Below, piece by piece: positions 1 to 64,000 of a stretch of 64,000 bases of DNA. The notes beneath the pieces are model-generated. The model saw nothing but the letters and a program-made list of their open reading frames with translations. It made no database searches and had not been told where the DNA came from. How positions within the stretch are numbered: position 1 is the stretch's first letter; the number at the start of each line of letters is the position of its first letter. Origin of the DNA: Opitutia bacterium Tous-C4FEB. Its GTDB lineage: Bacteria; Verrucomicrobiota; Verrucomicrobiia; Opitutales; Opitutaceae. Made by a program: the position numbers and the translations under genes. The DNA is taken from the NCBI GenBank assembly GCA_002304445.1, contig NEVA01000003.1, forward strand, positions 124,001 to 188,000. Reading direction: 5' to 3'.

Positions 1-152
1 GGATCCCCACCCACGACGGCGAAAGGGTGAATCACCACACCGTCACCCAGCACGCTGTGCCGCGTCACGATCGCGTAGGCCATGATCGTACAACCCGCTC
101 CAATCTGCGCGCCCTCCTCGACGATCGCGGTCGGGTGAATCGTGGAGGTCAT
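1..152 (-). CDS. lpxA: LpxA, acyl-ACP--UDP-N-acetylglucosamine O-acyltransferase (5' fragment)
   Basis: Only the first 50 codons are in the window; the gene runs off its left edge. The N-terminus carries IHPTAIVEEGAQIGAGC and HPFAVVGGD, which fit the left-handed beta-helix hexapeptide start of LpxA; the HPFAVVGG(D/E) stretch favours LpxA over LpxD. LpxA catalyses the first cytoplasmic step of lipid A synthesis. The ATG overlaps the stop codon of the upstream conserved gene by four bases (ATGA), so the two are probably translationally coupled. The fragment is too short to check catalytic residues. Confidence 0.75.
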   Translation of the reverse strand, partial: MTSTIHPTAIVEEGAQIGAGCTIMAYAIVTRHSVLGDGVVIHPFAVVGGD

Positions 153-796
153 TTCAAAATCTCCGCGCGTAGTTTGCGGGCCGTCGGCTCTCGTCCGACC
201 GGCAATTCTAACTGCGTATCCTTGATCAGGTCGTAGTTCTTCAAAATGCGCATAACTTGGAGCGTGTCGCTTTTGCTGTAGTTCTGGTTGCTTTCGATTT
301 TGTCGATCAAGTCGGTCAGCATCGCCCGGAACGAGATGATCGCATCTACCCCGCGCTCCTTCAGCAGAGCGACACTCTGCGAGCGAAACGGCTCCGCGGT
401 GGGCAGAGCGGGCAGCACCAGAATTTTGGTCACGCGTGCGCCCGCCTCATTTCCTGGCGCATCTGCCTCGAAAAAGCGCGGCAATTGCTTGAGCACATTC
501 TGCTCTAGAAACCCAAAAATTTCCGGAGAGCTCTTCAGGATATTGGGCGTGAAGACGTTCGTATGCCATGGCTTTACCGAAACCACCGCCCGTTGGATGA
601 AGGGCAGTTCGCTCGCAAAAAGAAAAAAATCCGGCTCTCGTCCGCCCCGCAGCCATGCCGGATTCGAGACCAGGAGATCAATTTCCTCTTCCCCAGTTTT
701 CTTTCGCGCGGTCACCGAATACTTGCGCGCCTGTCGCACAAAAAATCCGTTCTGCTCGAAATACTCGCGGACGATTCCTTCATCGATGGCGGACAT
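149..796 (-). CDS. Conserved protein of unknown function (215 aa)
   Basis: The 215-residue product has no signal peptide or membrane segment and I do not recognise the family. It opens with a mixed-charge region containing TARKKTGEEEIDLLVSNP, followed by a hydrophobic core with VVSVKPWHTNVFTPNIL and ILVLPALP. The spacing of EEEIDLLV and later VVSVKPW loosely recalls a restriction-endonuclease-like fold (E-x-D with a later K), but that is conjecture. It lies 55 bases downstream of aroB and overlaps lpxA by ATGA, so it is probably co-transcribed with both. The coupling to lpxA and ordinary codon use support a real gene. Confidence 0.7.
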   Translation of the reverse strand: MSAIDEGIVREYFEQNGFFVRQARKYSVTARKKTGEEEIDLLVSNPAWLRGGREPDFFLFASELPFIQRAVVSVKPWHTNVFTPNILKSSPEIFGFLEQNVLKQLPRFFEADAPGNEAGARVTKILVLPALPTAEPFRSQSVALLKERGVDAIISFRAMLTDLIDKIESNQNYSKSDTLQVMRILKNYDLIKDTQLELPVGREPTARKLRAEILK

Positions 797-851
797 GGGG
801 GCGTTTTTGACTACGGCCGTTGTTTCACGAATTCCCCTGAGCCGCGAGCTT

Positions 852-1940
852 TCACCCGGCCGCTCCCACCTCGCGAAAGCTTTGCGCCACCAACGCCGGG
901 TCTATTCCACTCTGCGTCGCCGCCTCTCCTAGCCGTTTCAACACCACAAAACGGAGGCCACCTGCCCGCACTTTCTTGTCCCGCGCCATCGCGTCGACCA
1001 AGTCGGCCAGCGGCAGCGGTTCGCTCAGCCGCGTTGGCAGACCATGCGCCGCAACCACCGTTTCAACGCGAGCTGCGTCACCCGCGCCGATCATTCCGAG
1101 TTTTGCCGAAAGTCGCGCCGCCGCACAGAGGCCGACCGCCACGGCCTCGCCGTGCAAATAGCCGCCATAACCCGTCACTTGTTCGATGGCATGACCGAAG
1201 GTGTGGCCCAAGTTCAACAGCGCCCGACCGCCTTCTTGCGCCAATTCACGCTCATCGGCTTCCACGATCCGTGCCTTCAATTCGCAGCAGCGCCGCACGA
1301 CCCCCGCCAAGTCCGGCGAATCCACCGTCAAGGGCGAGCGCTCAAGCCGGGCAAACAACTCCGCGTCGCCCAACAGCCCAGTCTTGATCACTTCCGCCAT
1401 TCCCGCCGCGAACTCCCGCACCGGCAACGTCGCCAACATCTCCGTCGCGACAAACACCACCTTGGGTTGGTGAAACGCCCCGACCAAATTTTTTCCCGCC
1501 GCCAGATTGAGCCCGGTTTTTCCGCCCACCGAACTATCCACCATCGATAACAAGGTCGTCGGCACCTGCACGAAATCGATCCCGCGCAGATACACCGCCG
1601 CCGCAAATCCAGCGAGGTCGCCGATCACCCCGCCGCCGACTGCGACCAACACCGCGCGACGGTCGATCTTGTTGGCCGCCAGAAAATCCAGCACCCGCCC
1701 CAACTCGCTCAACGACTTGGTTCCTTCGCCCGGTTCCAGCTCCAGCGTCGGCGCCCCACCAAACATGGTCCTCAGCGCCCCAGACTGACGGGCAGCCACG
1801 TTGCGGTCGGACACGATCACGATCTTTCGCCCGGCACCAGCCCACTTGGCCAATTGGACCTTCACCTCCGACTCCAAGTTCGCCCCAAACCAGATCGGGT
1901 AACTCCTTTCGCCAAGATTCACTGTGAACTTCTCAACCAT
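852..1940 (-). CDS. aroB: 3-dehydroquinate synthase
   Basis: This 362-aa protein is full length for AroB, which converts DAHP to 3-dehydroquinate in the shikimate pathway using NAD and a divalent metal. Visible family signatures are the NAD-binding GGGVIGDLAGF, then PTTLLSMVDSSVGGKTGLN, and the metal-site LNLGHTFGHAIE followed by HGEAVAVG. It is cytoplasmic. It is first in a minus-strand run with the 215-aa unknown and lpxA, and is divergent from the TonB receptor across about 115 bases. The ATG is preceded by an AT-rich stretch without a Shine-Dalgarno motif. Two other aromatic amino acid genes, aroC and tyrA, are elsewhere in the window. Confidence 0.96.
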   Translation of the reverse strand: MVEKFTVNLGERSYPIWFGANLESEVKVQLAKWAGAGRKIVIVSDRNVAARQSGALRTMFGGAPTLELEPGEGTKSLSELGRVLDFLAANKIDRRAVLVAVGGGVIGDLAGFAAAVYLRGIDFVQVPTTLLSMVDSSVGGKTGLNLAAGKNLVGAFHQPKVVFVATEMLATLPVREFAAGMAEVIKTGLLGDAELFARLERSPLTVDSPDLAGVVRRCCELKARIVEADERELAQEGGRALLNLGHTFGHAIEQVTGYGGYLHGEAVAVGLCAAARLSAKLGMIGAGDAARVETVVAAHGLPTRLSEPLPLADLVDAMARDKKVRAGGLRFVVLKRLGEAATQSGIDPALVAQSFREVGAAG

Positions 1941-1995
1941 TTAGGATGATTAGTTGAACCCTCTCATCTGAGGTCAAACGTCCAGTAACATCGAT

Positions 1996-2014
1996 ATTGA
2001 GAGGCTGTCTCAAT
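1996..2014. promoter_or_regulatory. Inverted repeat in the aroB / TonB-receptor divergent region
   Basis: A 7-bp dyad, ATTGAGA and TCTCAAT separated by five bases, lies 42 bases before the TonB-receptor ATG. The outer TGAnA...TnTCA bases agree with the arms of the Fur 7-1-7 box, but the centre does not (9 of 14 matches). A TTGACA hexamer follows at 2022-2027 without a convincing -10. This is a candidate operator for an iron-responsive or other repressor; the assignment is inference. Confidence 0.35.
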
Positions 2015-2056
2015 AAACCATTTGACATGATACTAAGTCTCAATTTCTAAAACTGA

Positions 2057-4306
2057 ATGTCGCTCGATTTGGGTCCTTTTTTCCACCTCCGCCGCATCTT
2101 CACAAACCGTAACCCGACGAGTATCGCACGCCGCCCGGTGTTCCTTCTCGCGCTCATCTTCGGCACAGTCGGATCCACTTACCCGAATTCGGCTCAAAGC
2201 ACTTCTCCTCTCCCCTCAAACCCCGCGCCCATCCAACTCGCTGTTCTACGCGTCGAAGCGGAAGCAGAACAGGATCACACCGTCCAAGGTCCGTTCCTGC
2301 CCGATCTCCAAGGCACAAAAATCAATGTCGGCAAAAAGACCACCATGCTCGACCTCGATGCTCTCCCTCGCATCAACGGTAACAACTACCGTCAAGCGCT
2401 CGCCCACGCCCCCGGCCTCATTCTCAGCGAGGAAACCTCGCCGCTCCTCAGCATCGGTTATCGCGGTCTTGACCCACACCGCACCCAATTCAGCCAAGTC
2501 CTCAAGGACGGCATTCCAATTCACGCCGACCAATTTGGCTATCCCGAGGCCTACTATGCGCCGCCTTTGGACACGGTTGACCGCGTTGAATTCATCCGTG
2601 GCGGCGCCGGCCTCATGTACGGCCCGCAGCCCGGCGGCGCGCTGAATTATGTCACCCATCGTCCCCGCACCGATGCGGCTCTGGGCGGCGGCACGCTTCA
2701 CACGTTCGGCGACGACGCCTACTACTCCACCTTCAGTTATCTCGACGGCACCACCGGTCCGCTCGGTTACTACGGCTACTACAATCATCGCGAATCCGAC
2801 GGTATCCGTTCCGCCAACAGCGACTACCACCTTGACGCCTTCACCGGCCGCCTCGTCTTCGGCGCCGCCACCCGCTCGCGTCTTCTGCTCACCGTTGAAT
2901 CTTACACCGAGATCCACGGCGAACCCGGCGGCCTTACGTTTGCGACCGGGCCCGGCTCGGTGAATTACCTCGCTGACCGTCGCGCTCCTTCACGCCTTTA
3001 CGACCGCTTCACCCTCGACCGACGGGCCGCCTCGCTCGTTTGGGAACGCGACTTCTCGCGCGGCACGTTTGTGGGTCGGTTTTGGGCAATCGACTACACA
3101 CGCCTCAGCCAGCGGCAGGGCGGCGGCGGCTTCGGCACCATCCCCACCGGCGCAGCCGCTCAGACCAACACCATCGAACGCCAGCAATTTCACCAACTTG
3201 GCGCCGAAGCCCGCGTCCGCCTCGATTGGGGCCGCGACGAGCGCCACGTCTTTACCGCCGGCGGCCAATTCTACGACAGCAACTCCCCGCGCACCGACTC
3301 CCGCGGCGCCACTCCTGCCGCCGACCAAGGCGAGATCCGCACCAAGTCCCAGCGCGACATCCTTTATACGCCGATTTTTGCCGAAAACCTCTTCCGCTTC
3401 GACGCCCTCAGCCTGACTCCCGGCCTACGCGTCGAGTTCAGCGATCAAAACGTCCGCGAGCTCATCAACCTCACCCGCGCCGCCACCCCGCTTCAAAACC
3501 GCCGAGCCCGTGCCGCCGAGCCGCTTCTCGGCCTCGCCGCCGCCTACGATTTCGCGCGCTCGAGTTCCCAGCTCTACCTCAACGTGTCCGAAAGTTACCG
3601 GCCGCTCATCTTCACCCAAGCCGTCCCCAACGGAGCCACCACGCTCGTCAACAACGACCTCGCCGCCAGCCGCGCTCTCCAATCGGAAATCGGCTGGCGC
3701 GGTCAACCCGCCCTCGGTCTCGTCATCGACGCGAGCCTCTTCCACCTCGATTTCAAAAACCAAATCGGCAACCTTGCCTTACCCGGCGGGCTCTCGACTC
3801 TGATCAACGTCGGACGCTCCGTCCACCGTGGGGCCGAGTTCGGCGTCTCCTACGACGTGCTCGCCCGCAGCCCCGGTCCGACCGCTTCCGGTCGCCGCGC
3901 TGCTCTTCCTACCGAAGCCCCCGGGCTCAGCCTCTATGTTAACGGACTCCTGCTCGACGCCCGATTCCGCGCCGGTGCCAATCGCGACCGCACTCCCCAA
4001 TACGCCCCCGACCACGTCCTCCGCACCGGCATTGTTTATACCCGGGGAGCCGCGCTCAAAATCGCGCTCACCACCACCCTCACCGCCGCCAGTTTTGCCG
4101 ACGACAACAACACCCCGACCCGCGCGATCCCCGCTCACGCCGTCACCGACCTCACCGCCGAGTGGCGCATTCCGGGTTCGCCCGTCCGCCTTATCGGCGG
4201 GGTAAACAACCTCCTCGACGAGGACTACTACAGCCGCATCCGCAACGACGGCATCGACCCCGCCCCCCGCCGCAACGTCTACCTCGGTGCCGCCCTTGAA
4301 TTTTAA
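2057..4306 (+). CDS. TonB-dependent outer-membrane receptor, siderophore/FecA-like
   Basis: The 749-aa product has a signal peptide (hydrophobic core at about residues 28-40, AQS at the likely cleavage site). A plug domain follows at about residues 75-200 (TMLDLDALPRINGNNYRQAL, then VEFIRGGAGLMYGPQPGGALN). The rest is a beta-barrel ending in the C-terminal aromatic LGAALEF. The late NNLLDEDYYSR motif is typical of ferric-siderophore receptors. There is no N-terminal signalling extension. The neighbouring PepSY membrane protein and DUF4174 protein suggest iron-chelate uptake and reduction. The exact substrate cannot be read from sequence. The ATG is 42 bases after a dyad that may be an operator. 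Confidence 0.9.
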   Translation: MSLDLGPFFHLRRIFTNRNPTSIARRPVFLLALIFGTVGSTYPNSAQSTSPLPSNPAPIQLAVLRVEAEAEQDHTVQGPFLPDLQGTKINVGKKTTMLDLDALPRINGNNYRQALAHAPGLILSEETSPLLSIGYRGLDPHRTQFSQVLKDGIPIHADQFGYPEAYYAPPLDTVDRVEFIRGGAGLMYGPQPGGALNYVTHRPRTDAALGGGTLHTFGDDAYYSTFSYLDGTTGPLGYYGYYNHRESDGIRSANSDYHLDAFTGRLVFGAATRSRLLLTVESYTEIHGEPGGLTFATGPGSVNYLADRRAPSRLYDRFTLDRRAASLVWERDFSRGTFVGRFWAIDYTRLSQRQGGGGFGTIPTGAAAQTNTIERQQFHQLGAEARVRLDWGRDERHVFTAGGQFYDSNSPRTDSRGATPAADQGEIRTKSQRDILYTPIFAENLFRFDALSLTPGLRVEFSDQNVRELINLTRAATPLQNRRARAAEPLLGLAAAYDFARSSSQLYLNVSESYRPLIFTQAVPNGATTLVNNDLAASRALQSEIGWRGQPALGLVIDASLFHLDFKNQIGNLALPGGLSTLINVGRSVHRGAEFGVSYDVLARSPGPTASGRRAALPTEAPGLSLYVNGLLLDARFRAGANRDRTPQYAPDHVLRTGIVYTRGAALKIALTTTLTAASFADDNNTPTRAIPAHAVTDLTAEWRIPGSPVRLIGGVNNLLDEDYYSRIRNDGIDPAPRRNVYLGAALEF

Positions 4307-4356
4307 CTGCTCGCTCGCCCGCGCCACGTCTGACGTTTTCGCTTTCGACGCCTTCC

Positions 4357-5499
4357 ATGACTTTTCGCAAATCCATTTTTTGGCTCCACCTCGCCGCCGG
4401 ACTCATCGCCGGCACCGTGATTGCGATCCTGTGCCTCACCGGCACCGCCCTCGCCTTTGAGAAAGAGATCATTGCCTACGCCGAGCGCGACGCCCGCCGC
4501 ATTGCGTCGCCTGCGACCGACGCCGCCCGACTTCCCCTCGCCGATCTCTTGAATCGCGTCCGCACCGCTCACCCCAACGCCCGCCCCGATGGCATTGTCC
4601 TTCAAAACCACCCGCTCGCGGCCGTCGCTTTTACCGCCGGTCGCACCACGACCTTTTACACCGATCCCTACACCGGCGAAATCCGCCAACCTGCCTCCAC
4701 CGGTGCCCGCGACACCTTGAAACTGATCGAAGATTGGCACCGCGTCCTCGCCCTCGGCGGCGACCAGCGCCCCATCGGCAAAGCCATCACCGGCGCCTGC
4801 AACTTTGCTTTCTTCGTTCTCGCGGTCTCCGGACTTTATCTTTGGTGGCCGCGGAAATGGCGCACCAAAGGGCTCCGCCGCTCGATCTGGTTCATCCGCC
4901 GGCCCGCCGACGCCAAAGCCCGCGACTGGAATTGGCACAACGTCATCGGTCTCTGGACCGCGCCCATTTTGATCGTGCTCACGCTCACCGCGCTGCCGAT
5001 CTCATACAAGTGGGCCGGGCAGATGCTCTTCACAATCACCGGCACGCCACCGCCTCCACCCACCACCGCCAGCGCCACGCCCGCCGCCAAACTCGTTCCG
5101 CCCACCCCAGACGCCAAACTTCTTTCCTCTGAAGATTTGATCGCTGTCGCCCAGAAACAGTTTCCGACTTGGGAGACCCTCACCTACCGCGCCGGCACCA
5201 CGCAGCCCGCCACCATCGCCGTCCGCACCGCGGATTCATGGCCGCGCACCGCGACCACGACGCTTTCCCTCAATCCCTTCACCGGCGAAATCCTAAAACG
5301 CGCCGGCTACGCCGAGCTCAACGCCGCCCAACAACTCCGCTCGTGGACGCGCTACCTCCACACGGGCGAGGCCGTCGGTTGGCCCGGTCAATTGCTCGCT
5401 GCGATTGCCTCCCTCGGAGGCTGCGTCCTTGTCTACACCGGCTTCGCCCTCGTCTGGCACCGTTGGCGCCGTTGGCGATCGTCCTCGGTGACGCCGTAG
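4357..5499 (+). CDS. PepSY-associated TM protein (PiuB-like, iron-uptake associated)
   Basis: The 380-aa inner-membrane protein begins with a TM helix in the typical PepSY_TM context (FWLHLAAGLIAGTVIAILCLTGTALAF). Further helices are near residues 145-165 (FAFFVLAVSGLYLWWP), 193-215 (NVIGLWTAPILIVLTLTALPIS) and 345-370. The periplasmic part contains PepSY-like segments ending TGEI (DPYTGEIR, NPFTGEILKR). Family members commonly neighbour TonB receptors and are proposed to reduce or process ferric siderophores. It starts 50 bases after the receptor stop and is probably in the same operon. A Pro/Thr-rich loop (about residues 228-250) precedes the last PepSY repeat. Confidence 0.85.
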   Translation: MTFRKSIFWLHLAAGLIAGTVIAILCLTGTALAFEKEIIAYAERDARRIASPATDAARLPLADLLNRVRTAHPNARPDGIVLQNHPLAAVAFTAGRTTTFYTDPYTGEIRQPASTGARDTLKLIEDWHRVLALGGDQRPIGKAITGACNFAFFVLAVSGLYLWWPRKWRTKGLRRSIWFIRRPADAKARDWNWHNVIGLWTAPILIVLTLTALPISYKWAGQMLFTITGTPPPPPTTASATPAAKLVPPTPDAKLLSSEDLIAVAQKQFPTWETLTYRAGTTQPATIAVRTADSWPRTATTTLSLNPFTGEILKRAGYAELNAAQQLRSWTRYLHTGEAVGWPGQLLAAIASLGGCVLVYTGFALVWHRWRRWRSSSVTP

Positions 5500-5738
5500 C
5501 CCAAAACGCCGGCTGCGTCCGGTTTTGAAAAACTTCGCCAACCCCGCGGATTCCTCCGCCCCGGGTCTTCGATGAACTCCGCTTTCACGCCTAGCTCGCT
5601 CTCGATTCTCGCCGTCGCCATCTTCGTTGCATCAGGCACTGCGGTACGCGCGCCGTTCACCCGGAGCGGGTAAGGCACCAAGTCGCAACATCCACCAAGG
5701 GTCGCTTGCAGCCTACCTGAACATCGCCAACTTCCCCG
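5500..5738 (+). other. Intergenic region with a possible 33-aa reading frame
   Basis: No confident gene is visible here. An ATG at 5572 opens a 33-codon frame ending at 5673 whose product has one hydrophobic stretch (LSILAVAIFVASGTAV) resembling a signal peptide or single TM helix. It could be a tiny membrane peptide or the remnant of a truncated secreted protein. There is no ribosome site or other support, so I do not call it a gene. Confidence 0.25.
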
Positions 5739-6074
5739 ATGCGCCCCTTCCTGCTCCTCCTTTTCCTCGTTTTGTCCATCGTGCCCCCGTTGCCCGCCGC
5801 CCCAGACCAGCGCATCCTCCTCATTGCCGCGCCATCGCTCAACGACGACGCCTACCGCACCCAAGCCGCGCTCCTGCTCCCCGCGCTTGCCGGGCTCAAC
5901 GAGCGCGACTTCGTCGTCCAAATCCAATTCGGCACCAAGTCCTTTTCCGTCGTGCTCATCGGCAAAGACGGCGGTGAAAAACTCCGTCGCGCCACCCCGC
6001 TTTCGCCCGAAGAACTCTTCGCCATCGTCGACGCCATGCCCATGCGCCGCGCCGAAATGCGCGGGCAGAAGTAA
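5739..6074 (+). CDS. DUF4174 domain protein, secreted
   Basis: A 111-aa protein with a clear signal peptide (RPFLLLLFLVLSIVPPLPAAP), followed by a compact domain starting RILLIAAPSLNDDAYRTQ and containing VVLIGKDGGEKLRR. This matches the thioredoxin-fold-like DUF4174 family, in which the IGKDGG and preceding beta-alpha pattern are conserved. Function is unknown; such genes often stand next to iron uptake or redox genes, and here it follows a TonB receptor and PepSY protein on the same strand. It is convergent with the AraC regulator gene, with only six bases between the stop codons. Confidence 0.75.
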   Translation: MRPFLLLLFLVLSIVPPLPAAPDQRILLIAAPSLNDDAYRTQAALLLPALAGLNERDFVVQIQFGTKSFSVVLIGKDGGEKLRRATPLSPEELFAIVDAMPMRRAEMRGQK

Positions 6075-6080
6075 ACCGCG

Positions 6081-6923
6081 CTACGCGCCCGCCCCGCGCC
6101 TAAACGTCGCCGGCCCGCAACCTGCCACCCGCGCAAATACGCGCGAGAAATGATACCGGTTGGCGTAGCCCAGCTTCGCGGCGACCTGCTCGACCGATAA
6201 ATCCGTGTAGCGCAGCAGCCGGCTCGCTTCGGTCACGCGCCGCTGCGTCATCACCTCGCTCGGCGTCGTGCCCGTCTCCGCCTTGAACCAGCGGATAAAC
6301 GCCCCCGCGCTCATCCCGCACGCCTGCGCGAGTTCACCCACCGCCGGCGGCGACGCCAGTCGTCCGCCGATCATCGCCAGCGCCCGCTCCAGCCGCGGCG
6401 AGGCCGGCGCTTGCCCGCCCAACTCCGCGCAACCCCACAGCGCATGCAACCACGCCAGCACCGTGTGGTTGAGTTGTGCGTCACCTCGCTTCGACCGCGC
6501 CCGCGCCTGCACTTCGCGCGCGAGCAGCTTCCCGTGCGGAGGCAACGTCACCACCACGGGCGCCGTGACTTTAGGCGAGGTAATCGGCAGAGAAAAATGC
6601 ACCCAAATGTGACCGACTTCGCCGCCCGGCAAGCAGTCAAAAACCGTTTCCGCCGGTACCAGCACCGCCCGATCCGGACGCAGTTCCACCCGCCGCCCCG
6701 CGTGCCTCACCGCCGCCCCCGCTTTCGTATTGAAATACGCCCGCCAGAACGGACTGCATACGTGGCGGAAATCCCACTCGCGCCCCACCACTTTGAACCC
6801 CACTTCGTGGACTTGGAAAAACGCGGGCACGCCCTCGCCTTCCGGCCGTACGCCGCTCGCCGTAAACGGCTCCCGCCATCCCCCTAGGTCAATTTTAGAC
6901 ACATCTTCGCCCATCGAGGACAT
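6081..6923 (-). CDS. AraC-family transcriptional regulator
   Basis: The 280-aa product has a divergent N-terminal cupin-like sensor region (about residues 35-130, with HIWVHFSLP) and a C-terminal AraC double helix-turn-helix. In the latter, PPAVGELAQACGMSAGAFIRWF forms the first helix pair and VEQVAAKLGYANRYHFSRVF the second. The protein probably binds a small ligand, perhaps a sugar, and activates nearby genes. It is divergent from the PSD1/DUF1501 pair with about 60 bases between start codons, so that pair is the most likely target. An alternative ATG is three codons downstream. The ligand cannot be predicted. Confidence 0.88.
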   Translation of the reverse strand: MSSMGEDVSKIDLGGWREPFTASGVRPEGEGVPAFFQVHEVGFKVVGREWDFRHVCSPFWRAYFNTKAGAAVRHAGRRVELRPDRAVLVPAETVFDCLPGGEVGHIWVHFSLPITSPKVTAPVVVTLPPHGKLLAREVQARARSKRGDAQLNHTVLAWLHALWGCAELGGQAPASPRLERALAMIGGRLASPPAVGELAQACGMSAGAFIRWFKAETGTTPSEVMTQRRVTEASRLLRYTDLSVEQVAAKLGYANRYHFSRVFARVAGCGPATFRRGAGA

Positions 6924-6983
6924 TGATGGCCGCGTCGTTCCGAGTTACAATTTGATATTCACGTGCGCATCCTCCTCGCATCC

Positions 6984-9900
6984 ATGCCCCGCCTCCGCTT
7001 TTCCATTTTCCTGCTCGCCTCGCTTCTTGCCCACGCCCGCCTTGCCGGCGCCGACGCTCCCATCGATTTTGGCCGCGAGGTGCGCCCTATCCTCTCCGAC
7101 AAGTGCTACAACTGCCACGGCCCCGACGAGGGTTCGCGCAAAGCCAAACTTCGCCTCGATACCCGCGCGGGCGCCCTCCACGTCGAAAACGCCACCGCAT
7201 CAATCATCCCCGGTCGGAGCGCGGAGAGTGAACTCGTTTTCCGCATCACCAGTGATGATCCCGAGGAGATCATGCCGCCGCCCGACGCGAAGATCGGCCG
7301 ACTCACCCCCACCGAAGTAGCCATTCTCAAACGCTGGATCGACGAAGGCGCACCCTATCAAAACCACTGGTCCTTCGAACCGCTCAAACCCGTCGCTCCG
7401 CCCGCGACTCCGGTCTCTCCCATTTCAACCCCAGCCACTCATCTCCCAAAAAATCCCATCGATCGCTTCGTCACCGCCGGACTCGCCCGCCGGCAACTCG
7501 GCCTTCAACCCGCCGCCGATCCCACCACCCTGATCCGCCGCCTCACTTTTGACCTTACCGGCCTGCCGCCAACGGTCGCCGAAATCGAGGCCTTCACCTC
7601 AGCTTTTGTTGAGAATAGGGAATCCAAAATCGAAAATCTGATCGACCGCCTGCTCGCCTCGCCCCGCTACGGCGAGCGCATGACCGCCGATTGGCTCGAC
7701 CTCGCGCGCTACGCCGACAGCTACGGTTTCCAAGTCGACCGCGAACGCGACATGTGGCCGTGGCGCGATTGGGTCATCAAAGCGTTCAACGAAAATCTCC
7801 CGTGGGACAAATTCGTCACCTACCAACTCGCGGGCGATCTGCTGCCCAATCCCACCGACGAGCAAATCCTCGCCACCGCGTTCAACCGTCTTCACCCGCA
7901 GGAGGCCGAGGGCGGATCCATCGAGGAGGAATACCGCATCAACCACGTCAACGACCGCGTCACCACTTTCGGCACCGCCTTCCTCGGCCTCACCCTCGAA
8001 TGCGCCAGGTGCCACGACCATAAATTCGATCCAATCCCCCAAAAAGATTTCTACGCCCTCGCCGCTTTCTTCCAAAACATCGACGAGGCCGGTCTCTATT
8101 CTTACTTCACCCAGTCGGTCCCCACCCCCGCTCTCCGTCTCACGGATTCAGCCCAGCGCGAAAAATTCGCCCGCGCCGCCTCTGCGGTCGAATCCGCCAC
8201 GTCCGCTCTCACGGCCCTTCGCGAAACTCGCCGCGACGCCTTCGCGGCTTGGCTCGCGGCTCTTCCGGCGTCCGCGCCCACGGTCCCCGACGAAGTCGCC
8301 CGCTTCGACTTCGAAGCCCGCGACACTTCTCCGCTCCCGCCCAAACCCGCCTCCGCTACCGCTCCAGCCGAGCCCGTCGCGGCCGTTCCCTCCGATGGAA
8401 AACCGGCCGGCCTCGCCCACTTCGCCAACACGCTCACTCCCGCCGATACCGCCACTACGCCCACCGAAAACGAATCCGTCCCCGGCCGCCCCGGTGCCGG
8501 CCAAGCCCTTCGTCTCACCGGCGACCACGCCGTAAAAACCAAAATCGGCAACTTCCACCGTCACGATCCTTTCACGATTTCCCTCTGGCTCCAAACTCCG
8601 GACATCAAGGAGCGCGCGGTCATCTTCCATCGCTCGCGCGCCTGGACCGATGCCGGCAGCCGCGGCTACGAACTCCTCATCGAGGAGGGCCGCGCCAAAT
8701 GGTCTCTCATCCACTTCTGGCCCGGCGACGCGATTTCCATCCGCACCCTCGACCCGATTCCCGTCGGTGCTTGGGTCAACGTCACCGTGACCAACGACGG
8801 TTCCAGCCGCGCGGCCGGCCTCCGCCTCTTCATCAACGGCCAACCCGCCCGCACCGAAATCATCCGCGACCACCTCACCAAGGACATCACCGGCGGTGGC
8901 GGCGATACCATCGCCCTCGGCGAACGTTTCCGCGATCGCGGCTTCAAAGGCGGTCTCATCGACGACTTCCGTGTCTTCGCGCGCGAACTCACCGCCGCCG
9001 AAGTTGCCCTGCTTGTTGTTACAAACTCCCAACTCGCAACGCTCAACCCTCAGCATCCGCTCCCCGATTTCGACACCTACCTCTCCGCCCAAGACGCACC
9101 TTACCGCACCGCCGTCGCGACGCTCACCGCCGCCCGCGCCGCCCTGACCACCCTCGCCGACGCCGCCAAAGAGATCATGGTTATGCGCGAGCTCCCAACT
9201 CCCAAGACCGCCTACATCCTCAAGCGCGGCGAGTATGACCATCGCGGCGCCGCCGTCTCCGCCGACACCCCGTCCGCGCTTCCCGCTTTCCCCGCTGACC
9301 AACCCCGCAACCGCCTCGGTCTCGCCCGTTGGCTGACCGCCCCCGACCACCCGCTGCTCGCCCGCGTGACGGTGAATCGCTTTTGGCAATCCCTCTTCGG
9401 TCAAGGCCTCGTCAAGACCTCCGACGACTTCGGTACCCAAGGCGATCGCCCCCAATTCCCCGAACTCCTCGACTGGCTCGCCGGAGAATTTGTCCGCTCG
9501 GACTGGGATGTGAAGGCTCTCCTCAAAACCATCGTCCTTTCCGAGACCTACCAACAACGCAGTTTCTCCACCCCGGAACAGATGGCCGACGATCCGGAAA
9601 ATACCTGGCTCGCCCGCGGTCCCCGCCACCGCCTCCCCGCCGAGATGATTCGCGACCAAGCCCTCGCTACCAGCGGCCTGCTGGTGGAAAAAATCGGCGG
9701 CCCACCCGTCTACACCTACGATATCCCCGAGTCCTTCAAGCCCGCCCCCGCCGGCAAAGGCGAAGCCCTCTATCGCCGCAGCCTCTACACCTTTTGGCGT
9801 CGCACCGGCCCCGCTCCGGTGCTCGAAGCGTTCGACGTCCCCAAGCGCGTCGTCTGCGTCACGCGTCGCGATACCACCAACACACCCCTGCAAGCCCTCG

Positions 9901-10229
9901 TCCTGCTCAACGGCCCGCAATTCGTCGAAGCCTCCCGCGCCCTCGCCGAGCGCCTCCAACGCGAACACACCGGCGATCCCGCCGCCCTCGTCACCGCCGC
10001 CTTCCGCACCCTCACGTCCCGCCCGCCCGAGGACGCCGAACAAAAAATTCTCCTCCGCCTCTTCAACGAACAAATCGGCCATTACCGCGCGCACCCCGAA
10101 GCCGTCACCGCATTCCTCGCGATCGGCGATACTCCGACCGACTCTTCCCTCACCGCACCCGAACTCGCGGCCACCGCCACCGTCATCAACACCCTCATGA
10201 ACCACGACGCCTTCGCCGTGAAACGCTGA
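6984..10229 (+). CDS. PSD1-type planctomycete cytochrome c (DUF1549/DUF1553) with LamG-like domain
   Basis: The product is about 1081 aa from ATG 6984, chosen over an upstream GTG because it gives a clean signal peptide (RFSIFLLASLLAHARLAGADA). In order it carries a PSCyt1 cytochrome c domain with heme motif CYNCH (about C41-H45), a DUF1549 region (about 150-360; LTFDLTGLPPTVAEIEAF, ADWLDLARYADSYGF, LECARCHDHKFDPI), a LamG/concanavalin-like insert (about 510-680) and DUF1553 (about 770-1070; NRFWQSLFGQGLVKTSDDFG). CARCH gives a second possible heme site. The family is abundant in Planctomycetes and Verrucomicrobia, with a suggested periplasmic redox role in polysaccharide use. The stop shares one base with the start of the DUF1501 gene. 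A low-complexity NSQLATLNPQ stretch is at 9024-9053. Confidence 0.93.
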   Translation: MPRLRFSIFLLASLLAHARLAGADAPIDFGREVRPILSDKCYNCHGPDEGSRKAKLRLDTRAGALHVENATASIIPGRSAESELVFRITSDDPEEIMPPPDAKIGRLTPTEVAILKRWIDEGAPYQNHWSFEPLKPVAPPATPVSPISTPATHLPKNPIDRFVTAGLARRQLGLQPAADPTTLIRRLTFDLTGLPPTVAEIEAFTSAFVENRESKIENLIDRLLASPRYGERMTADWLDLARYADSYGFQVDRERDMWPWRDWVIKAFNENLPWDKFVTYQLAGDLLPNPTDEQILATAFNRLHPQEAEGGSIEEEYRINHVNDRVTTFGTAFLGLTLECARCHDHKFDPIPQKDFYALAAFFQNIDEAGLYSYFTQSVPTPALRLTDSAQREKFARAASAVESATSALTALRETRRDAFAAWLAALPASAPTVPDEVARFDFEARDTSPLPPKPASATAPAEPVAAVPSDGKPAGLAHFANTLTPADTATTPTENESVPGRPGAGQALRLTGDHAVKTKIGNFHRHDPFTISLWLQTPDIKERAVIFHRSRAWTDAGSRGYELLIEEGRAKWSLIHFWPGDAISIRTLDPIPVGAWVNVTVTNDGSSRAAGLRLFINGQPARTEIIRDHLTKDITGGGGDTIALGERFRDRGFKGGLIDDFRVFARELTAAEVALLVVTNSQLATLNPQHPLPDFDTYLSAQDAPYRTAVATLTAARAALTTLADAAKEIMVMRELPTPKTAYILKRGEYDHRGAAVSADTPSALPAFPADQPRNRLGLARWLTAPDHPLLARVTVNRFWQSLFGQGLVKTSDDFGTQGDRPQFPELLDWLAGEFVRSDWDVKALLKTIVLSETYQQRSFSTPEQMADDPENTWLARGPRHRLPAEMIRDQALATSGLLVEKIGGPPVYTYDIPESFKPAPAGKGEALYRRSLYTFWRRTGPAPVLEAFDVPKRVVCVTRRDTTNTPLQALVLLNGPQFVEASRALAERLQREHTGDPAALVTAAFRTLTSRPPEDAEQKILLRLFNEQIGHYRAHPEAVTAFLAIGDTPTDSSLTAPELAATATVINTLMNHDAFAVKR

Positions 10230-11740
10230 TGCCCGCCATGCCCACCCCATCTGCGCCCGCCCCGCTCTGCACCGGCCACGCCCCTTGGCTCACCATGAGC
10301 CGACGTGAATGCCTCAACCGCCTCGCTCTCGGCGTCGGCGGCATCGCGCTCGCCGATCTCCTCGCCCGCGACGCCACCGCCGCCCCCGTCTCACCTTCAC
10401 CCTCGCTCCCTCTCACGCCCCCTGGCCCCGCCGCCCTCCCCGGCCTCCCGCACTTCGCCGCGAAAGCCAAATGCATCATCTACCTCTTCCAATCCGGCGG
10501 CCCCTCCCAACTCGATCTCTACGATTACAAGCCGCTCCTCAACGCTCGCCACGGCGAACAGCTCCCCGACAGCGTGCGCGGCAGTCAACGTCTCACCGGT
10601 ATGTCGGGCAACCAAAGCTCCATTCCCATTGCCGGCTCGCCTTTCAAGTTCTCCCGCTACGGCCAGAGCGGCGCCTGGATCAGCGACCTCCTCCCGCACA
10701 CCGCCAAAATCGCCGACGACCTCTGCGTCATCCGCTCGATGCACACCGAGGCCATCAACCATGGTCCCGGCGTTACGTTCATGCAGACCGGCTCGCAGAT
10801 TCCCGGCCGCCCCAGCTTCGGCTCATGGCTCGACTACGGCCTCGGCAGCGCCAACGCCAACCTGCCCTCCTTCGTCGTCCTCATCACAAAAGACAAAAAA
10901 GGCCAACCGCTCATGTCGCACCTTTGGGGCGCCGGCTTCATCCCCGCCAAGCATCAGGGCGTCCGCTTCCGCTCCGGCGCCGATCCTGTCCTTTACCTCA
11001 ACAATCCCGCCGGCGTCTCGCCTGAGAACCGCCGCCTCGCCCTCGACCGCCTCCGCGAACTGCACGAGCACCAATTCGCCGGCACCCCCGACGCCGAGAT
11101 CTCGACGCGCATCTCGAATTACGAGATGGCGTTCAACCTTCAGACCAGCGTTCCCGAGGTGACCGATCTCTCCGGCGAACCCGCCGCCGTCGTCGATTCT
11201 TATGGCCCCGATGCCCGCACCCCCGGCTCCTTCGCCGCCAACTGCCTGCTCGCCCGCCGTCTCGCCGAGCGGGGCGTGAAATTCATCCAGCTTTACCATC
11301 AGGACTGGGACCACCACGGCGGCCTCCCCAGCGGCATCAAAAAAGAATGCCTCCAGACGGATCAACCCGCCGCCGCCCTCATCGCCGATCTGAAACAACG
11401 CGGGATGCTCGACGAGACCCTCGTCGTCTGGGGCGGCGAATTCGGCCGCACCAATTACTCGCAGGGCATCATGGCGGCGAACAACTTTGGCCGCGACCAT
11501 CACCCGCGTTGCTTCTCGTTGTGGATGGCCGGCGGCGGCGTGAAGCCCGGCATCACCTACGGCGAGACCGACGACTACGGCTACAACGTCGCGAAAAACC
11601 CCGTGCACGTCCACGACCTGCACGCCACCATCCTGCACTTGTTCGGCGTCGATCACGAACGCCTCACCTACCGTTTCCAAGGTCGTCGCTACCGCCTCAC
11701 CGACGTCTTCGGCAAAGTCGTGAACGACATTTTGACTTAA
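10229..11740 (+). CDS. DUF1501 family protein (sulfatase/alkaline-phosphatase fold)
   Basis: 503 aa from the ATG overlapping the PSD1 stop (TGATG); a later ATG at 10294 directly precedes the twin-arginine-like signal SRRECLNRLALGVGGIALADLLA. The mature part has the family signatures IYLFQSGGPSQLDLYDYKP, INHGPGVTFMQTGS, YHQDWDHHGG and VVWGGEFGRTNYSQG, followed by GRDHHPRCFSLWMAGGGVKPG. DUF1501 proteins share the alkaline-phosphatase/sulfatase superfamily fold and nearly always pair with PSD1 cytochromes in PVC bacteria, as here. The likely location is periplasmic by Tat export. The substrate is unknown; a sulfated or phosphorylated glycan is a guess from family context. The long in-frame opening upstream of the start is only an overlap of the PSD1 gene. 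Confidence 0.92.
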   Translation: MPAMPTPSAPAPLCTGHAPWLTMSRRECLNRLALGVGGIALADLLARDATAAPVSPSPSLPLTPPGPAALPGLPHFAAKAKCIIYLFQSGGPSQLDLYDYKPLLNARHGEQLPDSVRGSQRLTGMSGNQSSIPIAGSPFKFSRYGQSGAWISDLLPHTAKIADDLCVIRSMHTEAINHGPGVTFMQTGSQIPGRPSFGSWLDYGLGSANANLPSFVVLITKDKKGQPLMSHLWGAGFIPAKHQGVRFRSGADPVLYLNNPAGVSPENRRLALDRLRELHEHQFAGTPDAEISTRISNYEMAFNLQTSVPEVTDLSGEPAAVVDSYGPDARTPGSFAANCLLARRLAERGVKFIQLYHQDWDHHGGLPSGIKKECLQTDQPAAALIADLKQRGMLDETLVVWGGEFGRTNYSQGIMAANNFGRDHHPRCFSLWMAGGGVKPGITYGETDDYGYNVAKNPVHVHDLHATILHLFGVDHERLTYRFQGRRYRLTDVFGKVVNDILT

Positions 11741-11779
11741 CGGAGCGACGACTTCCCGTCGCCGAATCCTGCCGACTCC

Positions 11780-12289
11780 ATGTCCGACGCCCTCGCTTGC
11801 GCCCGCGAGCTCATCGCCACGCTCCGCGAGCAGCTCTCGACCATCATTCTCGGCACCGCCGCGCCCGACGGCGCACCCGAAGCCTCCGTCGCGGCAACCG
11901 TCCTCGATGCCGACGGCGCCTTTGTCATCTACGTCAGCGGGCTCGCCGCCCATACCCGGCACCTCCGCGCCAACCCGCGCGCGAGCGTCCTCCTCATCGA
12001 GCCGAAAACCACGCCCGGCAACCCCCTCACCCGCCGCCGCCTCACCTTCGCCTGCACCGCCGAGCCGGTCGCGCGCGACTCAACCACCCACGCCGAGCAA
12101 GTCTCCGCTTTTCGCCATAAATTCGGCGCCACCATCGACGTCATGGCGCCGCTCCCCGACTTCCAATTTTTTCGTCTCCTGCCCCAAACCGGCCGAGTCG
12201 TCGCCGGCTTCGGCGCCGCCTTTGAAGTCAACCCCCGCGACTGGAACGACCTCACCCTCGCCGTCCGCCACTCTGGCCGCCCAACCTAA
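11780..12289 (+). CDS. HugZ-like pyridoxamine 5'-phosphate oxidase-fold protein
   Basis: A 169-aa protein with the split-barrel FMN-binding fold of the HugZ/heme-utilisation group. Visible segments are STIILGTAAPDGAPEASVAATVLDADGAFVIYVSGLAAHTRHL, the strand SVLLIEPK with the family-typical NPLTRRRLTF, and the C-terminal DFQFFRLLPQTGRVVAGFGAAFEV. HugZ members degrade or bind heme, while other members bind flavin. The final VxGFGxAxxV motif is characteristic of the HugZ subgroup. It follows the DUF1501 gene by 39 bases and may be co-transcribed. Whether this protein acts on heme is uncertain; the iron-uptake genes earlier in the window are on the same strand but separated by an AraC gene. Confidence 0.8.
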   Translation: MSDALACARELIATLREQLSTIILGTAAPDGAPEASVAATVLDADGAFVIYVSGLAAHTRHLRANPRASVLLIEPKTTPGNPLTRRRLTFACTAEPVARDSTTHAEQVSAFRHKFGATIDVMAPLPDFQFFRLLPQTGRVVAGFGAAFEVNPRDWNDLTLAVRHSGRPT

Positions 12290-12310
12290 GATTCGACCAA
12301 TCGTCGATTT

Positions 12311-12718
12311 CTACTTCGGCAAACACCAGTCCACGTCGGCAAACTTGGAGAAATCTTGGTCGAACGAGGCCAGCGTCTCGCCCGCTTCCTTGGCTGAAGC
12401 TGCCAACCACGCATCGACGAAATCCACATTCGCCGTGCGGACCCGACTCAACGCGTCGAGCAAACGCCGCTCATGTTCGACGCCAAAACCCCCGCAGTGG
12501 ACCACTGCGTCCAACAGCGACACGATCTCCGTCCGCGGTAGCTTATAGGCCGCCCTCAAGGCGTAGAAAATTTCGCCCACCGTCACCGCCGAAAGCGCCA
12601 GCACGATTTCGCCCTCGCTCGCTTCTCCGACCAGCCGGCGCGCCGCCGGCGACTGCTTCACATCGTCGTCACGCAAAAACCGCAGCACCACGTTGGCGTC
12701 GAGATGGAGGCGCTTCAT
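12311..12718 (-). CDS. PIN-domain toxin, VapC-like
   Basis: The 135-aa product has the PIN-domain acidic residues: D in LHLDANVVLRF near the N-terminus, E in VTVGEIFYAL, and the C-terminal VDAWLAA and SFDQDFSKF. VapC toxins are metal-dependent RNases cutting tRNA or rRNA. Its start codon overlaps by ATGA the stop that its upstream antitoxin would have if a frameshift were repaired, the usual arrangement for such operons. The toxin reading frame is intact. Its activity in the host would need a functional antitoxin, which is a puzzle given the broken partner. Confidence 0.85.
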   Translation of the reverse strand: MKRLHLDANVVLRFLRDDDVKQSPAARRLVGEASEGEIVLALSAVTVGEIFYALRAAYKLPRTEIVSLLDAVVHCGGFGVEHERRLLDALSRVRTANVDFVDAWLAASAKEAGETLASFDQDFSKFADVDWCLPK

Positions 12719-12934
12719 GTGCCCCGGTCACCCCGGCCGATCAACTCACGCGCCCGCGTCTTTTCCTGCGGATCCCGCGGTAGCGCCGAATAAGGCCATC
12801 ACTTTGGGCGCCGGCCGCACTCTCACCGATCCATCGTCACACCGCTCCCAAAGGATTTCGTCGCTCTTCCAAGCCCGGCGAAACTCTATCGGCACTGTCG
12901 TCTGTTCCTTGCTGGTGATGTAGGTCCTTACCAT
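12715..12934 (-). pseudogene. AbrB/MazE-type antitoxin, apparently frameshifted
   Basis: The 5' part encodes MVRTYITSKEQTTVPIEFRR and GSVRVRPAPKVMALFG, a classical AbrB-type swapped-hairpin antitoxin. In that frame translation then stops after 12 unrelated residues at 12746. Shifting frame at about 12784 gives instead LPRDPQEKTRARELIGRGDR, followed by G-T and a TGA that overlaps the toxin ATG as ATGA. The 22 codons fit exactly. One added base or two missing bases therefore explains the sequence. It could be a true mutation, programmed frameshifting or a sequencing error. The 62-aa unshifted product may retain DNA binding but lacks the C-terminal toxin-binding tail. Confidence 0.75.
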
Positions 12935-12984
12935 AGATTAAAAGTAAGGAATAGTGTGTGTCCGTCGACTCTGGCCCCGGCCAT

Positions 12985-14172
12985 CTACGCCTTCCCCGCC
13001 CCGTGCTTCGCCCGATACGCAAACGGGCTCAGCCCCGTCTCCCGGCGAAACGCCACGCTCAGGTAACTCGCATTGTCGAACCCCGCCTGCTCCGCCACCT
13101 CGCTGATCGCGACTTTGCTCTCCGCCAACAGGTGTTTCGCGCGCGCGATTCGCTGCTGCACGATCTGCCGGTGCGGCGAGTGCCCGAGCAACGCCTTGAA
13201 CTTCTGCTCCAAGCGCGTCCGCGCCATCGGCACCGCCCTCAGCACATCTCCCACGTCCACCCCTTCGCACGCGTGCTGCCGAATAAATTTCAACGCCGTC
13301 GCCACCTTCGCATCCTCGACCGCCACTACATCCGTCGACTGCCGCTCTACCACCCGCACCGGCTGCACCTGGTGCGGCGGCGCCACCGCTTTCTTTTCCC
13401 CGCCCATCATCCGCGCCAGCAACGCCGCCGCCTCGTAGCCCGAGCGCCGCGCATTTGGTTGCACGCTGCTGAGCGGCGGGTTCGCCAGCTCGCACACCAA
13501 CTCGTCGTTATCGACCCCCAGCACCGCCACCTCCTCGGGCACTTGCAACCCGAGCAGTTGACAGGCCTCCAGCACCTGCAACGCCCGGCCGTCATAACAC
13601 GCAAACACTGCCACCGGTTTCGGCAGACCTTTCAGCCAACGGGCAATCGCGCGGATCTCCGCATCCGAGCCCGGCCGGCCCCCCGCCGGCTTATCCGGAA
13701 ACGAATCCGCGCATCGTCGCCCCGCGGCCGACAGACACCGCTTGAACTCGGCCCCACGCTGCCGCGACCAAAGAAACCGCCGGTCTCCACAATACGCGAA
13801 ATCCAAAAAACCCTTCGTCGCCAAATGCTCCGCCGCCAAGCGCGCCACCGCGTCGTTGTCGATACTCACCCTCGAAAACTCCGAGCTGAACCGCTCCGCA
13901 CTCACATCCACCACCGGCAACCTCGTCCGCCGCAACGCCGCCGCGATCTGCGGTGAATCCACCCGCGCAATGATGCCATCGCCCCGCCAATCTTTCAGCC
14001 ACGTCGGCAACGGCGCCCGCCGCCCCTGCTCCGTAAACCGGATCGCCCACCGCTCTCCCTCACGCATCCAGTCGCGCACTCCATACAACAAATCCCGCCC
14101 ATACCGGTTGGACGTCTCAATCAACAGCGCGACTTTCCTCACCCCGTCCCCGCTTTTCTTATCCGCGCCCAT
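12985..14172 (-). CDS. xylR: XylR-like regulator (periplasmic-binding-protein fold plus AraC HTH)
   Basis: The 395-aa length equals that of enterobacterial XylR (about 392). The N-terminal two thirds form a LacI/periplasmic-binding sensor (VALLIETSNRYGRDLLYGVRDW at the start, VAVLGVDNDELVCELANPPLSSV at about residues 225-250). The C-terminus is an AraC-type DNA-binding domain (about 295-390; ISEVAEQAGFDNASYLSVAFRR, GLSPFAYR). It lies divergent to xylose isomerase with about 160 bases between the starts, strongly suggesting D-xylose-responsive activation of xylA. It might instead sense another sugar, since similar regulators are expanded in Opitutaceae. Confidence 0.85.
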   Translation of the reverse strand: MGADKKSGDGVRKVALLIETSNRYGRDLLYGVRDWMREGERWAIRFTEQGRRAPLPTWLKDWRGDGIIARVDSPQIAAALRRTRLPVVDVSAERFSSEFSRVSIDNDAVARLAAEHLATKGFLDFAYCGDRRFLWSRQRGAEFKRCLSAAGRRCADSFPDKPAGGRPGSDAEIRAIARWLKGLPKPVAVFACYDGRALQVLEACQLLGLQVPEEVAVLGVDNDELVCELANPPLSSVQPNARRSGYEAAALLARMMGGEKKAVAPPHQVQPVRVVERQSTDVVAVEDAKVATALKFIRQHACEGVDVGDVLRAVPMARTRLEQKFKALLGHSPHRQIVQQRIARAKHLLAESKVAISEVAEQAGFDNASYLSVAFRRETGLSPFAYRAKHGAGKA

Positions 14173-14336
14173 CCGTGTAATCCGCAGCCAAATCTTTTTT
14201 CTCAGTCATCCTCATCCGCCGAGCCAGTCCGCTCGGCCGTTAAAAATCAAAATTTATATATGGATTCTTACTCACCTCCCGCCTCGCCGCCATGGCACCG
14301 TTCTTCCACGTTTCTCTCCTTCCTCTCCTATCTCTC
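14173..14336. promoter_or_regulatory. xylR / xylA divergent promoter region
   Basis: The 164 bases between the two start codons include an AT-rich island at about 14240-14265 (AAAATCAAAATTTATATATGG) in otherwise GC-rich DNA. TATATA at about 14256 could be a -10 element for xylA. I see no clear direct or inverted repeat for XylR binding. The island and the divergent layout support a shared control region, but the exact promoter is not resolved. Confidence 0.4.
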
Positions 14337-15665
14337 ATGAAAAAACCCACCGCCCACTTCCCCAAGATCAAGCCGATCGCCTACGAAGGCCCCGGCTCCG
14401 CCAACGCCCTCGCTTTCCGCCACTACAACCCCGCCGAGCTCGTTGATGGCAAAAACATGGAGCAGCACATGCGCTTCTCCGTCGCCTACTGGCACGCTTT
14501 CCGCGGGACCGGTTCCGATCCTTTCGGCCCAGGCACCATCGTCCGTCCGTGGGAAAAGGGCAAAGACGCCGTCTCCGTCGCCAAGGTCCGCATGGACGCC
14601 GCCTTCGAGTTTTTCCAAAAAATCCGCGCGCCGTTCTATTGTTTCCACGACCGCGACATCGCCCCCGAGGGCGCCACGCTCGCCCAGTCCAACAAAAATC
14701 TCGCCGCCATCGTCGCCCACGCGAAGTCCCTCCAAAAGGCCACCGGCGTTAAACTCCTCTGGGGCACCGCCAATCTGTTCTCGAACCCGCGCTACATGTG
14801 CGGCGCCTCGACCAACCCCGACGCCCACGTCTTCGCTTACGCCGCCGCGCAAGTGAAGAGTGCCATCGACGCCACAAAAGAACTTGGCGGCGAAAACTAC
14901 GTCTTCTGGGGCGGCCGCGAAGGCTATGAAACTTTGCTCAACACCAACCTGAAACGCGAACAGGACCACCTCGCCGCGTTCCTGCACATGGCCGTCGATT
15001 ACGCGAAGAGCATCGGCTTCAAGGGCCAGTTCCTCATCGAGCCCAAGCCGAAGGAGCCCACCAAGCACCAATACGATTTCGACGTCGCCAGCGGCATCGC
15101 CTTCCTCCGCACCTACGGCCTCGAAAAGTATTTCAAGTTCAACATCGAGACCAACCACGCCACCCTCGCCGGCCACACGTTCCAACACGAGATCGAGGTC
15201 GCCGCATCGCAAAACATGCTCGGCTCCATCGACGCCAACGCCGGCGACGAACTCCTCGGCTGGGACACCGACCAGTTCAACACCAACGTCAAAGAGCTCA
15301 CCCTCGCCATGACGAGCATCCTCAAAGCCGGCGGCCTCGGCACGGGCGGCTTCAATTTCGACGCCAAGCTCCGCCGTCCGTCGATTGACCCCGAGGATCT
15401 CTTCCACGCCCACATCGGTGGCATGGACGCGTACGCCCTCGCCTTCAAACTCGCCCGCCGGATCATCGCCGACGGCAAGTTCGATTCGTTCGTCGCCGAC
15501 CGCTACGCGTCGTTCGATACCGGCTTCGGCAAAGACATCGAGAGCGGCAAAGCCAACTTCAAGTCCCTCGAAAAACTCGTCCTCACCAAGCTCGGCGAAC
15601 CCACCCCGCGCTCCGGCAAACAGGAATACCTGGAGAACCTGCTCAATACCTACCTCCACGGCTAA
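14337..15665 (+). CDS. xylA: Xylose isomerase
   Basis: 442 aa from ATG 14337; the upstream in-frame ATG at 14292 adds an unlikely leader. The length and sequence fit class II xylose isomerase, which converts D-xylose to D-xylulose with two divalent metals. Signatures in order: [10 protein letters not shown] near residues 100-110 (catalytic His and Asp), [37 protein letters not shown] (metal-binding Glu and substrate Lys), [18 protein letters not shown] and [18 protein letters not shown]. It is cytoplasmic. No xylulokinase is adjacent, so the pathway is not a compact operon here. A rho-independent terminator follows at 15753. Confidence 0.97.
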
Positions 15666-15675
15666 TCCGAAAGTT

Positions 15676-15697
15676 GGGCGGCGTCTCCGACCCGCCC
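15676..15697 (+). repeat. GGGCGG-type hairpin repeat, copy 1
   Basis: The hairpin has arms GGGCGG/CCGCCC and inner arms GTC/GAC with loop TCC and a single bulged C on the 5' side. It follows the xylA stop by ten bases. Near-identical copies follow the genes ending at 16234 and 18395. Confidence 0.7.
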
Positions 15698-15752
15698 TTC
15701 CGAAACCGTGGGTAGAATCGCCAAACCCAGTCCGCCCTTCTGAAACTCCCCC

Positions 15753-15778
15753 GGGCCGCTCGCCAGAGCGGCCCTTTT
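15753..15778 (+). terminator. Rho-independent terminator after xylA
   Basis: A perfect 9-bp stem, GGGCCGCTC and GAGCGGCCC, with loop GCCA is followed by TTTT and further Ts. It ends the xylA transcript before the lipoprotein gene. Confidence 0.88.
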
Positions 15779-15796
15779 CATTTCACTACCCCCAGC

Positions 15797-16234
15797 ATGA
15801 TCCTTCACCGCGCTCTACTTTCACTACTCCACTTCGGCTGCGCATTGCTCGTTTTCACCGGTTGTTCCACCGCCCTCTCCACCCGCAAGGCCAGCGATCT
15901 CGCCCGTTTTAAACGCATCTACGTCGAGAGCCGCCTCTCCGACAATCACCGGATCGACGAAAAGATCGCCACCGAACTCCGCACCCTCGGCGTCGACGCC
16001 TCCTTCGGCGTTCCCACGATGCTTCCTGAGGGTGTAGATGCCATCGTGAGCTACGAGGACCGCTGGCAGTGGGATTTCAAAGATTACATGATCGAAATCA
16101 GAATCGACCTGCGAGAGGCGCGCTCCAACAAACCCCTCGCCACCGGCAGCTATTATCAGGCGTCGCTCAAAACCAAATCGTCCGAAGAGGTAATCCGCCT
16201 GATCCTCACCCCGCTTTTCCGGCCTTCAAAGTAG
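15797..16234 (+). CDS. Small putative lipoprotein
   Basis: The 145-aa protein has a lipoprotein signal with hydrophobic core LHFGCALLVF and lipobox FTGC (Cys at about residue 23), so it is probably membrane-anchored in the periplasm. The mature part (KRIYVESRLSDNHRIDEKIATELRTLGV, then GVDAIVSYEDRWQWDFKDYMIEIRIDLREA) resembles the DUF4136-like arrangement in which an ageing-type predicted strand pattern is flanked by KSSEEVIRLIL. I do not recognise a specific family with certainty. It stands alone after a terminator, and its stop codon TAG forms the first bases of a hairpin repeat. Confidence 0.75.
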   Translation: MILHRALLSLLHFGCALLVFTGCSTALSTRKASDLARFKRIYVESRLSDNHRIDEKIATELRTLGVDASFGVPTMLPEGVDAIVSYEDRWQWDFKDYMIEIRIDLREARSNKPLATGSYYQASLKTKSSEEVIRLILTPLFRPSK

Positions 16235-16255
16235 GGCGGCGTCTCAGACCCGCCC
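16234..16255 (+). repeat. GGGCGG-type hairpin repeat, copy 2
   Basis: Arms GGGCGG/CCGCCC and GTC/GAC with loop TCA. The preceding TAG of the lipoprotein gene is part of the conserved repeat flank (AAGTAGGGCGG). Confidence 0.7.
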
Positions 16256-16329
16256 TCCACGCCCACGCCACGCCTTGGCCAAACCTGTTTGCGACAAACC
16301 TCACCTTCGCGTCCGCCCGCCGCTCCGCC

Positions 16330-16365
16330 AAAAAAAAGACGCCCACCGACCGAGGTCAGCGAGCG
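16330..16365 (-). terminator. Rho-independent terminator of the fasciclin gene
   Basis: On the minus strand CGCTCGCTGACC pairs with GGTCGGTGGGCG (12 bp including three G-U pairs) across a two-base loop, followed by a run of eight Ts (the A tract at 16330-16337). It lies 30 bases after the fasciclin stop codon. Confidence 0.85.
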
Positions 16366-16394
16366 CCCAACCCTTTTCCGATTCGGACAATCGA

Positions 16395-16862
16395 TTACGG
16401 CAGAATCACGGTGTCGACGACATGGACCACACCGTTGCTGCCGACGAGATCCGCCGCGACGACCTTGGCTCCGTTGACCGTGACGCCCGTCTTGTCGGCC
16501 TTAAGCGCGAGCTTTTTGCCATTCACCGAAGGCGCCTCACCGGTCTTCACATCGGCCGCCATGACTTTGGCCGGGACGACGTGATAGGTGAGGATTGCAA
16601 CGAGTTTGGCTTTGTTCTCGGGCTTTAGCAGCGAGTCCACCGTGCCGGCCGGCAACTTGGCGAAAGCCGCATTGGTGGGCGCGAAAACGGTGAACGGACC
16701 GGCGCCGCTCAGGGTTTCGACGAGCCCGGCAGCCTTCACGGCGGCGACGAGCGTGGTGTGATCGGGCGAACCGATGGCGATTTCGACGACGGTCTTGGCC
16801 GAAACGGCAGAGACCAAGCCGGTGCAGAGTGCGAGGGTGGCGAACAAGGAGCGGAGCTTCAT
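16395..16862 (-). CDS. Secreted fasciclin-domain protein
   Basis: 155 aa from the ATG at 16862. It has a signal peptide ([22 protein letters not shown]) and a single FAS1 domain with the two conserved blocks: [36 protein letters not shown] and the later [10 protein letters not shown], ending in [15 protein letters not shown]1 proteins mediate adhesion or matrix interactions and in bacteria are small secreted or periplasmic proteins. It is monocistronic, with its own terminator, and divergent from pectate lyase. An upstream in-frame extension exists but lacks signal features. A purine-rich AAGGAAT upstream on the minus strand might mark an extracytoplasmic-sigma promoter, which is weak. Confidence 0.9.
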
Positions 16863-17068
16863 GGAGACTAGAACTAATCGGGTTGATGTAACAAGCGGCC
16901 GGGTGGACAAAGTCCTACGGTCGCACCCTTGCAACGCACCACTCTCGTCGGCGGATGCATCATTCCTTAAAAAAGAGAAACTTACCGATCTCCCGCCCCG
17001 GTCGCGCACAACAAATCGACCACCAAATCCAAAATCCTTCGGCGCTCTGTTTTCAGGCCTAGGTTCAC

Positions 17069-17107
17069 TGCGCGGATATCGACTCGAACCCTGTCCAAAT
17101 CCGCGCA
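17069..17107. promoter_or_regulatory. Inverted repeat upstream of pectate lyase
   Basis: TGCGCGGAT and ATCCGCGCA form a perfect 9-bp inverted repeat separated by 21 bases, ending 41 bases before the pectate lyase ATG. The spacing would suit a dimeric or looped operator, or an mRNA hairpin. No regulator gene is adjacent. Confidence 0.35.
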
Positions 17108-17147
17108 ACATCGCCACCTCGGCCATCGTCCTATCCCAGCCATCGGC

Positions 17148-18395
17148 ATGAAACTCTCTTCACTTGGTTTGATCTACGTCCTGCTTGCATCCGCCGCGCC
17201 CGCACTCTTCGCGGCCGTGATCGGCACCAATCCCCCCTGCCCCCCGCTCTCCGCCGAACGCATCGCCGCCCTCCCTCCCGCCGATCAAGCCGCTTGGCAG
17301 GACTACCTCGCCCGTTCCGCCGCCGCGCTCGCAGCCGACAAAAAATTCTACGCCGACGAGCTCACCGCCCTCGGTCTGACCGCGCCGCTCGTGCCCGCGA
17401 AAGCCTCCGGCCGCGTCATCCCGACCAAGCCCCCCAGCGATTCCTTCGCCTCCGTCGAGGCTCGCCGTCTCGCTGACCATCTCGTCTCCTTTCAAACCCC
17501 CGCCGGCGGCTGGAACAAAAACACCGACTTCGGCAAAGCCCCGCGACGCCCCGGCGAACGCTCCGGCTCCGAAGCCGGCTACGTCGGGACAATCGACAAC
17601 GCTGCGACCGTGTTCCCGCTCTACTTCCTCGCGGCGGTCATAAACGCCGCCTCGCCGAATCCCGTGCACCGCGCCGCTTTCAACCGCGGCCTCGACTACC
17701 TCCTCGTCGCCCAATTCCCCTCCGGCGGCTGGCCTCAAGTCTATCCGCTCGAAGGCGGCTATCACGATGCGATCACGTTCAACGACGGCGCCACGGTCAA
17801 CGTCCTCACCTTCCTCCGCGCCTGTGCCGCCGGCACGGGCGACTTCGCCTTCGTCGCTCCAACGGCCCGCGCCCGGGCCGCCGCCGCCGTCGAGCGCGGA
17901 CTCGCCTGCATCCTCGCCACTCAGATCGTTACCGCCGACGGCCGCCGCACCGTCTGGGGCCAACAACACGACCCACTCACCCTCGTCCCCGTCTCGGCGC
18001 GCGCCTACGAAATGCCGTCACAATCCGCCGGCGAGAGTGCGGGCATTGTCCGCCACCTGATGACGCTTCCCAATCCCTCGCCCGCCATCACCGCCGCCGT
18101 CCACGCCGCCGCTGCCTGGTTCGAGCGCACGGCGCTCAAGGATGTCGTCTACGCCCCGGCGCCCAACGGCTCCGGCCACCAACTTATCCCCACGCCCGGC
18201 GCACCCGCACTTTGGTCGCGCTACACCGAGATTGGCAGCGACCGCGCCATCTTCGGCGATCGCGATCGTTCGATTCACGATCAAGTGAGCGGCATATCCA
18301 GAGAACGCCGCGCCGGCTACGCGTGGTTCGTCACCTCGCCGAAAAGCGCGCTCGCCGACTACGCCAAATGGTCGATGCGCCACCCCAAAAAGTAG
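17148..18395 (+). CDS. Pectate lyase (PL10 family)
   Basis: The 415-aa protein has a signal peptide ([17 protein letters not shown]), then a helical spacer and the PL10 domain from about residue 105. It carries [19 protein letters not shown] and [15 protein letters not shown], the substrate-binding [35 protein letters not shown], and SERYAWF-like segments at the C-terminus. PL10 enzymes cleave polygalacturonate by beta-elimination with calcium. Export suggests use of plant pectin. It is divergent from the fasciclin gene, and its stop codon overlaps a dispersed hairpin repeat. The N-terminal ~80 residues ([23 protein letters not shown]) are a common extension in Verrucomicrobia. Confidence 0.92.
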
Positions 18396-18416
18396 GGCGA
18401 GGTCTTTGACTCGCCC
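18395..18416 (+). repeat. GGGCGA-type hairpin repeat, copy 3
   Basis: Arms GGGCGA/TCGCCC and GTC/GAC with loop TTT. Relative to copies 1 and 2, one stem pair has changed from G-C to A-T on both sides, preserving pairing. The TAG stop of pectate lyase lies in the flank. Confidence 0.7.
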
Positions 18417-18491
18417 TCCAAGCCCGCGCTCGGCCCGGCGCCCACTTTCCCTTTGCCGCCGTCCATCGGGGCAACACGCTCCGCTGCTTCT

Positions 18492-20021
18492 ATGAGTTCT
18501 GCCCCCATCCGCCCGCTTTCTATCGAAACCGAACCGGCGACTCCGCTCGCTCTCTCCGACACCGGCGGACTGGGCGGTCACCCCCGCGGCCTCACGACGC
18601 TCTTTTTCACCGAACTCTGGGAGCGGTTTTCTTATTACGGCATGAGGGCGCTGCTCGTGCTGTTTATGGTCAAAACCGCCGCCGAGGGCGGACTCGGCTA
18701 CGACACCAAGCAGGCCACCGCCGTCTACGGCACCTACACGATGAGCGTTTACCTGCTCTCGATTCTCGGCGGCTTCATCGCCGATAACTTCATCGGCGCC
18801 AGGCGCGCCGTCTTCGTTGGAGGAATCATCATCGCCACCGGCCATTTCACGATGGCGCTCAACTCCACCGCCACCTTCTACGCCGGCCTCGTTTTCGTTG
18901 CGCTCGGCACCGGCCTGCTCAAGCCCAACATCTCCACGATGGTCGGCAGTCTCTACCGACCCGATGACGAACGCCGCGACGCCGGCTTCTCCATTTTCTA
19001 CCTGGGCATCAACCTCGGTGCCTTCGCCGCTCCGCTCGTCACCGGCTATCTCGCGCAAAGCGACCACTGGAAAGGCGTGCTCGTCTCCTGGGGCTTCAAC
19101 CCGATCTACAGTTGGCACTGGGGCTTCGCCGCCGCCGGCGTCGGCATGGTGCTCGGGCTCGTCGTTTATTCGCTTCAGCGCGAACGTCTCGCCCACGTCG
19201 GCGCCGTCCCCGCGCCCGAGGCCGATGGCTCCCGCCCGTGGGGCAAGCTCGGGCTCGTCGCCCTCGGCTCCCTCGCGCTCATCATCGCAATGAAGGCCAG
19301 CGACACCTACCCGGTCATCATCTACGCGCTCTTCGCCGTCCAGGTCGCCGCGATCCTCTTCTTCGCTCTCCGCCCCGATCGCGACAGCAAACGCATGGCC
19401 GCCATCTTGGTGTTCTTTTTCGCCGCCGAGATCTTCTGGGCCCTGTTTGAGCAAAGCGGTTCCACCATCGCGCTCTTTTCCGACCGTCTCACCCGCAACG
19501 AAATCTTCGGTTGGTCTTTTCCATCCTCCTATTGGCAATCGGTGAACTCCATTTGGGTGGTTCTGCTCGCGCCCATCTTCGCCTTTCTCTGGGTCCATCT
19601 CCGCGATCGCCAGCCGTCGAGCCCGATGAAATTCGTCCTCGGGCTGTTCTTCGTCGCGCTCTCGTTCGCGCTCATGGTGCCGGCCGCCAAACTCACCGCC
19701 CAGGGCAGCATCGGGCCGATGTGGCTCGTCGGTCTCTTTTTTCTCCAAACCGTCGGCGAGATGCTCCTCAGCCCCGTCGGACTCTCGACGATGACGAAGC
19801 TCGCGCCCCACCGCCTCGTCGGCCTCGTCATGGGTATCTGGTTCCTCGCCGCCGCCCTCGGCAGCAAACTCGCGGGCGCCCTCGCCGGAGAATTCAAAAG
19901 CGACAACCCCGCACAACTCGCCGATTTCTTCCTCCACCAAGCGCTGATCGTCGGCGCCTGCACCCTCGCCCTGCTCGCCCTTGTACCATGGATGAAGAAA
20001 CTCATGGGCGGCGTGCGGTAA
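18492..20021 (+). CDS. POT/PTR family proton-dependent oligopeptide transporter
   Basis: 509 aa from ATG 18492 (an upstream in-frame ATG adds 13 residues). The family signatures are [22 protein letters not shown] in TM1, which contains the proton-coupling ExxER-like motif, then [19 protein letters not shown], and [23 protein letters not shown] (the PTR2 motif). About 12-14 TM segments are visible. It imports di- or tripeptides into the cytoplasm. It is close to the SMR gene (19 bases) and may be co-transcribed. The [25 protein letters not shown] motif late in the protein is also typical. Confidence 0.94.
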
Positions 20022-20040
20022 ACCAGCCCTCTCCCCACCC

Positions 20041-20358
20041 ATGCCCTGGCTCTACCTCCTCACCGCCGCCGCCCTCGAAATCGTCTGGGCCACGGGCCTG
20101 AAATCAACCGCGGGCTTCACCAAGCTTTGGCCATCCATCGGCGTGATTTCCACGATGGCCGTGAGCATGTTTCTCCTCGCGCTGGCCGCACGCACGCTCC
20201 CGATCGGCACCGCTTATGCCGTCTGGACCGGGATCGGAGCGGTCGGCACCGCTCTCGCCGGCATCGCCTTTTTTGGCGAAAGCGCCTCCACCCCGCGCCT
20301 AATCTGCATCGGCCTCATCGTTGCCGGGATCGCCGGCCTAAAATTCCTCGGCAAGTAG
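20041..20358 (+). CDS. sugE: Small multidrug resistance (SMR) protein, SugE-like
   Basis: The 105-aa product has four TM helices and the SMR signature in helix 1, [24 protein letters not shown], containing the essential Glu. The WATGLK and the later [23 protein letters not shown] are typical of the SugE (guanidinium/quaternary ammonium exporter Gdx) subgroup rather than EmrE. Such proteins often export guanidinium. No guanidine riboswitch is recognisable in the 19-base gap before it. It lies directly after the POT transporter. Confidence 0.9.
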
Positions 20359-20418
20359 CGTTTAACTTCGTTCCGATTTCCACACCCTCAATTCTCAGCC
20401 CTCAACTTCCTTCGTCCC

Positions 20419-21036
20419 ATGCCCACCCGCGTTCACTTTCCCACCCACATCTACTGCGAGCCGCTCCAGCCTTCTGGTCTCGCCAAATTCAACGCCGACC
20501 TCGCCGAAGAGTGCCGCCAACTCCGCGACTACGACGACGCCGGCCGCAAGTGGTCCGCCAAAAATTACCCCGGCGGCTACACCAGTTACGCCTCGATGAA
20601 CGAGCTGCACCGCTTCTCCAGCACCTTCGCCACGCTCGAAAAAAAGTTTCTCCGTCACGCCCGCGCTTTCGCCAAAACCCTCGACTTCGACCTGTGTGGC
20701 CGCTCGGTCCGGATGACCGATTGCTGGGTCAATATCATGCCACCCACGGCGGCGCACTCCATGCACCTGCACCCGCTTTCGTTCATCAGCGGCACCTATT
20801 ACGTCGCCACTCCCGCCGGTTGCCCGGGCCTGAAATTCGAAGATCCGCGCCTCGACCGCTTCATGGCGGCTCCGCCCCGGCTTCCCGATCATCGCCCCGC
20901 CAACCGCATCCACCTCACCTACCCCGCTGTCGCCGGAAATATCATCCTCTTCGAAAGCTGGCTGCGCCACGAGGTCACCAGCAACCGCGTGGACGCCGAG
21001 CGCATCAGCATCAGCTTCAATTTCAACTGGAGTTGA
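20419..21036 (+). CDS. TIGR02466-like putative 2OG-Fe(II) oxygenase
   Basis: The 205-aa protein has the layout of the TIGR02466 family. The N-terminus reads FPTHIYCEPLQPSGLAKFNADL, followed by SARGGWTSH-like SMNELHRF. Metal-binding candidates lie in AHSMHLHPLSFISGTYYV and ILFESWLRHEV, and the protein ends RISISFNFNW. The H-x-H ... H spacing in HMHLHP and LRHEV would fit Fe(II) and 2-oxoglutarate binding. The substrate is unknown. It is cytoplasmic and stands 60 bases after the SMR gene; the intervening leader has a CTCAA-type pyrimidine repeat at 20386-20410. Confidence 0.8.
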   Translation: MPTRVHFPTHIYCEPLQPSGLAKFNADLAEECRQLRDYDDAGRKWSAKNYPGGYTSYASMNELHRFSSTFATLEKKFLRHARAFAKTLDFDLCGRSVRMTDCWVNIMPPTAAHSMHLHPLSFISGTYYVATPAGCPGLKFEDPRLDRFMAAPPRLPDHRPANRIHLTYPAVAGNIILFESWLRHEVTSNRVDAERISISFNFNWS

Positions 21037-21131
21037 CCGCACGGGAGCGAGGCCGTCCCCGTTCGCATACACTTCGAACCAGTTTCGTCTCGGCCCGCTC
21101 GCCAAATCGCCGAATCCCATTTGTTTCCCCC

Positions 21132-21422
21132 ATGATCGTGATCCGTCGCCTCACCGACCGCCACCGCGCCTACACTGGTATTTTCCTGCCCGGTGAACCC
21201 GCTCAGATTTTTCCGACCACCGATTACGAGCACGGTCGAATCTTGCAGATCTACAAACAAGACCGGCCGCACGAGGGCATTATCAACGATTTCGTTGATC
21301 TCGACGCCTACGTTCCCAGCCCGACACCCGCCGCTCCGCCCGATCAGGTTCCAAAAACCGCGACTGCTCCGCGCGCGCAAAAAAAGAAGAAACCCGCCCC
21401 GGCCAAGCCGAAGCGGGTTTGA
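21132..21422 (+). CDS. Small conserved hypothetical protein (96 aa)
   Basis: The first 60 residues (IVIRRLTDRHRAYTGIFLPG, then IFPTTDYEHGRILQIYKQDR and IINDFVDLDAYVP) look like a folded domain. They are followed by a Pro/Ala/Lys tail ending KKKKPAPAKPKRV. The tail DNA is also the hairpin and T-tract terminator of the convergent glycine-zipper gene, so part of its composition may reflect that. I do not recognise the family. Start is the ATG at 21132; an open frame upstream only overlaps the oxygenase gene. Codon usage in the folded part is like that of neighbouring genes. Confidence 0.55.
   Translation: MIVIRRLTDRHRAYTGIFLPGEPAQIFPTTDYEHGRILQIYKQDRPHEGIINDFVDLDAYVPSPTPAAPPDQVPKTATAPRAQKKKKPAPAKPKRV
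21383..21419 (-). terminator. Terminator of the glycine-zipper gene
   Basis: On the minus strand AACCCGC and GCGGGTT form a 7-bp stem followed by TTCTTCTTTTTTT. It lies 26 bases after the stop of the gene at 21445, inside the 3' end of the convergent small gene. Confidence 0.65.
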
Positions 21423-21444
21423 ATCCGAAGGTCAGAACCGTCGC

Positions 21445-21939
21445 TCACCAGCGCCGGTGGCTCGGCTCGACGTAAACCACCTGCCGCCCGGAGTGACGCC
21501 GCGACGGAGGCGCGACCACGACGACGGTGTCGTCACAGCGCCGCGGTTGCGCCGCGACGTATACCGCGCGTGGAGCCGCTTGCACATAAACGTGCCGTGG
21601 CGGCGGCGCTCCCACATATACCACTCGTTGGGCGGGAGGCGGGCAATGCGGCGCCTCAACGTAAACAATCGGTGCCGGCGCCACATCGGCGAGGGGCGCT
21701 GAGCGTACCACTGTTCGGCGAGGCGGCTCTACCGCCGCCCCGATGAGTGCGCCGGCGGCCGCGCCGATTATGGCGCCCTGAGCCCAGCGGTCGTTGTTGT
21801 GGCCGCCAATAAACGCACCGGCGATCCCACCGAGGATCGCCCCGCCGGCGACCGCATTCGGCCGCGAATCTTGAGCGTGTGCCGCACCGGTGCCGGCAAC
21901 CGCGACTGCGAGAGAGAAGAGTAAGGCTTGGGTTTTCAT
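21445..21939 (-). CDS. Glycine-zipper envelope protein with YVxA repeats
   Basis: The 164-aa protein has a signal peptide (TQALLFSLAVAVAGTGAAHA). A glycine-zipper segment follows at about residues 30-70 (VAGGAILGGIAGAFIGGH and GAIIGAAAGALIGAAV), resembling Rick_17kDa/OmpA-like glycine zippers that insert in or coat membranes. The C-terminal half is Pro/Arg-rich with repeated VVYV, YVEA, YVGA, YVQA and YVAA tyrosine motifs, perhaps a flexible surface segment. It is probably periplasmic or outer-membrane-associated. The exact function is unknown. Confidence 0.75.
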   Translation of the reverse strand: MKTQALLFSLAVAVAGTGAAHAQDSRPNAVAGGAILGGIAGAFIGGHNNDRWAQGAIIGAAAGALIGAAVEPPRRTVVRSAPLADVAPAPIVYVEAPHCPPPAQRVVYVGAPPPRHVYVQAAPRAVYVAAQPRRCDDTVVVVAPPSRRHSGRQVVYVEPSHRRW

Positions 21940-22185
21940 GTCGTCACCTCAGACGCCCTGCCGCGCCGAATGTTTAACGGTTACGCGCGTTCGCGCCAAA
22001 TATTTCGCGGAACATTTGGTTTACCCATTCGGTGAACCCGCCCAGCGCCGCCAAGCTAGCCCAAATCAATCGTCGGCACGTCAAAGTGGTAGGGGCTGAC
22101 CTCGTGTCCGGCCGCGCGATGCCGATTTACAACCCAACCGGTAATCCGCCTTCTCACACCTGAAACTCTCCTTCAACTTCCCCAC
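21940..22185. other. Divergent intergenic region before dgkA
   Basis: No gene is seen. It must hold the promoter of the glycine-zipper gene and of dgkA. A CCAAAT/ATTTGG inverted repeat (loop of 12) is at about 21997-22020. A GC-rich segment at 22088-22115 (GTAGGGGCTGACCTCG then TGTCCGGCC) looks like a degraded member of the short hairpin repeats seen elsewhere in the window. Confidence 0.4.
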
Positions 22186-22617
22186 GTGTCCACGCCGCCC
22201 GCACCCAAAGAACCGCCGCTGAAACGCCGCAGCTTCACGAACTTTTTTTCGTCGGTGCGCTACTCCATCGACGGCTTTTTCGCCGCGATGAAGCACGAAC
22301 CTTCCTTCCGGGAGGATCTCATCTTCGCCCTGTTGCTTGTTCCCCTCGCGATTTTTCTCCCGATCAACGCCGTCTCCACAGCGCTGATGATCTCGTCGCT
22401 CATCTTGATTCTGATCGTTGAGCTCCTGAATTCCGCGATCGAGTGGATCATCGATTACGTCCGTCCGGAGATTCACCCTCTGGCCAAGCGGATCAAAGAC
22501 ATGGCCAGCGCCGCCGTCTTCTTGAGCTACATCAACTGCGTCGTTGTCTGGGTCATCATGCTCTGGCCCGAGAATGCTGTTTGGAAACGCCTCGGCGATA
22601 TGCTCTCCGGCCACTGA
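22186..22617 (+). CDS. dgkA: Diacylglycerol kinase (prokaryotic DgkA type)
   Basis: The 143-aa integral membrane enzyme starts at GTG 22186. After a proline-rich N-terminus comes the DagK domain: FREDLIFALLLVPLAIFLP, then LILIVELLNSAIEWIIDYV carrying the family's catalytic ENLLNSAIE-like motif, and IKDMASAAVFLSYINCVVVWVIML. The protein recycles diacylglycerol to phosphatidic acid. It is convergent with the LptG-like gene. Its length is slightly above the usual 120 because of the N-terminal extension. Confidence 0.92.
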   Translation: MSTPPAPKEPPLKRRSFTNFFSSVRYSIDGFFAAMKHEPSFREDLIFALLLVPLAIFLPINAVSTALMISSLILILIVELLNSAIEWIIDYVRPEIHPLAKRIKDMASAAVFLSYINCVVVWVIMLWPENAVWKRLGDMLSGH

Positions 22618-22663
22618 GTTCCCCCAGACCGGCGTTTTTTCTTCTCCAGCGCACGAAGCGACC

Positions 22664-23824
22664 TCACCGCAACCGCGCAAAAAGCCACGTCGCCAACGCC
22701 GTCATTCCGATGTTGGGCAACCATGCCGCCACATCCGGCGCGACGACCTCCTTCGTCGCCAACGAAGAGGCCAGATTCGCCATCACGTAATACAGCAAAA
22801 ATAGTCCGATCGATTTCGACACTCCCACCGCCGGATTCACCCGCACACCGGTGACCGAAAACGGAATCGCGATCGCTATCACGATCAACGGTCCGAGCGT
22901 CGTGGCGATCAGTTGAAAATAGCGCACCGCATAAGGCACCCCTTTTGGATTAGCGGTAGGCTCAAAATAATCCCTCAACCGCCCCAACTCGTGAAAAGAC
23001 AGATCGGTCGGCCGGCGGTCGATCAGCAGCATCAATTGCGGATCTTCCCGGTAACTGGCCTTGAACTTTTCCTCAAACGGCACCGAGGCGGTCAGTTCGC
23101 CGGTCTCGATTGAAAAGGTCAGTTCGCGGCCGTCCTTAAACATCCAGCCAGCCCGGGTTTCGTCATACCAGGCCTGCCCGGCCACCAAGCGCGTGGTCTC
23201 CCGTCGTTTCGCGTCCAGCTCCGACACGGAAACGCCATACCCGCGCTGCGTGCCCTTCGAGTAGCGGTTGAAAAACCACATCCGCCGCGCGCTCGGGTTG
23301 TCGAAGCCCACGCTGTTCACCGCCCCGATCCGGTCCGGAGGCATCGTCTTCGCCTGCCGCCGAAACTCCAACCCATCCTTCAGCGCCCGCGACTCTTCAA
23401 CCGACCACGGCACCACCGTCGCATTGAGCCACCACGACAACCCACAGGCCAAAATCCCCACCACCCAAACCGGCGCCATCATGCGCCCAAAACCCACGCC
23501 CGCCACGCGCATGGCCGTGAGTTCGTTGGCGCGGTGCAGTTTCCCAAGCGTAAAGATGAGCGAGACCAACAGCGCCAGCGGCAACACCACCGTCAAAAAA
23601 CTCGGCATCGTCACCAAGAAATACCGCCATTGCTCCAGCCCCCTCGCCCCGCCCTCTCGCAGGGCCCGAAAGTCATCATACATCACCTGCACCAAAAGCA
23701 GTCCGCAGGTCGCGACCAGCACCAGCCCGAGAATCTGCAACCACTCGCGCAAAAGATGCCGGTCAAACGTGTTCACCCCCGCGAGCAAGTCCGACCTCGC
23801 TCTCAGCGCAAATTTATTTCCCAT
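22664..23824 (-). CDS. LptF/LptG family LPS-export permease (YjgP/YjgQ)
   Basis: 386 aa from the ATG at 23824, chosen because an open frame further upstream has no family features. The protein has the family plan: two N-terminal TM segments (LREWLQILGLVLVATCGLLLVQVMYDDF and FLVTMPSFLTVVLPLALLVSLIFTLGKL), a cytoplasmic loop with HRANELTAMRVAGV, a large periplasmic beta-jellyroll, and three C-terminal TM helices. It works with LptB to extract lipopolysaccharide from the inner membrane. The motif HRANELTAMRAAG is the classical signature. LptF and LptG cannot be told apart here; no lptB is nearby. Confidence 0.88.
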   Translation of the reverse strand: MGNKFALRARSDLLAGVNTFDRHLLREWLQILGLVLVATCGLLLVQVMYDDFRALREGGARGLEQWRYFLVTMPSFLTVVLPLALLVSLIFTLGKLHRANELTAMRVAGVGFGRMMAPVWVVGILACGLSWWLNATVVPWSVEESRALKDGLEFRRQAKTMPPDRIGAVNSVGFDNPSARRMWFFNRYSKGTQRGYGVSVSELDAKRRETTRLVAGQAWYDETRAGWMFKDGRELTFSIETGELTASVPFEEKFKASYREDPQLMLLIDRRPTDLSFHELGRLRDYFEPTANPKGVPYAVRYFQLIATTLGPLIVIAIAIPFSVTGVRVNPAVGVSKSIGLFLLYYVMANLASSLATKEVVAPDVAAWLPNIGMTALATWLFARLR

Positions 23825-23958
23825 CCGACCCCGGCCCAATTCACCCTCCGCCCCACAATTCCACTCGACCGGCACAGTTTGGTTGAAAACCTCCTTCCCG
23901 TCACTTTGCCTCGACCGTCCGATCGCTCCCTCTCCGACCCTCCGCCCGCCTTCCATCC

Positions 23959-25095
23959 ATGTCCTTCCAGTCGCGCTTCCCTGTCGCCCTCGTCGCCGCC
24001 CTTGCGGGCCTCACCTTCGCTCCGAGTCTCTTCCCCCAAGAGCCCATCAAGATCGGCCAATTCGCCTCCCTCACCGGCAAGGAGGCCAGTCTCGGCCAAT
24101 CCTCCAACAAAGGCACCATGATGGCGATCGACGATCTCAACGCCGCCGGCGGCGTGCTCGGCCGCCCGCTCCTCCTCGTCACCGAGGACACCCAGTCCAA
24201 GCCCGGCGAAACCGCCACCGTTGTCAAAAAACTCATCTCCCGGGACAAGGTCATTGCCCTCCTCGGCGAGGTCGCATCCAGCCGCTCCCTTGAAGCCGCC
24301 CCCATCGCGCAGGCCGCCAAGGTCCCCATGATTTCGCCCGCCTCGACCAATCCCAAGGTGACCGAGACCGGCGCTTATATTTTCCGCACCTGCTTCATCG
24401 ATCCGTTTCAAGGCCCCGTCATGGCCCGCTTCGCCCGCGAGCGCCTGCAGGCCAAACGCGTCGCCCTCCTCGTCAGCAACAGCTCCGCCTACTCCATCGG
24501 CCTCGCCAAATTTTTCCGCGAAGCCTTCGTCGCCAACGGCGGCACCATCGTCCTCGAGCAGAAATACAGCGAAGGCGACAAGGACTTCAAAGCCCAGCTC
24601 ACCGCCATCAAGGCCGCCGGCGTCGATGCCGTCTTCAATCCCGGCTACTACAACGAGGGCGCCCTCATCGTCCGCCAAGCCCGCGATCTAGGGCTCACGC
24701 TCCCCATCTTCGGCGCCGACAGTTGGGAGGCCGAAGCTCTCATTCAACTCGGCGGCAAAGCCATGGAAGGGGCTTACCTGTGCTCGCATTACTCTCCCGA
24801 CGATCCGTCACCCCGCGTGCAAAACTTCGTCGCCGCCTACAAGAAGCGCTTCGGCTCGACCCCCGACTCCAACGCCTCGCTCGGCTACGACTCCGTCCTC
24901 GTGCTCGTCGATGCCATCCGCCGCGCCGGCACCACCGAGACCGGCGCTCTGCGAGAGGCCATCGCCACCACCCGCGATTTCATGGCGGTCACCGGAAAAA
25001 TCACCATCGACTCCGAGCGCAACGCCTCGAAAAACGCCGTCATCATTCAGGTGAAGAACGGCAAGTTTGAGTTCGTCCAAAGCATGTCGCCCTGA
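23959..25095 (+). CDS. Branched-chain amino acid-type ABC substrate-binding protein (LivK-like), copy 1
   Basis: The 378-aa protein has a short signal peptide (FPVALVAALAGLTFAPSLF) and then the Peripla_BP_6 domain typical of LivK: IKIGQFASLTGKEASLGQSSNKGTMMAIDDLNAAGG, VVKKLISRDKVIALLGEVASSRS and KEGDKDF-like EGDKDFKAQLTAIKAAGVDAVF. It binds an amino acid, amide or small carboxylate in the periplasm and delivers it to LivHMGF. It is the first of three tandem, clearly homologous genes heading a transporter operon. The ligand is not certain. The start is preceded by a pyrimidine-rich leader. Confidence 0.92.
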   Translation: MSFQSRFPVALVAALAGLTFAPSLFPQEPIKIGQFASLTGKEASLGQSSNKGTMMAIDDLNAAGGVLGRPLLLVTEDTQSKPGETATVVKKLISRDKVIALLGEVASSRSLEAAPIAQAAKVPMISPASTNPKVTETGAYIFRTCFIDPFQGPVMARFARERLQAKRVALLVSNSSAYSIGLAKFFREAFVANGGTIVLEQKYSEGDKDFKAQLTAIKAAGVDAVFNPGYYNEGALIVRQARDLGLTLPIFGADSWEAEALIQLGGKAMEGAYLCSHYSPDDPSPRVQNFVAAYKKRFGSTPDSNASLGYDSVLVLVDAIRRAGTTETGALREAIATTRDFMAVTGKITIDSERNASKNAVIIQVKNGKFEFVQSMSP

Positions 25096-25135
25096 TCCCA
25101 CCTTTTCCTCCCTCCTTGCCTCCATTTCCAAACTT

Positions 25136-26260
25136 ATGAAACTTCCCGCCCGCTTCCTCCTCGCTCTCGCCGCCGCCACCGCCGCGCTCACCGCCCAGGA
25201 AACGATCAAGATCGGCGAATACGCCTCCCTCACCGGCAAAGAGGCCAGCTTCGGCCAGCAATCCCACAAGGGCCTCACGCTCGCCATCGAGGAAATCAAC
25301 GCCGCCGGCGGCGCCCTTGGCCGCAAACTCGAACTGTTCACCGAGGACAACCAGACCAAACCCGGCGAGTCGGCCACCGCCGCCAAAAAACTCATCTCCC
25401 GCAACAAGGTCGTGGCCCTCATCGGTGAGGTCGCCTCCGGGCGCTCCCTCGAAGCCGCCCCGATCGCCCAAGCCGCCAAGATTCCCATGATCGCGCCGGC
25501 CGCCACCAACCCGAAGGTCACCCAGACCGGCAATTATATCTTCCGCGTCTGCTTCATCGATCCGTTCCAGGGCACCGTCATGGCCAAATTCGCCCAAAAC
25601 GATCTCAAGGCCAAGCGCGTCGCCATTCTCTCCAGCGTCTCCAACGCCTACAGCGTCGGTCTGGCCAAATTCTTTAAGGAAACCTTCGTTGCCAACGGCG
25701 GCCTCGTCGTTTCCGAGAAAAATTTCTCCGAGGGTGACAAAGACTTCCGCGCCCAGCTCACCGCCGTAAAGGCCGCCAACGTCGACGCCATTTTCGTCCC
25801 AAGTTACTACACCGAAGCCGCCCTCATCGCCCGTCAGGCCCGTGACCTCGGCCTCACCGTTCCGCTCTTCGGCGGCGATGGCTGGGTCGCCGACCAACTC
25901 CTCGAGATCGGCGGCGACGCCCTGAACGGTTGCTACTATTCCACCCACTTCTCGCCCGAAAACCAGGAACCCGTTGTCCAAGCCTTCGTTAAAAAATTCA
26001 AAGCCCGCTGGGGCGCCAACGAAAACCCCGACGCCTTCGCCGCCCTCGGCTACGACGCCGCTTTCGTCCTCGTCGACGCCATCAAGCGCGCCGGCACCAC
26101 CGACGGCCCCAAACTCCGCGACGCCCTCGCCGCCACCAAGAACTTCGCCGGGGTCACCGGCGTGACCAACATCGACGCCAACCGCGACGCCTCCAAACCC
26201 GCCGCCATCATCGCCATCAAGGGTGGCAAGCTCGAGTTCCTCAAGACCGTCGCCCCTTGA
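25136..26260 (+). CDS. LivK-like substrate-binding protein, copy 2
   Basis: 374 aa from ATG 25136. It has a signal peptide (RFLLALAAATAALTAQ) and the same Peripla_BP_6 fold, with IKIGEYASLTGKEASFGQQSHKG, AAKKLISRNKVVALIGEVASGRS and EGDKDFRAQLTAVKAANVDAIFVP. It is very similar to the preceding and following proteins, which suggests tandem duplication and possible ligand specialisation. The gap to copy 1 is only 40 bases, so they are probably co-transcribed. ASLTGKEA is conserved in all three. Confidence 0.92.
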   Translation: MKLPARFLLALAAATAALTAQETIKIGEYASLTGKEASFGQQSHKGLTLAIEEINAAGGALGRKLELFTEDNQTKPGESATAAKKLISRNKVVALIGEVASGRSLEAAPIAQAAKIPMIAPAATNPKVTQTGNYIFRVCFIDPFQGTVMAKFAQNDLKAKRVAILSSVSNAYSVGLAKFFKETFVANGGLVVSEKNFSEGDKDFRAQLTAVKAANVDAIFVPSYYTEAALIARQARDLGLTVPLFGGDGWVADQLLEIGGDALNGCYYSTHFSPENQEPVVQAFVKKFKARWGANENPDAFAALGYDAAFVLVDAIKRAGTTDGPKLRDALAATKNFAGVTGVTNIDANRDASKPAAIIAIKGGKLEFLKTVAP

Positions 26261-26303
26261 GCAGGCCCTTCTTCGCAGGGGCGCAGCTTCCCCGCGCCTT
26301 CCT

Positions 26304-26341
26304 CGTCATGGCGAGGAGCGCGGCGACGCGGCAATCCATCC
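26304..26341 (+). repeat. Dispersed repeat of the GCGAGGAGCGNNGCGACGCGGCAATCC type
   Basis: The segment from CGTCATGGCGAGGAGCG through GACGCGGCAATCCATC resembles a dispersed bacterial repeat core known from many genomes (TCATTGCGAGGAGCGAAGCGACGCGGCAATCC). It supplies the start codon and first 12 codons of the third LivK-like gene. A short GC-rich hairpin is upstream (CCCTTCTTCGCAGGGG). Confidence 0.6.
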
Positions 26342-27480
26342 TTTCTCTCGCGGCGCGTTTCGCGCACCGCCTTGTTGTCCTCGCTCCCTCACTGCTTCTC
26401 TCCTTCTCCGTCGCCGCGGCCACCCCCGAGCCCATCAAAATCGGTGCCTACGCCTCACTCACCGGTAAAGAAGCCGCCTGGGGCCAGTCCTACGAAAAGG
26501 GCTCACGCCTCGCCGTCCACGAAATCAACGCGGCCGGCGGCATTCTTGGTCGCCCCGTTCAACTCATCTTTGAGGACAACCAGTCCAAAGCCGGCGAGTC
26601 CGCCACCGTCGCCCGCAAGCTCATCTCCCGCGACGCCGTCGTCGCCCTGCTCGGCGAAGTCTCCTCCGGCCGCTCTCTCGAAGCGGCTCCGGTCTGCCAA
26701 GCCGCCCGCATCCCGATGATTTCCAGCGGCAGCAATCCCCGGGTCACCGAGGTCGGCTCTTACATTTTCCGCGTCAATTACATCGATCCTTTCCAAGGCA
26801 CGGTGATGGCAAAATTCGCCAAAGAAAAACTCGGCGCCAAACGCGTCGCACTGCTCACCGATGTGACCAACGCCTACTCCGTCGGCCTCGCAAAATACTT
26901 CCGCGAAAAGATCGTCGCCGACGGGGGCACCATCGTGCTGGAGCAGAAATACAGCGCCGGCGAACGCGATTTCAAAGCCCAGCTCACCACCATCCGGAGC
27001 GCCGCTCCCGCGGCCCTTTTCGTCCCCGGATACTACACCGAAGTCGGCCTCATCGTCGCCCAAGCGCGCGAGCTCGGTTTCAAGGCCCCGATCCTCGGCG
27101 GCGACGGTTGGGCCGCTCCGCAACTCGTCGAACTCGGCGGCTCCGCCCTTGCCGACACTTACTACTGCGACAACTTTTCCGTCGAAAACGACTCCGCCGA
27201 GGCGCAAGCGTTCATCACCCGCTACCGCTCACGGTATAACGAGGACCCGGACTCGATTTCGCCCCTCGCCTATGACGCGGTCGGGATGTTGCGCGACGCG
27301 ATAACCCGGGCCGGCTCGACCGAGCCCGAAAAAATCCGCGCGGCCCTCGCTACTATTCGGGACCTGCCCGGCGCAAGCGGCTCCATCACCGTGGACGCCC
27401 AACGCAACCCTGCGAAGCCCGCCTACATCGTCGCCTTCCGCGAAGGTCGCTTCCGTTTCCTCGAGACCGTCCGACCATGA
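26308..27480 (+). CDS. LivK-like substrate-binding protein, copy 3
   Basis: From ATG 26308 the product is 390 aa with an unusually basic n-region (MARSAATRQSILSLAARFAHR) before the hydrophobic core VVLAPSLLLSFSVAAA. An alternative TTG at 26257 overlaps the stop of copy 2 and adds 17 residues. The mature domain again has IKIGAYASLTGKEAAWGQSYEKG, ARKLISRDAVVALLGEVSSGRS and AGERDFKAQLTTIRSAAPAALFVPGYY. The first codons derive from a dispersed repeat. It ends 200 bases before livH, with hairpins in between that could regulate expression of the downstream permease genes. Confidence 0.9.
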   Translation: MARSAATRQSILSLAARFAHRLVVLAPSLLLSFSVAAATPEPIKIGAYASLTGKEAAWGQSYEKGSRLAVHEINAAGGILGRPVQLIFEDNQSKAGESATVARKLISRDAVVALLGEVSSGRSLEAAPVCQAARIPMISSGSNPRVTEVGSYIFRVNYIDPFQGTVMAKFAKEKLGAKRVALLTDVTNAYSVGLAKYFREKIVADGGTIVLEQKYSAGERDFKAQLTTIRSAAPAALFVPGYYTEVGLIVAQARELGFKAPILGGDGWAAPQLVELGGSALADTYYCDNFSVENDSAEAQAFITRYRSRYNEDPDSISPLAYDAVGMLRDAITRAGSTEPEKIRAALATIRDLPGASGSITVDAQRNPAKPAYIVAFREGRFRFLETVRP

Positions 27481-27504
27481 ACCCGATGTCGTCTCCGTCT
27501 GTAG

Positions 27505-27548
27505 GTCCGACCGCTGGTCGGGCAAATCGTACCCGGCATCCGACCAGC
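27505..27548 (+). repeat. Pair of mutually exclusive hairpins between livK3 and livH
   Basis: GTCCGACC (27505-27512) can pair with GGTCGGGC (27516-27523) across GCT. Alternatively GCTGGTCGG (27513-27521) pairs with CCGACCAGC (27540-27548). The first resembles the GTAGG-type hairpin repeats in the window. It could be an inert repeat pair or an attenuator-like switch; no T-tract follows directly. Confidence 0.5.
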
Positions 27549-27677
27549 AATCGGGCCCACCGTCGGGCAGCCCGCCGTCGATAAAATCAGTCGCATGACT
27601 GTCGTTCTTCATGATTCGCTCGGGGACTGATTGCTTTCTTTCTCTAGGCCCTCAGCTCTTCGCTCCTCAGTTTTAAC

Positions 27678-28568
27678 GTGTCCGAATTCCTCCAACAACT
27701 TCTCAACGGTCTCTCCCTCGGTGCCATCTATGCGCTTATCGCGCTCGGCTACACGATGGTTTACGGAGTCCTGCGCTTCATCAATTTCGCCCATTCCGAG
27801 GTGTTTATGGTCGGGGCCTTCATCGGCTACTACCTGGGTAAACTGGTCCCCGAAGGCACGCTTTGGGGCGGCCTGCTTGTCCTCGCCGGCGCGATGATCG
27901 GTTGCGCCATCCTCGGTATTTTGGTCGAGCGGATCGTCTACCGCCCGCTTCGCGGCGGCCCCACGATCAACGTCCTCATCACTGCCATCGGCGTTTCCCT
28001 GCTCCTCCAATACACCGGGCAGATCGTTTTTGGCGCCGCCCCCCGCACCTTTCCGCCGATCTTCCCGTCGGCCAACTTCCACCTCGGCACGCTCACCATT
28101 TCGAGCAACCAGTTGTTCGTCATCGGCGTCGCCGTCGCTCTCATGATCGGCCTGCAACTCATCGTGTTCAAAACCAAGATCGGCACGGCCATGCGCGCCG
28201 TCTCGCTCAATCCCAAGGCCGCCCAACTCGTCGGGGTTAACAACAACGTCGTCATCTCCTTCACCTTTGGTCTCGGCTCGGCTCTCGCCGCCGCCGGCGG
28301 CATCCTTTACGCGCTCAATTACCCGTCGATCGATCCGCTCATGGGCGTGATGCCCGGCCTCAAGGCCTTCGTCGCCGCCATCCTCGGCGGCATCGGTAAC
28401 ATCCCCGGCGCCGCCCTCGGCGGCCTCATCCTCGGCACCGTCGAGACCTTCATCGGCGGCAGCCAGTTCTCCACCTATAAAGACGCCATCGCCTTCGCGA
28501 TTCTCATCGTGATTCTCCTCTTCAAGCCCGCCGGCCTCCTCGGAAAATTCACCGCCGAAAAAGTCTGA
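27678..28568 (+). CDS. livH: ABC transporter permease LivH-like
   Basis: The 296-aa membrane permease starts at GTG 27678. It begins FLQQLLNGLSLGAIYALIALGYTMVYGVLRFINFAHSEVFMVGAF, the LivH signature, with about eight TM helices and the cytoplasmic coupling segment AMRAVSLNPKAAQLVGVNNN. The C-terminal AAILGGIGNIPGAALGGLILG is also family-typical. It imports the ligand delivered by the LivK-like proteins together with LivM, LivG and LivF. The pyrimidine-rich CTC-repeat leader precedes the start. Confidence 0.94.
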   Translation: MSEFLQQLLNGLSLGAIYALIALGYTMVYGVLRFINFAHSEVFMVGAFIGYYLGKLVPEGTLWGGLLVLAGAMIGCAILGILVERIVYRPLRGGPTINVLITAIGVSLLLQYTGQIVFGAAPRTFPPIFPSANFHLGTLTISSNQLFVIGVAVALMIGLQLIVFKTKIGTAMRAVSLNPKAAQLVGVNNNVVISFTFGLGSALAAAGGILYALNYPSIDPLMGVMPGLKAFVAAILGGIGNIPGAALGGLILGTVETFIGGSQFSTYKDAIAFAILIVILLFKPAGLLGKFTAEKV

Positions 28569-28636
28569 GCCTCCAGCTGTCCACCTTTCCGAGTCCGAAC
28601 TCTCCGCTCTCAACGCTCCGCGCTCAACTTCTCGAG

Positions 28637-29578
28637 ATGCCCCGTCCCCACCTCTACCTGCTCGTCACGCTCGCGATCGCCTTCGGTCTTTCGCGCATCT
28701 CCGACCGCATCGATCCCTACTACCTCGATGTGCTGATCGGCGTAGGCATCAACGTCATCCTCGCCGTCTCGCTCAACCTCGTAAACGGCTACACCGGCCA
28801 GTTCTCCCTGGGTCACGCCGGCTTCATGTCGGTCGGCGCCTACCTCACCGCCGCCGTCACGGTTTTCCTCGGCCCGCGCCTCCTCGGCGAAGATGGCGGC
28901 ACCGCGTTTTACCAAGGAGCCATCTTCCTCGCCGCGCTGATCGCCGGAGGCTGCGGCGCCGCCCTCGCCGGCCTCGCCGTCGGCATCCCGTCGCTGCGCC
29001 TCAAAGGCGACTACCTCGCCCTCGTCACCCTCGGCTTCGGCGAAATCATCCGCGTCATCTTCCAAAACTTTGAGCCCCTCGGTGGCGCCCTCGGCCTCAA
29101 CGGCATTCCCGCCTACACCACGATTTTCTGGGTCCTCGCCTTCGTCGCCCTCGCCGTCTTCGTCGTCACGAGCCTCGTAAATTCCACCTATGGTCGTGGC
29201 TTCCTCGCAACCCACGACGACGAGATCGCCTCCGAAGCCGTCGGCCTCAACACCACGCGCTACAAGATCGTCGCCTTCGTCATCGGCGCGTTTTTTGCCG
29301 GCACCGCCGGCGGCCTCTACGGCCATTTCAAGATGACGATCACCCCCACCGGTTTCGATTTCACCAAGAGCATCGAAATCGTCGTCATGGTCATCCTCGG
29401 CGGCATGGGCAACACCCTCGGCGTGATCCTCGCGGCGATTTTGCTCACTCTGCTCCCCGAGATTCTCCGCCCCGTTGCCGAATACCGCATGATCATCTAT
29501 TCGCTTATGCTGATCATCCTCATGCTCGCCCGCCCCCAAGGCCTCTTCAACTTCAAGCTCGGCAAAGCCAAGACTTGA
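28637..29578 (+). CDS. livM: ABC transporter permease LivM-like
   Basis: The 313-aa membrane protein has NLVNGYTGQFSLGHAGFMSVGAYLTA, the typical LivM start of TM helices 2-3, and IPSLRLKGDYLALVTLGFGEIIRV plus the coupling helix FLATHDDEIASEAVGLNTTRYKIVAFVIGAFFAGTAGGLYG. It forms the channel with LivH. A toxin-antitoxin pair separates it from livG. The leader contains CTCAAC-type repeats. Confidence 0.94.
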   Translation: MPRPHLYLLVTLAIAFGLSRISDRIDPYYLDVLIGVGINVILAVSLNLVNGYTGQFSLGHAGFMSVGAYLTAAVTVFLGPRLLGEDGGTAFYQGAIFLAALIAGGCGAALAGLAVGIPSLRLKGDYLALVTLGFGEIIRVIFQNFEPLGGALGLNGIPAYTTIFWVLAFVALAVFVVTSLVNSTYGRGFLATHDDEIASEAVGLNTTRYKIVAFVIGAFFAGTAGGLYGHFKMTITPTGFDFTKSIEIVVMVILGGMGNTLGVILAAILLTLLPEILRPVAEYRMIIYSLMLIILMLARPQGLFNFKLGKAKT

Positions 29579-29608
29579 ACCTCCGTCCCGTCCGTCCATT
29601 TTTTCCCT

Positions 29609-29833
29609 ATGACCGCCGCGCTTGAATCCCAGATTTCCCGGCTCTCGCGCCGCGAGAAGATCGCCCTCGCCGACCGCCTGCTCGCCGACACCGAGCTTCA
29701 CGCCAAGCCACCCGGACTTCGGTCCGCCGCCGACCCCGGACTCGAAGACGAACTTCGCCGCCGGCTCGGCGACCGGGCGCCCGGCGCCTGGCTAACCCTT
29801 GACCAGTTTCGTCGTCAGAGCGGCCTGCGCTGA
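29609..29833 (+). CDS. Putative addiction-module antitoxin (PF09720-like)
   Basis: The 74-aa product (LESQISRLSRREKIALADRLL, then PGAWLTLDQFRRQSGLR) matches the small 'addiction module component' family: a leading helical segment L-S-x-x-E-K-x-x-L-A-x-x-L-L, usually partnered by a RelE/ParE-type toxin. The stop and the toxin start share one base (TGATG). It is inserted between livM and livG on the same strand, 30 bases after livM. It is probably co-transcribed with the transport operon unless it has its own promoter. Confidence 0.75.
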   Translation: MTAALESQISRLSRREKIALADRLLADTELHAKPPGLRSAADPGLEDELRRRLGDRAPGAWLTLDQFRRQSGLR

Positions 29834-30150
29834 TGCCGATTTTTCGCGTTCATCACCTCGTCGTTTCCGAGCTGAACGAGGCCCGCACTTGGTATGCCGA
29901 CCGCAGTCCTTGGGCAGCCGTCAGCTTTTCCCGACTCTTCGATCTGGCTCTTGGGCGGGTCGCGTCTCGACCGCGGAGTTGCCCGCCGTGGCGCTCGATC
30001 TTTCGCCGGGCCGGGATTTCGCGCTTTCCCTACCGGCTCCTTTTTCACGTCGATTCACGTCGCACCTCGGTCCTCGCCCTCGTCCATTCCCGTCGAGAGC
30101 CCGTCGGGATTCTCCGCACCCTGAACACCCGGTTCGCCCAAATGCGCTGA
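29833..30150 (+). CDS. RelE/ParE-family toxin
   Basis: The 105-aa product follows the ParE plan: VSELNEARTWYADRSPWAAVSFSRLFDLAL, then RPRSCPPW..., with the C-terminal ISRFPYRLLFHVDSRRTSVLALVHSRREP, which matches the conserved RRFPY...LAVxHxRR strand set. ParE toxins poison DNA gyrase and RelE toxins cleave mRNA; the subgroup cannot be decided. The central segment is shorter and more Arg/Pro-rich than usual, so it could be somewhat decayed. livG begins six bases after its stop. Confidence 0.72.
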   Translation: MPIFRVHHLVVSELNEARTWYADRSPWAAVSFSRLFDLALGRVASRPRSCPPWRSIFRRAGISRFPYRLLFHVDSRRTSVLALVHSRREPVGILRTLNTRFAQMR

Positions 30151-30155
30151 TCGCC

Positions 30156-30947
30156 ATGCCCGCCCCGCTCCTCCAACTCGACAAGACCACCATCCGCTTC
30201 GGCGGCCTCACCGCCGTCAACGCCGTCGACTTCACCGTCAACGACGGCGAACTCTGCGGTCTCATCGGCCCCAACGGCGCGGGCAAGACCACCGTCTTCA
30301 ACCTCATCACCGGCGTCTATCAGCCCACCGACGGCGCGATCACCTTCGCCGGCACGCCCGTCGCCGACCTCCGCGTCAACGACATCGTCGGCCTCGGCAT
30401 CGCCCGCACGTTCCAAAATATCCGGCTCTTCGGCAGTCTCAGCGTCTTCGACAACGTCCGCGTCGCCTGCAACCGCCACCGCGCCACCGGCCCATTTCAG
30501 ACCATGATCCGCGGCGCCGCTTTCCGCGCCGACGAAGCCGCGATCACCCACCGCGCCGAGGAGCTCCTCGATATCTTCAACCTCCGCCGTTTCCGCGACG
30601 CGCCCGCCAAGAGCCTGCCTTACGGCGAACAGCGCCGGCTTGAAATCGTCCGCTGCCTCGCGACCAAACCGAAACTCCTGCTCCTCGACGAACCCGCCGC
30701 CGGCATGAATCCCACGGAGAAAGTGGAACTCGTCCGCCTCATCCAGCAGGTGCAGAAACAATTCAACCTCTCGATCCTCCTCGTGGAGCACTCGATGAAA
30801 GTCGTCATGGGCGTCTGCCAACGCATCGCCGTCCTCGATTACGGCGTAAAGATCGCCGAGGGCACCCCGGCCGAAATCCAACGCGACAAAAAGGTCATCG
30901 AAGCCTATCTCGGCGAAGACCACCAAACCGCGCTCTCCCATCACTGA
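30156..30947 (+). CDS. livG: ABC transporter ATP-binding protein LivG-like
   Basis: 263 aa from ATG 30156. ABC ATPase motifs in order: Walker A GPNGAGKTTVF (about 39-49), the LivG-specific GIARTFQNIRLFGSLSVFDNVRVA, signature LPYGEQRRLEIVRCL, Walker B LLLLDEPAAGMNP, and the LVEHSMKVVMGVCQRIAVLDYG H-loop region. It lies six bases after the toxin gene, so translation may be coupled to it. It pairs with LivF to energise the transporter. Confidence 0.95.
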   Translation: MPAPLLQLDKTTIRFGGLTAVNAVDFTVNDGELCGLIGPNGAGKTTVFNLITGVYQPTDGAITFAGTPVADLRVNDIVGLGIARTFQNIRLFGSLSVFDNVRVACNRHRATGPFQTMIRGAAFRADEAAITHRAEELLDIFNLRRFRDAPAKSLPYGEQRRLEIVRCLATKPKLLLLDEPAAGMNPTEKVELVRLIQQVQKQFNLSILLVEHSMKVVMGVCQRIAVLDYGVKIAEGTPAEIQRDKKVIEAYLGEDHQTALSHH

Positions 30948-30953
30948 TTTTTT

Positions 30954-31026
30954 AACCGCCAATCTTCGCCAATCGGCGCAAATCTGCACCGATCCATTGG
31001 CGAAAATTGACGAACATTCGCGGTTC
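30954..31026. repeat. Intergenic CGCCAAT/ATTCGCGG repeat between livG and livF
   Basis: The 73-bp element begins AACCGCCAAT and ends ATTCGCGGTT (imperfect inverted ends, one mismatch). It contains an internal TTCGCCAAT/ATTGGCGAA inverted repeat at 30965-30973 and 30996-31004. It fills the whole livG-livF gap up to two bases before the livF ATG. Confidence 0.55.
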
Positions 31027-31028
31027 CC

Positions 31029-31736
31029 ATGCTCCAAGTTTCCGACCTCCAAGTTTCCTACGGCGCCATCGCCGCGCTCCGCGGCATCTCCTTCACCATT
31101 ACCGAGGGTGCGATCGTCACGTTGATCGGCGGCAACGGCGCCGGCAAAACCACCACGCTGCGCACCATCTCCGGCCTCCTCCGCGCGAAATCCGGCACCG
31201 TGAACTTTCTCGGGGCGGACATTACGGCCCTCCCGCCCCACCAGATCGTCGCCCGCGGCCTTTGCCATGTGCCCGAGGGCCGCATGGTGTTTTCCAATCT
31301 CACAGTCGACGAAAACCTTTCGATGGGTTCCTACTTGCTATCGGACAAGGCCCTCATCGCCAAGAATCGCGACTACGTCTTCAGCATTTTTCCGCGCATG
31401 AAGGAGCGCCTGAAGCAGACCGCCGGCACGCTCTCCGGCGGCGAACAACAGATGCTCGCCATCGGCCGCGCGCTGATGGGCAACCCGAAATTTCTCATGC
31501 TCGATGAGCCCTCGCTCGGCATCGCGCCCCGGCTGATCAGCACCATCTTCGAAAAGATAGTGGAGATTAACCAAAACCACGGGATCACGATTCTCCTCGT
31601 CGAGCAGAACGCCAACCTCGCCCTGGAGATCAGCCAACAAGCCTACGTGTTGGAAACCGGTTCCATAGTGATGTCCGGCGAGAGCAAAAAACTCCGCGCC
31701 GACCCCCAGCTCAAAGCCACCTACCTGGGCGGGTAA
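31029..31736 (+). CDS. livF: ABC transporter ATP-binding protein LivF-like
   Basis: The 235-aa ABC ATPase has Walker A GGNGAGKTTTLRTISGLL, the LivF-type ARGLCHVPEGRMVFSNLTVDENLSMGSY, signature LSGGEQQMLAIGRALM and Walker B FLMLDEPSLGIAPRLI. It is the last gene of the transporter operon; the restriction island begins after 285 bases. No terminator is obvious after it. Confidence 0.95.
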   Translation: MLQVSDLQVSYGAIAALRGISFTITEGAIVTLIGGNGAGKTTTLRTISGLLRAKSGTVNFLGADITALPPHQIVARGLCHVPEGRMVFSNLTVDENLSMGSYLLSDKALIAKNRDYVFSIFPRMKERLKQTAGTLSGGEQQMLAIGRALMGNPKFLMLDEPSLGIAPRLISTIFEKIVEINQNHGITILLVEQNANLALEISQQAYVLETGSIVMSGESKKLRADPQLKATYLGG

Positions 31737-32021
31737 ACCGCGCCGGCCGCCAGGCAGCCCGGTGCCTCCGCTCCACGCCGTCGTGGATCAATTTTATCGG
31801 TGTCGGGCGAGTGGCCAAAATTCGTTGTAAACAGTCGTTGCGCTCGCGGATTGCCGATCGCAAAAAAGGCTAAATGTATGTCGCCCGGCTCAAGCTCCTT
31901 CGGCCATCACGCGCCACGACGACAAGGTCTCTCGTTTTGGTCTTTGCTCCGCTGGGGTCGCGACGCCCTCGTCGCGTTCCGTATCCGCTGATTCCCTAGG
32001 AGAGAAAAATTTGCAGGCCCC
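31737..32021. other. Intergenic region livF-hsdR
   Basis: No supported gene is seen; a 63-codon frame at 31800-31991 has no family features. It contains a CGCGACG/CGTCGCG hairpin at about 31959-31976. An AGGAGAG stretch lies about 20 bases before the hsdR ATG, too far for a normal ribosome site. This is presumably the boundary and promoter region of the restriction island. Confidence 0.4.
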
Positions 32022-35000
32022 ATGCATCCCCCCGACTTCACTTACAAGCAGCCACCCGATCGCGAGCCGCCCACGCTCAACGAGGCCGGTATCGAGGACC
32101 TGTTTATTGCGAAGCTCCGCGAGCTCAAATACACCGACCGACCCGACATCCACGACCGCGCCGCGCTGGAGAAAAATTTCCGCGAAAAGTTCGAGGCGCT
32201 CAACCGCGTCCGCCTCACCGACGCCGAGTTTGCCCGCCTTCTAGAAGAGATCGTCACGCCCGATGTCTTCACCGCCGCCAAGACCCTCCGCCAGATCAAC
32301 GCCTTCACCCGCGACGATGGCACGCCGCTGAACTACACCTTGGTCAACCTCAAGGATTGGTGCAAAAACATCTACGAGGTCGTCAGCCAGCTCCGTATCA
32401 ACACGGACTACAGCCACCACCGTTACGACATCCTTCTCCTCATCAATGGTGTGCCCTGCGTGCAGATCGAGCTGAAGACGCTCGGCATCCACCCGCGCCG
32501 CGCCATGGAGCAGATCGTCGATTACAAAAACGACCCCGGCAACGGCTACACCAAGACCCTCCTCTGCTTCCTCCAGCTCTTCATCGTCAGCAATCGGCAC
32601 AGCACCTACTACTTCGCCAACAACAACGCCCGCCACTTCTCCTTTAATCAGGACGAGCGTTTCCTGCCCATCTACCAGTTCGCCGACGAGGCCAACAAGA
32701 AGATCACCCACCTCGACGACTTCGCCGCCACCTTCCTGGTGAAATGCACCCTCGGCCACACCATCAGCCGCTACATGGTGCTCATCCAGAGCGAGCAAAA
32801 GCTGCTCATGATGCGCCCGTATCAGGTCTATGCGGTGAAACACCTCGTCACCTGCATCCAGCAAGACAGCGGCAACGGCTTCATCTGGCACACCACCGGC
32901 AGCGGCAAGACCCTCACCTCCTTCAAGGCCGCCACCCTCCTCAAGGACAACCCCGACCTCGCCAAGTGCCTCTTCGTCGTGGATCGCAAGGACCTCGACC
33001 GCCAGACGCGCGAGGAGTTCAACCGCTTCCAAGAGGGCTGCGTCGAAGAAAACACCAACACCGCCGCCCTCGTGGGTCGCCTGCTCTCCGAGGACTACGC
33101 CGACAAGGTCATCGTCACCACCATCCAGAAGCTCGGGCTCGCGCTCGACGAGTCCAGCAAGCGCAACCAGCAGCGCAAAAAGAACGACCAGCCCACCTAC
33201 AAGGAGATGCTCGCCCCGCTACGCGACCAGCGCATCGCCTTCATCTTCGACGAGTGCCACCGCTCCCAGTTCGGCGAGAACCACCGGGCCATCAAAGAAT
33301 TCTTCCCCCGCGCCCAGCTCTTCGGCTTCACCGGCACCCCCATCTTCGACGAAAACGCCGCCCAGCAGAAGATCGAGGACACCCAGGCCTCGATGAAGAC
33401 CACGGAAGACCTCTTCCAAAAACGTCTTCACGCCTACACCATCACCCACGCCATCGAGGATGGGAACGTCCTCCGCTTCCACGTCGATTACTTCAAACCC
33501 GCCGGCAACGCCCTCCCGAAGCCCGGCGAGGCCCTCGCCAAGCGCGCCGTCATCGAGGCCATTCTCCAAAAACACGACACCGCCACCGGCGGACGCCGCT
33601 TCAACGCCGTCCTCGCCACCTCCTCCATCAACGACGCCATCGAATACCATGCGTTGTTTGCCACCCTGCAGGCCGAGAAACAGCAGGCCGATCCCGACTA
33701 CAAACCGCTCGCCATCGCCTGCGTCTTCTCCCCGCCCGCCGAGGGCGACCCCGATGTGAAGCAGATCCAGGAAGACTTGCCGCAGGAGCAGGCCGACAAC
33801 GAGGTCGAGCCCGACCAGAAAAAGGACGCCCTCAAGGCCATCCTCACCGACTACAACACCCGCTACGGCACCAATCACCGCATCTCCGAGTTCGATCTCT
33901 ACTATCAGGACGTCCAGAAGCGCATCAAAGACCAGCAGTGGCCCAACTCCGACTACCCCGCCGCGCAGAAAATCGACATCACCATCGTCGTGGACATGCT
34001 GCTCACCGGCTTTGATTCCAAATACCTGAACACGCTCTACGTGGACAAGAACCTCAAGCACCACGGCTTGATCCAGGCCTTCTCCCGCACCAACCGCGTG
34101 CTCAACGCCACCAAGCCCTACGGCAACATCCTCGACTTCCGCCAGCAGCAGGACGCCGTCGATGCCGCCATCGCCCTCTTCTCCGGCGAAAAGACCGGCC
34201 AGCAAGCCCGCGAAATCTGGCTCGTGGACAAGGCCCCCGTGGTCATCGAAAAACTCGCCGCCGCCGTGCAGAAGCTCGACGCCTTCATGCAGTCCCAGGG
34301 CCTCGACTGCGCGCCCTCCTCCGTCGCCAACCTCAAGGGCGATGCCGCCAAGACGGTCTTCATCGAGCGTTTTAAGGAAGTCCAGCGGCTCAAAACCCAG
34401 CTCGATCAATACACCGACCTCACCGAGGAAAACAAAGCCGCCATCGAGCAGGTGCTGCCGGACGACAGCCTGCGCGGTTTTAAAGGCCAGTATCTGGAAA
34501 CCGCCAAGAAACTCAAAGAGCAGCAGGGCAAAAGCACGGGCAAAGACGATGCCGACGATCCCGTGGCTCAGATCGACTTCGAGTTCGTGCTCTTCGCCTC
34601 CGCCGTCATCGACTACGACTACATCATGGGCCTCATCGCCAAGTTTGCCGGTCAGCCGACTGGCAAAGTTAAGATGACCCGCGACGAACTCGTCGCCCTG
34701 ATACGCGGTCATTCCAACCTCATGGACCAAAGCGATGATATCGTCGCTTACATCGACTCGCTCAAAGAGGTCAAAGGCCTGAGCGAGACCGCCATTCGCG
34801 ACGGCTACACCCGTTTCAAGGCTGAGAAAGACGCCGCAGAACTCACCGCCCTCGCGCAAAAACACCACCTCGCCCCCACCGCACTGCAAACCTTCGTGGA
34901 CGGCATCCTCGCCCGCATGATCTTCGACGGCGAGCACCTCAGCGATCTCCTCGCCCCGCTCGATCTCGGCTGGAAAGCCCGCACCCAGGCCGAACTCGCC

Positions 35001-35081
35001 CTCATGGCCGATTTGCTCCCCCTCCTCACCAAACGTGCCGGTGGCCGCGACATCTCCGGCCTCAGCGCCTACGAATCATGA
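32022..35081 (+). CDS. hsdR: Type I restriction enzyme R subunit (HsdR)
   Basis: The 1019-aa subunit contains, in order, the N-terminal nuclease (HHRYDILLLINGVPCVQIELKTLG, the D...E-x-K triad near residues 130-150) and the helicase motor: Walker A HTTGSGKTLTSF near 290, IAFIFDECHRSQFGENHRAI with DECH near 410, FGFTGTPIF, and C-terminal VDMLLTGFDSKYLNTLYVDK and LIQAFSRTNRV. HsdR translocates and cleaves unmodified DNA in complex with HsdM and HsdS. It is cytoplasmic and opens the island. Unusually, hsdM and hsdS are not contiguous with it. Five perfect or near-perfect palindromes follow its stop. Confidence 0.96.
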   Translation: MHPPDFTYKQPPDREPPTLNEAGIEDLFIAKLRELKYTDRPDIHDRAALEKNFREKFEALNRVRLTDAEFARLLEEIVTPDVFTAAKTLRQINAFTRDDGTPLNYTLVNLKDWCKNIYEVVSQLRINTDYSHHRYDILLLINGVPCVQIELKTLGIHPRRAMEQIVDYKNDPGNGYTKTLLCFLQLFIVSNRHSTYYFANNNARHFSFNQDERFLPIYQFADEANKKITHLDDFAATFLVKCTLGHTISRYMVLIQSEQKLLMMRPYQVYAVKHLVTCIQQDSGNGFIWHTTGSGKTLTSFKAATLLKDNPDLAKCLFVVDRKDLDRQTREEFNRFQEGCVEENTNTAALVGRLLSEDYADKVIVTTIQKLGLALDESSKRNQQRKKNDQPTYKEMLAPLRDQRIAFIFDECHRSQFGENHRAIKEFFPRAQLFGFTGTPIFDENAAQQKIEDTQASMKTTEDLFQKRLHAYTITHAIEDGNVLRFHVDYFKPAGNALPKPGEALAKRAVIEAILQKHDTATGGRRFNAVLATSSINDAIEYHALFATLQAEKQQADPDYKPLAIACVFSPPAEGDPDVKQIQEDLPQEQADNEVEPDQKKDALKAILTDYNTRYGTNHRISEFDLYYQDVQKRIKDQQWPNSDYPAAQKIDITIVVDMLLTGFDSKYLNTLYVDKNLKHHGLIQAFSRTNRVLNATKPYGNILDFRQQQDAVDAAIALFSGEKTGQQAREIWLVDKAPVVIEKLAAAVQKLDAFMQSQGLDCAPSSVANLKGDAAKTVFIERFKEVQRLKTQLDQYTDLTEENKAAIEQVLPDDSLRGFKGQYLETAKKLKEQQGKSTGKDDADDPVAQIDFEFVLFASAVIDYDYIMGLIAKFAGQPTGKVKMTRDELVALIRGHSNLMDQSDDIVAYIDSLKEVKGLSETAIRDGYTRFKAEKDAAELTALAQKHHLAPTALQTFVDGILARMIFDGEHLSDLLAPLDLGWKARTQAELALMADLLPLLTKRAGGRDISGLSAYES

Positions 35082-35110
35082 GAGCCACGATTCCGTCCAG
35101 CGCGGATTCC

Positions 35111-35140
35111 GATCATTTTGTTGAGGCCAACAAAATGATC
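35111..35140. repeat. Palindrome P1 after hsdR
   Basis: Arms GATCATTTTGTTG and CAACAAAATGATC with loop AGGC. The central 28 bp has the outer form AYCATTTT...AAAATGRT shared with P2, P4 and P7. Read on the plus strand in one frame it spells DHFVEANKMI. Confidence 0.8.
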
Positions 35141-35154
35141 GAAATCGCCGCTGA

Positions 35155-35182
35155 ACCATTTTCCCGACGCCACGAAAATGGT
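35155..35182. repeat. Palindrome P2 after hsdR
   Basis: 28 bp, ACCATTTTC and GAAAATGGT with a mostly complementary ten-base centre. It resembles P7 closely. Its reading frame spells NHFPDATKMV. Confidence 0.7.
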
Positions 35183-35196
35183 CATTTTAACGATCC

Positions 35197-35222
35197 TAAT
35201 TCCGTCGAATTCGACGGGATTA
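35197..35222. repeat. Palindrome P3 after hsdR
   Basis: 26 bp, TAATTCCGTCGAA and TTCGACGGGATTA with no loop and one T-G mismatch. Unlike P1/P2/P4 it has no CATTTT arms but shares size and position. Confidence 0.7.
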
Positions 35223-35258
35223 AAATCACGCCCGCCCTCGCCACCTCGCGCCCCTCCG

Positions 35259-35286
35259 ACCATTTTGTTGGCATCAACAAAATGGT
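35259..35286. repeat. Palindrome P4 after hsdR
   Basis: 28 bp, ACCATTTTGTTG and CAACAAAATGGT with loop GCAT. It shares architecture with P1 and spells DHFVGINKMV in the corresponding frame. Confidence 0.8.
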
Positions 35287-35300
35287 AGGATGTATCGCCT

Positions 35301-35328
35301 CCAAACCTCTCGAAATCGAGAGGTTTGG
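35301..35328. repeat. Palindrome P6 after hsdR
   Basis: 28 bp, CCAAACCTCTCGA and TCGAGAGGTTTGG around AA; perfect arms of 13. It ends eight bases before the composite repeat at 35336. Confidence 0.8.
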
Positions 35329-35335
35329 AATTGCT

Positions 35336-35436
35336 CCCCAGCCCCAACGGGGCGTCCCAATCCAGCCCAGGGCAACGCCCTGGGTTCACCGCCCGCCCCC
35401 ACATCAGCAAGCCCTGAAGGGGCGCCCCATACCCCA
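35336..35436 (+). repeat. Composite hairpin repeat, copy 1 (leader of the ATP-binding gene)
   Basis: Three linked hairpin-like words: AGCCCCAACGGGGCG, CCCAGGGCAACGCCCTGGG and AGCCCTGAAGGGGCG, then CCCATACCCC five bases before the next gene's ATG. A full copy with the same end precedes hsdS at 37018-37118. Confidence 0.8.
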
Positions 35437-35441
35437 CGCCC

Positions 35442-36935
35442 ATGCGCAGTAAGCCCGAAACCCACCGTATCGAGCACAAGCGTGAACTCACGCCCGAGCT
35501 CGACCTGGAGAAAGAAGTCATCGCCTTTCTCAACACCCCCGAGGGCGGGCTCATTTTCATCGGCATTGATAAGACCGGCCAACCTGTCGGCGTGGCGGAC
35601 TTGGACGGTGACATGCTCAAAATCAAAGACCGCATCAAAAACAACATCACCCCTTCTGCGATGGGTTTGTTTGATGTCGTGGATGAAGAGCAGGGCGGCG
35701 CGACCTGCATTAAAATCATCGTCGCCGGCGGCAGCGAGAAGCCCTACTTCAAAAAGAAATACGGCATGACGGAGCGCGGCTGCTTCCTCCGCATCGGCAC
35801 CGCCGCCGAGCCCATGCCCACCGCCCTGATCGAGCGGCTCTTCGCCTCCCGCACGCGCAACTCCATCGGCAAAATCAAATCCCACCGTCAGGAACTCAGC
35901 TTCGAGCAACTCCGCATCTACTACGAAGAAAAGCGCAAGCCCCTCAACCGCCAGTTTCGCACTAACCTGGAACTCACCACCGAAGACGGTGCCCTCAACT
36001 ACGCCGCCTATCTCCTCGCTGACGAAAACGGCCTCTCCATCAAGGTGGCCAAATACCGGGGCAAAGACCGCGTCCATCTCATCGAGAGCAACGAATACGG
36101 CTACTGCTCCCTCATCAAAGCCACCAAGAGCGTGCTCGATAAGCTCGACCTGGAAAACAGAACCTCCTCCACCATCACCGCCAAAGGCCGCACCGATGTC
36201 CGCCTCTGGAGCCCCATCGCCCTGCGCGAGGCCGTCATCAACGCCATCGTGCACAACGACTACACCCGCGAAGTCCCGCCCAAGTTCGAGATCTTCTCCG
36301 ACCGCATCGAGATCACCTCCGCCGGCACCCTGCCTGAAGGCCTCACCCCAGCCGAGTTTTTCGAGGGCTACTCCATACCCCGGAACAAAGAGCTGATGCG
36401 CATCTTTAAAGATCTGGAACTGGTCGAGCACCTCGGCTCCGGCATCCCCCGCATCACCCAGTTTTTCCCGGCGAGTTGCTTCCGCTTCACCGAGAATTTC
36501 CTCCGTTCCACCTTCCCCGCCATCGAGCCCGTCCATGCCGAGGATGACGTCGATGCCCCAGTCACCCCGCAAGTCACCCCGCAAGTCGAGGCCACGGTCA
36601 CAGGTGAAGTTGCAGGTGAAGACACAGGCGAAGTCGCAGGTGAAGTCACCCCGGAGGTCGAGGCCCCAGTCGAGGCCCCAGTCGAGGCCCCAGTCGAGGC
36701 CCCAGTCGCCATGACTGAAACTGAGCGGAAAATCTTAGTGTCACTTGGAGGCAGCCCAATCGGACGAAGCGCCATGCTGGCAGTCCTTGGCTACCGTCAG
36801 CCAACGGGCAACTTCAAGACAGCAATCGAAAGGCTTTTGCTAGCCGGGCTTATCGAGCGCACTCTCCCCGACAAGCCCAACAGCCGCCTCCAGCGCTACC
36901 GCCTCACGGCAAAAGGCAGGAGCGTGCTAAAATGA
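35442..36935 (+). CDS. AlbA_2/Schlafen-type ATP-binding protein
   Basis: The 497-aa protein starts with an AlbA_2 (divergent Schlafen-like) domain: HRIEHKRELTPELDLEKEVIAFLNTPEGGLIFIGIDKTGQPVGV. A helicase-related HATPase_c_4-like region follows near residues 255-350 (LREAVINAIVHNDYTR, then LGSGIPRI). A Pro/Val/Glu-rich linker (about 370-425, VEAP repeats) leads to a winged-helix-like C-terminus (RSAMLAVLGYRQPTGNFKTAIERLLLAGLIERT). Such genes recur in type I RM loci; the role is uncertain, perhaps regulatory or defensive. It lies between hsdR and hsdS, with composite repeats on both sides. Confidence 0.85.
   Translation: MRSKPETHRIEHKRELTPELDLEKEVIAFLNTPEGGLIFIGIDKTGQPVGVADLDGDMLKIKDRIKNNITPSAMGLFDVVDEEQGGATCIKIIVAGGSEKPYFKKKYGMTERGCFLRIGTAAEPMPTALIERLFASRTRNSIGKIKSHRQELSFEQLRIYYEEKRKPLNRQFRTNLELTTEDGALNYAAYLLADENGLSIKVAKYRGKDRVHLIESNEYGYCSLIKATKSVLDKLDLENRTSSTITAKGRTDVRLWSPIALREAVINAIVHNDYTREVPPKFEIFSDRIEITSAGTLPEGLTPAEFFEGYSIPRNKELMRIFKDLELVEHLGSGIPRITQFFPASCFRFTENFLRSTFPAIEPVHAEDDVDAPVTPQVTPQVEATVTGEVAGEDTGEVAGEVTPEVEAPVEAPVEAPVEAPVAMTETERKILVSLGGSPIGRSAMLAVLGYRQPTGNFKTAIERLLLAGLIERTLPDKPNSRLQRYRLTAKGRSVLK
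36657..36704 (+). repeat. Four exact 12-bp tandem repeats in the linker
   Basis: GTCGAGGCCCCA occurs four times in a row, encoding VEAP repeats. It is in frame, so copy-number change alters only linker length. Confidence 0.9.
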
Positions 36936-36945
36936 AACCCCGCGT

Positions 36946-37118
36946 CCCCCCAGCCCCAACGGGGCGTCCTATACCAGCCCAGGGCAACGCCCTGCGACAA
37001 ACGTCCGCCCGCACATTCCCCAGCCCCAACGGGGCGGCCCCATACCAGCCCACGGCAACGCCCTGGGGTTACGTCCGTCCCCACCTCCGCAAGCCCTGAA
37101 GGGGCGACCCATTCCCCG
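36946..37118 (+). repeat. Composite hairpin repeat, copies 2 (truncated) and 3 (hsdS leader)
   Basis: Copy 2 (36946-37016) has the AGCCCCAACGGGGCG and CAGGGCAACGCCCTG words but loses its right end. Copy 3 (37018-37118) is complete and ends GGGGCGACCCATTCCCC, five bases before the hsdS ATG. No other sequence lies between the two. Confidence 0.8.
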
Positions 37119-37123
37119 CGCCC

Positions 37124-38344
37124 ATGAGCAATAAACCGAAAACCCCCGCCACGAAGGAAGAGGCAAGGCCCGCGCTGGTGCCGAAGCTGCGGTTTCCGGA
37201 GTTTCTGGAGGCGGACGGGTGGGATGTAGACTGTCTCGCAGAAGTGGCGGATTTCGTGAACGAGAAAACTCCTCTCGATCGTGTTGCGTTAGAAAATTAC
37301 ATCAGCACCGAAAATATCCTGCCAGACTTCGGCGGAGTCGCCAGAGCATCGAAACTGCCTACAACGGGTTCAGTGACGCGGTATAGACCAAATGACACCT
37401 TGGTCTCCAACATCCGCCCATATTTAAAGAAGGTTTGGGTCGCAGACAAAGAAGGAGGCGCATCGAATGATGTTATTGTCATCCGAGCGAAGCAGCGATT
37501 GCTCCCGCAATATTTCTCCTGCCTCCTGAAAAATGACGCCTTCATCGACTACGTGATGACCGGGGCAAAGGGTGTGAAGATGCCACGGGGCGACATTGGC
37601 TCGATGAAGGAGTATCCCACGCTCTACCCGTCCAAACCCGAACAACAAAAAATCGCCGAGTGCCTGAGTTCGGTGGACGAGCTGATCGCCGCGCAAGCGC
37701 GGAAACTGGACGCGCTCAAGACCCATAAAAAAGGGCTGATGCAGCAGCTTTTCCCCCGCGAAGGCGAAACCCAACCCCGCCTCCGCTTCCCCGAATTCCA
37801 AAACGCCGGCGAGTGGGAGATGAAGGTGCTCGGCGATGTGGTGAAAAGCTTTAAGACGGGCAAGCTTGATGCCAACGCGATGGTAGAAAATGGCCAATAC
37901 AGGTTCTACACCTGCGCAAAGAATCACTACCAAATCGACAACTACGCATTCGAAGGTGAAGCGCTACTTGTGGCCGGAAACGGTGCCCACTTGGGATATA
38001 TACATCACTACATCGGAAAGTTTAACGCCTACCAGCGAACCTATGTATTACAGAAGTTTGAGGCCAACGTAGTGTTCCTGCGGTGTCTGCTAGACCGACA
38101 TTTGCCCTCGCGGATTCAGTTTGAGAAAAAAGACGGCAACACGCCCTACATCGTTTTGTCCACGCTCACGGAGATGCCGCTGGTAATCCCAAAAGAGCTC
38201 GCCGAACAACAACGCATCGCCGACTGCCTGAGCAGCCTCGACGACCTCATCGCCGCGCAAACCCAAACGCTCGAAGCCCTCAAGACCCACAAGCAAGGCC
38301 TGATGCAGCAGCTTTTCCCCTCCCCGGAGGCGGCGTCGGTATGA
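37124..38344 (+). CDS. hsdS: Type I restriction enzyme specificity subunit (HsdS)
   Basis: The 406-aa subunit has two target-recognition domains. Each half begins with a short PKLRFPEF/PRLRFPEF motif and ends in a conserved helical region: EQQKIAECLSSVDELIAAQ...KKGLMQQLFP (about 173-210) and EQQRIADCLSSLDDLIAAQ...KQGLMQQLFP (about 361-399). The first TRD (about 30-165) and the second (about 225-355) differ, implying a bipartite recognition site. It confers DNA-sequence specificity on HsdM and HsdR. The helical repeats are alike at DNA level, so recombination could swap TRDs. A palindrome cluster follows it. Confidence 0.95.
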   Translation: MSNKPKTPATKEEARPALVPKLRFPEFLEADGWDVDCLAEVADFVNEKTPLDRVALENYISTENILPDFGGVARASKLPTTGSVTRYRPNDTLVSNIRPYLKKVWVADKEGGASNDVIVIRAKQRLLPQYFSCLLKNDAFIDYVMTGAKGVKMPRGDIGSMKEYPTLYPSKPEQQKIAECLSSVDELIAAQARKLDALKTHKKGLMQQLFPREGETQPRLRFPEFQNAGEWEMKVLGDVVKSFKTGKLDANAMVENGQYRFYTCAKNHYQIDNYAFEGEALLVAGNGAHLGYIHHYIGKFNAYQRTYVLQKFEANVVFLRCLLDRHLPSRIQFEKKDGNTPYIVLSTLTEMPLVIPKELAEQQRIADCLSSLDDLIAAQTQTLEALKTHKQGLMQQLFPSPEAASV

Positions 38345-38386
38345 GCGCGACGCCCGCACGTTTCCGCCGCCGCGCAGCCCCGGCCG

Positions 38387-38414
38387 ACCATTTTCCTGAC
38401 GTCAGGAAAATGGT
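38387..38414. repeat. Palindrome P7 after hsdS
   Basis: A perfect 28-bp palindrome, ACCATTTTCCTGAC and its complement GTCAGGAAAATGGT with no loop. It belongs to the P1/P2/P4 family after hsdR and spells DHFPDVRKMV. Confidence 0.85.
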
Positions 38415-38466
38415 TGGGACCGGGATCACACAGCGAGATCCGGAGGCGGGATTTTATCAGCGCTCC

Positions 38467-38653
38467 AGTAGTCAAGGATTCCTTGACCACTCAAACCGGA
38501 GGCGAAGCCGAGTTACCGAGGATTCCTCGGCAACTGCGAGGTTCTTAGCGCAGGGCCTTTTCACCCCTCGTAGCCAAGGCAACCGTCAAGGAATCCTTGA
38601 CGGTTCAAACCGAGCCAAGGCGGATGCGAACCACCGAGAAATCCTCGGTAGTT
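38467..38653. repeat. Four 25-bp palindromes in two similar units (P8-P11)
   Basis: P8 38467-38491 (GTCAAGGA-T-TCCTTGAC core), P9 38511-38535 (CCGAGGA-T-TCCTCGG core), P10 38581-38605 (AACCGTCAAGGA-A-TCCTTGACGGTT, perfect) and P11 38629-38653 (ACCGAG...CTCGGT core, two mismatches). The order TCAAGGA-type then CCGAGGA-type repeats at 114-bp spacing. P8, P10 and P11 are followed by CAAAC. Frames read QGFLDHSN, QGILDGSN and REILGSSN. Confidence 0.8.
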
Positions 38654-38783
38654 CAAACGGCGACAGGACTCCTAGGTCGGGCTTTCAACTTCTGCTACAT
38701 GTGCTTTTCGCAGGCCTGGGGCGTTACCCCAAGACATGCTACCGCCCTTGACCCGGCACGCATTTTCGCATAAAAGTGTTTTT

Positions 38784-39044
38784 ATGAGAACCACCCTCGA
38801 TCTGCCCGATCCACTCTTTCGCGAACTCAAGGCCCGGTCTGCCCTGCGCGGTGTGCTGCTCAAGGACTTCGTCGCCGAAATCCTCCAGACCGGCCTCGCG
38901 CAGACCGCCGCCGCCCAGGCCGAAGCCCGCCCGCGCAGTCCCCTGCCTGTGATCCGCAAGGCCACCGGCGTCGCCCACCCCGCCCTTTCCAACCGCGAAA
39001 TCGACGCTCTGCTCGTCGCCGAGGACGCCCATGGCGGCAATTGA
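38784..39044 (+). CDS. Antitoxin of a VapBC-type system
   Basis: 86 aa from ATG 38784. The N-terminal MRTTLDLPDPLFRELKARSALRGVLLKDFVAEIL is a ribbon-helix-helix-like DNA-binding segment, and the variable C-terminus would bind the toxin. It overlaps the toxin gene by 14 bases. It lies between hsdS and hsdM, after the palindrome cluster. Confidence 0.8.
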   Translation: MRTTLDLPDPLFRELKARSALRGVLLKDFVAEILQTGLAQTAAAQAEARPRSPLPVIRKATGVAHPALSNREIDALLVAEDAHGGN

Positions 39045-39465
39045 CGTCCCCGACCTAAACCTCTGGCTCGCCCTCATCGACCCAGACCACGCGCACCACG
39101 CCCGCGCCCGCCGCTACTGGGAAAACGAGGCCGCCGCCGAAATCGCCTTTTGCCGCGTGACCATGCTGGGCCTGCTCCGCCTGCTCACCAACTCGCGCGT
39201 GATGCACGGAGCGCCCTTCACCCCCGCCGAGGCCTGGGATGCCTACCGAGCCTTCGCCGTATTGCCCGAGGTCTGCTTCGTCGAAGATTCCCTCGCCGCC
39301 GAAAAGCGCTTCGAACTCTGGAGCCGCGTCCCGGATTTCCCCGCCCACCGCTGGACCGACGCCTGGATCGCCGCCCTCGCCGCATCTGCCGGAGCCCGCA
39401 TCGTCTCTTTCGACTCCGATTTCACCACCTTCCCCGACCTCGATTTTCTCCACCTGCGCCCATGA
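39031..39465 (+). CDS. PIN-domain toxin of a VapBC-type system
   Basis: The 144-aa product has the PIN acidic residues: D in IDVPDLNLWLALID near residue 7, then TMLGLLRLLTN, and the C-terminal HRWTDAWIAALA plus IVSFDSDF with Asp residues. VapC-like RNases with this TA-system subfamily (PIN domain, RNase activity on tRNA) are expected. The stop overlaps the hsdM start by ATGA, so the pair is translationally coupled to the methylase gene. This links restriction methylation expression to an addiction module. Confidence 0.85.
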   Translation: MAAIDVPDLNLWLALIDPDHAHHARARRYWENEAAAEIAFCRVTMLGLLRLLTNSRVMHGAPFTPAEAWDAYRAFAVLPEVCFVEDSLAAEKRFELWSRVPDFPAHRWTDAWIAALAASAGARIVSFDSDFTTFPDLDFLHLRP

Positions 39466-41078
39466 CCGACACCAACCAAAAGAAGCTGGGCTCCACCCTC
39501 TGGAGCATCGCCGACCAACTGCGCGGGGCGATGGATGCGGACGACTTCCGCGACTACATGCTGTCCTTCCTCTTCCTGCGCTACCTCTCGGACAACTACG
39601 AGACGGCGGCCAAGAAGGAACTCGGCAAAGATTATCCCGCGCTGCCGGCCGACGACCGCCGCGTGCCGCTGGCCCTCTGGTATGCCAACAACCCGGACGA
39701 CATCCCGGCCTTCGAGAAGCAGATGCGCCGCAAGGTGCACTACGTCATCCAGCCCGCACATCTCTGGAACAGCATCGCCGGCCTGGCCCGCACCCAGAAC
39801 GCCGACCTGCTCAACACGCTCCAAGCCGGCTTCAAATACATCCAGGACGAGTCCTTTGAGAGCACCTTTGACGGCCTCTTTTCCGAGATCGATCTCGCCT
39901 CGCCCAAGCTCGGCAAGGTCTATGCCGACCGGAACGCCAAGCTCTGCACCATCATCCAGAAGATCGCCGAGGGCCTGAACGAGTTCTCCACCGACATCGA
40001 CGCGCTGGGCGACGCCTACGAATACCTGATCGGCCAGTTCGCCGCCGGGTCCGGCAAGAAAGCGGGCGAGTTCTACACCCCGCAGCAGATTTCCGACATC
40101 CTCTCCACCATCGTCACGCTGGACAGCCAATCGCCCGACCAAGGCCCCAAGAAGCGCCTCGAAAGCGTGCTCGATTTCGCCTGCGGCTCCGGCTCCCTGC
40201 TGCTCAACGTCCGCAAGCGCATGGGCCCGCAAGGCATCGGCAAAATCTACGGGCAGGAGAAAAACATCACCACCTACAACCTCGCCCGCATGAACATGCT
40301 GCTGCACGGGGTGAAGGATACGGAGTTCGAAATCTACCACGGCGACACCCTCACCAACGAGTGGGACATCCTGCGCGAGCTGAACCCGGCCAAGAAACCC
40401 AGCTTCGACGCCATCGTCGCCAATCCGCCCTTCAGCTACCGCTGGGAACCCACCGACGCCCTGGGCGACGACGTGCGTTTCAAGAACCACGGCCTCGCCC
40501 CCAAGTCCGCCGCCGACTTCGCCTTTCTCCTCCACGGCTTCCACTACCTGAAAGACGAAGGCGTGATGGCCATCATCCTGCCCCACGGCGCGCTCTTCCG
40601 TGGCGGCGCCGAGGAACGTATCCGCACGAAGCTGCTTAAAGACGGCCACATCGACACCGTCATCGGCCTGCCCGCGAACCTCTTTTATTCCACGGGCATC
40701 CCGGTCTGCATCCTCGTGCTCAAGAAGTGCAAGCAGCCGGACGACGTGCTCTTCATCAACGCCGCCGAGCACTTCGTGAAGGGCAAACGCCAGAACCAAC
40801 TCACGCCGGAGCACATCGCCAAGATCATCGAGACCTACAAATTCCGGAAGCAAGAGCCCCGCTACTCCCGCCGGGTGGAGATGGCCGAGATCGAGAAAAA
40901 CGAGTTCAACCTGAACATCTCCCGCTACATCAGCACCGCGACCGCCGAGGAAGAAATCGACCTCGCCGCCACCCAAGCCGAGCTAGTCGAGATCGAGCGC
41001 GCAATCCGAACGGCGACGAGGAAGCACAACGCATTCTTGAAGGAACTAGAGCTGCCCGCACTGCCTTCAGCGGAGTAG
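39462..41078 (+). CDS. hsdM: Type I restriction enzyme methylase subunit (HsdM)
   Basis: The 538-aa N6-adenine methyltransferase has the N-terminal helical HsdM domain (LGSTLWSIADQLRGAMDADDFRDYMLSF), the FYTPQQISDIL motif, the SAM-binding DFACGSGSLLLNVRKRMG near residue 238, and the catalytic NPPF in VANPPFSYRWEP near 321. The C-terminal EFNLNISRYI is typical. It starts inside the last codons of the toxin gene (ATGA). With hsdS it protects host DNA. It is the last gene of the island. Confidence 0.96.
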   Translation: MTDTNQKKLGSTLWSIADQLRGAMDADDFRDYMLSFLFLRYLSDNYETAAKKELGKDYPALPADDRRVPLALWYANNPDDIPAFEKQMRRKVHYVIQPAHLWNSIAGLARTQNADLLNTLQAGFKYIQDESFESTFDGLFSEIDLASPKLGKVYADRNAKLCTIIQKIAEGLNEFSTDIDALGDAYEYLIGQFAAGSGKKAGEFYTPQQISDILSTIVTLDSQSPDQGPKKRLESVLDFACGSGSLLLNVRKRMGPQGIGKIYGQEKNITTYNLARMNMLLHGVKDTEFEIYHGDTLTNEWDILRELNPAKKPSFDAIVANPPFSYRWEPTDALGDDVRFKNHGLAPKSAADFAFLLHGFHYLKDEGVMAIILPHGALFRGGAEERIRTKLLKDGHIDTVIGLPANLFYSTGIPVCILVLKKCKQPDDVLFINAAEHFVKGKRQNQLTPEHIAKIIETYKFRKQEPRYSRRVEMAEIEKNEFNLNISRYISTATAEEEIDLAATQAELVEIERAIRTATRKHNAFLKELELPALPSAE

Positions 41079-41195
41079 CCGCACGTATCGCGCCCAGCGT
41101 CCCGGGCGCTCAAAAAGCTACCGACCAAATCGTCAGACTGTCCGTCACTCCCAGCCGTTGAAGCCGACCACTGGCACTTCAACTTTCCCACGTAA

Positions 41196-43787
41196 ATGCG
41201 CCCCACCCTAGCTCTGATCGCCGCGTCGCTCCTTCTCTCCCTTCCCTCTTTCTCTCAATCTCCGACTTCTCCGCCCGATCCCCTCGCCTGGCCCGAGATC
41301 ACCCGCGAAAACAAACCGTGGACCCGCTGGTGGTGGCCCGGCAGCGGCGTCGATAAGGCCAGCCTCACCCGCCAGCTCGAACAATTCGCCGCCGCCGGCC
41401 TCGGTGGCGTTGAGATCACGCCCATCTACGGCGCGAAAGGCTACAAGGACCGCTACGTCGATTTCCTCACGCCCAAATGGGTCGAGCTGCTCGAGCATAC
41501 TGGCCGAGAAGCCCAACGCCTCGGCCTCGGTGTCGATATGGCCACCGGCACCGGCTGGCCCTTCGGCGGCCCGTGGGTCTCCCCCGCCGACGCCGCGCAA
41601 AAAGTCGTTCTGAACGCCGCCGGCCAGCCCGTGCCCGAGCCCACCAAACAACTCGTCAAGCGCCCCGCCCCCGGCGGCGAGGGCTTCGTCCTCGATCCGT
41701 ATTCGCCCCAGGCCCTTGGTCGCTACCTCGCCAAATTCGACGAGGCTTTCACCGCCGCCAAACTCCCCCGCGGCCTCATCCGCGGACAGTTCCACGACTC
41801 CTTCGAATACTACGGCGCCAACTGGACCGCGCGGCTCCCCGAAAAATTCCACGCGCTGCACGGCTACGATATCCAACCCTACGCCGCCGCCCTCCTCGCC
41901 CGGTCACCCGCCAGCGTCACCACCGTCGATCGCGACACCCTGGGCCGCATCAAGAGCGACTACCGCGAGACCCTCGCCCAGCTCCATCTCGACTACCTCC
42001 GCGCCTGGGTGAAGTGGTCGCACGATCGCGGCTACCTCGTCCGCAACCAGTCCCACGGCGCCCCCGGCAATCTCCTCGATCTCTACGCCAACGCCGACAT
42101 CGCGGAAACCGAGATCTTCGGCTCCACCCCGTTCCCCATTCCCGGCCTCCGCCGCGACGTCGCCGACATTGCAAACAACAACCAAGACCTGCCCGAGTCG
42201 CTCGTCGTCCGCCTCGCGTCCTCCGCCGCCCACGTCGCCGGCCACACGCTCGCTTCCTCCGAAAGCGCGACATGGCTCCGAGATCATTGGAAGGAGTCGC
42301 TCGCCTTCGTGAAGCCCGAGCTCGACCGCATTCTTGCCGACGGCATCAACCACATTTTCTACCACGGCGCGGTCTTCTCGCCTCAAGACGCTCCTTGGCC
42401 CGGCTGGCTCTTTTACGCCTCCACCCAGTTCAATCCACAGAACACCTGGTGGGACGACTTCGGCGCGCTCAACCGCTACATCGCCCGCGTGCAATCCGTC
42501 CTCCAACGCGGCTCGCCCGACAACGACATTCTCCTCTACTGGCCCTTCGCCGACCTCCTCGACGACGAGTCCGGCAACGTAAAGATGTTCACCGTCCACC
42601 ACGCAAAATGGCTCACCGAACAACCCGTCGGAAAGCTCGCCCGCCAACTCATGGACCGGGGCTACACCTTCGATTACATCTCCGATGCGCAGCTTGACCA
42701 AACCCGCACCGAATCCGGCGCCCTCATCACCGGCGGCAAGACCCGCTATCAAGTGATCGTCGTGCCCGCCACCCGCCGCATGCCCGTCGCCACGCTGCAA
42801 AAACTCGCCGCCCTCGCCTCCGACGGAGCCAAGATCATCTTTGAAAAACTCCCCGAAGACGTCCCCGGCTACGGCCGCCTTCCCGAGCGCCGCGCCGACT
42901 TCAAAACCGCCCTCGCCTCGCTCGCTCCGCGGGCGACGGTCAGCTCCGATATCCTCACCGCCGTCGCGCCCCACGCCCGCCGCGAGGCCCTCGCCGATGC
43001 TGGTCTGAGTTTCGTCCGCCGTGCCGCCGCCCCCGGAGCCCACGATTATTTTGTCACCAATCTCACCGCGCTTCCCTTCGCCGGCTGGGTAAAACTCGGA
43101 CGCCCGGCCGCCACGGTCCGAATCCTCAATCCACTCGACGGCAGCCACGGCGTCGCCGCCACCGGCGCCGGCGGCGTTTACCTGCAACTGGCCCCCGGCG
43201 AATCACTCCTCCTCCGCACCGCCGCGGCAAAACTCTCCAGCCCTGCCTGGCCCTACCGCCAACCCGCCGCCGAGCCCATCGCCCTCGCGGGTTCATGGAA
43301 AATCTCGTTCGTCAAAGGCGGCCCCGAGCTCCCGCCCGCCCTCGAAGCCACCGCCCTCAAATCCTGGACCGACCTCGGCGGCGACGAAGCCAAACGCTTC
43401 GGCGGCACCGCCCGCTACCGCCTCGCATTTGACGCTCCCGCCACCCCAGCCGACGACTGGCTGCTCGACCTCGGTGACGTCCGAGAGAGCGCGCGCGTCA
43501 TCCTCAACGGCCAGCCCGTCACCACCGCGTGGAGTCTTCCTTTCCGCGTCCGCCTCGCCGCCGCCCTCCTCAAGCCCGGTCGCAATGTCCTCGAACTCGA
43601 CGTCACCAACCTCGCCGCCAACCGCATCCGCGACATGGATCAGCGCAAACTTCCGTGGAAAATCATGCGCGACGCGAACGTCGTTAACATCAACTACAAG
43701 CCCTTCGACGCTTCCGGTTGGCCGCTCACCCCCAGCGGCCTGCTCGGCCCCGTGACTCTCACGCCGCTGAAGGTTCTCCAACGGTAA
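41196..43787 (+). CDS. Putative glycoside hydrolase, GH106-like (alpha-L-rhamnosidase)
   Basis: The 863-aa protein has a signal peptide (LALIAASLLLSLPSFSQ) followed by the GH106-type N-terminus ENKPWTRWWWPGSGVDKASLTRQLEQFAAAGLGGVEITPIYG and GLGVDMATGTGWPFGGPWVSP, then an (alpha/beta)-barrel. The C-terminus (about 690-860) resembles a beta-sandwich with DDWLLDLGDVRESARVILNGQPV, typical of the sugar-binding tail. It probably removes rhamnose from plant polysaccharides or saponins in the periplasm or outside. It is not part of an obvious operon. Catalytic residues are not assigned. Confidence 0.85.
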   Translation: MRPTLALIAASLLLSLPSFSQSPTSPPDPLAWPEITRENKPWTRWWWPGSGVDKASLTRQLEQFAAAGLGGVEITPIYGAKGYKDRYVDFLTPKWVELLEHTGREAQRLGLGVDMATGTGWPFGGPWVSPADAAQKVVLNAAGQPVPEPTKQLVKRPAPGGEGFVLDPYSPQALGRYLAKFDEAFTAAKLPRGLIRGQFHDSFEYYGANWTARLPEKFHALHGYDIQPYAAALLARSPASVTTVDRDTLGRIKSDYRETLAQLHLDYLRAWVKWSHDRGYLVRNQSHGAPGNLLDLYANADIAETEIFGSTPFPIPGLRRDVADIANNNQDLPESLVVRLASSAAHVAGHTLASSESATWLRDHWKESLAFVKPELDRILADGINHIFYHGAVFSPQDAPWPGWLFYASTQFNPQNTWWDDFGALNRYIARVQSVLQRGSPDNDILLYWPFADLLDDESGNVKMFTVHHAKWLTEQPVGKLARQLMDRGYTFDYISDAQLDQTRTESGALITGGKTRYQVIVVPATRRMPVATLQKLAALASDGAKIIFEKLPEDVPGYGRLPERRADFKTALASLAPRATVSSDILTAVAPHARREALADAGLSFVRRAAAPGAHDYFVTNLTALPFAGWVKLGRPAATVRILNPLDGSHGVAATGAGGVYLQLAPGESLLLRTAAAKLSSPAWPYRQPAAEPIALAGSWKISFVKGGPELPPALEATALKSWTDLGGDEAKRFGGTARYRLAFDAPATPADDWLLDLGDVRESARVILNGQPVTTAWSLPFRVRLAAALLKPGRNVLELDVTNLAANRIRDMDQRKLPWKIMRDANVVNINYKPFDASGWPLTPSGLLGPVTLTPLKVLQR

Positions 43788-43814
43788 CGGTCCCGCCCTT
43801 TGCTGCTTGGCGCC

Positions 43815-45029
43815 ATGCCCCTGCTCCAACGTCTGCGCACCCTTGGTCCCGGTCTCATTCTTGCCGCAGCCGGTATCGGCGCCGGCGACGTCGTAGTCGC
43901 CTCCGTCACCGGCATCAAATTCGGCCCCACGTTGCTTTGGGCCATCGCGGTCACCGCCGCGCTAAAGTTTGTCCTGACCGAGGGCCTCGCCCGCTGGCAA
44001 CTCGCCACCGGTGAAACGGTCACCCGCGCCTGGGTCACTAGGTTCCCGCGCTGGGTTTCGATCTTGTTCGCCGCCTATCTTCTCTTCTGGACCTTTCTCG
44101 TCGGCGCATCCCTCAGCAGTGCTTGCGGGATCGCGGGCGCCAGCTTTTTTCCGGGTCTCTCAGTCCCGGTATGGGGCGCGATTCACGCCGCGTTCGCCGC
44201 GTTGCTCGTCGCGCTCAACCGTTACTCGAGCTTCCAAAAACTCATCAAGCTCCTCGTCGCCGTCATGGCGGTGAGCGTCGTGGTCTGCGCGTTCCTCGCC
44301 GCCCCGCCGACCGCCGACGTGTTAAAGGGACTGTTCGTCCCCCTTCTTCCTGCCACCGGCGGAGGCGCCGCCGTCCTCGCGCTCCTCGGCGGCATCGGCG
44401 GCAGCGTGACGGTGATCTGCTACAGCTACTGGCTCCGCGCCGAAGGCTGGAGCGGAGCCGAAAAACTCTCCGTCGTCCGCGGCGACGTCCGGTTCGCCTA
44501 CGTGTTCACGGGCATCTTCGGCATCGCGCTGTGTCTCATCGCCGCCGGCGTGCACGCGCAAGCCGCCTCCGGCGCCCGCATCGCCTTGGAAATCGCCGCG
44601 CGCCTCGGCGACGTCGCCGGCCCAATCCCCCGCGGCCTCTTTTTGATCGGCTTCTGGGCCACGGTTTTCACCGCCATGCTTGGTGTCTGGCAGGGCGTGC
44701 CCCACATTTATGAAGATCTCTACGCGGCCTGGCGCGGTTCACCGCCCGCAACCCCCAACCGCCCGCTCTACCTCGGAGCCCTCGTTTTCCTAGCCGGTCC
44801 GCCCCTCTTCTTTCTCTGGCACCGCCAGCCCGTCGCCATCGTGCTCACGTTTTCGATCGCGGGGGCGTTCTTCATGCCTTTTCTCGCTGCTACCCTGCTT
44901 TACCTGAACAACCGACGCGCATGGGTCGGCAACCTCGCCAACGGCCGCCTCGGCAATGCCGCGCTGGTCCTCTGCCTGCTCGTTTTCGGCGTCGTTTGCG
45001 CCCGCGAGGTCATCGCCGCGCTCGGTTGA
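43815..45029 (+). CDS. Nramp family divalent metal transporter
   Basis: 404 aa from ATG 43815, where an upstream TTG is also in frame. About 11 TM helices are visible. It begins LRTLGPGLILAAAGIGAGDVVVASVTG, where the usual Nramp metal-binding DPGN of helix 1 is instead GAGD; helix 6 lacks a clear MPH and reads CYSYWLRAEGWSG. This is therefore an Nramp-related protein, possibly not a Mn/Fe transporter. It starts 27 bases after the GH106-like gene. Confidence 0.78.
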   Translation: MPLLQRLRTLGPGLILAAAGIGAGDVVVASVTGIKFGPTLLWAIAVTAALKFVLTEGLARWQLATGETVTRAWVTRFPRWVSILFAAYLLFWTFLVGASLSSACGIAGASFFPGLSVPVWGAIHAAFAALLVALNRYSSFQKLIKLLVAVMAVSVVVCAFLAAPPTADVLKGLFVPLLPATGGGAAVLALLGGIGGSVTVICYSYWLRAEGWSGAEKLSVVRGDVRFAYVFTGIFGIALCLIAAGVHAQAASGARIALEIAARLGDVAGPIPRGLFLIGFWATVFTAMLGVWQGVPHIYEDLYAAWRGSPPATPNRPLYLGALVFLAGPPLFFLWHRQPVAIVLTFSIAGAFFMPFLAATLLYLNNRRAWVGNLANGRLGNAALVLCLLVFGVVCAREVIAALG

Positions 45030-45156
45030 GGAAGAATCCGGCGCCGTTCGCGCCGCTTGATTTTTTCCAGAGTCTGCTAAGATAGCGGGCTCTATCGGCG
45101 TTTCCGCCGGTCGGTCCTTTTCCACAGACTCAGTCCTCATCTCTCAAAATCCCACC

Positions 45157-46998
45157 ATGTCCACCAACGCACCGCAGAAATTCGAGTTCCAAGCCGAGAT
45201 CAAGCAACTGCTCGATATCGTCATCCACTCGCTCTACACCGAGAAGGAAATCTTCGTCCGCGAGCTGGTTTCCAATGCTTCCGACGCCCTTGAGAAGCTC
45301 CGCCACACCCTGATCACGGAAAAAGAAATCTTCGACGACAAGGCCGAGCTCGAGATCAGTCTCACCACCGACGACAAGGCCAAGACCCTCACGATTCAGG
45401 ACTACGGCATCGGTATGACGCGCGACGAGCTTGTCAAAAACCTCGGCACCATCGCCCACTCCGGCTCCAAGCAGTTCCTCAAAGCCCTCGGCGAAAACGG
45501 CGCCAAGAACTCCAACCTCATCGGCCAATTCGGCGTCGGCTTTTACTCCGCGTTCATGGTTGCGAAGTCAGTCAAAGTTTACTCGAAATCCTGGCGCGCC
45601 ACCGAACCCGGCCACGTCTGGTCCAGCGACGGTTCCGGCAGTTACGAGGTCGAGGAGGTCGCCGATCTCCGCCGTGGCTCCAAGATCGTCATCGAGCTCA
45701 AGGACGACTGCGGCGACTACTCCGCCGACTGGAAGATCAAGGAAATCCTCGAGCGCTACAGCGCCTTCGTGTCGTTCCCGATCAAGCTTAACGACAAACA
45801 TATCAACACCGTCCAAGCCCTCTGGCTCCGCTCGAAGAACGAGATCAAGGACGAGGAATACACCGAGTTCTACAAATTCCAGGCCCACGCCCACGACGAG
45901 CCCCGCCTCCGCCTGCACTTCAGCGCCGACGCCCCGCTCGCCATCAACGCCCTCCTCTTCGTCCCCAAGGACAACTCCGAGAAATTCGGTATGTCCCGCC
46001 TCGAGGCCTCCGTTTCCCTCTACTGCCGCAAGGTCCTCATCGACGCCAAACCCAAGGACCTGCTCCCCGAGTGGCTCCGCTTCATGAAGGGCGTCATCGA
46101 TAGCGAAGACCTCCCGCTCAACATCTCCCGCGAGACGATGCAGGACCGCTCCCTCATCGAGAAGCTCAACAAGGTCGTCACGAAGCGCTTTCTGAAATTC
46201 CTCTCCGAGGAGGCCGAGGCCCGCCCCGATGCCTTCAACGAGTTCTACACCGAGTTCGGTATCTTCCTCAAGGAAGGCGCCGCCATGGACTACACCCACA
46301 AGGAGCAACTCACCAAGCTCCTCCGCTTCGAGTCCTCCCTCACCGACAAGGGCAAGACCACCTCTCTCGCCGACTACGTCACCCGCATGGGCGCCGAGCA
46401 AAAAGAGATCTACTATCTCGTCGGCCCCAACCGCGCCGCCCTCGAATCCGGCCCCTACCTCGAAGGCTTCAAAGCCCGCAACCTCGAGGTCGTCTTCTGC
46501 TACGAGGCAGTTGACGAATATGTCATGAGCAACGTCCGCGAATTCGACGGCAAGAAGCTCACCGCCGCCGACGATGCCGACGTCAAACTCTCCGACCTCC
46601 CCAAGCCCGAGGGCGCCCTCAGTGAAGACGACACCAAGAAACTCACCGCCTGGCTCAAGGAAACCCTCGGCGCCCGCGTCGAAGAGGTGAAAGCCTCCGA
46701 CCGCCTCGTCGATTCCCCGGCCCTCGCCGTCAACGCCGACAAATTTATGTCCCCCCAAATGCGCCGCATGATGAAGGCCATGAAGAAGGACGGCGCCGAC
46801 GAGCCCGTGAAGGTCACCCTCGAGATCAACCCGCGCTCGGTCGTGATAAAGCGCCTCTTCGAGACGCACGCCACCTCGCCCGACAAGGCCAAACTCGTCG
46901 CCGAGCAGATCCTCGACAACTCCCTCATCAGCGCCGGCCTCCTCGACGACGCGACACCCATGGTCGCCCGTCTCTACAAGCTTCTCGAGAGCGTTTGA
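45157..46998 (+). CDS. htpG: Molecular chaperone HtpG (Hsp90)
   Basis: The 613-aa product has the family landmarks: EFQAEIKQLLDIVIHSLYTEKEIFVRELVSNASDALEKLR (ATP-lid Asn/Asp), DYGIGMTRDELVKNLGTIAHSGSKQF, and IGQFGVGFYSAFMVA. The middle domain contains LNISRETMQDRS, where the usual LNISRE(M/L)LQ reading fits. HtpG assists protein folding and ATP-dependent stress response. The sequence immediately upstream has a GGCGC/GCGCC hairpin and T6, probably terminating the transporter gene. The start context is CACC-ATG without Shine-Dalgarno. Confidence 0.97.
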   Translation: MSTNAPQKFEFQAEIKQLLDIVIHSLYTEKEIFVRELVSNASDALEKLRHTLITEKEIFDDKAELEISLTTDDKAKTLTIQDYGIGMTRDELVKNLGTIAHSGSKQFLKALGENGAKNSNLIGQFGVGFYSAFMVAKSVKVYSKSWRATEPGHVWSSDGSGSYEVEEVADLRRGSKIVIELKDDCGDYSADWKIKEILERYSAFVSFPIKLNDKHINTVQALWLRSKNEIKDEEYTEFYKFQAHAHDEPRLRLHFSADAPLAINALLFVPKDNSEKFGMSRLEASVSLYCRKVLIDAKPKDLLPEWLRFMKGVIDSEDLPLNISRETMQDRSLIEKLNKVVTKRFLKFLSEEAEARPDAFNEFYTEFGIFLKEGAAMDYTHKEQLTKLLRFESSLTDKGKTTSLADYVTRMGAEQKEIYYLVGPNRAALESGPYLEGFKARNLEVVFCYEAVDEYVMSNVREFDGKKLTAADDADVKLSDLPKPEGALSEDDTKKLTAWLKETLGARVEEVKASDRLVDSPALAVNADKFMSPQMRRMMKAMKKDGADEPVKVTLEINPRSVVIKRLFETHATSPDKAKLVAEQILDNSLISAGLLDDATPMVARLYKLLESV

Positions 46999-47011
46999 TC
47001 GCCAAGTTCAA

Positions 47012-47042
47012 CAATCAGCTCAAATCATTGATGAGCTGATTG
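47012..47042. repeat. Inverted repeat after htpG
   Basis: CAATCAGCTCA and TGAGCTGATTG, 11-bp perfect arms around a nine-base loop, 13 bases after the htpG stop. No T-tract follows, so it may be a weak terminator or part of the control region of the next gene. Confidence 0.6.
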
Positions 47043-47052
47043 CTGGCTCGAC

Positions 47053-47092
47053 AGCCATACTTCTCCATTGACGTATGGCTCACCAGCCATAC
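47053..47092. promoter_or_regulatory. Candidate VapBC operator
   Basis: AGCCATAC (47053-47060), GTATGGCT (47073-47080) and AGCCATAC again (47085-47092) form alternating inverted sites just upstream of the antitoxin ATG at 47106. The layout fits cooperative binding by a VapB-VapC complex. TTGACG at 47068-47073 may be a -35. Confidence 0.6.
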
Positions 47093-47105
47093 CGTCTGGG
47101 TCATT

Positions 47106-47375
47106 ATGAAAATGACCATGCACATCGACGAGGATGTCTTGGATCGGGTGATGAAGATCACCGGGGCCAAGACCAAGACCGAGGCGGTGGAGATCGCTCT
47201 CAACGAGATGGCGCGTCGCCACAAGATGAAGGAGTTGTTCTCCGCCGGCCTCGGTCTCACGCCGGAGGAGTTGAAGGCCTCCTTCGACCCGGCCTCCTAC
47301 CCGGATGAGCCCCAGCCCGCGATGATGGTAGCCGAGGAAAGGGCACCCTATGGCCGACCTGATCCTGCCCGATAG
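47106..47375 (+). CDS. vapB: VapB-family antitoxin
   Basis: 89 aa from ATG 47106. The N-terminal MTMHIDEDVLDRVMKITGAKTKTEAVEIALNEMARR is the classical ribbon-helix-helix type VapB, and the C-terminal tail would neutralise VapC. It overlaps the toxin gene by 26 bases. The palindromic sites upstream are the likely autoregulation site. Confidence 0.85.
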   Translation: MKMTMHIDEDVLDRVMKITGAKTKTEAVEIALNEMARRHKMKELFSAGLGLTPEELKASFDPASYPDEPQPAMMVAEERAPYGRPDPAR

Positions 47376-47748
47376 TAACATCTACATCGGGGCCGTCCGC
47401 GCCGGTCGCGATCCCTTCCGCGAATTCGCGGTGGGGATCGAAGACCGCGATTGGGAGTTCGCGACCTGCGGCATGATCGTCCTCGAGGTCTGCCGCGGCC
47501 AACGCGACCCAAACTTGCTCGCGCGCTACCGCGAGCGCTTCGACGTGATGATCTTCCTGCCCACGACGCAGCAGATCTGGGCCCGCGCCGCCCAACTCGC
47601 TTGGTCCCTCGACCGCCAAGGCCGGGTTCTCCCCGCGCAAGACATCCTGATCGCCGCCCACGCCCTCCAAGCCGGCGCCACTGTGCTCACGCTCGACGCC
47701 CACTTTTCCGCCATCCCCGGCCTGCGCGTAATCGACCGGCTCAGCTAG
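47350..47748 (+). CDS. vapC: VapC-type PIN toxin
   Basis: The 132-aa product has the PIN acidic set: D in ILPDSNIYIGAVRAG near residue 8, E in IVLEVCRGQRD, and the C-terminal LPAQDILIAAHALQAGATVLTLDAHF. It is a predicted metal-dependent RNase. The 26-base overlap with vapB implies translational coupling. It ends 85 bases before the tricorn gene. Confidence 0.88.
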   Translation: MADLILPDSNIYIGAVRAGRDPFREFAVGIEDRDWEFATCGMIVLEVCRGQRDPNLLARYRERFDVMIFLPTTQQIWARAAQLAWSLDRQGRVLPAQDILIAAHALQAGATVLTLDAHFSAIPGLRVIDRLS

Positions 47749-47833
47749 AATCGCACGGCAGTCAGATTTTGGTCCCTTTTGGCCGCTCAAATTACGCTTG
47801 GCCCGACGGCACCCGGGCTCGTTAAGTCGGGAA

Positions 47834-50800
47834 ATGCGAACCCCACTCCGGCTTCTTGCCGCTGCCTTCCTCTCCATCCTTGGCCTCGGCGCACAGGCTT
47901 CCGCCGATTCATCGCCCACCCGCCTCCTGCGATTCCCCGCCATCAACGGTGAAGCCATTGTCTTCTCCTACGCCGGCCAACTTTACACCGTTTCCGCCGG
48001 TGGCGGCACGGCCCGCCGCCTCACCGATGGCCCCGGCTACGCGATCTTCCCTCGCTTCTCCGCCGATGGTGCGCAACTCGCCTTCACCGCCCAATACGAC
48101 GGCAACACCGAGGTCTATGTCATGCCATCCGCCGGTGGCGCCCCCAAACGCCTCACCATCTCCCCGACCCTCGACCGCGACGACCTCGCCGACCGCATGG
48201 GTCCCAACAACATCGTCTTCGGCTGGCGCAACACCACCCCCGAGATTGTCTTTCGGTCCCGCGGGCCCTCTTTCAATCCCTTCATCGGCCAGCTCCTCAC
48301 GGTCGGCCTCGACGGCGATGTTCCAACCCAACTCCCCGTGCCCCGCGGCGGTTTTGTCTCTTATTCGCCCGACGACACCAAGATCGCCTACAACCGGATT
48401 TTCCGCGAATTTCGCACTTGGAAACAATATCGCGGCGGCATGGCCGACGACATCTGGATCTTCGATCTGAAGACCGGTGCCTTGGAAAACATCACCGACA
48501 ATCCCGCCCAGGACCTCTTCCCCATGTGGGCGTCCAACGGCAAAATCTACTTCGTCTCCGAGCGCACCGATCGCGCCAATCTCTTCAGCTACGACCTCGC
48601 CACGAAACAGATCAAGCAGCTCACGTCCTTCACTGATTACGATATCAAGTTTCCTTCCCTCGGCGGCAAAACCATCGTCTTCGAGCAAGCCGGTCAGATT
48701 TGGAAATTCGACCTCGCCACGGAAAAATCCGCCGTTGTCCCGATCACCGTCCGCGAGGATTTCGCCTCCGCCCGCCCCGGCCTCACCAACGTCGCCCGCT
48801 TCGTCGGCACCGTGTCCCCCGCGCCCGACGGCCAACGTGTGACCGTCGTCGCCCGCGGCGATGTCTTCACCGTCCCCGCCAAAGACGGCCCGACCCGCAA
48901 CCTCACCCAGACCCAAGGCGTGCACGAGCGCAACGCCACCTGGTCCCCCGACGGCAAGTTGATCGCCTACCTCTCAGACGCCACCGGCGAGTTTGAACTC
49001 TACGTGCGACCCCAAGACGGTAAAGCCGCCGCGACCCAGCTGACTTCCAACAACGACACCTACCCGTTCCCGCCTAGCTGGTCGCCCGATTCCAAAAAAC
49101 TCCTCTGGGGCGACCGCAAGCAACGCCTCCGCTACATCGACGTCGAATCGAAGGCCATCGTCACCGTCGCCGAGAATCCCGACGCCCCGATCACGACCTA
49201 TGGCTGGGCGCCCGATTCCCAATGGGTCACCTACGTGAAGCAGGAGCGCGGCACCCTCCCGAAGACCATGCTCTTCGGCCTCGCTGCCAAAGAAACCATC
49301 GCCGTCACCGATGGCTCCTACGCCTCGACCGCGCCAAACTTCAGCGACAACGGCAAGTGGCTCCTCTTCGCCTCCGCCCGCGACTACCGCCCCATCTACT
49401 CCGACACCGAGTGGAACCACGCTTATCTCGATATGGAGCGCGTCTTCCTCGTCGCCCTCGCCAAAGACACCCCCTCGCCTTTCGCCCCTAAAAGCGACGA
49501 AGTCGCCATCGCCAAGGACGAGGAAAAGAAGCCCGCCGACGATCCCGCCGAAAAATCAGACGCCGCCAAACCCGCCGCCTCCGAAAAATCGAAAACCGAA
49601 AATCCGAAAACGAAAATCTCGGTAAAGATCGATGCCGACGGACTTTCAGGGCGGGTCATCGGCCTACCCATCCCTCCGTCCAACTACGGTTCGATTTCCA
49701 TGATCGGCGACCGAATTTATTACCGCCGCTCCCCCGGAGGCCCGCAAGGCGGCGGCGGCGGCGGCGAGGGTTTCGGCGGCGGCGCCTCGTCCCGCTCCAC
49801 CGTCGCGCTCTACGATCTCAAAGCCAAAAAAGAAACCGAACTCGGGAACTTCGATGGATTCCAAATCACCACCAACACCAAGAAAGTGCTCGTCCGCTCG
49901 GGCCGCGATTACTCGCTCATCGATCTGCCCAGCACCAGAGTCGAACTCAAGCCCGACGCCAAAGTCGACGTCTCCTCTCTCGAAATGCAGCTGGACCGTC
50001 CCGCCGAGTGGAAACAGATCTTCGACGAAAGCTGGCGCCAAATGCGCGATTTCTTTTACGCCCCGGATATGCACGGCGTCGATTGGCCCGCGCAACGCGC
50101 CAAATACGCCGCGCTCCTCCCCTCCGTCGCGACGCGCAACGATCTCACCTACCTCATCGGCGAGATGATTTCCGAGCTTCGCATCGGCCACGCCTACGTG
50201 GGCGGCGGGGATCGCGTCGAAGCCCCGCGCATCAAGACCGGCCTCCTTGGCGCGGAGCTCTCCCGCGACTCCGCCACCCGCGCCTATCGCATCGACAAAA
50301 TTTTGCCCGGCGAAAACTGGCAGACCAAGACGCGCTCTCCGCTCACCGAACTCGGCGTCAACGTCAGCGCCGGTGATTTCATTCTCGCCGTTAACGGCCA
50401 GCCCGTCCGCGACCTTGCCAATATCTACTCCGCCCTCGTCGGCACCGTCGGCAAACCCGTCGTCCTCCGCGTGAATTCCGCGCCCACCGACGCCGGCGCC
50501 CGCGATGTCACCGTCGTTCCCATCCCCACGGAAGCCCCCCTCTATTACGAGAAATTCGTCGCCGATAACATCGCTTACGTCGCCAAAAAGACCGGTGGCA
50601 AGGTCGGCTACCTCCACATCCCCGACATGGGCCCCGAAGGCCTCAACGAGTTTGTGCGCCGCTTCTACCCGCAGCTCAACAAGCAGGCCCTCGTCATCGA
50701 CGTGCGCGGCAATGGCGGCGGAAACGTTTCGCCCATGATCATCGAACGCCTCCAACGCGAGCTCACCCTGATCAATCTCCGACGCGGCGGCACCCCGGCC

Positions 50801-51202
50801 GCCAATCCGGCCCAGATGCTCCTCGGACCCAAGGTCACCCTGATCAACGAATACTCCGCCTCCGACGGCGACCTCTTCCCCTACCGTTTCCGCGAAGCCG
50901 GCCTCGGCAAACTTGTCGGAAAACGCTCGTGGGGCGGCGTCGTCGGTATCTCCGGATCCCTGCCGTTCACCGACGGCGGCATCCTCAACAAACCCGAATT
51001 CGCGCCTTACTCCAAAGATGGAAAAGCGTGGATAATCGAAGGCCACGGCGTCGAGCCCGACATCATGGTCGACAACGACCCCGCCCGCGAATTCCGCGGC
51101 GAGGACCAGCAACTCGACAAAGGCATCGAGGTCATCCTCGAGGAACTAAAAACCAAGGGCCAAACCCTGCCGCCTCCCCCCCCGTTCCCCAACAAAAGCT
51201 AA
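47834..51202 (+). CDS. Tricorn-type S41 protease, secreted
   Basis: 1122 aa from ATG 47834. It has a signal peptide (LRLLAAAFLSILGLGAQASA) and PD40-type beta-propeller repeats from about residues 30-520 (YAIFPRFSADGAQLAFTA, then YPFPPSWSPDSKKLLWGDR). A Lys/Glu/Pro-rich linker near 555-600 with SKTENPKTKI is followed by a second region, a PDZ-like domain (LGVNVSAGDFILAVNGQPV) and an S41 catalytic domain. The latter has VIDVRGNGGGNVSP and NEYSASDGDLFPYR, where the Ser near residue 1010 (SDGD) is the probable nucleophile. It likely degrades peptides outside the cytoplasm. Confidence 0.93.
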   Translation: MRTPLRLLAAAFLSILGLGAQASADSSPTRLLRFPAINGEAIVFSYAGQLYTVSAGGGTARRLTDGPGYAIFPRFSADGAQLAFTAQYDGNTEVYVMPSAGGAPKRLTISPTLDRDDLADRMGPNNIVFGWRNTTPEIVFRSRGPSFNPFIGQLLTVGLDGDVPTQLPVPRGGFVSYSPDDTKIAYNRIFREFRTWKQYRGGMADDIWIFDLKTGALENITDNPAQDLFPMWASNGKIYFVSERTDRANLFSYDLATKQIKQLTSFTDYDIKFPSLGGKTIVFEQAGQIWKFDLATEKSAVVPITVREDFASARPGLTNVARFVGTVSPAPDGQRVTVVARGDVFTVPAKDGPTRNLTQTQGVHERNATWSPDGKLIAYLSDATGEFELYVRPQDGKAAATQLTSNNDTYPFPPSWSPDSKKLLWGDRKQRLRYIDVESKAIVTVAENPDAPITTYGWAPDSQWVTYVKQERGTLPKTMLFGLAAKETIAVTDGSYASTAPNFSDNGKWLLFASARDYRPIYSDTEWNHAYLDMERVFLVALAKDTPSPFAPKSDEVAIAKDEEKKPADDPAEKSDAAKPAASEKSKTENPKTKISVKIDADGLSGRVIGLPIPPSNYGSISMIGDRIYYRRSPGGPQGGGGGGEGFGGGASSRSTVALYDLKAKKETELGNFDGFQITTNTKKVLVRSGRDYSLIDLPSTRVELKPDAKVDVSSLEMQLDRPAEWKQIFDESWRQMRDFFYAPDMHGVDWPAQRAKYAALLPSVATRNDLTYLIGEMISELRIGHAYVGGGDRVEAPRIKTGLLGAELSRDSATRAYRIDKILPGENWQTKTRSPLTELGVNVSAGDFILAVNGQPVRDLANIYSALVGTVGKPVVLRVNSAPTDAGARDVTVVPIPTEAPLYYEKFVADNIAYVAKKTGGKVGYLHIPDMGPEGLNEFVRRFYPQLNKQALVIDVRGNGGGNVSPMIIERLQRELTLINLRRGGTPAANPAQMLLGPKVTLINEYSASDGDLFPYRFREAGLGKLVGKRSWGGVVGISGSLPFTDGGILNKPEFAPYSKDGKAWIIEGHGVEPDIMVDNDPAREFRGEDQQLDKGIEVILEELKTKGQTLPPPPPFPNKS

Positions 51203-51386
51203 CGCGACCTGCCGACTTTCGTTCCGAAAGTGAACTGAGCGGGCGCGATGCCGATACCGCGGCGGGAATTCCGCCCATGTTTTTCCACCGCGCCCCCTTG
51301 CAAGGGGTTACATTTGCCCTAGTCGGCGCAAAAAGGCTCGTTTCAGCCGGCCTCGACCCTAGGGTGCGGCCTCCCCCACTTCCGCC

Positions 51387-53504
51387 ATGGCCCAAATCAC
51401 CCGCACCCGCTCTCCCCGACCCGACGTCCGCGGGAAGCGCCCGGATGCGATTTTCTTAAACCGCGAGCTCAGCTGGCTGGCCTTCAATCATCGCGTGCTC
51501 GAGCAGGTCCGCAGCGAACGCCACCCGCTGCTGGAACGCGTGCGTTTTCTCTCAATCGTCAGTTCCAACCTCGACGAGTTTTTTGAAATCCGTGTCGCCG
51601 GACTGATGCAACAGATGGACTCCGGCGTAACCGAAGCCGGCGCCGACGGCCTCGCCCCCGAAGCCCAGCTTGATGGTATTCACGAGCGGGTCACCGCTTT
51701 GGTCGCCGAGCAATACCGCTGCTGGCACGAACTGCTCCTACCCGCTTTGGCCGACGAAGGCATCGAGTTCCGCACCGCCAAAGACCTGAATCCCGCCGAG
51801 CTCAAATGGGTCCAATCTTATTTCCGCAATCAGGTTTATCCGGTGCTGACGCCTCTCGCGCTCGACCAATCACATCCTTTTCCCCAGCTCGGCAACAAGA
51901 CGCTCAACATCATCGTTTCGCTCGACAATCCCACGACGCCCGAAGTCGAGCGGCACGTCGCGATTTTGCCCGTGCCTCGCATCTTGCCCCGCCTCGTGGA
52001 GATTCCCCCGGCCAAGACCGGCGGCCCGAGCCATACCATTTTCCTCAGCGAGATCATCAAAATTTGCGCCGGCCAACTCTTCCCCGGCTACCGGCTCAAC
52101 GCCGCCCATGCTTTCCGCGTCACCCGCAACAGCGATCTCTACATCGACGAAGAGGAATCCGAGAATCTGCTGAAGAAAATCGAAGACGAGCTCCGCAATC
52201 TCCGCCGCGGGGCCGCCGTGCGCCTTGAAATCGAAGACGGCGTGCACCCCGATCTTTTCGAGCTGCTCTGCGAGAATCTCTCCGTCTCGAAAAACTACGT
52301 CTACCGCATCAACGGCCCGGTCAATCTCCTCCGCCTTCAAGCCCTCGCCGACGTTGAACGCCCCGACCTGAAGTTCGCTGCGTTCACCCCGGTCAACACG
52401 ACGCCGCTCGCCGAGCCCGCGCGCATTTTCGATACGTTACGTGTTCAGGATGTGCTCCTGCATCACCCCTACGATTCATTCCAGCCCGTCGTCGATTTTG
52501 TCGAGCAGGCCGCCCGCGACCCCCAAGTCTTCGCCATCAAGCAGACGTTCTACCGCACCAGTGGCGACTCGCCGCTCGTGCGTGCGCTCATCGAGGCCTC
52601 GCACAACGGCAAGCAAGTTACCGCGCTCGTCGAACTCAAGGCCCGCTTCGACGAAGCCAACAACATCCAATGGGCCAAGCAGCTCGAGGAAGCCGGCGTG
52701 CACGTCGTCTATGGCCTCGTGGGCCACAAGACTCACTGCAAGCTCTGCCTGGTAGTCCGCCGCGAGGGCCGGCGCATGAGACACTACGCCCACCTCGGCA
52801 CGGGCAACTACAACCCGCGCACCGCCCGTTTCTACACCGACCTCAGCTACTTCACCTCGCGCACCGGGATCACCGGCGACGTTGCCCACCTCTTCAACTC
52901 CCTTACCGGTTTCGGCCGCACCCCCGCTTTCCGCCACCTGCTCGTCGCCCCCTACAATCTCCACCGCCGCATCGGGGAACTCATCGCGCGGGAGAAGCGC
53001 AACGCCGCCGCCGGCAAGCCGGCCCGCATCATCGTCAAGATGAACGCGCTCGTCGACCGTGCGACCATCGAGTCCCTTTACGCCGCGTCGCAGGCCGGCG
53101 TTAAGATCGACCTTATCGTGCGCGGCGTCTGCTGCCTCGTGCCCGGGATCAAGGGCCTCAGCGAAAACATCCGCGTCCGCAGCATCGTCGGCCGTTTCCT
53201 TGAACACGCGCGCGCCATGTATTTCGAAAACGCCGGCGGCGAGCCCCTCATCCTTGCCGGGAGCGCCGATTGGATGCCGCGTAATTTCTTCCGCCGGATC
53301 GAAGTCGTCTTCCCGATCGAGGATCCCGCCCTCCGTCGCTGGATGATGCGCGACTTCTTCGCCCCCGAACTGCGCGACAACGCCAACGCCCACGCGCTCC
53401 GCGCCGATGGCACCTACCAACCGGTCAAGCGCCGCGCCGGTCAGCCGTCTTTCTCCGTCCAAAACCATCTCATGGCCGCCGCCAACCGCCGCGCGACGGC
53501 TTGA
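51387..53504 (+). CDS. ppk1: Polyphosphate kinase 1
   Basis: The 705-aa enzyme has FLNRELSWLAFNHRVLEQV at the N-terminus, LLHHPYDSFQPVVDFVEQAA, IKQTFYRTSGDSPLVRALIEAS, and YAHLGTGNYNPRTARFYTDLSYF, which contains the histidine loop, followed by the GHKTHCKLCLV motif upstream. It reversibly makes inorganic polyphosphate from ATP. The start follows a pyrimidine-rich leader. A hairpin ACTTTCG/CGAAAGT lies 150 bases upstream, but I see no clear Pho box. Confidence 0.96.
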   Translation: MAQITRTRSPRPDVRGKRPDAIFLNRELSWLAFNHRVLEQVRSERHPLLERVRFLSIVSSNLDEFFEIRVAGLMQQMDSGVTEAGADGLAPEAQLDGIHERVTALVAEQYRCWHELLLPALADEGIEFRTAKDLNPAELKWVQSYFRNQVYPVLTPLALDQSHPFPQLGNKTLNIIVSLDNPTTPEVERHVAILPVPRILPRLVEIPPAKTGGPSHTIFLSEIIKICAGQLFPGYRLNAAHAFRVTRNSDLYIDEEESENLLKKIEDELRNLRRGAAVRLEIEDGVHPDLFELLCENLSVSKNYVYRINGPVNLLRLQALADVERPDLKFAAFTPVNTTPLAEPARIFDTLRVQDVLLHHPYDSFQPVVDFVEQAARDPQVFAIKQTFYRTSGDSPLVRALIEASHNGKQVTALVELKARFDEANNIQWAKQLEEAGVHVVYGLVGHKTHCKLCLVVRREGRRMRHYAHLGTGNYNPRTARFYTDLSYFTSRTGITGDVAHLFNSLTGFGRTPAFRHLLVAPYNLHRRIGELIAREKRNAAAGKPARIIVKMNALVDRATIESLYAASQAGVKIDLIVRGVCCLVPGIKGLSENIRVRSIVGRFLEHARAMYFENAGGEPLILAGSADWMPRNFFRRIEVVFPIEDPALRRWMMRDFFAPELRDNANAHALRADGTYQPVKRRAGQPSFSVQNHLMAAANRRATA

Positions 53505-53505
53505 A

Positions 53506-54051
53506 CTAGGCCTTCATTTTGGCGGCCAAATCCAGAGCCGCCCGCCAAACCGCGACTTCTCCCGGCAGACCGTTGGCCTCCAAAGCCGATTCAATCTGCA
53601 TCGCACTCGGCTGCGTCACCACATGCCGCGGATCGCCCGGCAACCCCGGCGCCACCGCCCGCGTGAGCGCCCAACACGCCCACGCACGCCAACGGCGTTG
53701 CTCGCGCCGCGGCTCGTTCATGCGGTCGGCGTAGTGCTGAAAGTGGACCCGTGGATTTCCGATAAACACCCCGCTCGGCGTCCGGGCGATCATCCACGCC
53801 GTCGCCGCATACGGCATCTCCCACGAGCGAAGAATGGGCTCCTCGCCGGAAAGTTCCGCTCCGAAAGCCCGGTCCAGACAGAGGAGCGCCCTTGCAGCCA
53901 AACCACGTTGCCAAAGCGCGTGGCCGTATTCCAAGCAGCCAAAATAGAAATCCGCCCCCCGCTCCTGGTCGCGGTAGGCGTGCAGCGACCGCCAATCGAG
54001 CCCGGCACGGGGCGTCGGCAAATACGGACAAGGCGGAAATTCGGGACTCAT
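53506..54051 (-). CDS. Conserved protein of unknown function (181 aa)
   Basis: From the ATG at 54051 the product begins MSPEFPPCPYLPTPRAGLDWRSLHAYRDQERGADFYFGC and continues with LEYGHALWQRGLAARALLCLDRAF, EMPYAATAWMIARTP and the NPRVHFQHYADRMNEPRR segment. The pattern LEYGHALWQRGLAARALLCLDRA is TPR-like. I do not recognise a family. An upstream open frame of 71 codons is Arg-rich and unlikely to be translated. It is convergent with ppk1 and divergent from the acyltransferase gene. Confidence 0.65.
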   Translation of the reverse strand: MSPEFPPCPYLPTPRAGLDWRSLHAYRDQERGADFYFGCLEYGHALWQRGLAARALLCLDRAFGAELSGEEPILRSWEMPYAATAWMIARTPSGVFIGNPRVHFQHYADRMNEPRREQRRWRAWACWALTRAVAPGLPGDPRHVVTQPSAMQIESALEANGLPGEVAVWRAALDLAAKMKA

Positions 54052-54122
54052 CAGGCGCGGACCGTTTCGCGGATCACGCACGGGGTCAACGCCGCTCCCT
54101 TTCACCGAAAAAGAACTTTCGC

Positions 54123-54851
54123 TTGGCGACGCCCAGGCTTTGCGCGACAACCGCTCTGCTGCACTCATCGCCCTCAAACTCTGCCGGCCCGCCCCAATCC
54201 GCGCCCCCCGAGTCGATCCACGGCATCGACGGGTGGCGTCGCGCCGTGCTGTGGCCGCTCTCATTGCTCATGAAGCTCTGGGGGCGCTCGCTCCGGTTCG
54301 AAACGACCCCCGAGGATTTGCGCGCGTTCACCAAGCACGACGAACCCGTTGCCATCGTGCTTTGGCACAACCGCCTGTTTCTCTCCGCCGAAATCGTGCG
54401 TCGTTACCGTCAGGGCCGGCCGGCCTACGCCCTCGTGAGTGCGAGCAAAGACGGCGCTTGGCTCAGCGCGTTCTTCTCCCTCGCCGGCATGGGTACCGTG
54501 CGCGGCTCCAGCAGCCGGCTCGGCCGCGAAGCGGCTTCGGCTTTGGTCGAAGTCCTGCGCTCAGGCCGCGACATCGGCATCACGCCTGACGGTCCCCGCG
54601 GGCCTTGCTATGACTTCAAGCCCGGTGCCTTGATCGTCGCCCGTCGCACCCGGACTCCTCTGCTGTTGATTGGCGCCGAGTTCGAATCCACTTGGCGACT
54701 CGGCTCGTGGGACCGGTTTTGTTTACCCAAACCTTTTTCCAAAATCCGTATGCGCTGCACGCTCGTGCCGGCTGCCGAATTAACCCAACGCGACGCAGCG
54801 ACCGCTGCCGTCGCCGCCCAACTTCGCATCATTAATCCTGACGCGAAGTGA
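54123..54851 (+). CDS. Lysophospholipid acyltransferase family protein (DUF374)
   Basis: The domain reads from about GWRRAVLWPLSLLMKLWGRSLRFE through VAIVLWHNRLFLS, ALVSASKDGAWLSAFFSLAGMGTVRGSSSR and IGITPDGPRGPCYDFKPGAL. The LWHNRL stretch is the catalytic H-x4-D-like block of the DUF374 subgroup, and TPDGPRGP is its second conserved block. It probably transfers an acyl chain in lipid A or phospholipid synthesis at the inner membrane. The start is uncertain: TTG 54123 (purine-rich sequence upstream, about 242 aa), GTG 54246 or ATG 54270. Confidence 0.82.
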   Translation: MATPRLCATTALLHSSPSNSAGPPQSAPPESIHGIDGWRRAVLWPLSLLMKLWGRSLRFETTPEDLRAFTKHDEPVAIVLWHNRLFLSAEIVRRYRQGRPAYALVSASKDGAWLSAFFSLAGMGTVRGSSSRLGREAASALVEVLRSGRDIGITPDGPRGPCYDFKPGALIVARRTRTPLLLIGAEFESTWRLGSWDRFCLPKPFSKIRMRCTLVPAAELTQRDAATAAVAAQLRIINPDAK

Positions 54852-54861
54852 GCCGGAAAAA

Positions 54862-55317
54862 TCAGAAGGCAGGAACAACGGTCACGCTCGCGCCGGCCGG
54901 CACGATATAATCCTCGCCGGCGCTCCAAGTAAGATCGTTGACCAAGAACTTGTAAATTACCGGACGAACCGACTCACCCAATTCGAGCTTCCAAGTATCG
55001 TCATTTACACAGTTCATCTTGGTTCCGCGGTCCCAACTTAATCCTGCACCCTCACCCCGCAGGTAAAGCGCATTGCCGAATCCGATATCGATCTTGGCGG
55101 TGATGGTGGTGAGCACTGCCGTCGGAGCCACCGGCTCAACCTTCGGCGCGGGCGCCCGCTTTGCCGGAGCCTTTTTAACCGGTGGCTTTGAGCCCTTGGG
55201 GGCGACCCTTCCAGCAGGTTTGGGTGCAACGGCGACCTTGGCGGCCCGCACGATTTTCTTGACGGTGATCTTTTTCGCTGGGGCGGGCGACTTGACGGAT
55301 TTGGTGTTGTTTTTCAT
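54862..55317 (-). CDS. Histone H1-like basic tail fused to a carbohydrate-binding-like domain
   Basis: The 151-aa product has a lysine/alanine/proline-rich N-terminal tail (about residues 1-68; PAPAKKITVKKIVRA, PKGSKPPVKKAPAKRAPAPK). It is followed by a compact domain (about 70-151; IDIGFGNALYLRGEGAGLSWDRG, DTWKLELGESVRPVIYKFLVND, YIVPAGASVTVVPAF) resembling a CBM20/48-type starch-binding fold. The tail suggests DNA or polyanion binding and the domain suggests sugar binding or a merely structural beta-sandwich. It has no signal peptide. It lies next to tRNA-Ala. The function is unknown. Confidence 0.7.
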   Translation of the reverse strand: MKNNTKSVKSPAPAKKITVKKIVRAAKVAVAPKPAGRVAPKGSKPPVKKAPAKRAPAPKVEPVAPTAVLTTITAKIDIGFGNALYLRGEGAGLSWDRGTKMNCVNDDTWKLELGESVRPVIYKFLVNDLTWSAGEDYIVPAGASVTVVPAF

Positions 55318-55456
55318 GGCGAAAAAAGAATTTGAGAAGACGGAAGCTTATCCCCCGGGGTCCTCCCCGACAAGAGCAAGTGCGAAGCCAACGGGAAAAT
55401 TGGCTGAATTTTTCGCGTCCGTGACATTCCTCTTTTGAAAACTCCCGGCTGGAAAG

Positions 55457-55532
55457 TGGTGGAGCAAATCGGGATCAAACCGACGACCTCGTCGTTGCGA
55501 ACGACGCGCTCTATCAACTGAGCTATTGCCCC
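55457..55532 (-). tRNA. tRNA-Ala (anticodon CGC)
   Basis: The 76-base cloverleaf has acceptor GGGGCAA/TTGCTCC with G3:U70 (the alanine identity pair), D-stem GCTC/GAGC, anticodon loop TTCGCAA (CGC) on a five-pair stem, and T-stem GTCGG/CCGAT. The CCA end is encoded. The T-loop is TTTGATC rather than TTCGATC, and the D-loop has G18-A19 instead of G18-G19, so the 19:56 tertiary pair would be A:U. Confidence 0.93.
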
Positions 55533-55606
55533 AACAAGTTCGGCAAAGCTATCCGCAACCCCCGGGGTCAAGCAAACACCTTATTTCGCGCTTCCGGCCA
55601 CCCTAT

Positions 55607-55861
55607 CTAAAAACTCAATAGTTTTTGTGCCTCTGCGACCCCGTGCGGATCTGTCCCGCGGTTGCAGTGGCCAGCAAACCCGTTCCGAGGTCGAAAGTAA
55701 GCGCCGACAAATAGCGGAACTAAAGCCTCTTCAATATCAGATCCATCTGCCCGAGCGAAATCCTGCTGCTCAGGCGAATGGAGCGCGACTGCACCCTGAA
55801 ACCATCCCAATCGTTTTGCAACGGAGCCAGTCGGCGGCCGCGCGAAGGGCAATAAATACAC
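55607..55861 (-). CDS. Uncertain 84-aa reading frame beside tRNA-Ala
   Basis: The predicted product (KRLGWFQGAVALHSPEQQDF, later LFVGAYFRPRNGF) has no recognised family, signal peptide or membrane segment. The local base composition (lower GC) differs from most of the window, so it may be a remnant or acquired piece. I keep it as a possible gene only because the frame is open and starts with ATG. There is no family or context support. Confidence 0.3.
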   Translation of the reverse strand: MYLLPFARPPTGSVAKRLGWFQGAVALHSPEQQDFARADGSDIEEALVPLFVGAYFRPRNGFAGHCNRGTDPHGVAEAQKLLSF

Positions 55862-55912
55862 CCCTGTCCGCCTGAAAAATAGCCTTCTATGCGCAGCGAA
55901 CGTTCCGGGAGG

Positions 55913-56032
55913 TCAACGCAGCAGATAAGCCGCAACCAAAGGCACAAGAATGAACCCGGCCATTATCCAATATAGCAGGCGCTGCACACTCCGGGCTTTT
56001 GCCTTTTCAGCGTCGCTGGCTTCCTTCTCCAT
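55913..56032 (-). CDS. Small single-TM membrane protein (39 aa)
   Basis: The frame encodes MEKEASDAEKAKARSVQRLL followed by a hydrophobic TM helix (YWIMAGFILVPLVAAYLLR). The acidic/basic N-terminal helix and single C-terminal TM segment are typical of small inner-membrane proteins. It is divergent from the EVE gene with 29 bases between the starts. Below normal gene-finding size, it rests on composition and a clean stop. Confidence 0.5.
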   Translation of the reverse strand: MEKEASDAEKAKARSVQRLLYWIMAGFILVPLVAAYLLR

Positions 56033-56061
56033 CCCAAAACCAAACGCCTCCCATCCCAAAA

Positions 56062-56472
56062 ATGCAACCGCAACACTGGCTCGTTAAATCCGAACCCGAA
56101 GCCTACTCATGGGCCGACTTCGAGCGCGATAAACGCACGGCTTGGACCGGCGTTCGCAACTACCAAGCCCGCCTCCATCTCAACGCGATGCGCCCCGGAG
56201 ACCGCGTCCTCTTCTACGAAAGCGTCGGCCCCAAAGCGGTCGCGGGATTGGCCGAGGTGACCAAGCCGAGCTTCCCCGATACGACTGCCGCAGAGCCGGG
56301 CTGGGTGGCCGTCGAACTCAAGTGTGGCCGTGCCCTGCCTCACCCGGTGACTTTGGCGCAGATCAAGGCCGAAGCAGCCCTCGCCGATATCGCCCTCATC
56401 CGCCAAAGCCGCCTCTCCGTGCTCCCGCTCGCCCCCGCCGAGTATGCTCTCATTGTAAAACTCGGTGCCTAA
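56062..56472 (+). CDS. EVE domain protein
   Basis: 136 aa from ATG 56062. The EVE/PUA-like fold shows HWLVKSEPEAYSWADFERDKRTAWTGVRNYQARLHLNAMRPGDRVLFYES, then GLAEVTKPSFPDTTA and the C-terminal RLSVLPLAPAEYALIV. EVE proteins are thought to bind modified bases in DNA or RNA and often accompany defence or RNA modification genes. Here it stands alone between tRNA-Ala and tyrA. The binding target is not shown. Confidence 0.92.
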   Translation: MQPQHWLVKSEPEAYSWADFERDKRTAWTGVRNYQARLHLNAMRPGDRVLFYESVGPKAVAGLAEVTKPSFPDTTAAEPGWVAVELKCGRALPHPVTLAQIKAEAALADIALIRQSRLSVLPLAPAEYALIVKLGA

Positions 56473-56848
56473 GCCCCGCGGCGGGAGGTTAAGCCAAAAA
56501 GATTTCGCCGCGTTTCCACGTCGAAACCAAAGCCGAATTGCCTGCAGCGTTCGCCTTGATTGAGCGGTGCGGTCGGTGCCGTCATCATCATCCAATGCCG
56601 GTCCAAAGAGCTGCCGCCCGCACCCGGCGCAGTCGCAGGCCTCGACTCCGGCGAATCAAGCCACCCGGCCCAATTGCCCGTCAGAGCAAAAAAGCCCGCC
56701 GCATTCGCGCATCGTCGCCTGTCGTCGTCACTTGGTGCTCCGGAATCTGGGTGTAATCGATCCAGCCCTCGACGACCCAACCACCGTTCAAAGAACTCAA
56801 CGTCTCCCCGCTCGACACCGCACGCTGTTTTTGCGTCGCTCCGTCCAG
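56473..56848. other. Intergenic region before tyrA
   Basis: No confident gene is visible. On the minus strand a 45-codon frame starting GTG (56818) and ending at 56681 encodes a tryptophan-containing segment GGWVVEGWIDYTQIPEHQV, and a second weak frame ends at 56469. Neither has context support. This stretch probably contains the tyrA promoter. Confidence 0.3.
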
Positions 56849-57703
56849 ATGCTCCCTCAGCTCACCATTCTCGCCCCCGGCCTGCTCGGCGCCTCGGTCG
56901 CCCGCGCCGCCCGCGCCCGTGGCGTTGCCGCGCGCATCGTCCTATGGTCGCGGCGGCCTGAAACCCGGCTCGCCCTCACCGGGCAACCGTGGTGCGACGC
57001 TGTCGCCGATTCGCCCGCGGCCGCCGTCGCCGCCGCCACCTTGGTCGTCATCGCCGCCCCCGTGGATCAGATCGTTGCCCTCGCCAATCAGGTTGCACCC
57101 CACCTCGCGCCCGATGCCGTTGTGACCGACGTCGGCAGCGTCAAAGCCGAGATCTCCCGTCTCGGCGCCATCGCGCTGGGCGAGCGCGGGCAATTTGTCG
57201 GTTCACACCCCATGGCCGGATCCGAGAAAACCGGCTGGGAGCACGGCACCGCCGAGCTGTTTGAGCGGCGCACGTGTTTCGTCACCCCGCTGCCCACCAC
57301 CTCGCCCGCCGCGACCGAGCGGGTCGTTCGTTTCTGGCAAGATCTCGGCGGTGAAGCCGTGACCGTCGACCCCGACCGGCACGATGAGATCGTGGCCCAC
57401 ATCAGCCACCTTCCCCAAGTCCTCGCTTCAACTCTCTGCGCTTTCTTGGCCTCCCGTGATTCGTCGTGGCGCAACTACGCCGGCGGCGGCCTCCGCGACA
57501 CCACGCGCATTGCCGGCAGTGATCCGCAACTCTGGCGCACCATCTTGGAACAAAACCGCGACGAAGTCCTCCGCGCCCTGCGCGCCTACGAAGACGAATT
57601 GCACTCCTTTCGCTCGGCTCTCTCCAACCGCGACTACCCGGCCGTGATCGCGCACCTTGAGCGCGGCCAATCTTACCGTCGCCAGTTTCGCCCGGCACCT
57701 TGA
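56849..57703 (+). CDS. tyrA: Prephenate dehydrogenase (TyrA)
   Basis: 284 aa from ATG 56849. The NAD-binding start reads LTILAPGLLGASVARAARARG, where the common GxGxxG has A-P-G-L-L-G. Then come VIAAPVDQI, VVTDVGSVKAEI, GSHPMAGSEKTGWEHG (the prephenate-binding H-P-M-A-G motif) and HDEIVAHISHLPQVLASTL. It oxidises prephenate to 4-hydroxyphenylpyruvate for tyrosine synthesis. The lack of a chorismate mutase domain means that activity is elsewhere. A tRNA-Leu gene on the opposite strand follows. Confidence 0.93.
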   Translation: MLPQLTILAPGLLGASVARAARARGVAARIVLWSRRPETRLALTGQPWCDAVADSPAAAVAAATLVVIAAPVDQIVALANQVAPHLAPDAVVTDVGSVKAEISRLGAIALGERGQFVGSHPMAGSEKTGWEHGTAELFERRTCFVTPLPTTSPAATERVVRFWQDLGGEAVTVDPDRHDEIVAHISHLPQVLASTLCAFLASRDSSWRNYAGGGLRDTTRIAGSDPQLWRTILEQNRDEVLRALRAYEDELHSFRSALSNRDYPAVIAHLERGQSYRRQFRPAP

Positions 57704-57737
57704 GGATTTTCCGGCGACGCCTTGCTTCCGTCAAAAA

Positions 57738-57822
57738 TGGTGCCCGGGAGCGGACTCGAACCGCTACACCGTGAGGCACAGGCTTCTGAGACCTGCGTGT
57801 CTACCAATTCCACCACCCGGGC
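57738..57822 (-). tRNA. tRNA-Leu (anticodon CAG)
   Basis: The 85-base class II cloverleaf has acceptor GCCCGGG/CCCGGGC, a long variable arm (TGCCTCACGGTGTA), anticodon loop CTCAGAA (CAG) and T-arm AGCGG-TTCGAGT-CCGCT. The CCA is encoded. It lies between tyrA and the aldolase, on the opposite strand. Confidence 0.94.
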
Positions 57823-57915
57823 ACGAGCGGAACGGGAAACACACACTCCCCCTCACCGCTGGGCAAGAAAATTGATTTCCCTCTCCCGCCGCCGCGCTTC
57901 AACCTGCCCTTTCCC

Positions 57916-58554
57916 ATGAAAAAAGAAGCCATTCTCCAAAAAATCCGCACCGAACGCGTCGTCGCCCTCATCCGCGCCGACAACCCCGACGGTCTCCTCG
58001 ATTGCGCCAAGGCCCTCGCCGAGGGCGGCCTCACCAGCATCGAGCTCACCATGACCACCCCCGGCGCCATCCGCATGTTGGAAAAAGCCTCCGCCGAGCT
58101 CCCCGACTTTCTCTTCGGCCTCGGCACCGTTCTCGACGCCGAAACCGCTCGCGCCGGCATCCTCTCCGGCGCCCAATTCATCGTCACCCCCGCCCTGCGC
58201 CCCGATGTCATCACGCTTTGCAAACGCTACAGTGTGCCGATTTTCTCCGGCGCCTTCACCCCCACCGAGATCATCAACGCTTGGGAGGCCGGCGCCGACG
58301 CCGCCAAAATTTTCCCCGCCGAGTTTTTCGGCCCCGGTTACATCAAATCCGTCAAAGCCCCGCTCCCGCACGTCGAGATGCTTCCGACCGGCGGGGTGAA
58401 CGAATCCAACGTCGGAGAATTCCTCAAAGCCGGAGCATTCGCCGTCGCCGCCGGCAGTTCACTCGTCGATGCCAAAGCGATGAAGGAAAAAAACTGGGCC
58501 GCCATCACCGCCAAGGCCAAAGCCTTCGTCGCTGCCGTCGCCGCCGCGAAGTAA
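57916..58554 (+). CDS. eda: KDPG / 4-hydroxy-2-oxoglutarate aldolase
   Basis: The 212-aa class I aldolase has RVVALIRADNPDGLLDCAKALAEGGLTSIELTMTTPGA, FGLGTVLDAETARAGILSGAQFIVTPALRPDVI, AAKIFPAEFFGPGYIKSVKAPLPHV with the Schiff-base Lys region, and LPTGGVNESNVGEFLKAG. It splits KDPG to pyruvate and glyceraldehyde-3-phosphate, the final step of the Entner-Doudoroff or related uronate routes; this fits a pectin-degrading organism. It is a single gene with a terminator after it. Confidence 0.92.
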   Translation: MKKEAILQKIRTERVVALIRADNPDGLLDCAKALAEGGLTSIELTMTTPGAIRMLEKASAELPDFLFGLGTVLDAETARAGILSGAQFIVTPALRPDVITLCKRYSVPIFSGAFTPTEIINAWEAGADAAKIFPAEFFGPGYIKSVKAPLPHVEMLPTGGVNESNVGEFLKAGAFAVAAGSSLVDAKAMKEKNWAAITAKAKAFVAAVAAAK

Positions 58555-58581
58555 GCACGACCGCGACCACCGGTCTCTTCG

Positions 58582-58609
58582 GCTCCGACCACGCGGTCGG
58601 AGCTTTTTT
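58582..58609 (+). terminator. Rho-independent terminator after eda
   Basis: GCTCCGACC and GGTCGGAGC form a perfect 9-bp stem with loop ACGC, followed by TTTTTT. Confidence 0.93.
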
Positions 58610-58612
58610 ATC

Positions 58613-59416
58613 TCAGGTCCCCGCCGCCGGCTCGATCTTCGGCAAAAACTCGGCGATCTCCACGATCCGCTTCGCCCGACGCCCGGCCGCGTCCCGCACA
58701 AAATACGGCTCCTCCTCGCGGGCAACTTGCACTTCTTCGTCCACGCCGATCTCGGCGTCGCTGCCGTCGTCTTCGGAACCTTCTTCATCGACGACCAGCC
58801 ACTCCAATTCGTCGTCGAAAACATGGGTCATCCGCCGCGCCTGTGGATCAAGAATGAGCGCCGGATTCTTCACCCGGCCCCCTTTTACAAACTCAAAAAG
58901 GCACGGCACGAACTGGTCGTCGAAAAACCCCCTGAAGTCGCTCAGCCACTTGTTTTCCACGCCCTCCCTTCGGTTGAGCAGCGCCACATCCGAAAAATGC
59001 ACGCACGCCTCATACCACGCCCGCAACGGCGGGTGCTTCGCCGCCAGTTGGCAGTTGATGACCGTCAACACCCGCCCCAGCTCAACGGGCTGCATTTCCA
59101 CCCAAGCCTTAAACGCTTCCATTTGGTCCACCGGACTCCGTCGTCCGTCGGTCACAAAAAAAATGTGGGTCGCGCCCTCAGGCAGGTCCGCCTCGATTGA
59201 GCCCGCCTGCGTCCACACCCAGCGCGCGACTCCGGGCAACTTCGCGTCAATCTCCGCCGCCGGCTCTTCGGCGGCCAACAGCACCACGGGCCGGTCGTCG
59301 TCGCCGAATCCGCCCGCGATCAAATCGAGCAGCACCTCGCGTCGGCCCGAGCCGGCCGCGCCGAGAATTACATAGACCAATGGTTTTTCCGTGCTGTTCA
59401 TTTCCCGGTTACTCAA
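58613..59416 (-). CDS. CobW/P-loop-like protein with degenerate Walker A
   Basis: The 267-aa product begins KPLVYVILGAAGSGRREVLLDLIAGG. The GAAGSGRRE stretch sits where a P-loop GxxxxGK(S/T) would be, but the Lys is Arg and the Ser/Thr is Arg or Glu. It continues with THIFFVTDGRRSPVDQMEAF, VINCQLAAKHPPLRAWYEACVHFSDVALLNRREG, a CobW/G3E-like arrangement. Thus it may be a non-canonical GTPase or an inactive relative. Its C-terminus (about 215-267) is acidic. It is 51 bases downstream of aroC, probably co-transcribed. Confidence 0.7.
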   Translation of the reverse strand: MSNREMNSTEKPLVYVILGAAGSGRREVLLDLIAGGFGDDDRPVVLLAAEEPAAEIDAKLPGVARWVWTQAGSIEADLPEGATHIFFVTDGRRSPVDQMEAFKAWVEMQPVELGRVLTVINCQLAAKHPPLRAWYEACVHFSDVALLNRREGVENKWLSDFRGFFDDQFVPCLFEFVKGGRVKNPALILDPQARRMTHVFDDELEWLVVDEEGSEDDGSDAEIGVDEEVQVAREEEPYFVRDAAGRRAKRIVEIAEFLPKIEPAAGT

Positions 59417-59467
59417 ACGCCCCGCCGCCCAAGTGCCAGCGCTTCTTTTCGGTGCTCGCGCGGCCGC

Positions 59468-60574
59468 TCAAAACTTAAAAGTCCCGCACTGCGCGCTCTG
59501 CCGCAGCCAGTGGTCCAACAGCACCAGCGCCGTCATGGCTTCGACGATCGGCACTGCCCTTGGCACCACGCAGGGGTCATGGCGCCCGCGCCCCATCAAC
59601 TCCGTCGCCGCGCCCGCTTTGTCCACGGTCGCCTGCAACTGCAAAATCGTCGCCGTCGGTTTGAAGGCCACGCGGAAGACAATTTCCTCGCCGTTGCTGA
59701 TCCCACCTTGCACGCCGCCGCTGCGGTTGGTCGCCGTCCGCACCGCACCGTCGCGATTTTCAAACGCATCGTTGTGCTCGCTCCCGCGCAACGTCGCTCC
59801 GGCAAACCCGCTCCCGATCTCAAATCCCTTCGTCGCCGGCAGCGAGAGCATCGCCTTCGCCAAGTCCGCCTCAAGCCGATCGAACACCGGCGCCCCCAAT
59901 CCCGCCGGCACCCCGCGCACGCGGCACTCGATCACACCGCCCACCGAATCTCCTTCGCTGCGCACCGCTTTGATCCGCTCGATCATCGCCGCCGCCGTTG
60001 GCAAATGCGGACACCGCACTGCGGTCGCTTCCACTTCAGCCAGCGTCGGAAACCCCGCCAGCGCCGCCGCCGGCACCGCGATGTTGTGCACCTGCGTCAA
60101 AAACGCCCGAATCTCCACGCCGCCCGATCCCGTCCCCGCCATCAAAATCCTTTTCGCGATCGCCCCGGCCGCCACCCGACCGACGGTCTCCCGCGCCGAG
60201 CTCCGCCCACCGCCACGGTGGTCGCGCAGGCCAAATTTCTGCTGATAGGTGAAATCCGCGTGCGAGGGCCGAAACTTGTCCCGCATCTCGTCATACGCCC
60301 CCGGCCGTTGGTCTCCGTTGCGCACCAGCAAAGTGATGGGAGTCCCCGCCGTCTTGCCCTCGAAGATCCCGGACCAGATCTCCACTTTGTCTTCCTCTTT
60401 CCGCGGGGTCACGATGTCGCTCTGACCCGGCCGACGCCGATCGAGTTCAGCCTGAATCTCTTCGGCCGAAATCGCCAGACCCGGCGGGCACCCGTCGATC
60501 GTCACGCCGACGCCAAGTCCATGGCTTTCGCCCCAAGTGGTGATAGTGAAAAGTTTTCCGAAAATATTGCCCAT
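59468..60574 (-). CDS. aroC: Chorismate synthase
   Basis: 368 aa from the ATG at 60574. Signatures are [91 protein letters not shown] and the C-terminal [21 protein letters not shown]. It makes chorismate from EPSP using reduced FMN. It is divergent from the secretin gene and followed on the same strand by the P-loop-like gene. The frame is open further upstream, but MGNIFG is the family start. Confidence 0.97.
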
Positions 60575-60760
60575 TTCAGCGCAGAAACGTTGGCCCCGCT
60601 CTGGCCTCCCGCAAGCGGCAAATCCTTTCGGCACCTTACGGCAACTTTTAGCGCCCCGTGCCGTCATAAGCACATCACCGTTTACAACCCCCGCTGCATC
60701 CTGCTTCATTTTCTTTCCTCGCGCATCCGGCGCTCAACTCCTCTTTCCTCCCTTTACTGC

Positions 60761-62821
60761 ATGACCTCGCGTTCCGTCCGCCTGCGCTTCACCGCCTGCT
60801 TTTTTGCCCTGGCTCTCATCCTTCCCGCGCAGACGCCCGGTCCCGGACCTGCCGTCTCTCCCGGTGCAAAAGCCCCCGTCGATCTTAAACCACCGGGCGA
60901 CGAAATGATCCCGTCGTTCAAAATCAGCGGACTTCCCATCGACGGCGTGCTGTCCGCACTCGAGCTCCACACGGGCCGAAGCATCCTCCGCCCCGCCGCG
61001 CTGCCGACCGCCGAATACACGCTCATCATCGACCGCCCGATCCCGCGCTCAGAGCTGATCCTCGCCATCGAAACGCTCCTAGCCCTGAACCAAATCGGCG
61101 TCGCCCCGCTCGGCGACCGTTTCTTGAAAGTCGTCGCCTTAGCCCAAGCCAAGACCGAGGCCCCTGAAATGATCTTGGGCTCGGCATCTGACCAACCCGC
61201 ATCGGGCAAGATCGCCACGAAAGTCTTCCAACTCGATTTTCTCCGCGTCAACGAGTTCATGCCCCAGCTCCAAGGCCTGCTTACCCCCGGCGTCGGCGGC
61301 GGTGTCGTCATCTTGGAAAAAACCAACGCCGCGCTCATCACTGATTCCGTGAGTAATCTCCAGCGCATCGAGAGCCTCATCAAAACCCTCGATCGCCCCG
61401 CGACCACCGGCCTCAACCCAAAATTCTACCCGCTGAAATCCGCCAAGGCCTCCGACCTCGTCAACAAGCTCCGCACCATCTTGCAGGGCACGCTTCAAAA
61501 CCAGCTCGGCACCAGCACGACCTACAACGCCGACGACCGCACCAACCAGATCATCCTCATCGCCGACCCTCGCCAGTATCCGTTCTTCGACGAGCTCATC
61601 GCCAAGCTCGACGTCAAAGCCGACCCCAACACCCGCAACGAGGTCATCTACCTCAAACACGCCGCCGCCAAAGATGTCTCCACTCTGCTAACGCAGCTCG
61701 TGACCGGCCAGACCAACGCCGCCCAAAAAACCTCCGCCCAATCTATCCGCCCCGGCCAGATCACCCTCCCCGGCCAGCCTGCTGCACCCCAACCCGCCGC
61801 CGGCCCGCAACCCGCCGTCATGAACAACGCCGGCCCCGAGCTCACCTCCCTTGCCGGATCTAACGAGTTCAGCACTCTCGTCACCGTCACCTACGACGAA
61901 CGCTCCAACGCCGTCATCGTCTCCGGTACCGGCGACGATATCCGGCTCATCAAAGACCTCGTCGGCAAGATCGACATCGTCCTCGCTCAGGTACGCATCG
62001 AGGTGATCATCGCCGAGGTCACCCTCTCGGACTCCGACAAAACCGGTCTCTCCGCTCTCAATCTCACCGTTGGCACCAACGCCACCACCGGGGTCCGCTC
62101 CGTCACCAATTTCGCGGGCGCCGTCGCCGGCTGGACCGTCAGCGACGGGATCGTCGACCCGCTGGCTTTCAAGGCCGCTCTCACCGACGCCGGCTCCCGC
62201 AGCAACGTCAACATTCTCTCCGCGCCCACCATCGTCACCACCCACAATAAAGAGGCTCAGGTCATCGTCGGCCAATCCCAGCCCTTGATCACCGGCAGCA
62301 CCTCTGTCCCCAATACCGGTTCGTCGGGGCTCACCACTAGTTCCACCGTCACCTACAAAGACATTGCCATCGACCTGAAGGTCACCCCGCTCATCGGCGA
62401 CGACGGCAGTATCCAGCTCAAGATCGACCAGAAGGTGGACGACATCCTCGACGAGGTGACGATCGACGGCAACCGCCAGCCCGTCATCGGCCGCCGCCAA
62501 GCCACGTCGTTCATCAACGTGATCGACGGCCAGATGATCGTCCTCGGCGGTCTCCAGCGCACCCGTATCGGTCGCTCCCGCGGCAAGATCGGTTTCCTCG
62601 CGGAGATCCCTGTGCTCAGCCACCTTTTCGGTCCGCGTGAAAACAAACAGGAGCGCACCGAGCTGCTGCTCTTCGTCCGACCCCGCGTAATTAAATCCGG
62701 CGAGGGCAACGCCGAGACCTCCAAGACCATCAACCAGCTCTCGAACAAAGATCAGATTAACCAATTCCTCGTCGATCCTTCGAAGCCGGCCAAGGAACCC
62801 CTGATGAACAAGCTCAAGTAA
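60761..62821 (+). CDS. gspD: Secretin, GspD-like (type II secretion)
   Basis: 686 aa from ATG 60761, preceded by a pyrimidine-rich leader. It has a signal peptide (FTACFFALALILPAQ), N-domains (about 40-370; VFQLDFLRVNEFMPQLQGLLTPG, KFYPLKSAKASDLVNKLRTIL, EVIYLKHAAAKDVSTLLTQLV) and the C-terminal secretin domain ending VIKSGEGN. The late part contains VRIEVIIAEVTLSD, SAPTIVTTHNKEAQVIVGQ and FINVIDGQMIVLGGL. It forms an outer-membrane channel with GspE energy. A PilQ-like role is also possible. Upstream in-frame opening is a shadow of aroC. Confidence 0.94.
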   Translation: MTSRSVRLRFTACFFALALILPAQTPGPGPAVSPGAKAPVDLKPPGDEMIPSFKISGLPIDGVLSALELHTGRSILRPAALPTAEYTLIIDRPIPRSELILAIETLLALNQIGVAPLGDRFLKVVALAQAKTEAPEMILGSASDQPASGKIATKVFQLDFLRVNEFMPQLQGLLTPGVGGGVVILEKTNAALITDSVSNLQRIESLIKTLDRPATTGLNPKFYPLKSAKASDLVNKLRTILQGTLQNQLGTSTTYNADDRTNQIILIADPRQYPFFDELIAKLDVKADPNTRNEVIYLKHAAAKDVSTLLTQLVTGQTNAAQKTSAQSIRPGQITLPGQPAAPQPAAGPQPAVMNNAGPELTSLAGSNEFSTLVTVTYDERSNAVIVSGTGDDIRLIKDLVGKIDIVLAQVRIEVIIAEVTLSDSDKTGLSALNLTVGTNATTGVRSVTNFAGAVAGWTVSDGIVDPLAFKAALTDAGSRSNVNILSAPTIVTTHNKEAQVIVGQSQPLITGSTSVPNTGSSGLTTSSTVTYKDIAIDLKVTPLIGDDGSIQLKIDQKVDDILDEVTIDGNRQPVIGRRQATSFINVIDGQMIVLGGLQRTRIGRSRGKIGFLAEIPVLSHLFGPRENKQERTELLLFVRPRVIKSGEGNAETSKTINQLSNKDQINQFLVDPSKPAKEPLMNKLK

Positions 62822-62838
62822 GTCTGCGCCGCCCCCCC

Positions 62839-64000
62839 ATGACCGCGCTCGCCCTTGATTCGTTGCCCGCATCCCTCGTCGCGCGGCTCACCGAAGAACA
62901 ACTTCAGTCCGTCCGCGAAGCCACCCGCGGCCAACGCCTCGCCGCCCTCGCCGCCGCTCTCGCGCTCCCGGAGCCCGAGGCGCTCACCGCCCTCGCCGCC
63001 GCCGCCGGCCTCGACATCGCCAGCAACCTCGAGACCGACCCCGACGCTCGCGGCCTCCTCCCCGCCCGCCTGGTCCACGACTACCAGATCATCCCGATCA
63101 AGTTAGGCCCCGCGCCCGAAAATCAGGACTCTCAACTTTCAACGCTCAACTCTCAACCTCTCCACCTCGCCACCGCCTGGTTGCCCGAAGCCGTGATGTC
63201 CGACTGGCTGCGCACGTTCACCCCGCGCCCGCTCGTCTGGCACCTCGCCGTCCCCGAGCGCATTCACCAGCTCATCATCGAAAACTTCGGCGTCGGCTCC
63301 GGCGCACTCGACGACGGCGATGAATCTTACGTCGCCCCCGAGGCCGTTCAACAGGCCGAGGAGGTCGTCGACGAAGACGCCGCGGTCGTCCGCTTCGTCA
63401 CCGACGTCATCAAACAAGCCGTCGAAGACCAGGCGACCGACATTCACTTCGAGCCGCAGGAGGAACAGCTCCGCATCCGCTACCGCGTCGACGGCCTGCT
63501 CGTCCCCGTCCCTGTCCCGGAGAATCTCCTCCGCTTCCAGGACGCCATCATCTCGCGCCTCAAGATCATGGCGCGTCTCAACATCTCTGAAAAACGGCTC
63601 CCGCAGGACGGCCGCATCAACTTCAAGTCCAACGCCACCGTCCTCGATATCCGCGTCGCCACCGCGCCGACCATCTACGCCGAGTCCGTCTCCCTCCGTC
63701 TCCTGAATCAGAAGAAGGAAGCCTACACGATGGACCGCCTCGGTATGAGCCCCGACGAGCAGGCGCAGATCATCAGCGTCCTCGACTACCCGCACGGCAT
63801 CATCCTCGTCACCGGCCCCACGGGCTCCGGCAAGAGCACCTCGCTCAACGCGTTTCTCCGGAAAATCAATTCCACCGATCTTCGGATCATCACCGTCGAA
63901 GACCCCATCGAATACGAAGTCCCCGGCGTGAACCAGATGCAGATCCGCTCCGAGATCGGCCTCACCTTCGCCAGCGCTCTTCGGTCTATTCTTCGCCAAG
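62839..64000 (+). CDS. gspE: GspE-like secretion ATPase (3' end outside window)
   Basis: The first 387 codons are present; the gene continues beyond the right edge. The N1 region is Ala/Leu-rich, and the typical type II secretion/pilus region begins at about residue 175 (VVRFVTDVIKQAVEDQATDIHFEPQEEQLRIRYRVDG, MARLNISEKRLPQDGRINF). Walker A GPTGSGKSTSLNAFL is near 326, followed by ITVEDPIEYEVPGVNQMQI. It powers secretion or pilus assembly with the adjacent secretin. A CTCAAC-type repeat encodes an in-frame NQDSQLSTLNSQPL segment at 63128-63160. Confidence 0.93.
   Translation, partial: MTALALDSLPASLVARLTEEQLQSVREATRGQRLAALAAALALPEPEALTALAAAAGLDIASNLETDPDARGLLPARLVHDYQIIPIKLGPAPENQDSQLSTLNSQPLHLATAWLPEAVMSDWLRTFTPRPLVWHLAVPERIHQLIIENFGVGSGALDDGDESYVAPEAVQQAEEVVDEDAAVVRFVTDVIKQAVEDQATDIHFEPQEEQLRIRYRVDGLLVPVPVPENLLRFQDAIISRLKIMARLNISEKRLPQDGRINFKSNATVLDIRVATAPTIYAESVSLRLLNQKKEAYTMDRLGMSPDEQAQIISVLDYPHGIILVTGPTGSGKSTSLNAFLRKINSTDLRIITVEDPIEYEVPGVNQMQIRSEIGLTFASALRSILRQ

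Follow-up and report, generated by a model that had tools for sequence, protein, structure and literature searches.

Autoregulators of the helix-turn-helix type bind a palindromic operator as a dimer, and some operators lie inside genes, as does that of PurR at purB; roadblock is a known mode of repression. The C-proteins of restriction-modification (RM) systems combine a regulator with palindromic boxes in the RM locus. DinD and RhuM are known as products of SOS, pathogenicity-island or RM-associated genes, and their molecular role is unsettled. DdrC of Deinococcus radiodurans is a DNA-damage response protein. To our knowledge, no regulator family has its site fixed in the codons of its own wing.

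RhuM is proposed as a toxin domain (PMC3710099), and DdrC is reported to bind DNA irrespective of its sequence or shape (PMC5436757). PMC3733652 describes REP elements as palindromes of 20–40 bp that lie chiefly downstream of genes and in some cases within genes, and recounts the Rickettsia palindromic elements (RPE) as in-frame palindrome insertions in protein genes.

Two types of palindrome in a type I restriction-modification island

The window, i.e. the whole stretch of 64,000 nucleotides that was analyzed, contains a type I RM island with the following features (palindromes are given without strand).

32022–35081, plus strand: hsdR, type I restriction subunit R (Pfam HSDR_N, ResIII, SWI2_SNF2, EcoR124_C)
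35112–35139: P1, DinD-type palindrome, 12/14 pairs, half-site GTTG, the code of helix EWRNF
35155–35182: P2, DinD-type palindrome, 11/14 pairs, mixed half-sites CCCG and CGTG
35192–35227: P3, inverted repeat with arms unlike the DinD type
35259–35286: P4, DinD-type palindrome, 12/14 pairs, half-site GTTG, the code of helix EWRNF
35300–35329: P6, inverted repeat with arms unlike the DinD type
35442–36935, plus strand: Schlafen/AlbA_2 plus RecG-like ATPase-type protein (Pfam)
37124–38344, plus strand: hsdS, type I specificity subunit (Pfam Methylase_S, PADLOC Specificity_I)
38387–38414: P7, DinD-type palindrome, 14/14 pairs, half-site CCTG, the code of helix KWENF
38466–38492: R1, RhuM-type palindrome, core GTCAAGGATTCCTTGAC, the code of KQNxxLH helices
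38510–38536: R2, RhuM-type palindrome, core CCGAGGATTCCTCGG, the code of TDNIxLH helices
38580–38606: R3, RhuM-type palindrome, core GTCAAGGAATCCTTGAC, translation TVKESLTV
38628–38654: R4, RhuM-type palindrome, core CCGAGAAATCCTCGG
38736–39044: small ORF preceding the PIN gene, without Pfam match
39031–39465, plus strand: PIN-domain protein, putative toxin (Pfam PIN)
39474–41078, plus strand: hsdM, type I methyltransferase (Pfam N6_Mtase, HsdM_N)

The initial annotation had described four palindromes of common outer form directly after hsdR and hsdS, and this description is borne out: ATTTT-N12-AAAAT occurs four times in 64 kb against 0.02 expected, a number reached by 0 of 100 shuffles, P1 begins 30 nt past the stop codon of hsdR, and P7 begins 42 nt past that of hsdS. 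P7 is indeed perfect over 28 bp, P3 and P6 were recovered by an inverted-repeat search as palindromes with different arms, and the reading (D/N)HF(V/P)xxxKM(V/I) is correct, with each copy in its own frame. The form AYCATTTT-nnnG-n4-Cnnn-AAAATGRT with paired centre applies to P1, P4 and P7, and to P2 with mixed half-sites; a search for the identity of P3 and P6 found no family. R1–R4 (38466–38654) are four more palindromes 3′ of hsdS that had escaped the initial annotation, and they fit RhuM-type cores such as GTCAAGGANTCCTTGAC or CCGAGGANTCCTCGG of rhuM genes, R4 with one mismatch. Differing codes thus stand side by side in the window, with several copies of different code within 200 bp.

When the entire window was scanned for palindromes, only five matches scored at least 10, all inside 35105–38605. 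P1, P2, P4 and P7 are the sole copies with exact arms and a 12-base centre found in their own genome, and no other occurrence of the R1–R4 cores was found there, so that the total found, four DinD-type and four RhuM-type copies, lies inside the RM island. Chance as the origin of the palindromes is ruled out by the shuffles, the window scan and the centre pairing described below. The window palindromes resemble REP elements, as PMC3733652 portrays them, in size class and 3′ position, but differ in their low copy number, in the occurrence of the same sequence across phyla and in a cognate winged-helix family with the site in its own gene. The unpaired GTAG or CGTC tag at the foot of the stem, by which that paper defines REP elements, is absent from the flanks of P1, P2, P4 and P7. 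The earlier proposal of a REP-like mobile family is partly borne out; a classical REP family is rejected on copy number and tags. The C-proteins belong to another protein family, and the palindromes here lie 3′ of genes and inside dinD and rhuM.

The palindrome lies in frame within dinD and rhuM

Nearly every alignable dinD gene and every alignable rhuM gene carries an in-frame palindrome at the codons of the first wing strand (families are named DinD, Bro-N and RhuM as returned by the searches). In dinD, the 28-bp palindrome shows 10–14 of 14 pairs at 91 of 95 profile-found sites in four phylum samples, namely the window's own phylum and three outside it (Mediterranea, Caballeronia, Lachnospira, as judged from record titles); it is present in 30/30 profile-found loci of the window's own phylum. 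The 95 sites derive from 102 DinD loci, of which L242, L243, L279 and L280 omit the motif and L230, L262 and L276 were reached via palindromes; some rows are overlapping loci of one gene (e.g. L267/L268, L278/L285, L281/L286), and the remote homologues L235, L236, L241 and L265, which lack the palindrome (2–6 pairs), are counted among the 95 but not among the 59 unique sites used below. The motif is the best-paired place of the whole gene at 89 of the 95 sites and lies about 60–75 codons into the gene, likewise in rhuM. In some dinD arms one or two bases lack a partner, and E. coli DinD is a loose fit (10/14 pairs, helix DWRNF).

Synonymous recoding lowers the mean number of pairs at the dinD motif from 11.97 to 8.63 (p ≤ 0.01 at 41 of 63 unique sites), and free copies outside dinD frames stay paired, which together exclude the protein motif alone as the cause of the palindrome. 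Codons 4 and 7 are paired in 88% of cases, compared to a mean of 41% and a maximum of 58% in 20,000 permutations (59 unique sites). The second commonest codon 4/7 pair, GTT/ACC (8/59 sites), is not completely reverse-complementary, and conservation of pairing in the 59 unique coding sites is lowest at the two innermost pairs. Among the open-licence literature matches listed, titles and abstract starts named no coding palindrome.

The rhuM genes carry an equivalent palindrome at the same place, with 9–13 of 13 pairs in 39/39 distinct genes recognized by motif search among all loci in hand, counted at whichever centre pairs best in a range of about 26 codons. Many of the 69 loci fetched for RhuM were duplicates or were missed by the motif search, which recognized 4 of 10 viral RhuM loci. 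In an earlier RhuM set the best palindrome lay at or near the site in 20 of 21 cases; it is elsewhere in L370, and in L376 it falls in an additional copy of the motif further upstream.

Covariation of the predicted recognition helix and the palindrome

In the sequences compared, the inner bases of the palindrome match residues of the protein's own predicted recognition helix, which amounts to a statistical code. At equal background identity, the probability of sharing a half-site is 0.71–0.90 for DinD genes with the same helix and 0.035–0.071 for those with differing helices (176 genes, a set that includes loci found through fixed-arm palindrome patterns), and these identity-matched bins rule out phylogeny alone as the cause. 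Outside the DinD motif, the three variable helix residues rank highest among all protein columns (phi 0.38, 0.29 and 0.21; next 0.14; 176 genes). Helix EWRNF goes with half-site GTTG in 28/28 genes; of the 29 genes with helix RWENF, 28 have CGTG as their left half-site and one has it as its right half-site. Leave-one-out prediction of the DinD half-site was right in 120 of 146 genes, with a majority baseline of 25%. The predicted helix tracks the palindrome in RhuM as well: the residue preceding the helix histidine separates the inner triplets without overlap in 37/37 cases of a post hoc table, and helix and site distances correlate with r = 0.75, compared to a maximum of 0.18 in 1,000 permutations, by a statistic that ignores phylogeny. 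That helix residues change in step with palindrome letters suggests that dinD and rhuM genes contain their own binding site.

In the AlphaFold model of DinD, the variable residues open helix 41–57 and the palindrome-coded residues form strand 66–74 (pLDDT 90); the RhuM model has helix 40–52 and palindrome-coded strand 62–71 (pLDDT 78). According to these models, the palindrome encodes the first wing strand in both families. Profile comparison fails to show homology between DinD and RhuM, and the DinD sequence has no convincing relative in the PDB (best E 0.78). DdrC is the nearest solved structure to the DinD model, and for RhuM it ranks first but tied with others; it differs by the lack of specificity reported for it (PMC5436757), which counts against the predicted specific binding.

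Free copies in other genomes and phages

When the arms were fixed and the centre was left free, paired changes were found across genomes far above chance: three or more of the 6 centre pairs form in 113 of the 122 places listed, 88 of which lie inside dinD reading frames. The matches listed come from many phyla, and with only four DinD-type copies in the window's own genome the notion of an Opitutaceae-specific repeat is abandoned. That genome (G000) gave no DinD match by profile search, nor did window ORFs of at least 40 aa at E ≤ 1e-3; the window copies are free copies, not in-frame DHFxxxxKM. The genome's single RhuM match carries a code differing from R1–R4. DinD exceeded the cut-off in only 4 of the 15 genomes that have free DinD-type sites (G000, G471–G484), and 0 of 3 readable resident codes match the free site of the same genome. 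Since the window's genome gave no DinD match and no readable resident code fits, the free copies seem to be dispersed sites and not operators that serve resident regulators. The earlier suggestion of protein binding sites is partly borne out: the DinD/RhuM code predicts binding, but no matching resident DinD or RhuM protein was found.

Free sites lie mostly at the 3′ ends of genes, not in promoters. Their neighbors include type I RM (window), type III-like RM (L288, L066), Shedu (L061), HipA_2/DUF3037 (L110, L140) and MNT-HepT (L058). In 5 of 15 free-site loci, defined by at least 4 centre pairs, at most 125 nt separate the site from the 3′ end of a gene for defence or of a toxin-antitoxin gene (L058, L061, L066, L110, L140); L288 and the window, from other searches, are not among the 15. 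Neighbors of the other ten were scanned in part, none for L045, L048, L087 and L156, and the remaining scanned ones are ordinary genes (cobalamin at L068, a rhamnogalacturonan lyase at L107, where the palindrome extends to 50 bp, and a glycosidase at L124), a RusA nuclease (L143) or genes without Pfam match. Similarity to window proteins detected few RM genes near 118 palindrome loci (9/91 with DinD, 0/27 others), and the RM association is thus drawn solely from Pfam-checked neighbors. Of the next 10 pairs beyond the core, 3.55 form on average at bacterial free sites (n = 20), 2.59 at viral ones (n = 34), 3.75 at those of the window (n = 4) and 2.62 at coding sites (n = 91), a signal too weak to be used as extension of the palindrome at free sites.

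Free copies occur in many unrelated contexts that have only the palindrome in common. In 57 distinct phage contexts, the frame used by the longest ORF gives TVKESLTV in 36 cases, is the alternative open frame in 20 and is the third frame in 1; among phage ORFs of at least 150 aa, the TVKESLTV frame leads with 25 versus 9. At 57 viral loci outside dinD, other ORFs gave no DinD match (E ≤ 1e-3).

Alternative explanations

One alternative is a mobile palindromic element, RPE- or REP-like, in which the 25–30 bp palindrome itself is copied and dinD and rhuM are sources or hosts; we give it somewhat less than an even chance. The many unrelated contexts, the in-frame TVKESLTV copies in unrelated phage proteins and the clusters of free sites in the window, L066 and L301 speak for it, as does an empty-like second stretch of L482 (473–648) that differs by 30 nt, or 10 codons, from the filled L455, L466, L485 and others, the one informative case among the 40 of 49 flagged alignments listed, which may also be a precise deletion. 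The possible likeness to RPE, one of description, concerns the RhuM-type copies in phage proteins and is not seen for the window copies; unlike RPE, the palindromes here go together with a recognition-helix code and with dinD and rhuM. However, copies per genome are few and lack the GTAG/CGTC tag, no transposase is tied to the sites, and mobility alone does not account for helix residues predicting the palindrome. That the sites are relics of dinD and rhuM genes lost from the RM island is improbable. A same-genus contig (L287) does carry in a row dinD (read as internally deleted), hsdS, a Y1 transposase, rhuM and hsdM, a dinD-hsdS fusion is described in a type I system (PMC4996451), and weak DinD similarity persists at some free sites (genomes of L148, L063, L070), but P7 remains a perfect palindrome, unlike codes are packed within 200 bp, and DinD matches are missing from the window ORFs and the viral loci at the thresholds given above.

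We likewise regard it as unlikely that the palindromes are recombination sites at which defence genes and dinD- or rhuM-bearing RM modules are swapped: the defence and toxin-antitoxin neighbors listed above and a chimaeric RhuM-DinD reading frame in L063 would fit, but no recombinase was identified and several free sites adjoin ordinary genes (L068, L107, L124) among the part of the free loci scanned. Least credible are RNA hairpins, which the initial annotation had named, as 3′-end stabilizers, among three options and which could also act as terminators. The sites do lie just 3′ of genes, a 12-bp stem closed by 4 loop bases would be compatible, and the innermost two pairs are the most poorly kept. 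Yet no terminator-like site coincides with the palindromes (6 found in the region versus 7.0 expected), an Rfam search matched two tRNAs and nothing else, the palindrome is chiefly found within dinD and rhuM coding sequence, and the helix code points to a DNA-reading protein. Stem mismatches at the 59 unique coding sites comprise 10 G-U, 9 A-C and 27 others, without G-U bias. The coordinated changes had been taken as selection for hairpin formation; selection on the palindrome is partly borne out, and an RNA hairpin finds no support.

A probable binding site carried within the gene of its reader

We propose that P1, P2, P4 and P7 are probably free candidate target sites of DinD, and R1–R4 of RhuM, winged-helix proteins whose genes hold the site internally. 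A protein dimer would very likely bind the palindrome. The in-gene site may, with about equal chances for and against, act as an autoregulatory roadblock and keep site and reader on one DNA, so that both co-evolve and travel together. Such a system shares with autoregulators the palindrome for a dimer, and differs in the family-wide fixed place in its own wing codons; a literature search for operators within coding regions matched no paper. Copies of the site without the gene are distributed at the 3′ ends of genes, of defence and other function, as well as in phage genomes, sometimes in frame in phage proteins. Tentatively, the copies in the RM island might put defence genes within reach of a DinD or RhuM arriving on a mobile element. 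A still bolder and rather doubtful extension is that DinD and RhuM form a new gene class in which the wing-coding DNA is the DNA read by that domain, and that these proteins, or phages using them, disseminate the palindrome on its own, as a minimal mobile element, to phage genes and defence islands.

With a readable helix-to-palindrome code, the binding sites of DinD and RhuM could be predicted from sequence across many phyla, and the role of these proteins becomes testable at once; the study of protein-DNA recognition gains a natural data set in the helix-palindrome pairs. The dinD/rhuM palindrome exemplifies how selection on the DNA can override amino-acid identity within a conserved coding region, and the free palindromes are a marker of traffic between phages and defence islands.

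Two palindrome families in the type I RM island

The initial annotation had placed four 28-bp palindromes of one family after hsdR (P1, P2, P4) and hsdS (P7), and their positions were confirmed by sequence reading and a repeat search. The pattern ATTTT-N12-AAAAT has four occurrences in the window, where 0.02 would be expected, and when the whole 64 kb was scanned for palindromes of any kind, all five hits scoring at least 10 lay within 35105-38605. In the genome of Tous-C4FEB itself (3.76 Mb, 39 contigs), CATTTT-N4..24-AAAATG is present at eight places, and the four of these with a 12-base centre are P1, P2, P4 and P7. The genes of the island are hsdR, an AlbA_2/ATPase gene, hsdS, a PIN gene and hsdM. 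Further features of the island are:

35192-35227: P3, a palindrome of the same size class with different arms
35300-35329: P6, likewise with different arms
35336-35428, 36948-37040 and 37018-37110: CAGCCCCAACGGGGCG...CAGGGCAACGCCCTG, repeats of a second type on the flanks of AlbA_2 and hsdS
36546-36707: 12-bp units repeated in tandem, which code for a V-E-A-P-like part of the AlbA_2/ATPase protein
38466-38654: R1-R4, a second palindrome family 3' of hsdS

When the two cores of R1-R4 were searched through the same genome, these four copies alone were found. A search for a matching gene family found none for P3 and P6, which might be sites belonging to additional winged-helix families.

dinD genes carry the palindrome in frame

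We scanned one genome per species (84,980 species) for ACCATTTT-N12-AAAATGGT with a free centre and obtained at least 118 loci, whose record titles cover many phyla. The paired changes of the centre, which the initial annotation had proposed to look for in other genomes, were borne out: among the matches listed, at least three of the six centre pairs are present at 113/122 places. Among these listed matches, 88/122 places lie within an open frame matching one protein family (E<=1e-3), 6/122 near such a frame and 28/122 neither in nor near one. The family is DinD, 'DNA damage-inducible protein D', which contains a Bro-N domain (PADLOC entry PDC-S13). Since a DNA-based selection was to be avoided, dinD genes were gathered by protein profile from 387 genomes of the phylum of Tous-C4FEB and, for the phyla to which a Mediterranea, a Caballeronia and a Lachnospira genome belong, from samples of 198, 299 and 299 genomes.

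At 91/95 sites, 10-14 of the 14 palindromic pairs are retained in the codons for DHFxxxx[KE]M[VI], and at 89/95 the pair count exceeds that of every other place in the gene. Across 63 unique sites, the mean is 11.97 pairs compared to 8.63 with synonymous recoding. Codons 4 and 7 are mostly mutual reverse complements (GTT/AAC, CGT/ACG, GCC/GGC, GCT/AGC, GAG/CTC, GTG/CAC, TCC/GGA), and the frequent combination GTT/ACC is one base off; these codons pair at 88% of positions, compared to a mean of 41% and a maximum of 58% in 20,000 permutations (59 unique sites). Paired change is also apparent in the arms, e.g. ACGATTTT with AAAATCGT, and some arms are unpaired at one or two bases. In dinD, the DNA palindrome is conserved more than the amino acid.

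The predicted recognition helix of DinD tracks the half-site

DinD is a helix-turn-helix (HTH) protein whose second helix starts with x1-W-x3-x4-F. The left half-site comprises palindrome positions 9-12 and follows this helix start.

Table. Helix start of DinD and left half-site of the palindrome
RWENF: CGTG in 28/29 genes; the remaining gene has CGTG on the right
EWRNF: GTTG in 28/28 genes
QWRNF: GCTG in 9/11 genes
QWRRF: GCCG in 10/13 genes
KWENF (n=14): CCTG 7, CCCG 3, CTTG 3, GCCG 1
SWDKF: TCCC in 6/6 genes
EYRNF: GTGG in 4/5 genes
EYRHF, QYRHF or EFRHF: GAGG in all three genes

Across 176 genes, with pairs matched for identity outside these features, the half-site is identical in 71-90% of pairs sharing the helix compared to 3.5-7.1% of pairs differing in it, and x1, x3 and x4 are the top three site-associated protein columns when the motif itself is set aside. 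Leave-one-out prediction of the half-site was correct for 120/146 genes (baseline 25%). In the AlphaFold model of DinD (pLDDT 90), the second HTH helix (41-57) carries the variable residues at its start, and the residues encoded by the palindrome lie in the first wing strand (66-74). Helix-wing contact within the protein might account for coupled amino acids; it could neither yield reverse-complement codons nor act on palindrome copies outside dinD.

RhuM shows the same arrangement

R1-R4 translate in one frame as TVKESLTV or TTEKSSV-like, which is a motif of RhuM (Virulence_RhuM, PF13310). A palindrome with 9-13 of 13 pairs is present at that place in 39/39 distinct RhuM genes, collected by profile and recognized by motif search, and the palindrome sequences differ greatly. 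As in DinD, the recognition helix follows the palindrome: the residue before the helix His corresponds to a triplet (L/M/Q with AG[GA], K with CCA, E with GGA, R with CA[AG], H with GAA) in 37/37 cases by a table drawn up post hoc. Viral RhuM genes, recognized in 4/10 loci, agree with this code; viral KQNVSLH with GTCAAGG equals the code of R1/R3, and viral TDNIGLH with ACCGAGG that of R2/R4.

The AlphaFold model of RhuM (pLDDT 78) has a similar layout (helix 40-52, strand 62-71). DdrC of Deinococcus radiodurans is the sole strong PDB match of DinD (Foldseek E 3e-5; by VIA Z 14.4, rmsd 10.3, 194 aligned) and also the top row for RhuM, there with a lower Z of 7.1 (rmsd 12.4, 188 aligned), level with a baculovirus Orf22 domain and with the Par domain of pSK1 in its DNA-bound form. 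DdrC is reported to show neither sequence nor shape specificity in its DNA binding (PMC5436757). Since an hhalign profile comparison gave no link between DinD and RhuM, convergence or an old origin may account for the architecture they share.

Free copies lie near defence genes and in viral contigs

A search of 28 genomes for the pattern with 12 centre bases gave 1-7 places in each, including ones due to chance. Free sites are found 3' of Shedu (L061), HipA_2/DUF3037 (L110, L140) and MNT-HepT (L058) genes, after a type III-like methylase gene beside HepT (L066), and adjoining ordinary genes (L068, L107, L124). L288 (1637-7974), from a genome of the same family as Tous-C4FEB, has type III-like mod and res genes with a DinD-type site between them, and that genome gave no DinD match. 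In an RM locus from the same genus as Tous-C4FEB (L287), the order is dinD, hsdS, Y1 transposase, rhuM, hsdM, and the DinD-type palindrome lies within the dinD, which reads as internally deleted. The transposase gene (1893-2633) is IS200-like, with hsdS and rhuM on either side. L107 also holds a near-perfect 50-bp palindrome centred on the DinD-type site (5303-5352), and L063 a chimaeric frame (6063-6314) in which an N-terminus that reads as RhuM-like is fused to part of a DinD, palindrome included.

Of 62 loci with the DinD-type site in viral contigs, 57 have it outside dinD. RhuM-type sites number 96 in 95 loci, with a single one inside a recognized rhuM; among 57 distinct contexts, the longest frame is the one that reads TVKESLTV in 36 and the other open frame in 20. 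In one homologous, empty-like stretch, the difference amounts to 30 bases or ten codons. A further palindrome family, ATGTYCCCGAAA..TTTCGGGRACAT, is present next to DinD-type sites of phage contigs (L300 1004-1031, L306 778-805, L311).

In L122 (198-3728), the genes for dinB, dinD and an XRE/S24 regulator stand side by side, and three identical, perfect palindromes accompany them: one precedes dinB, one is within dinD and one separates dinD from the regulator (before dinD). This layout resembles that of operators. In L151, L115 and L149, a site lies about 35-70 nt upstream of the likely dinD start. As to the free copies, a search of the Tous-C4FEB genome for DinD gave no match, its RhuM (L393) has another code (KQNVGQH with GTAAAGG), and the codes of the window palindromes are mixed. 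DinD was above the cut-off in 4/15 genomes with free sites, and in the three with a readable code, the resident code was always different from that of the free site. Hence, the free copies cannot be explained simply as operators for a regulator encoded in the same genome.

A site in the wing codons of its own probable reader

The analysis shows that the palindromes are placed within dinD and rhuM, change by paired bases, follow a helix code and are dispersed as free copies. Probably, a dimer of the DinD or RhuM protein binds the palindrome, and the in-gene site could serve autoregulation as a roadblock. Operators within genes exist, and REPs and RPEs are palindromes that move; unlike these, the site described here is family-wide, lies in the wing codons of its reader and is tracked by the recognition helix. 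In the portions of the literature that we searched, no site of this kind, with its putative binding, was named. Published descriptions include a dinD-hsdS fusion in a type I system (PMC4996451), RhuM near RM and PrrC genes as a proposed toxin (PMC3710099) and, as cited in PMC10602874, inhibition of RecA by E. coli DinD. The bare sites may have been dispersed as mobile or selected targets, which would tie defence genes to incoming DinD or RhuM proteins.
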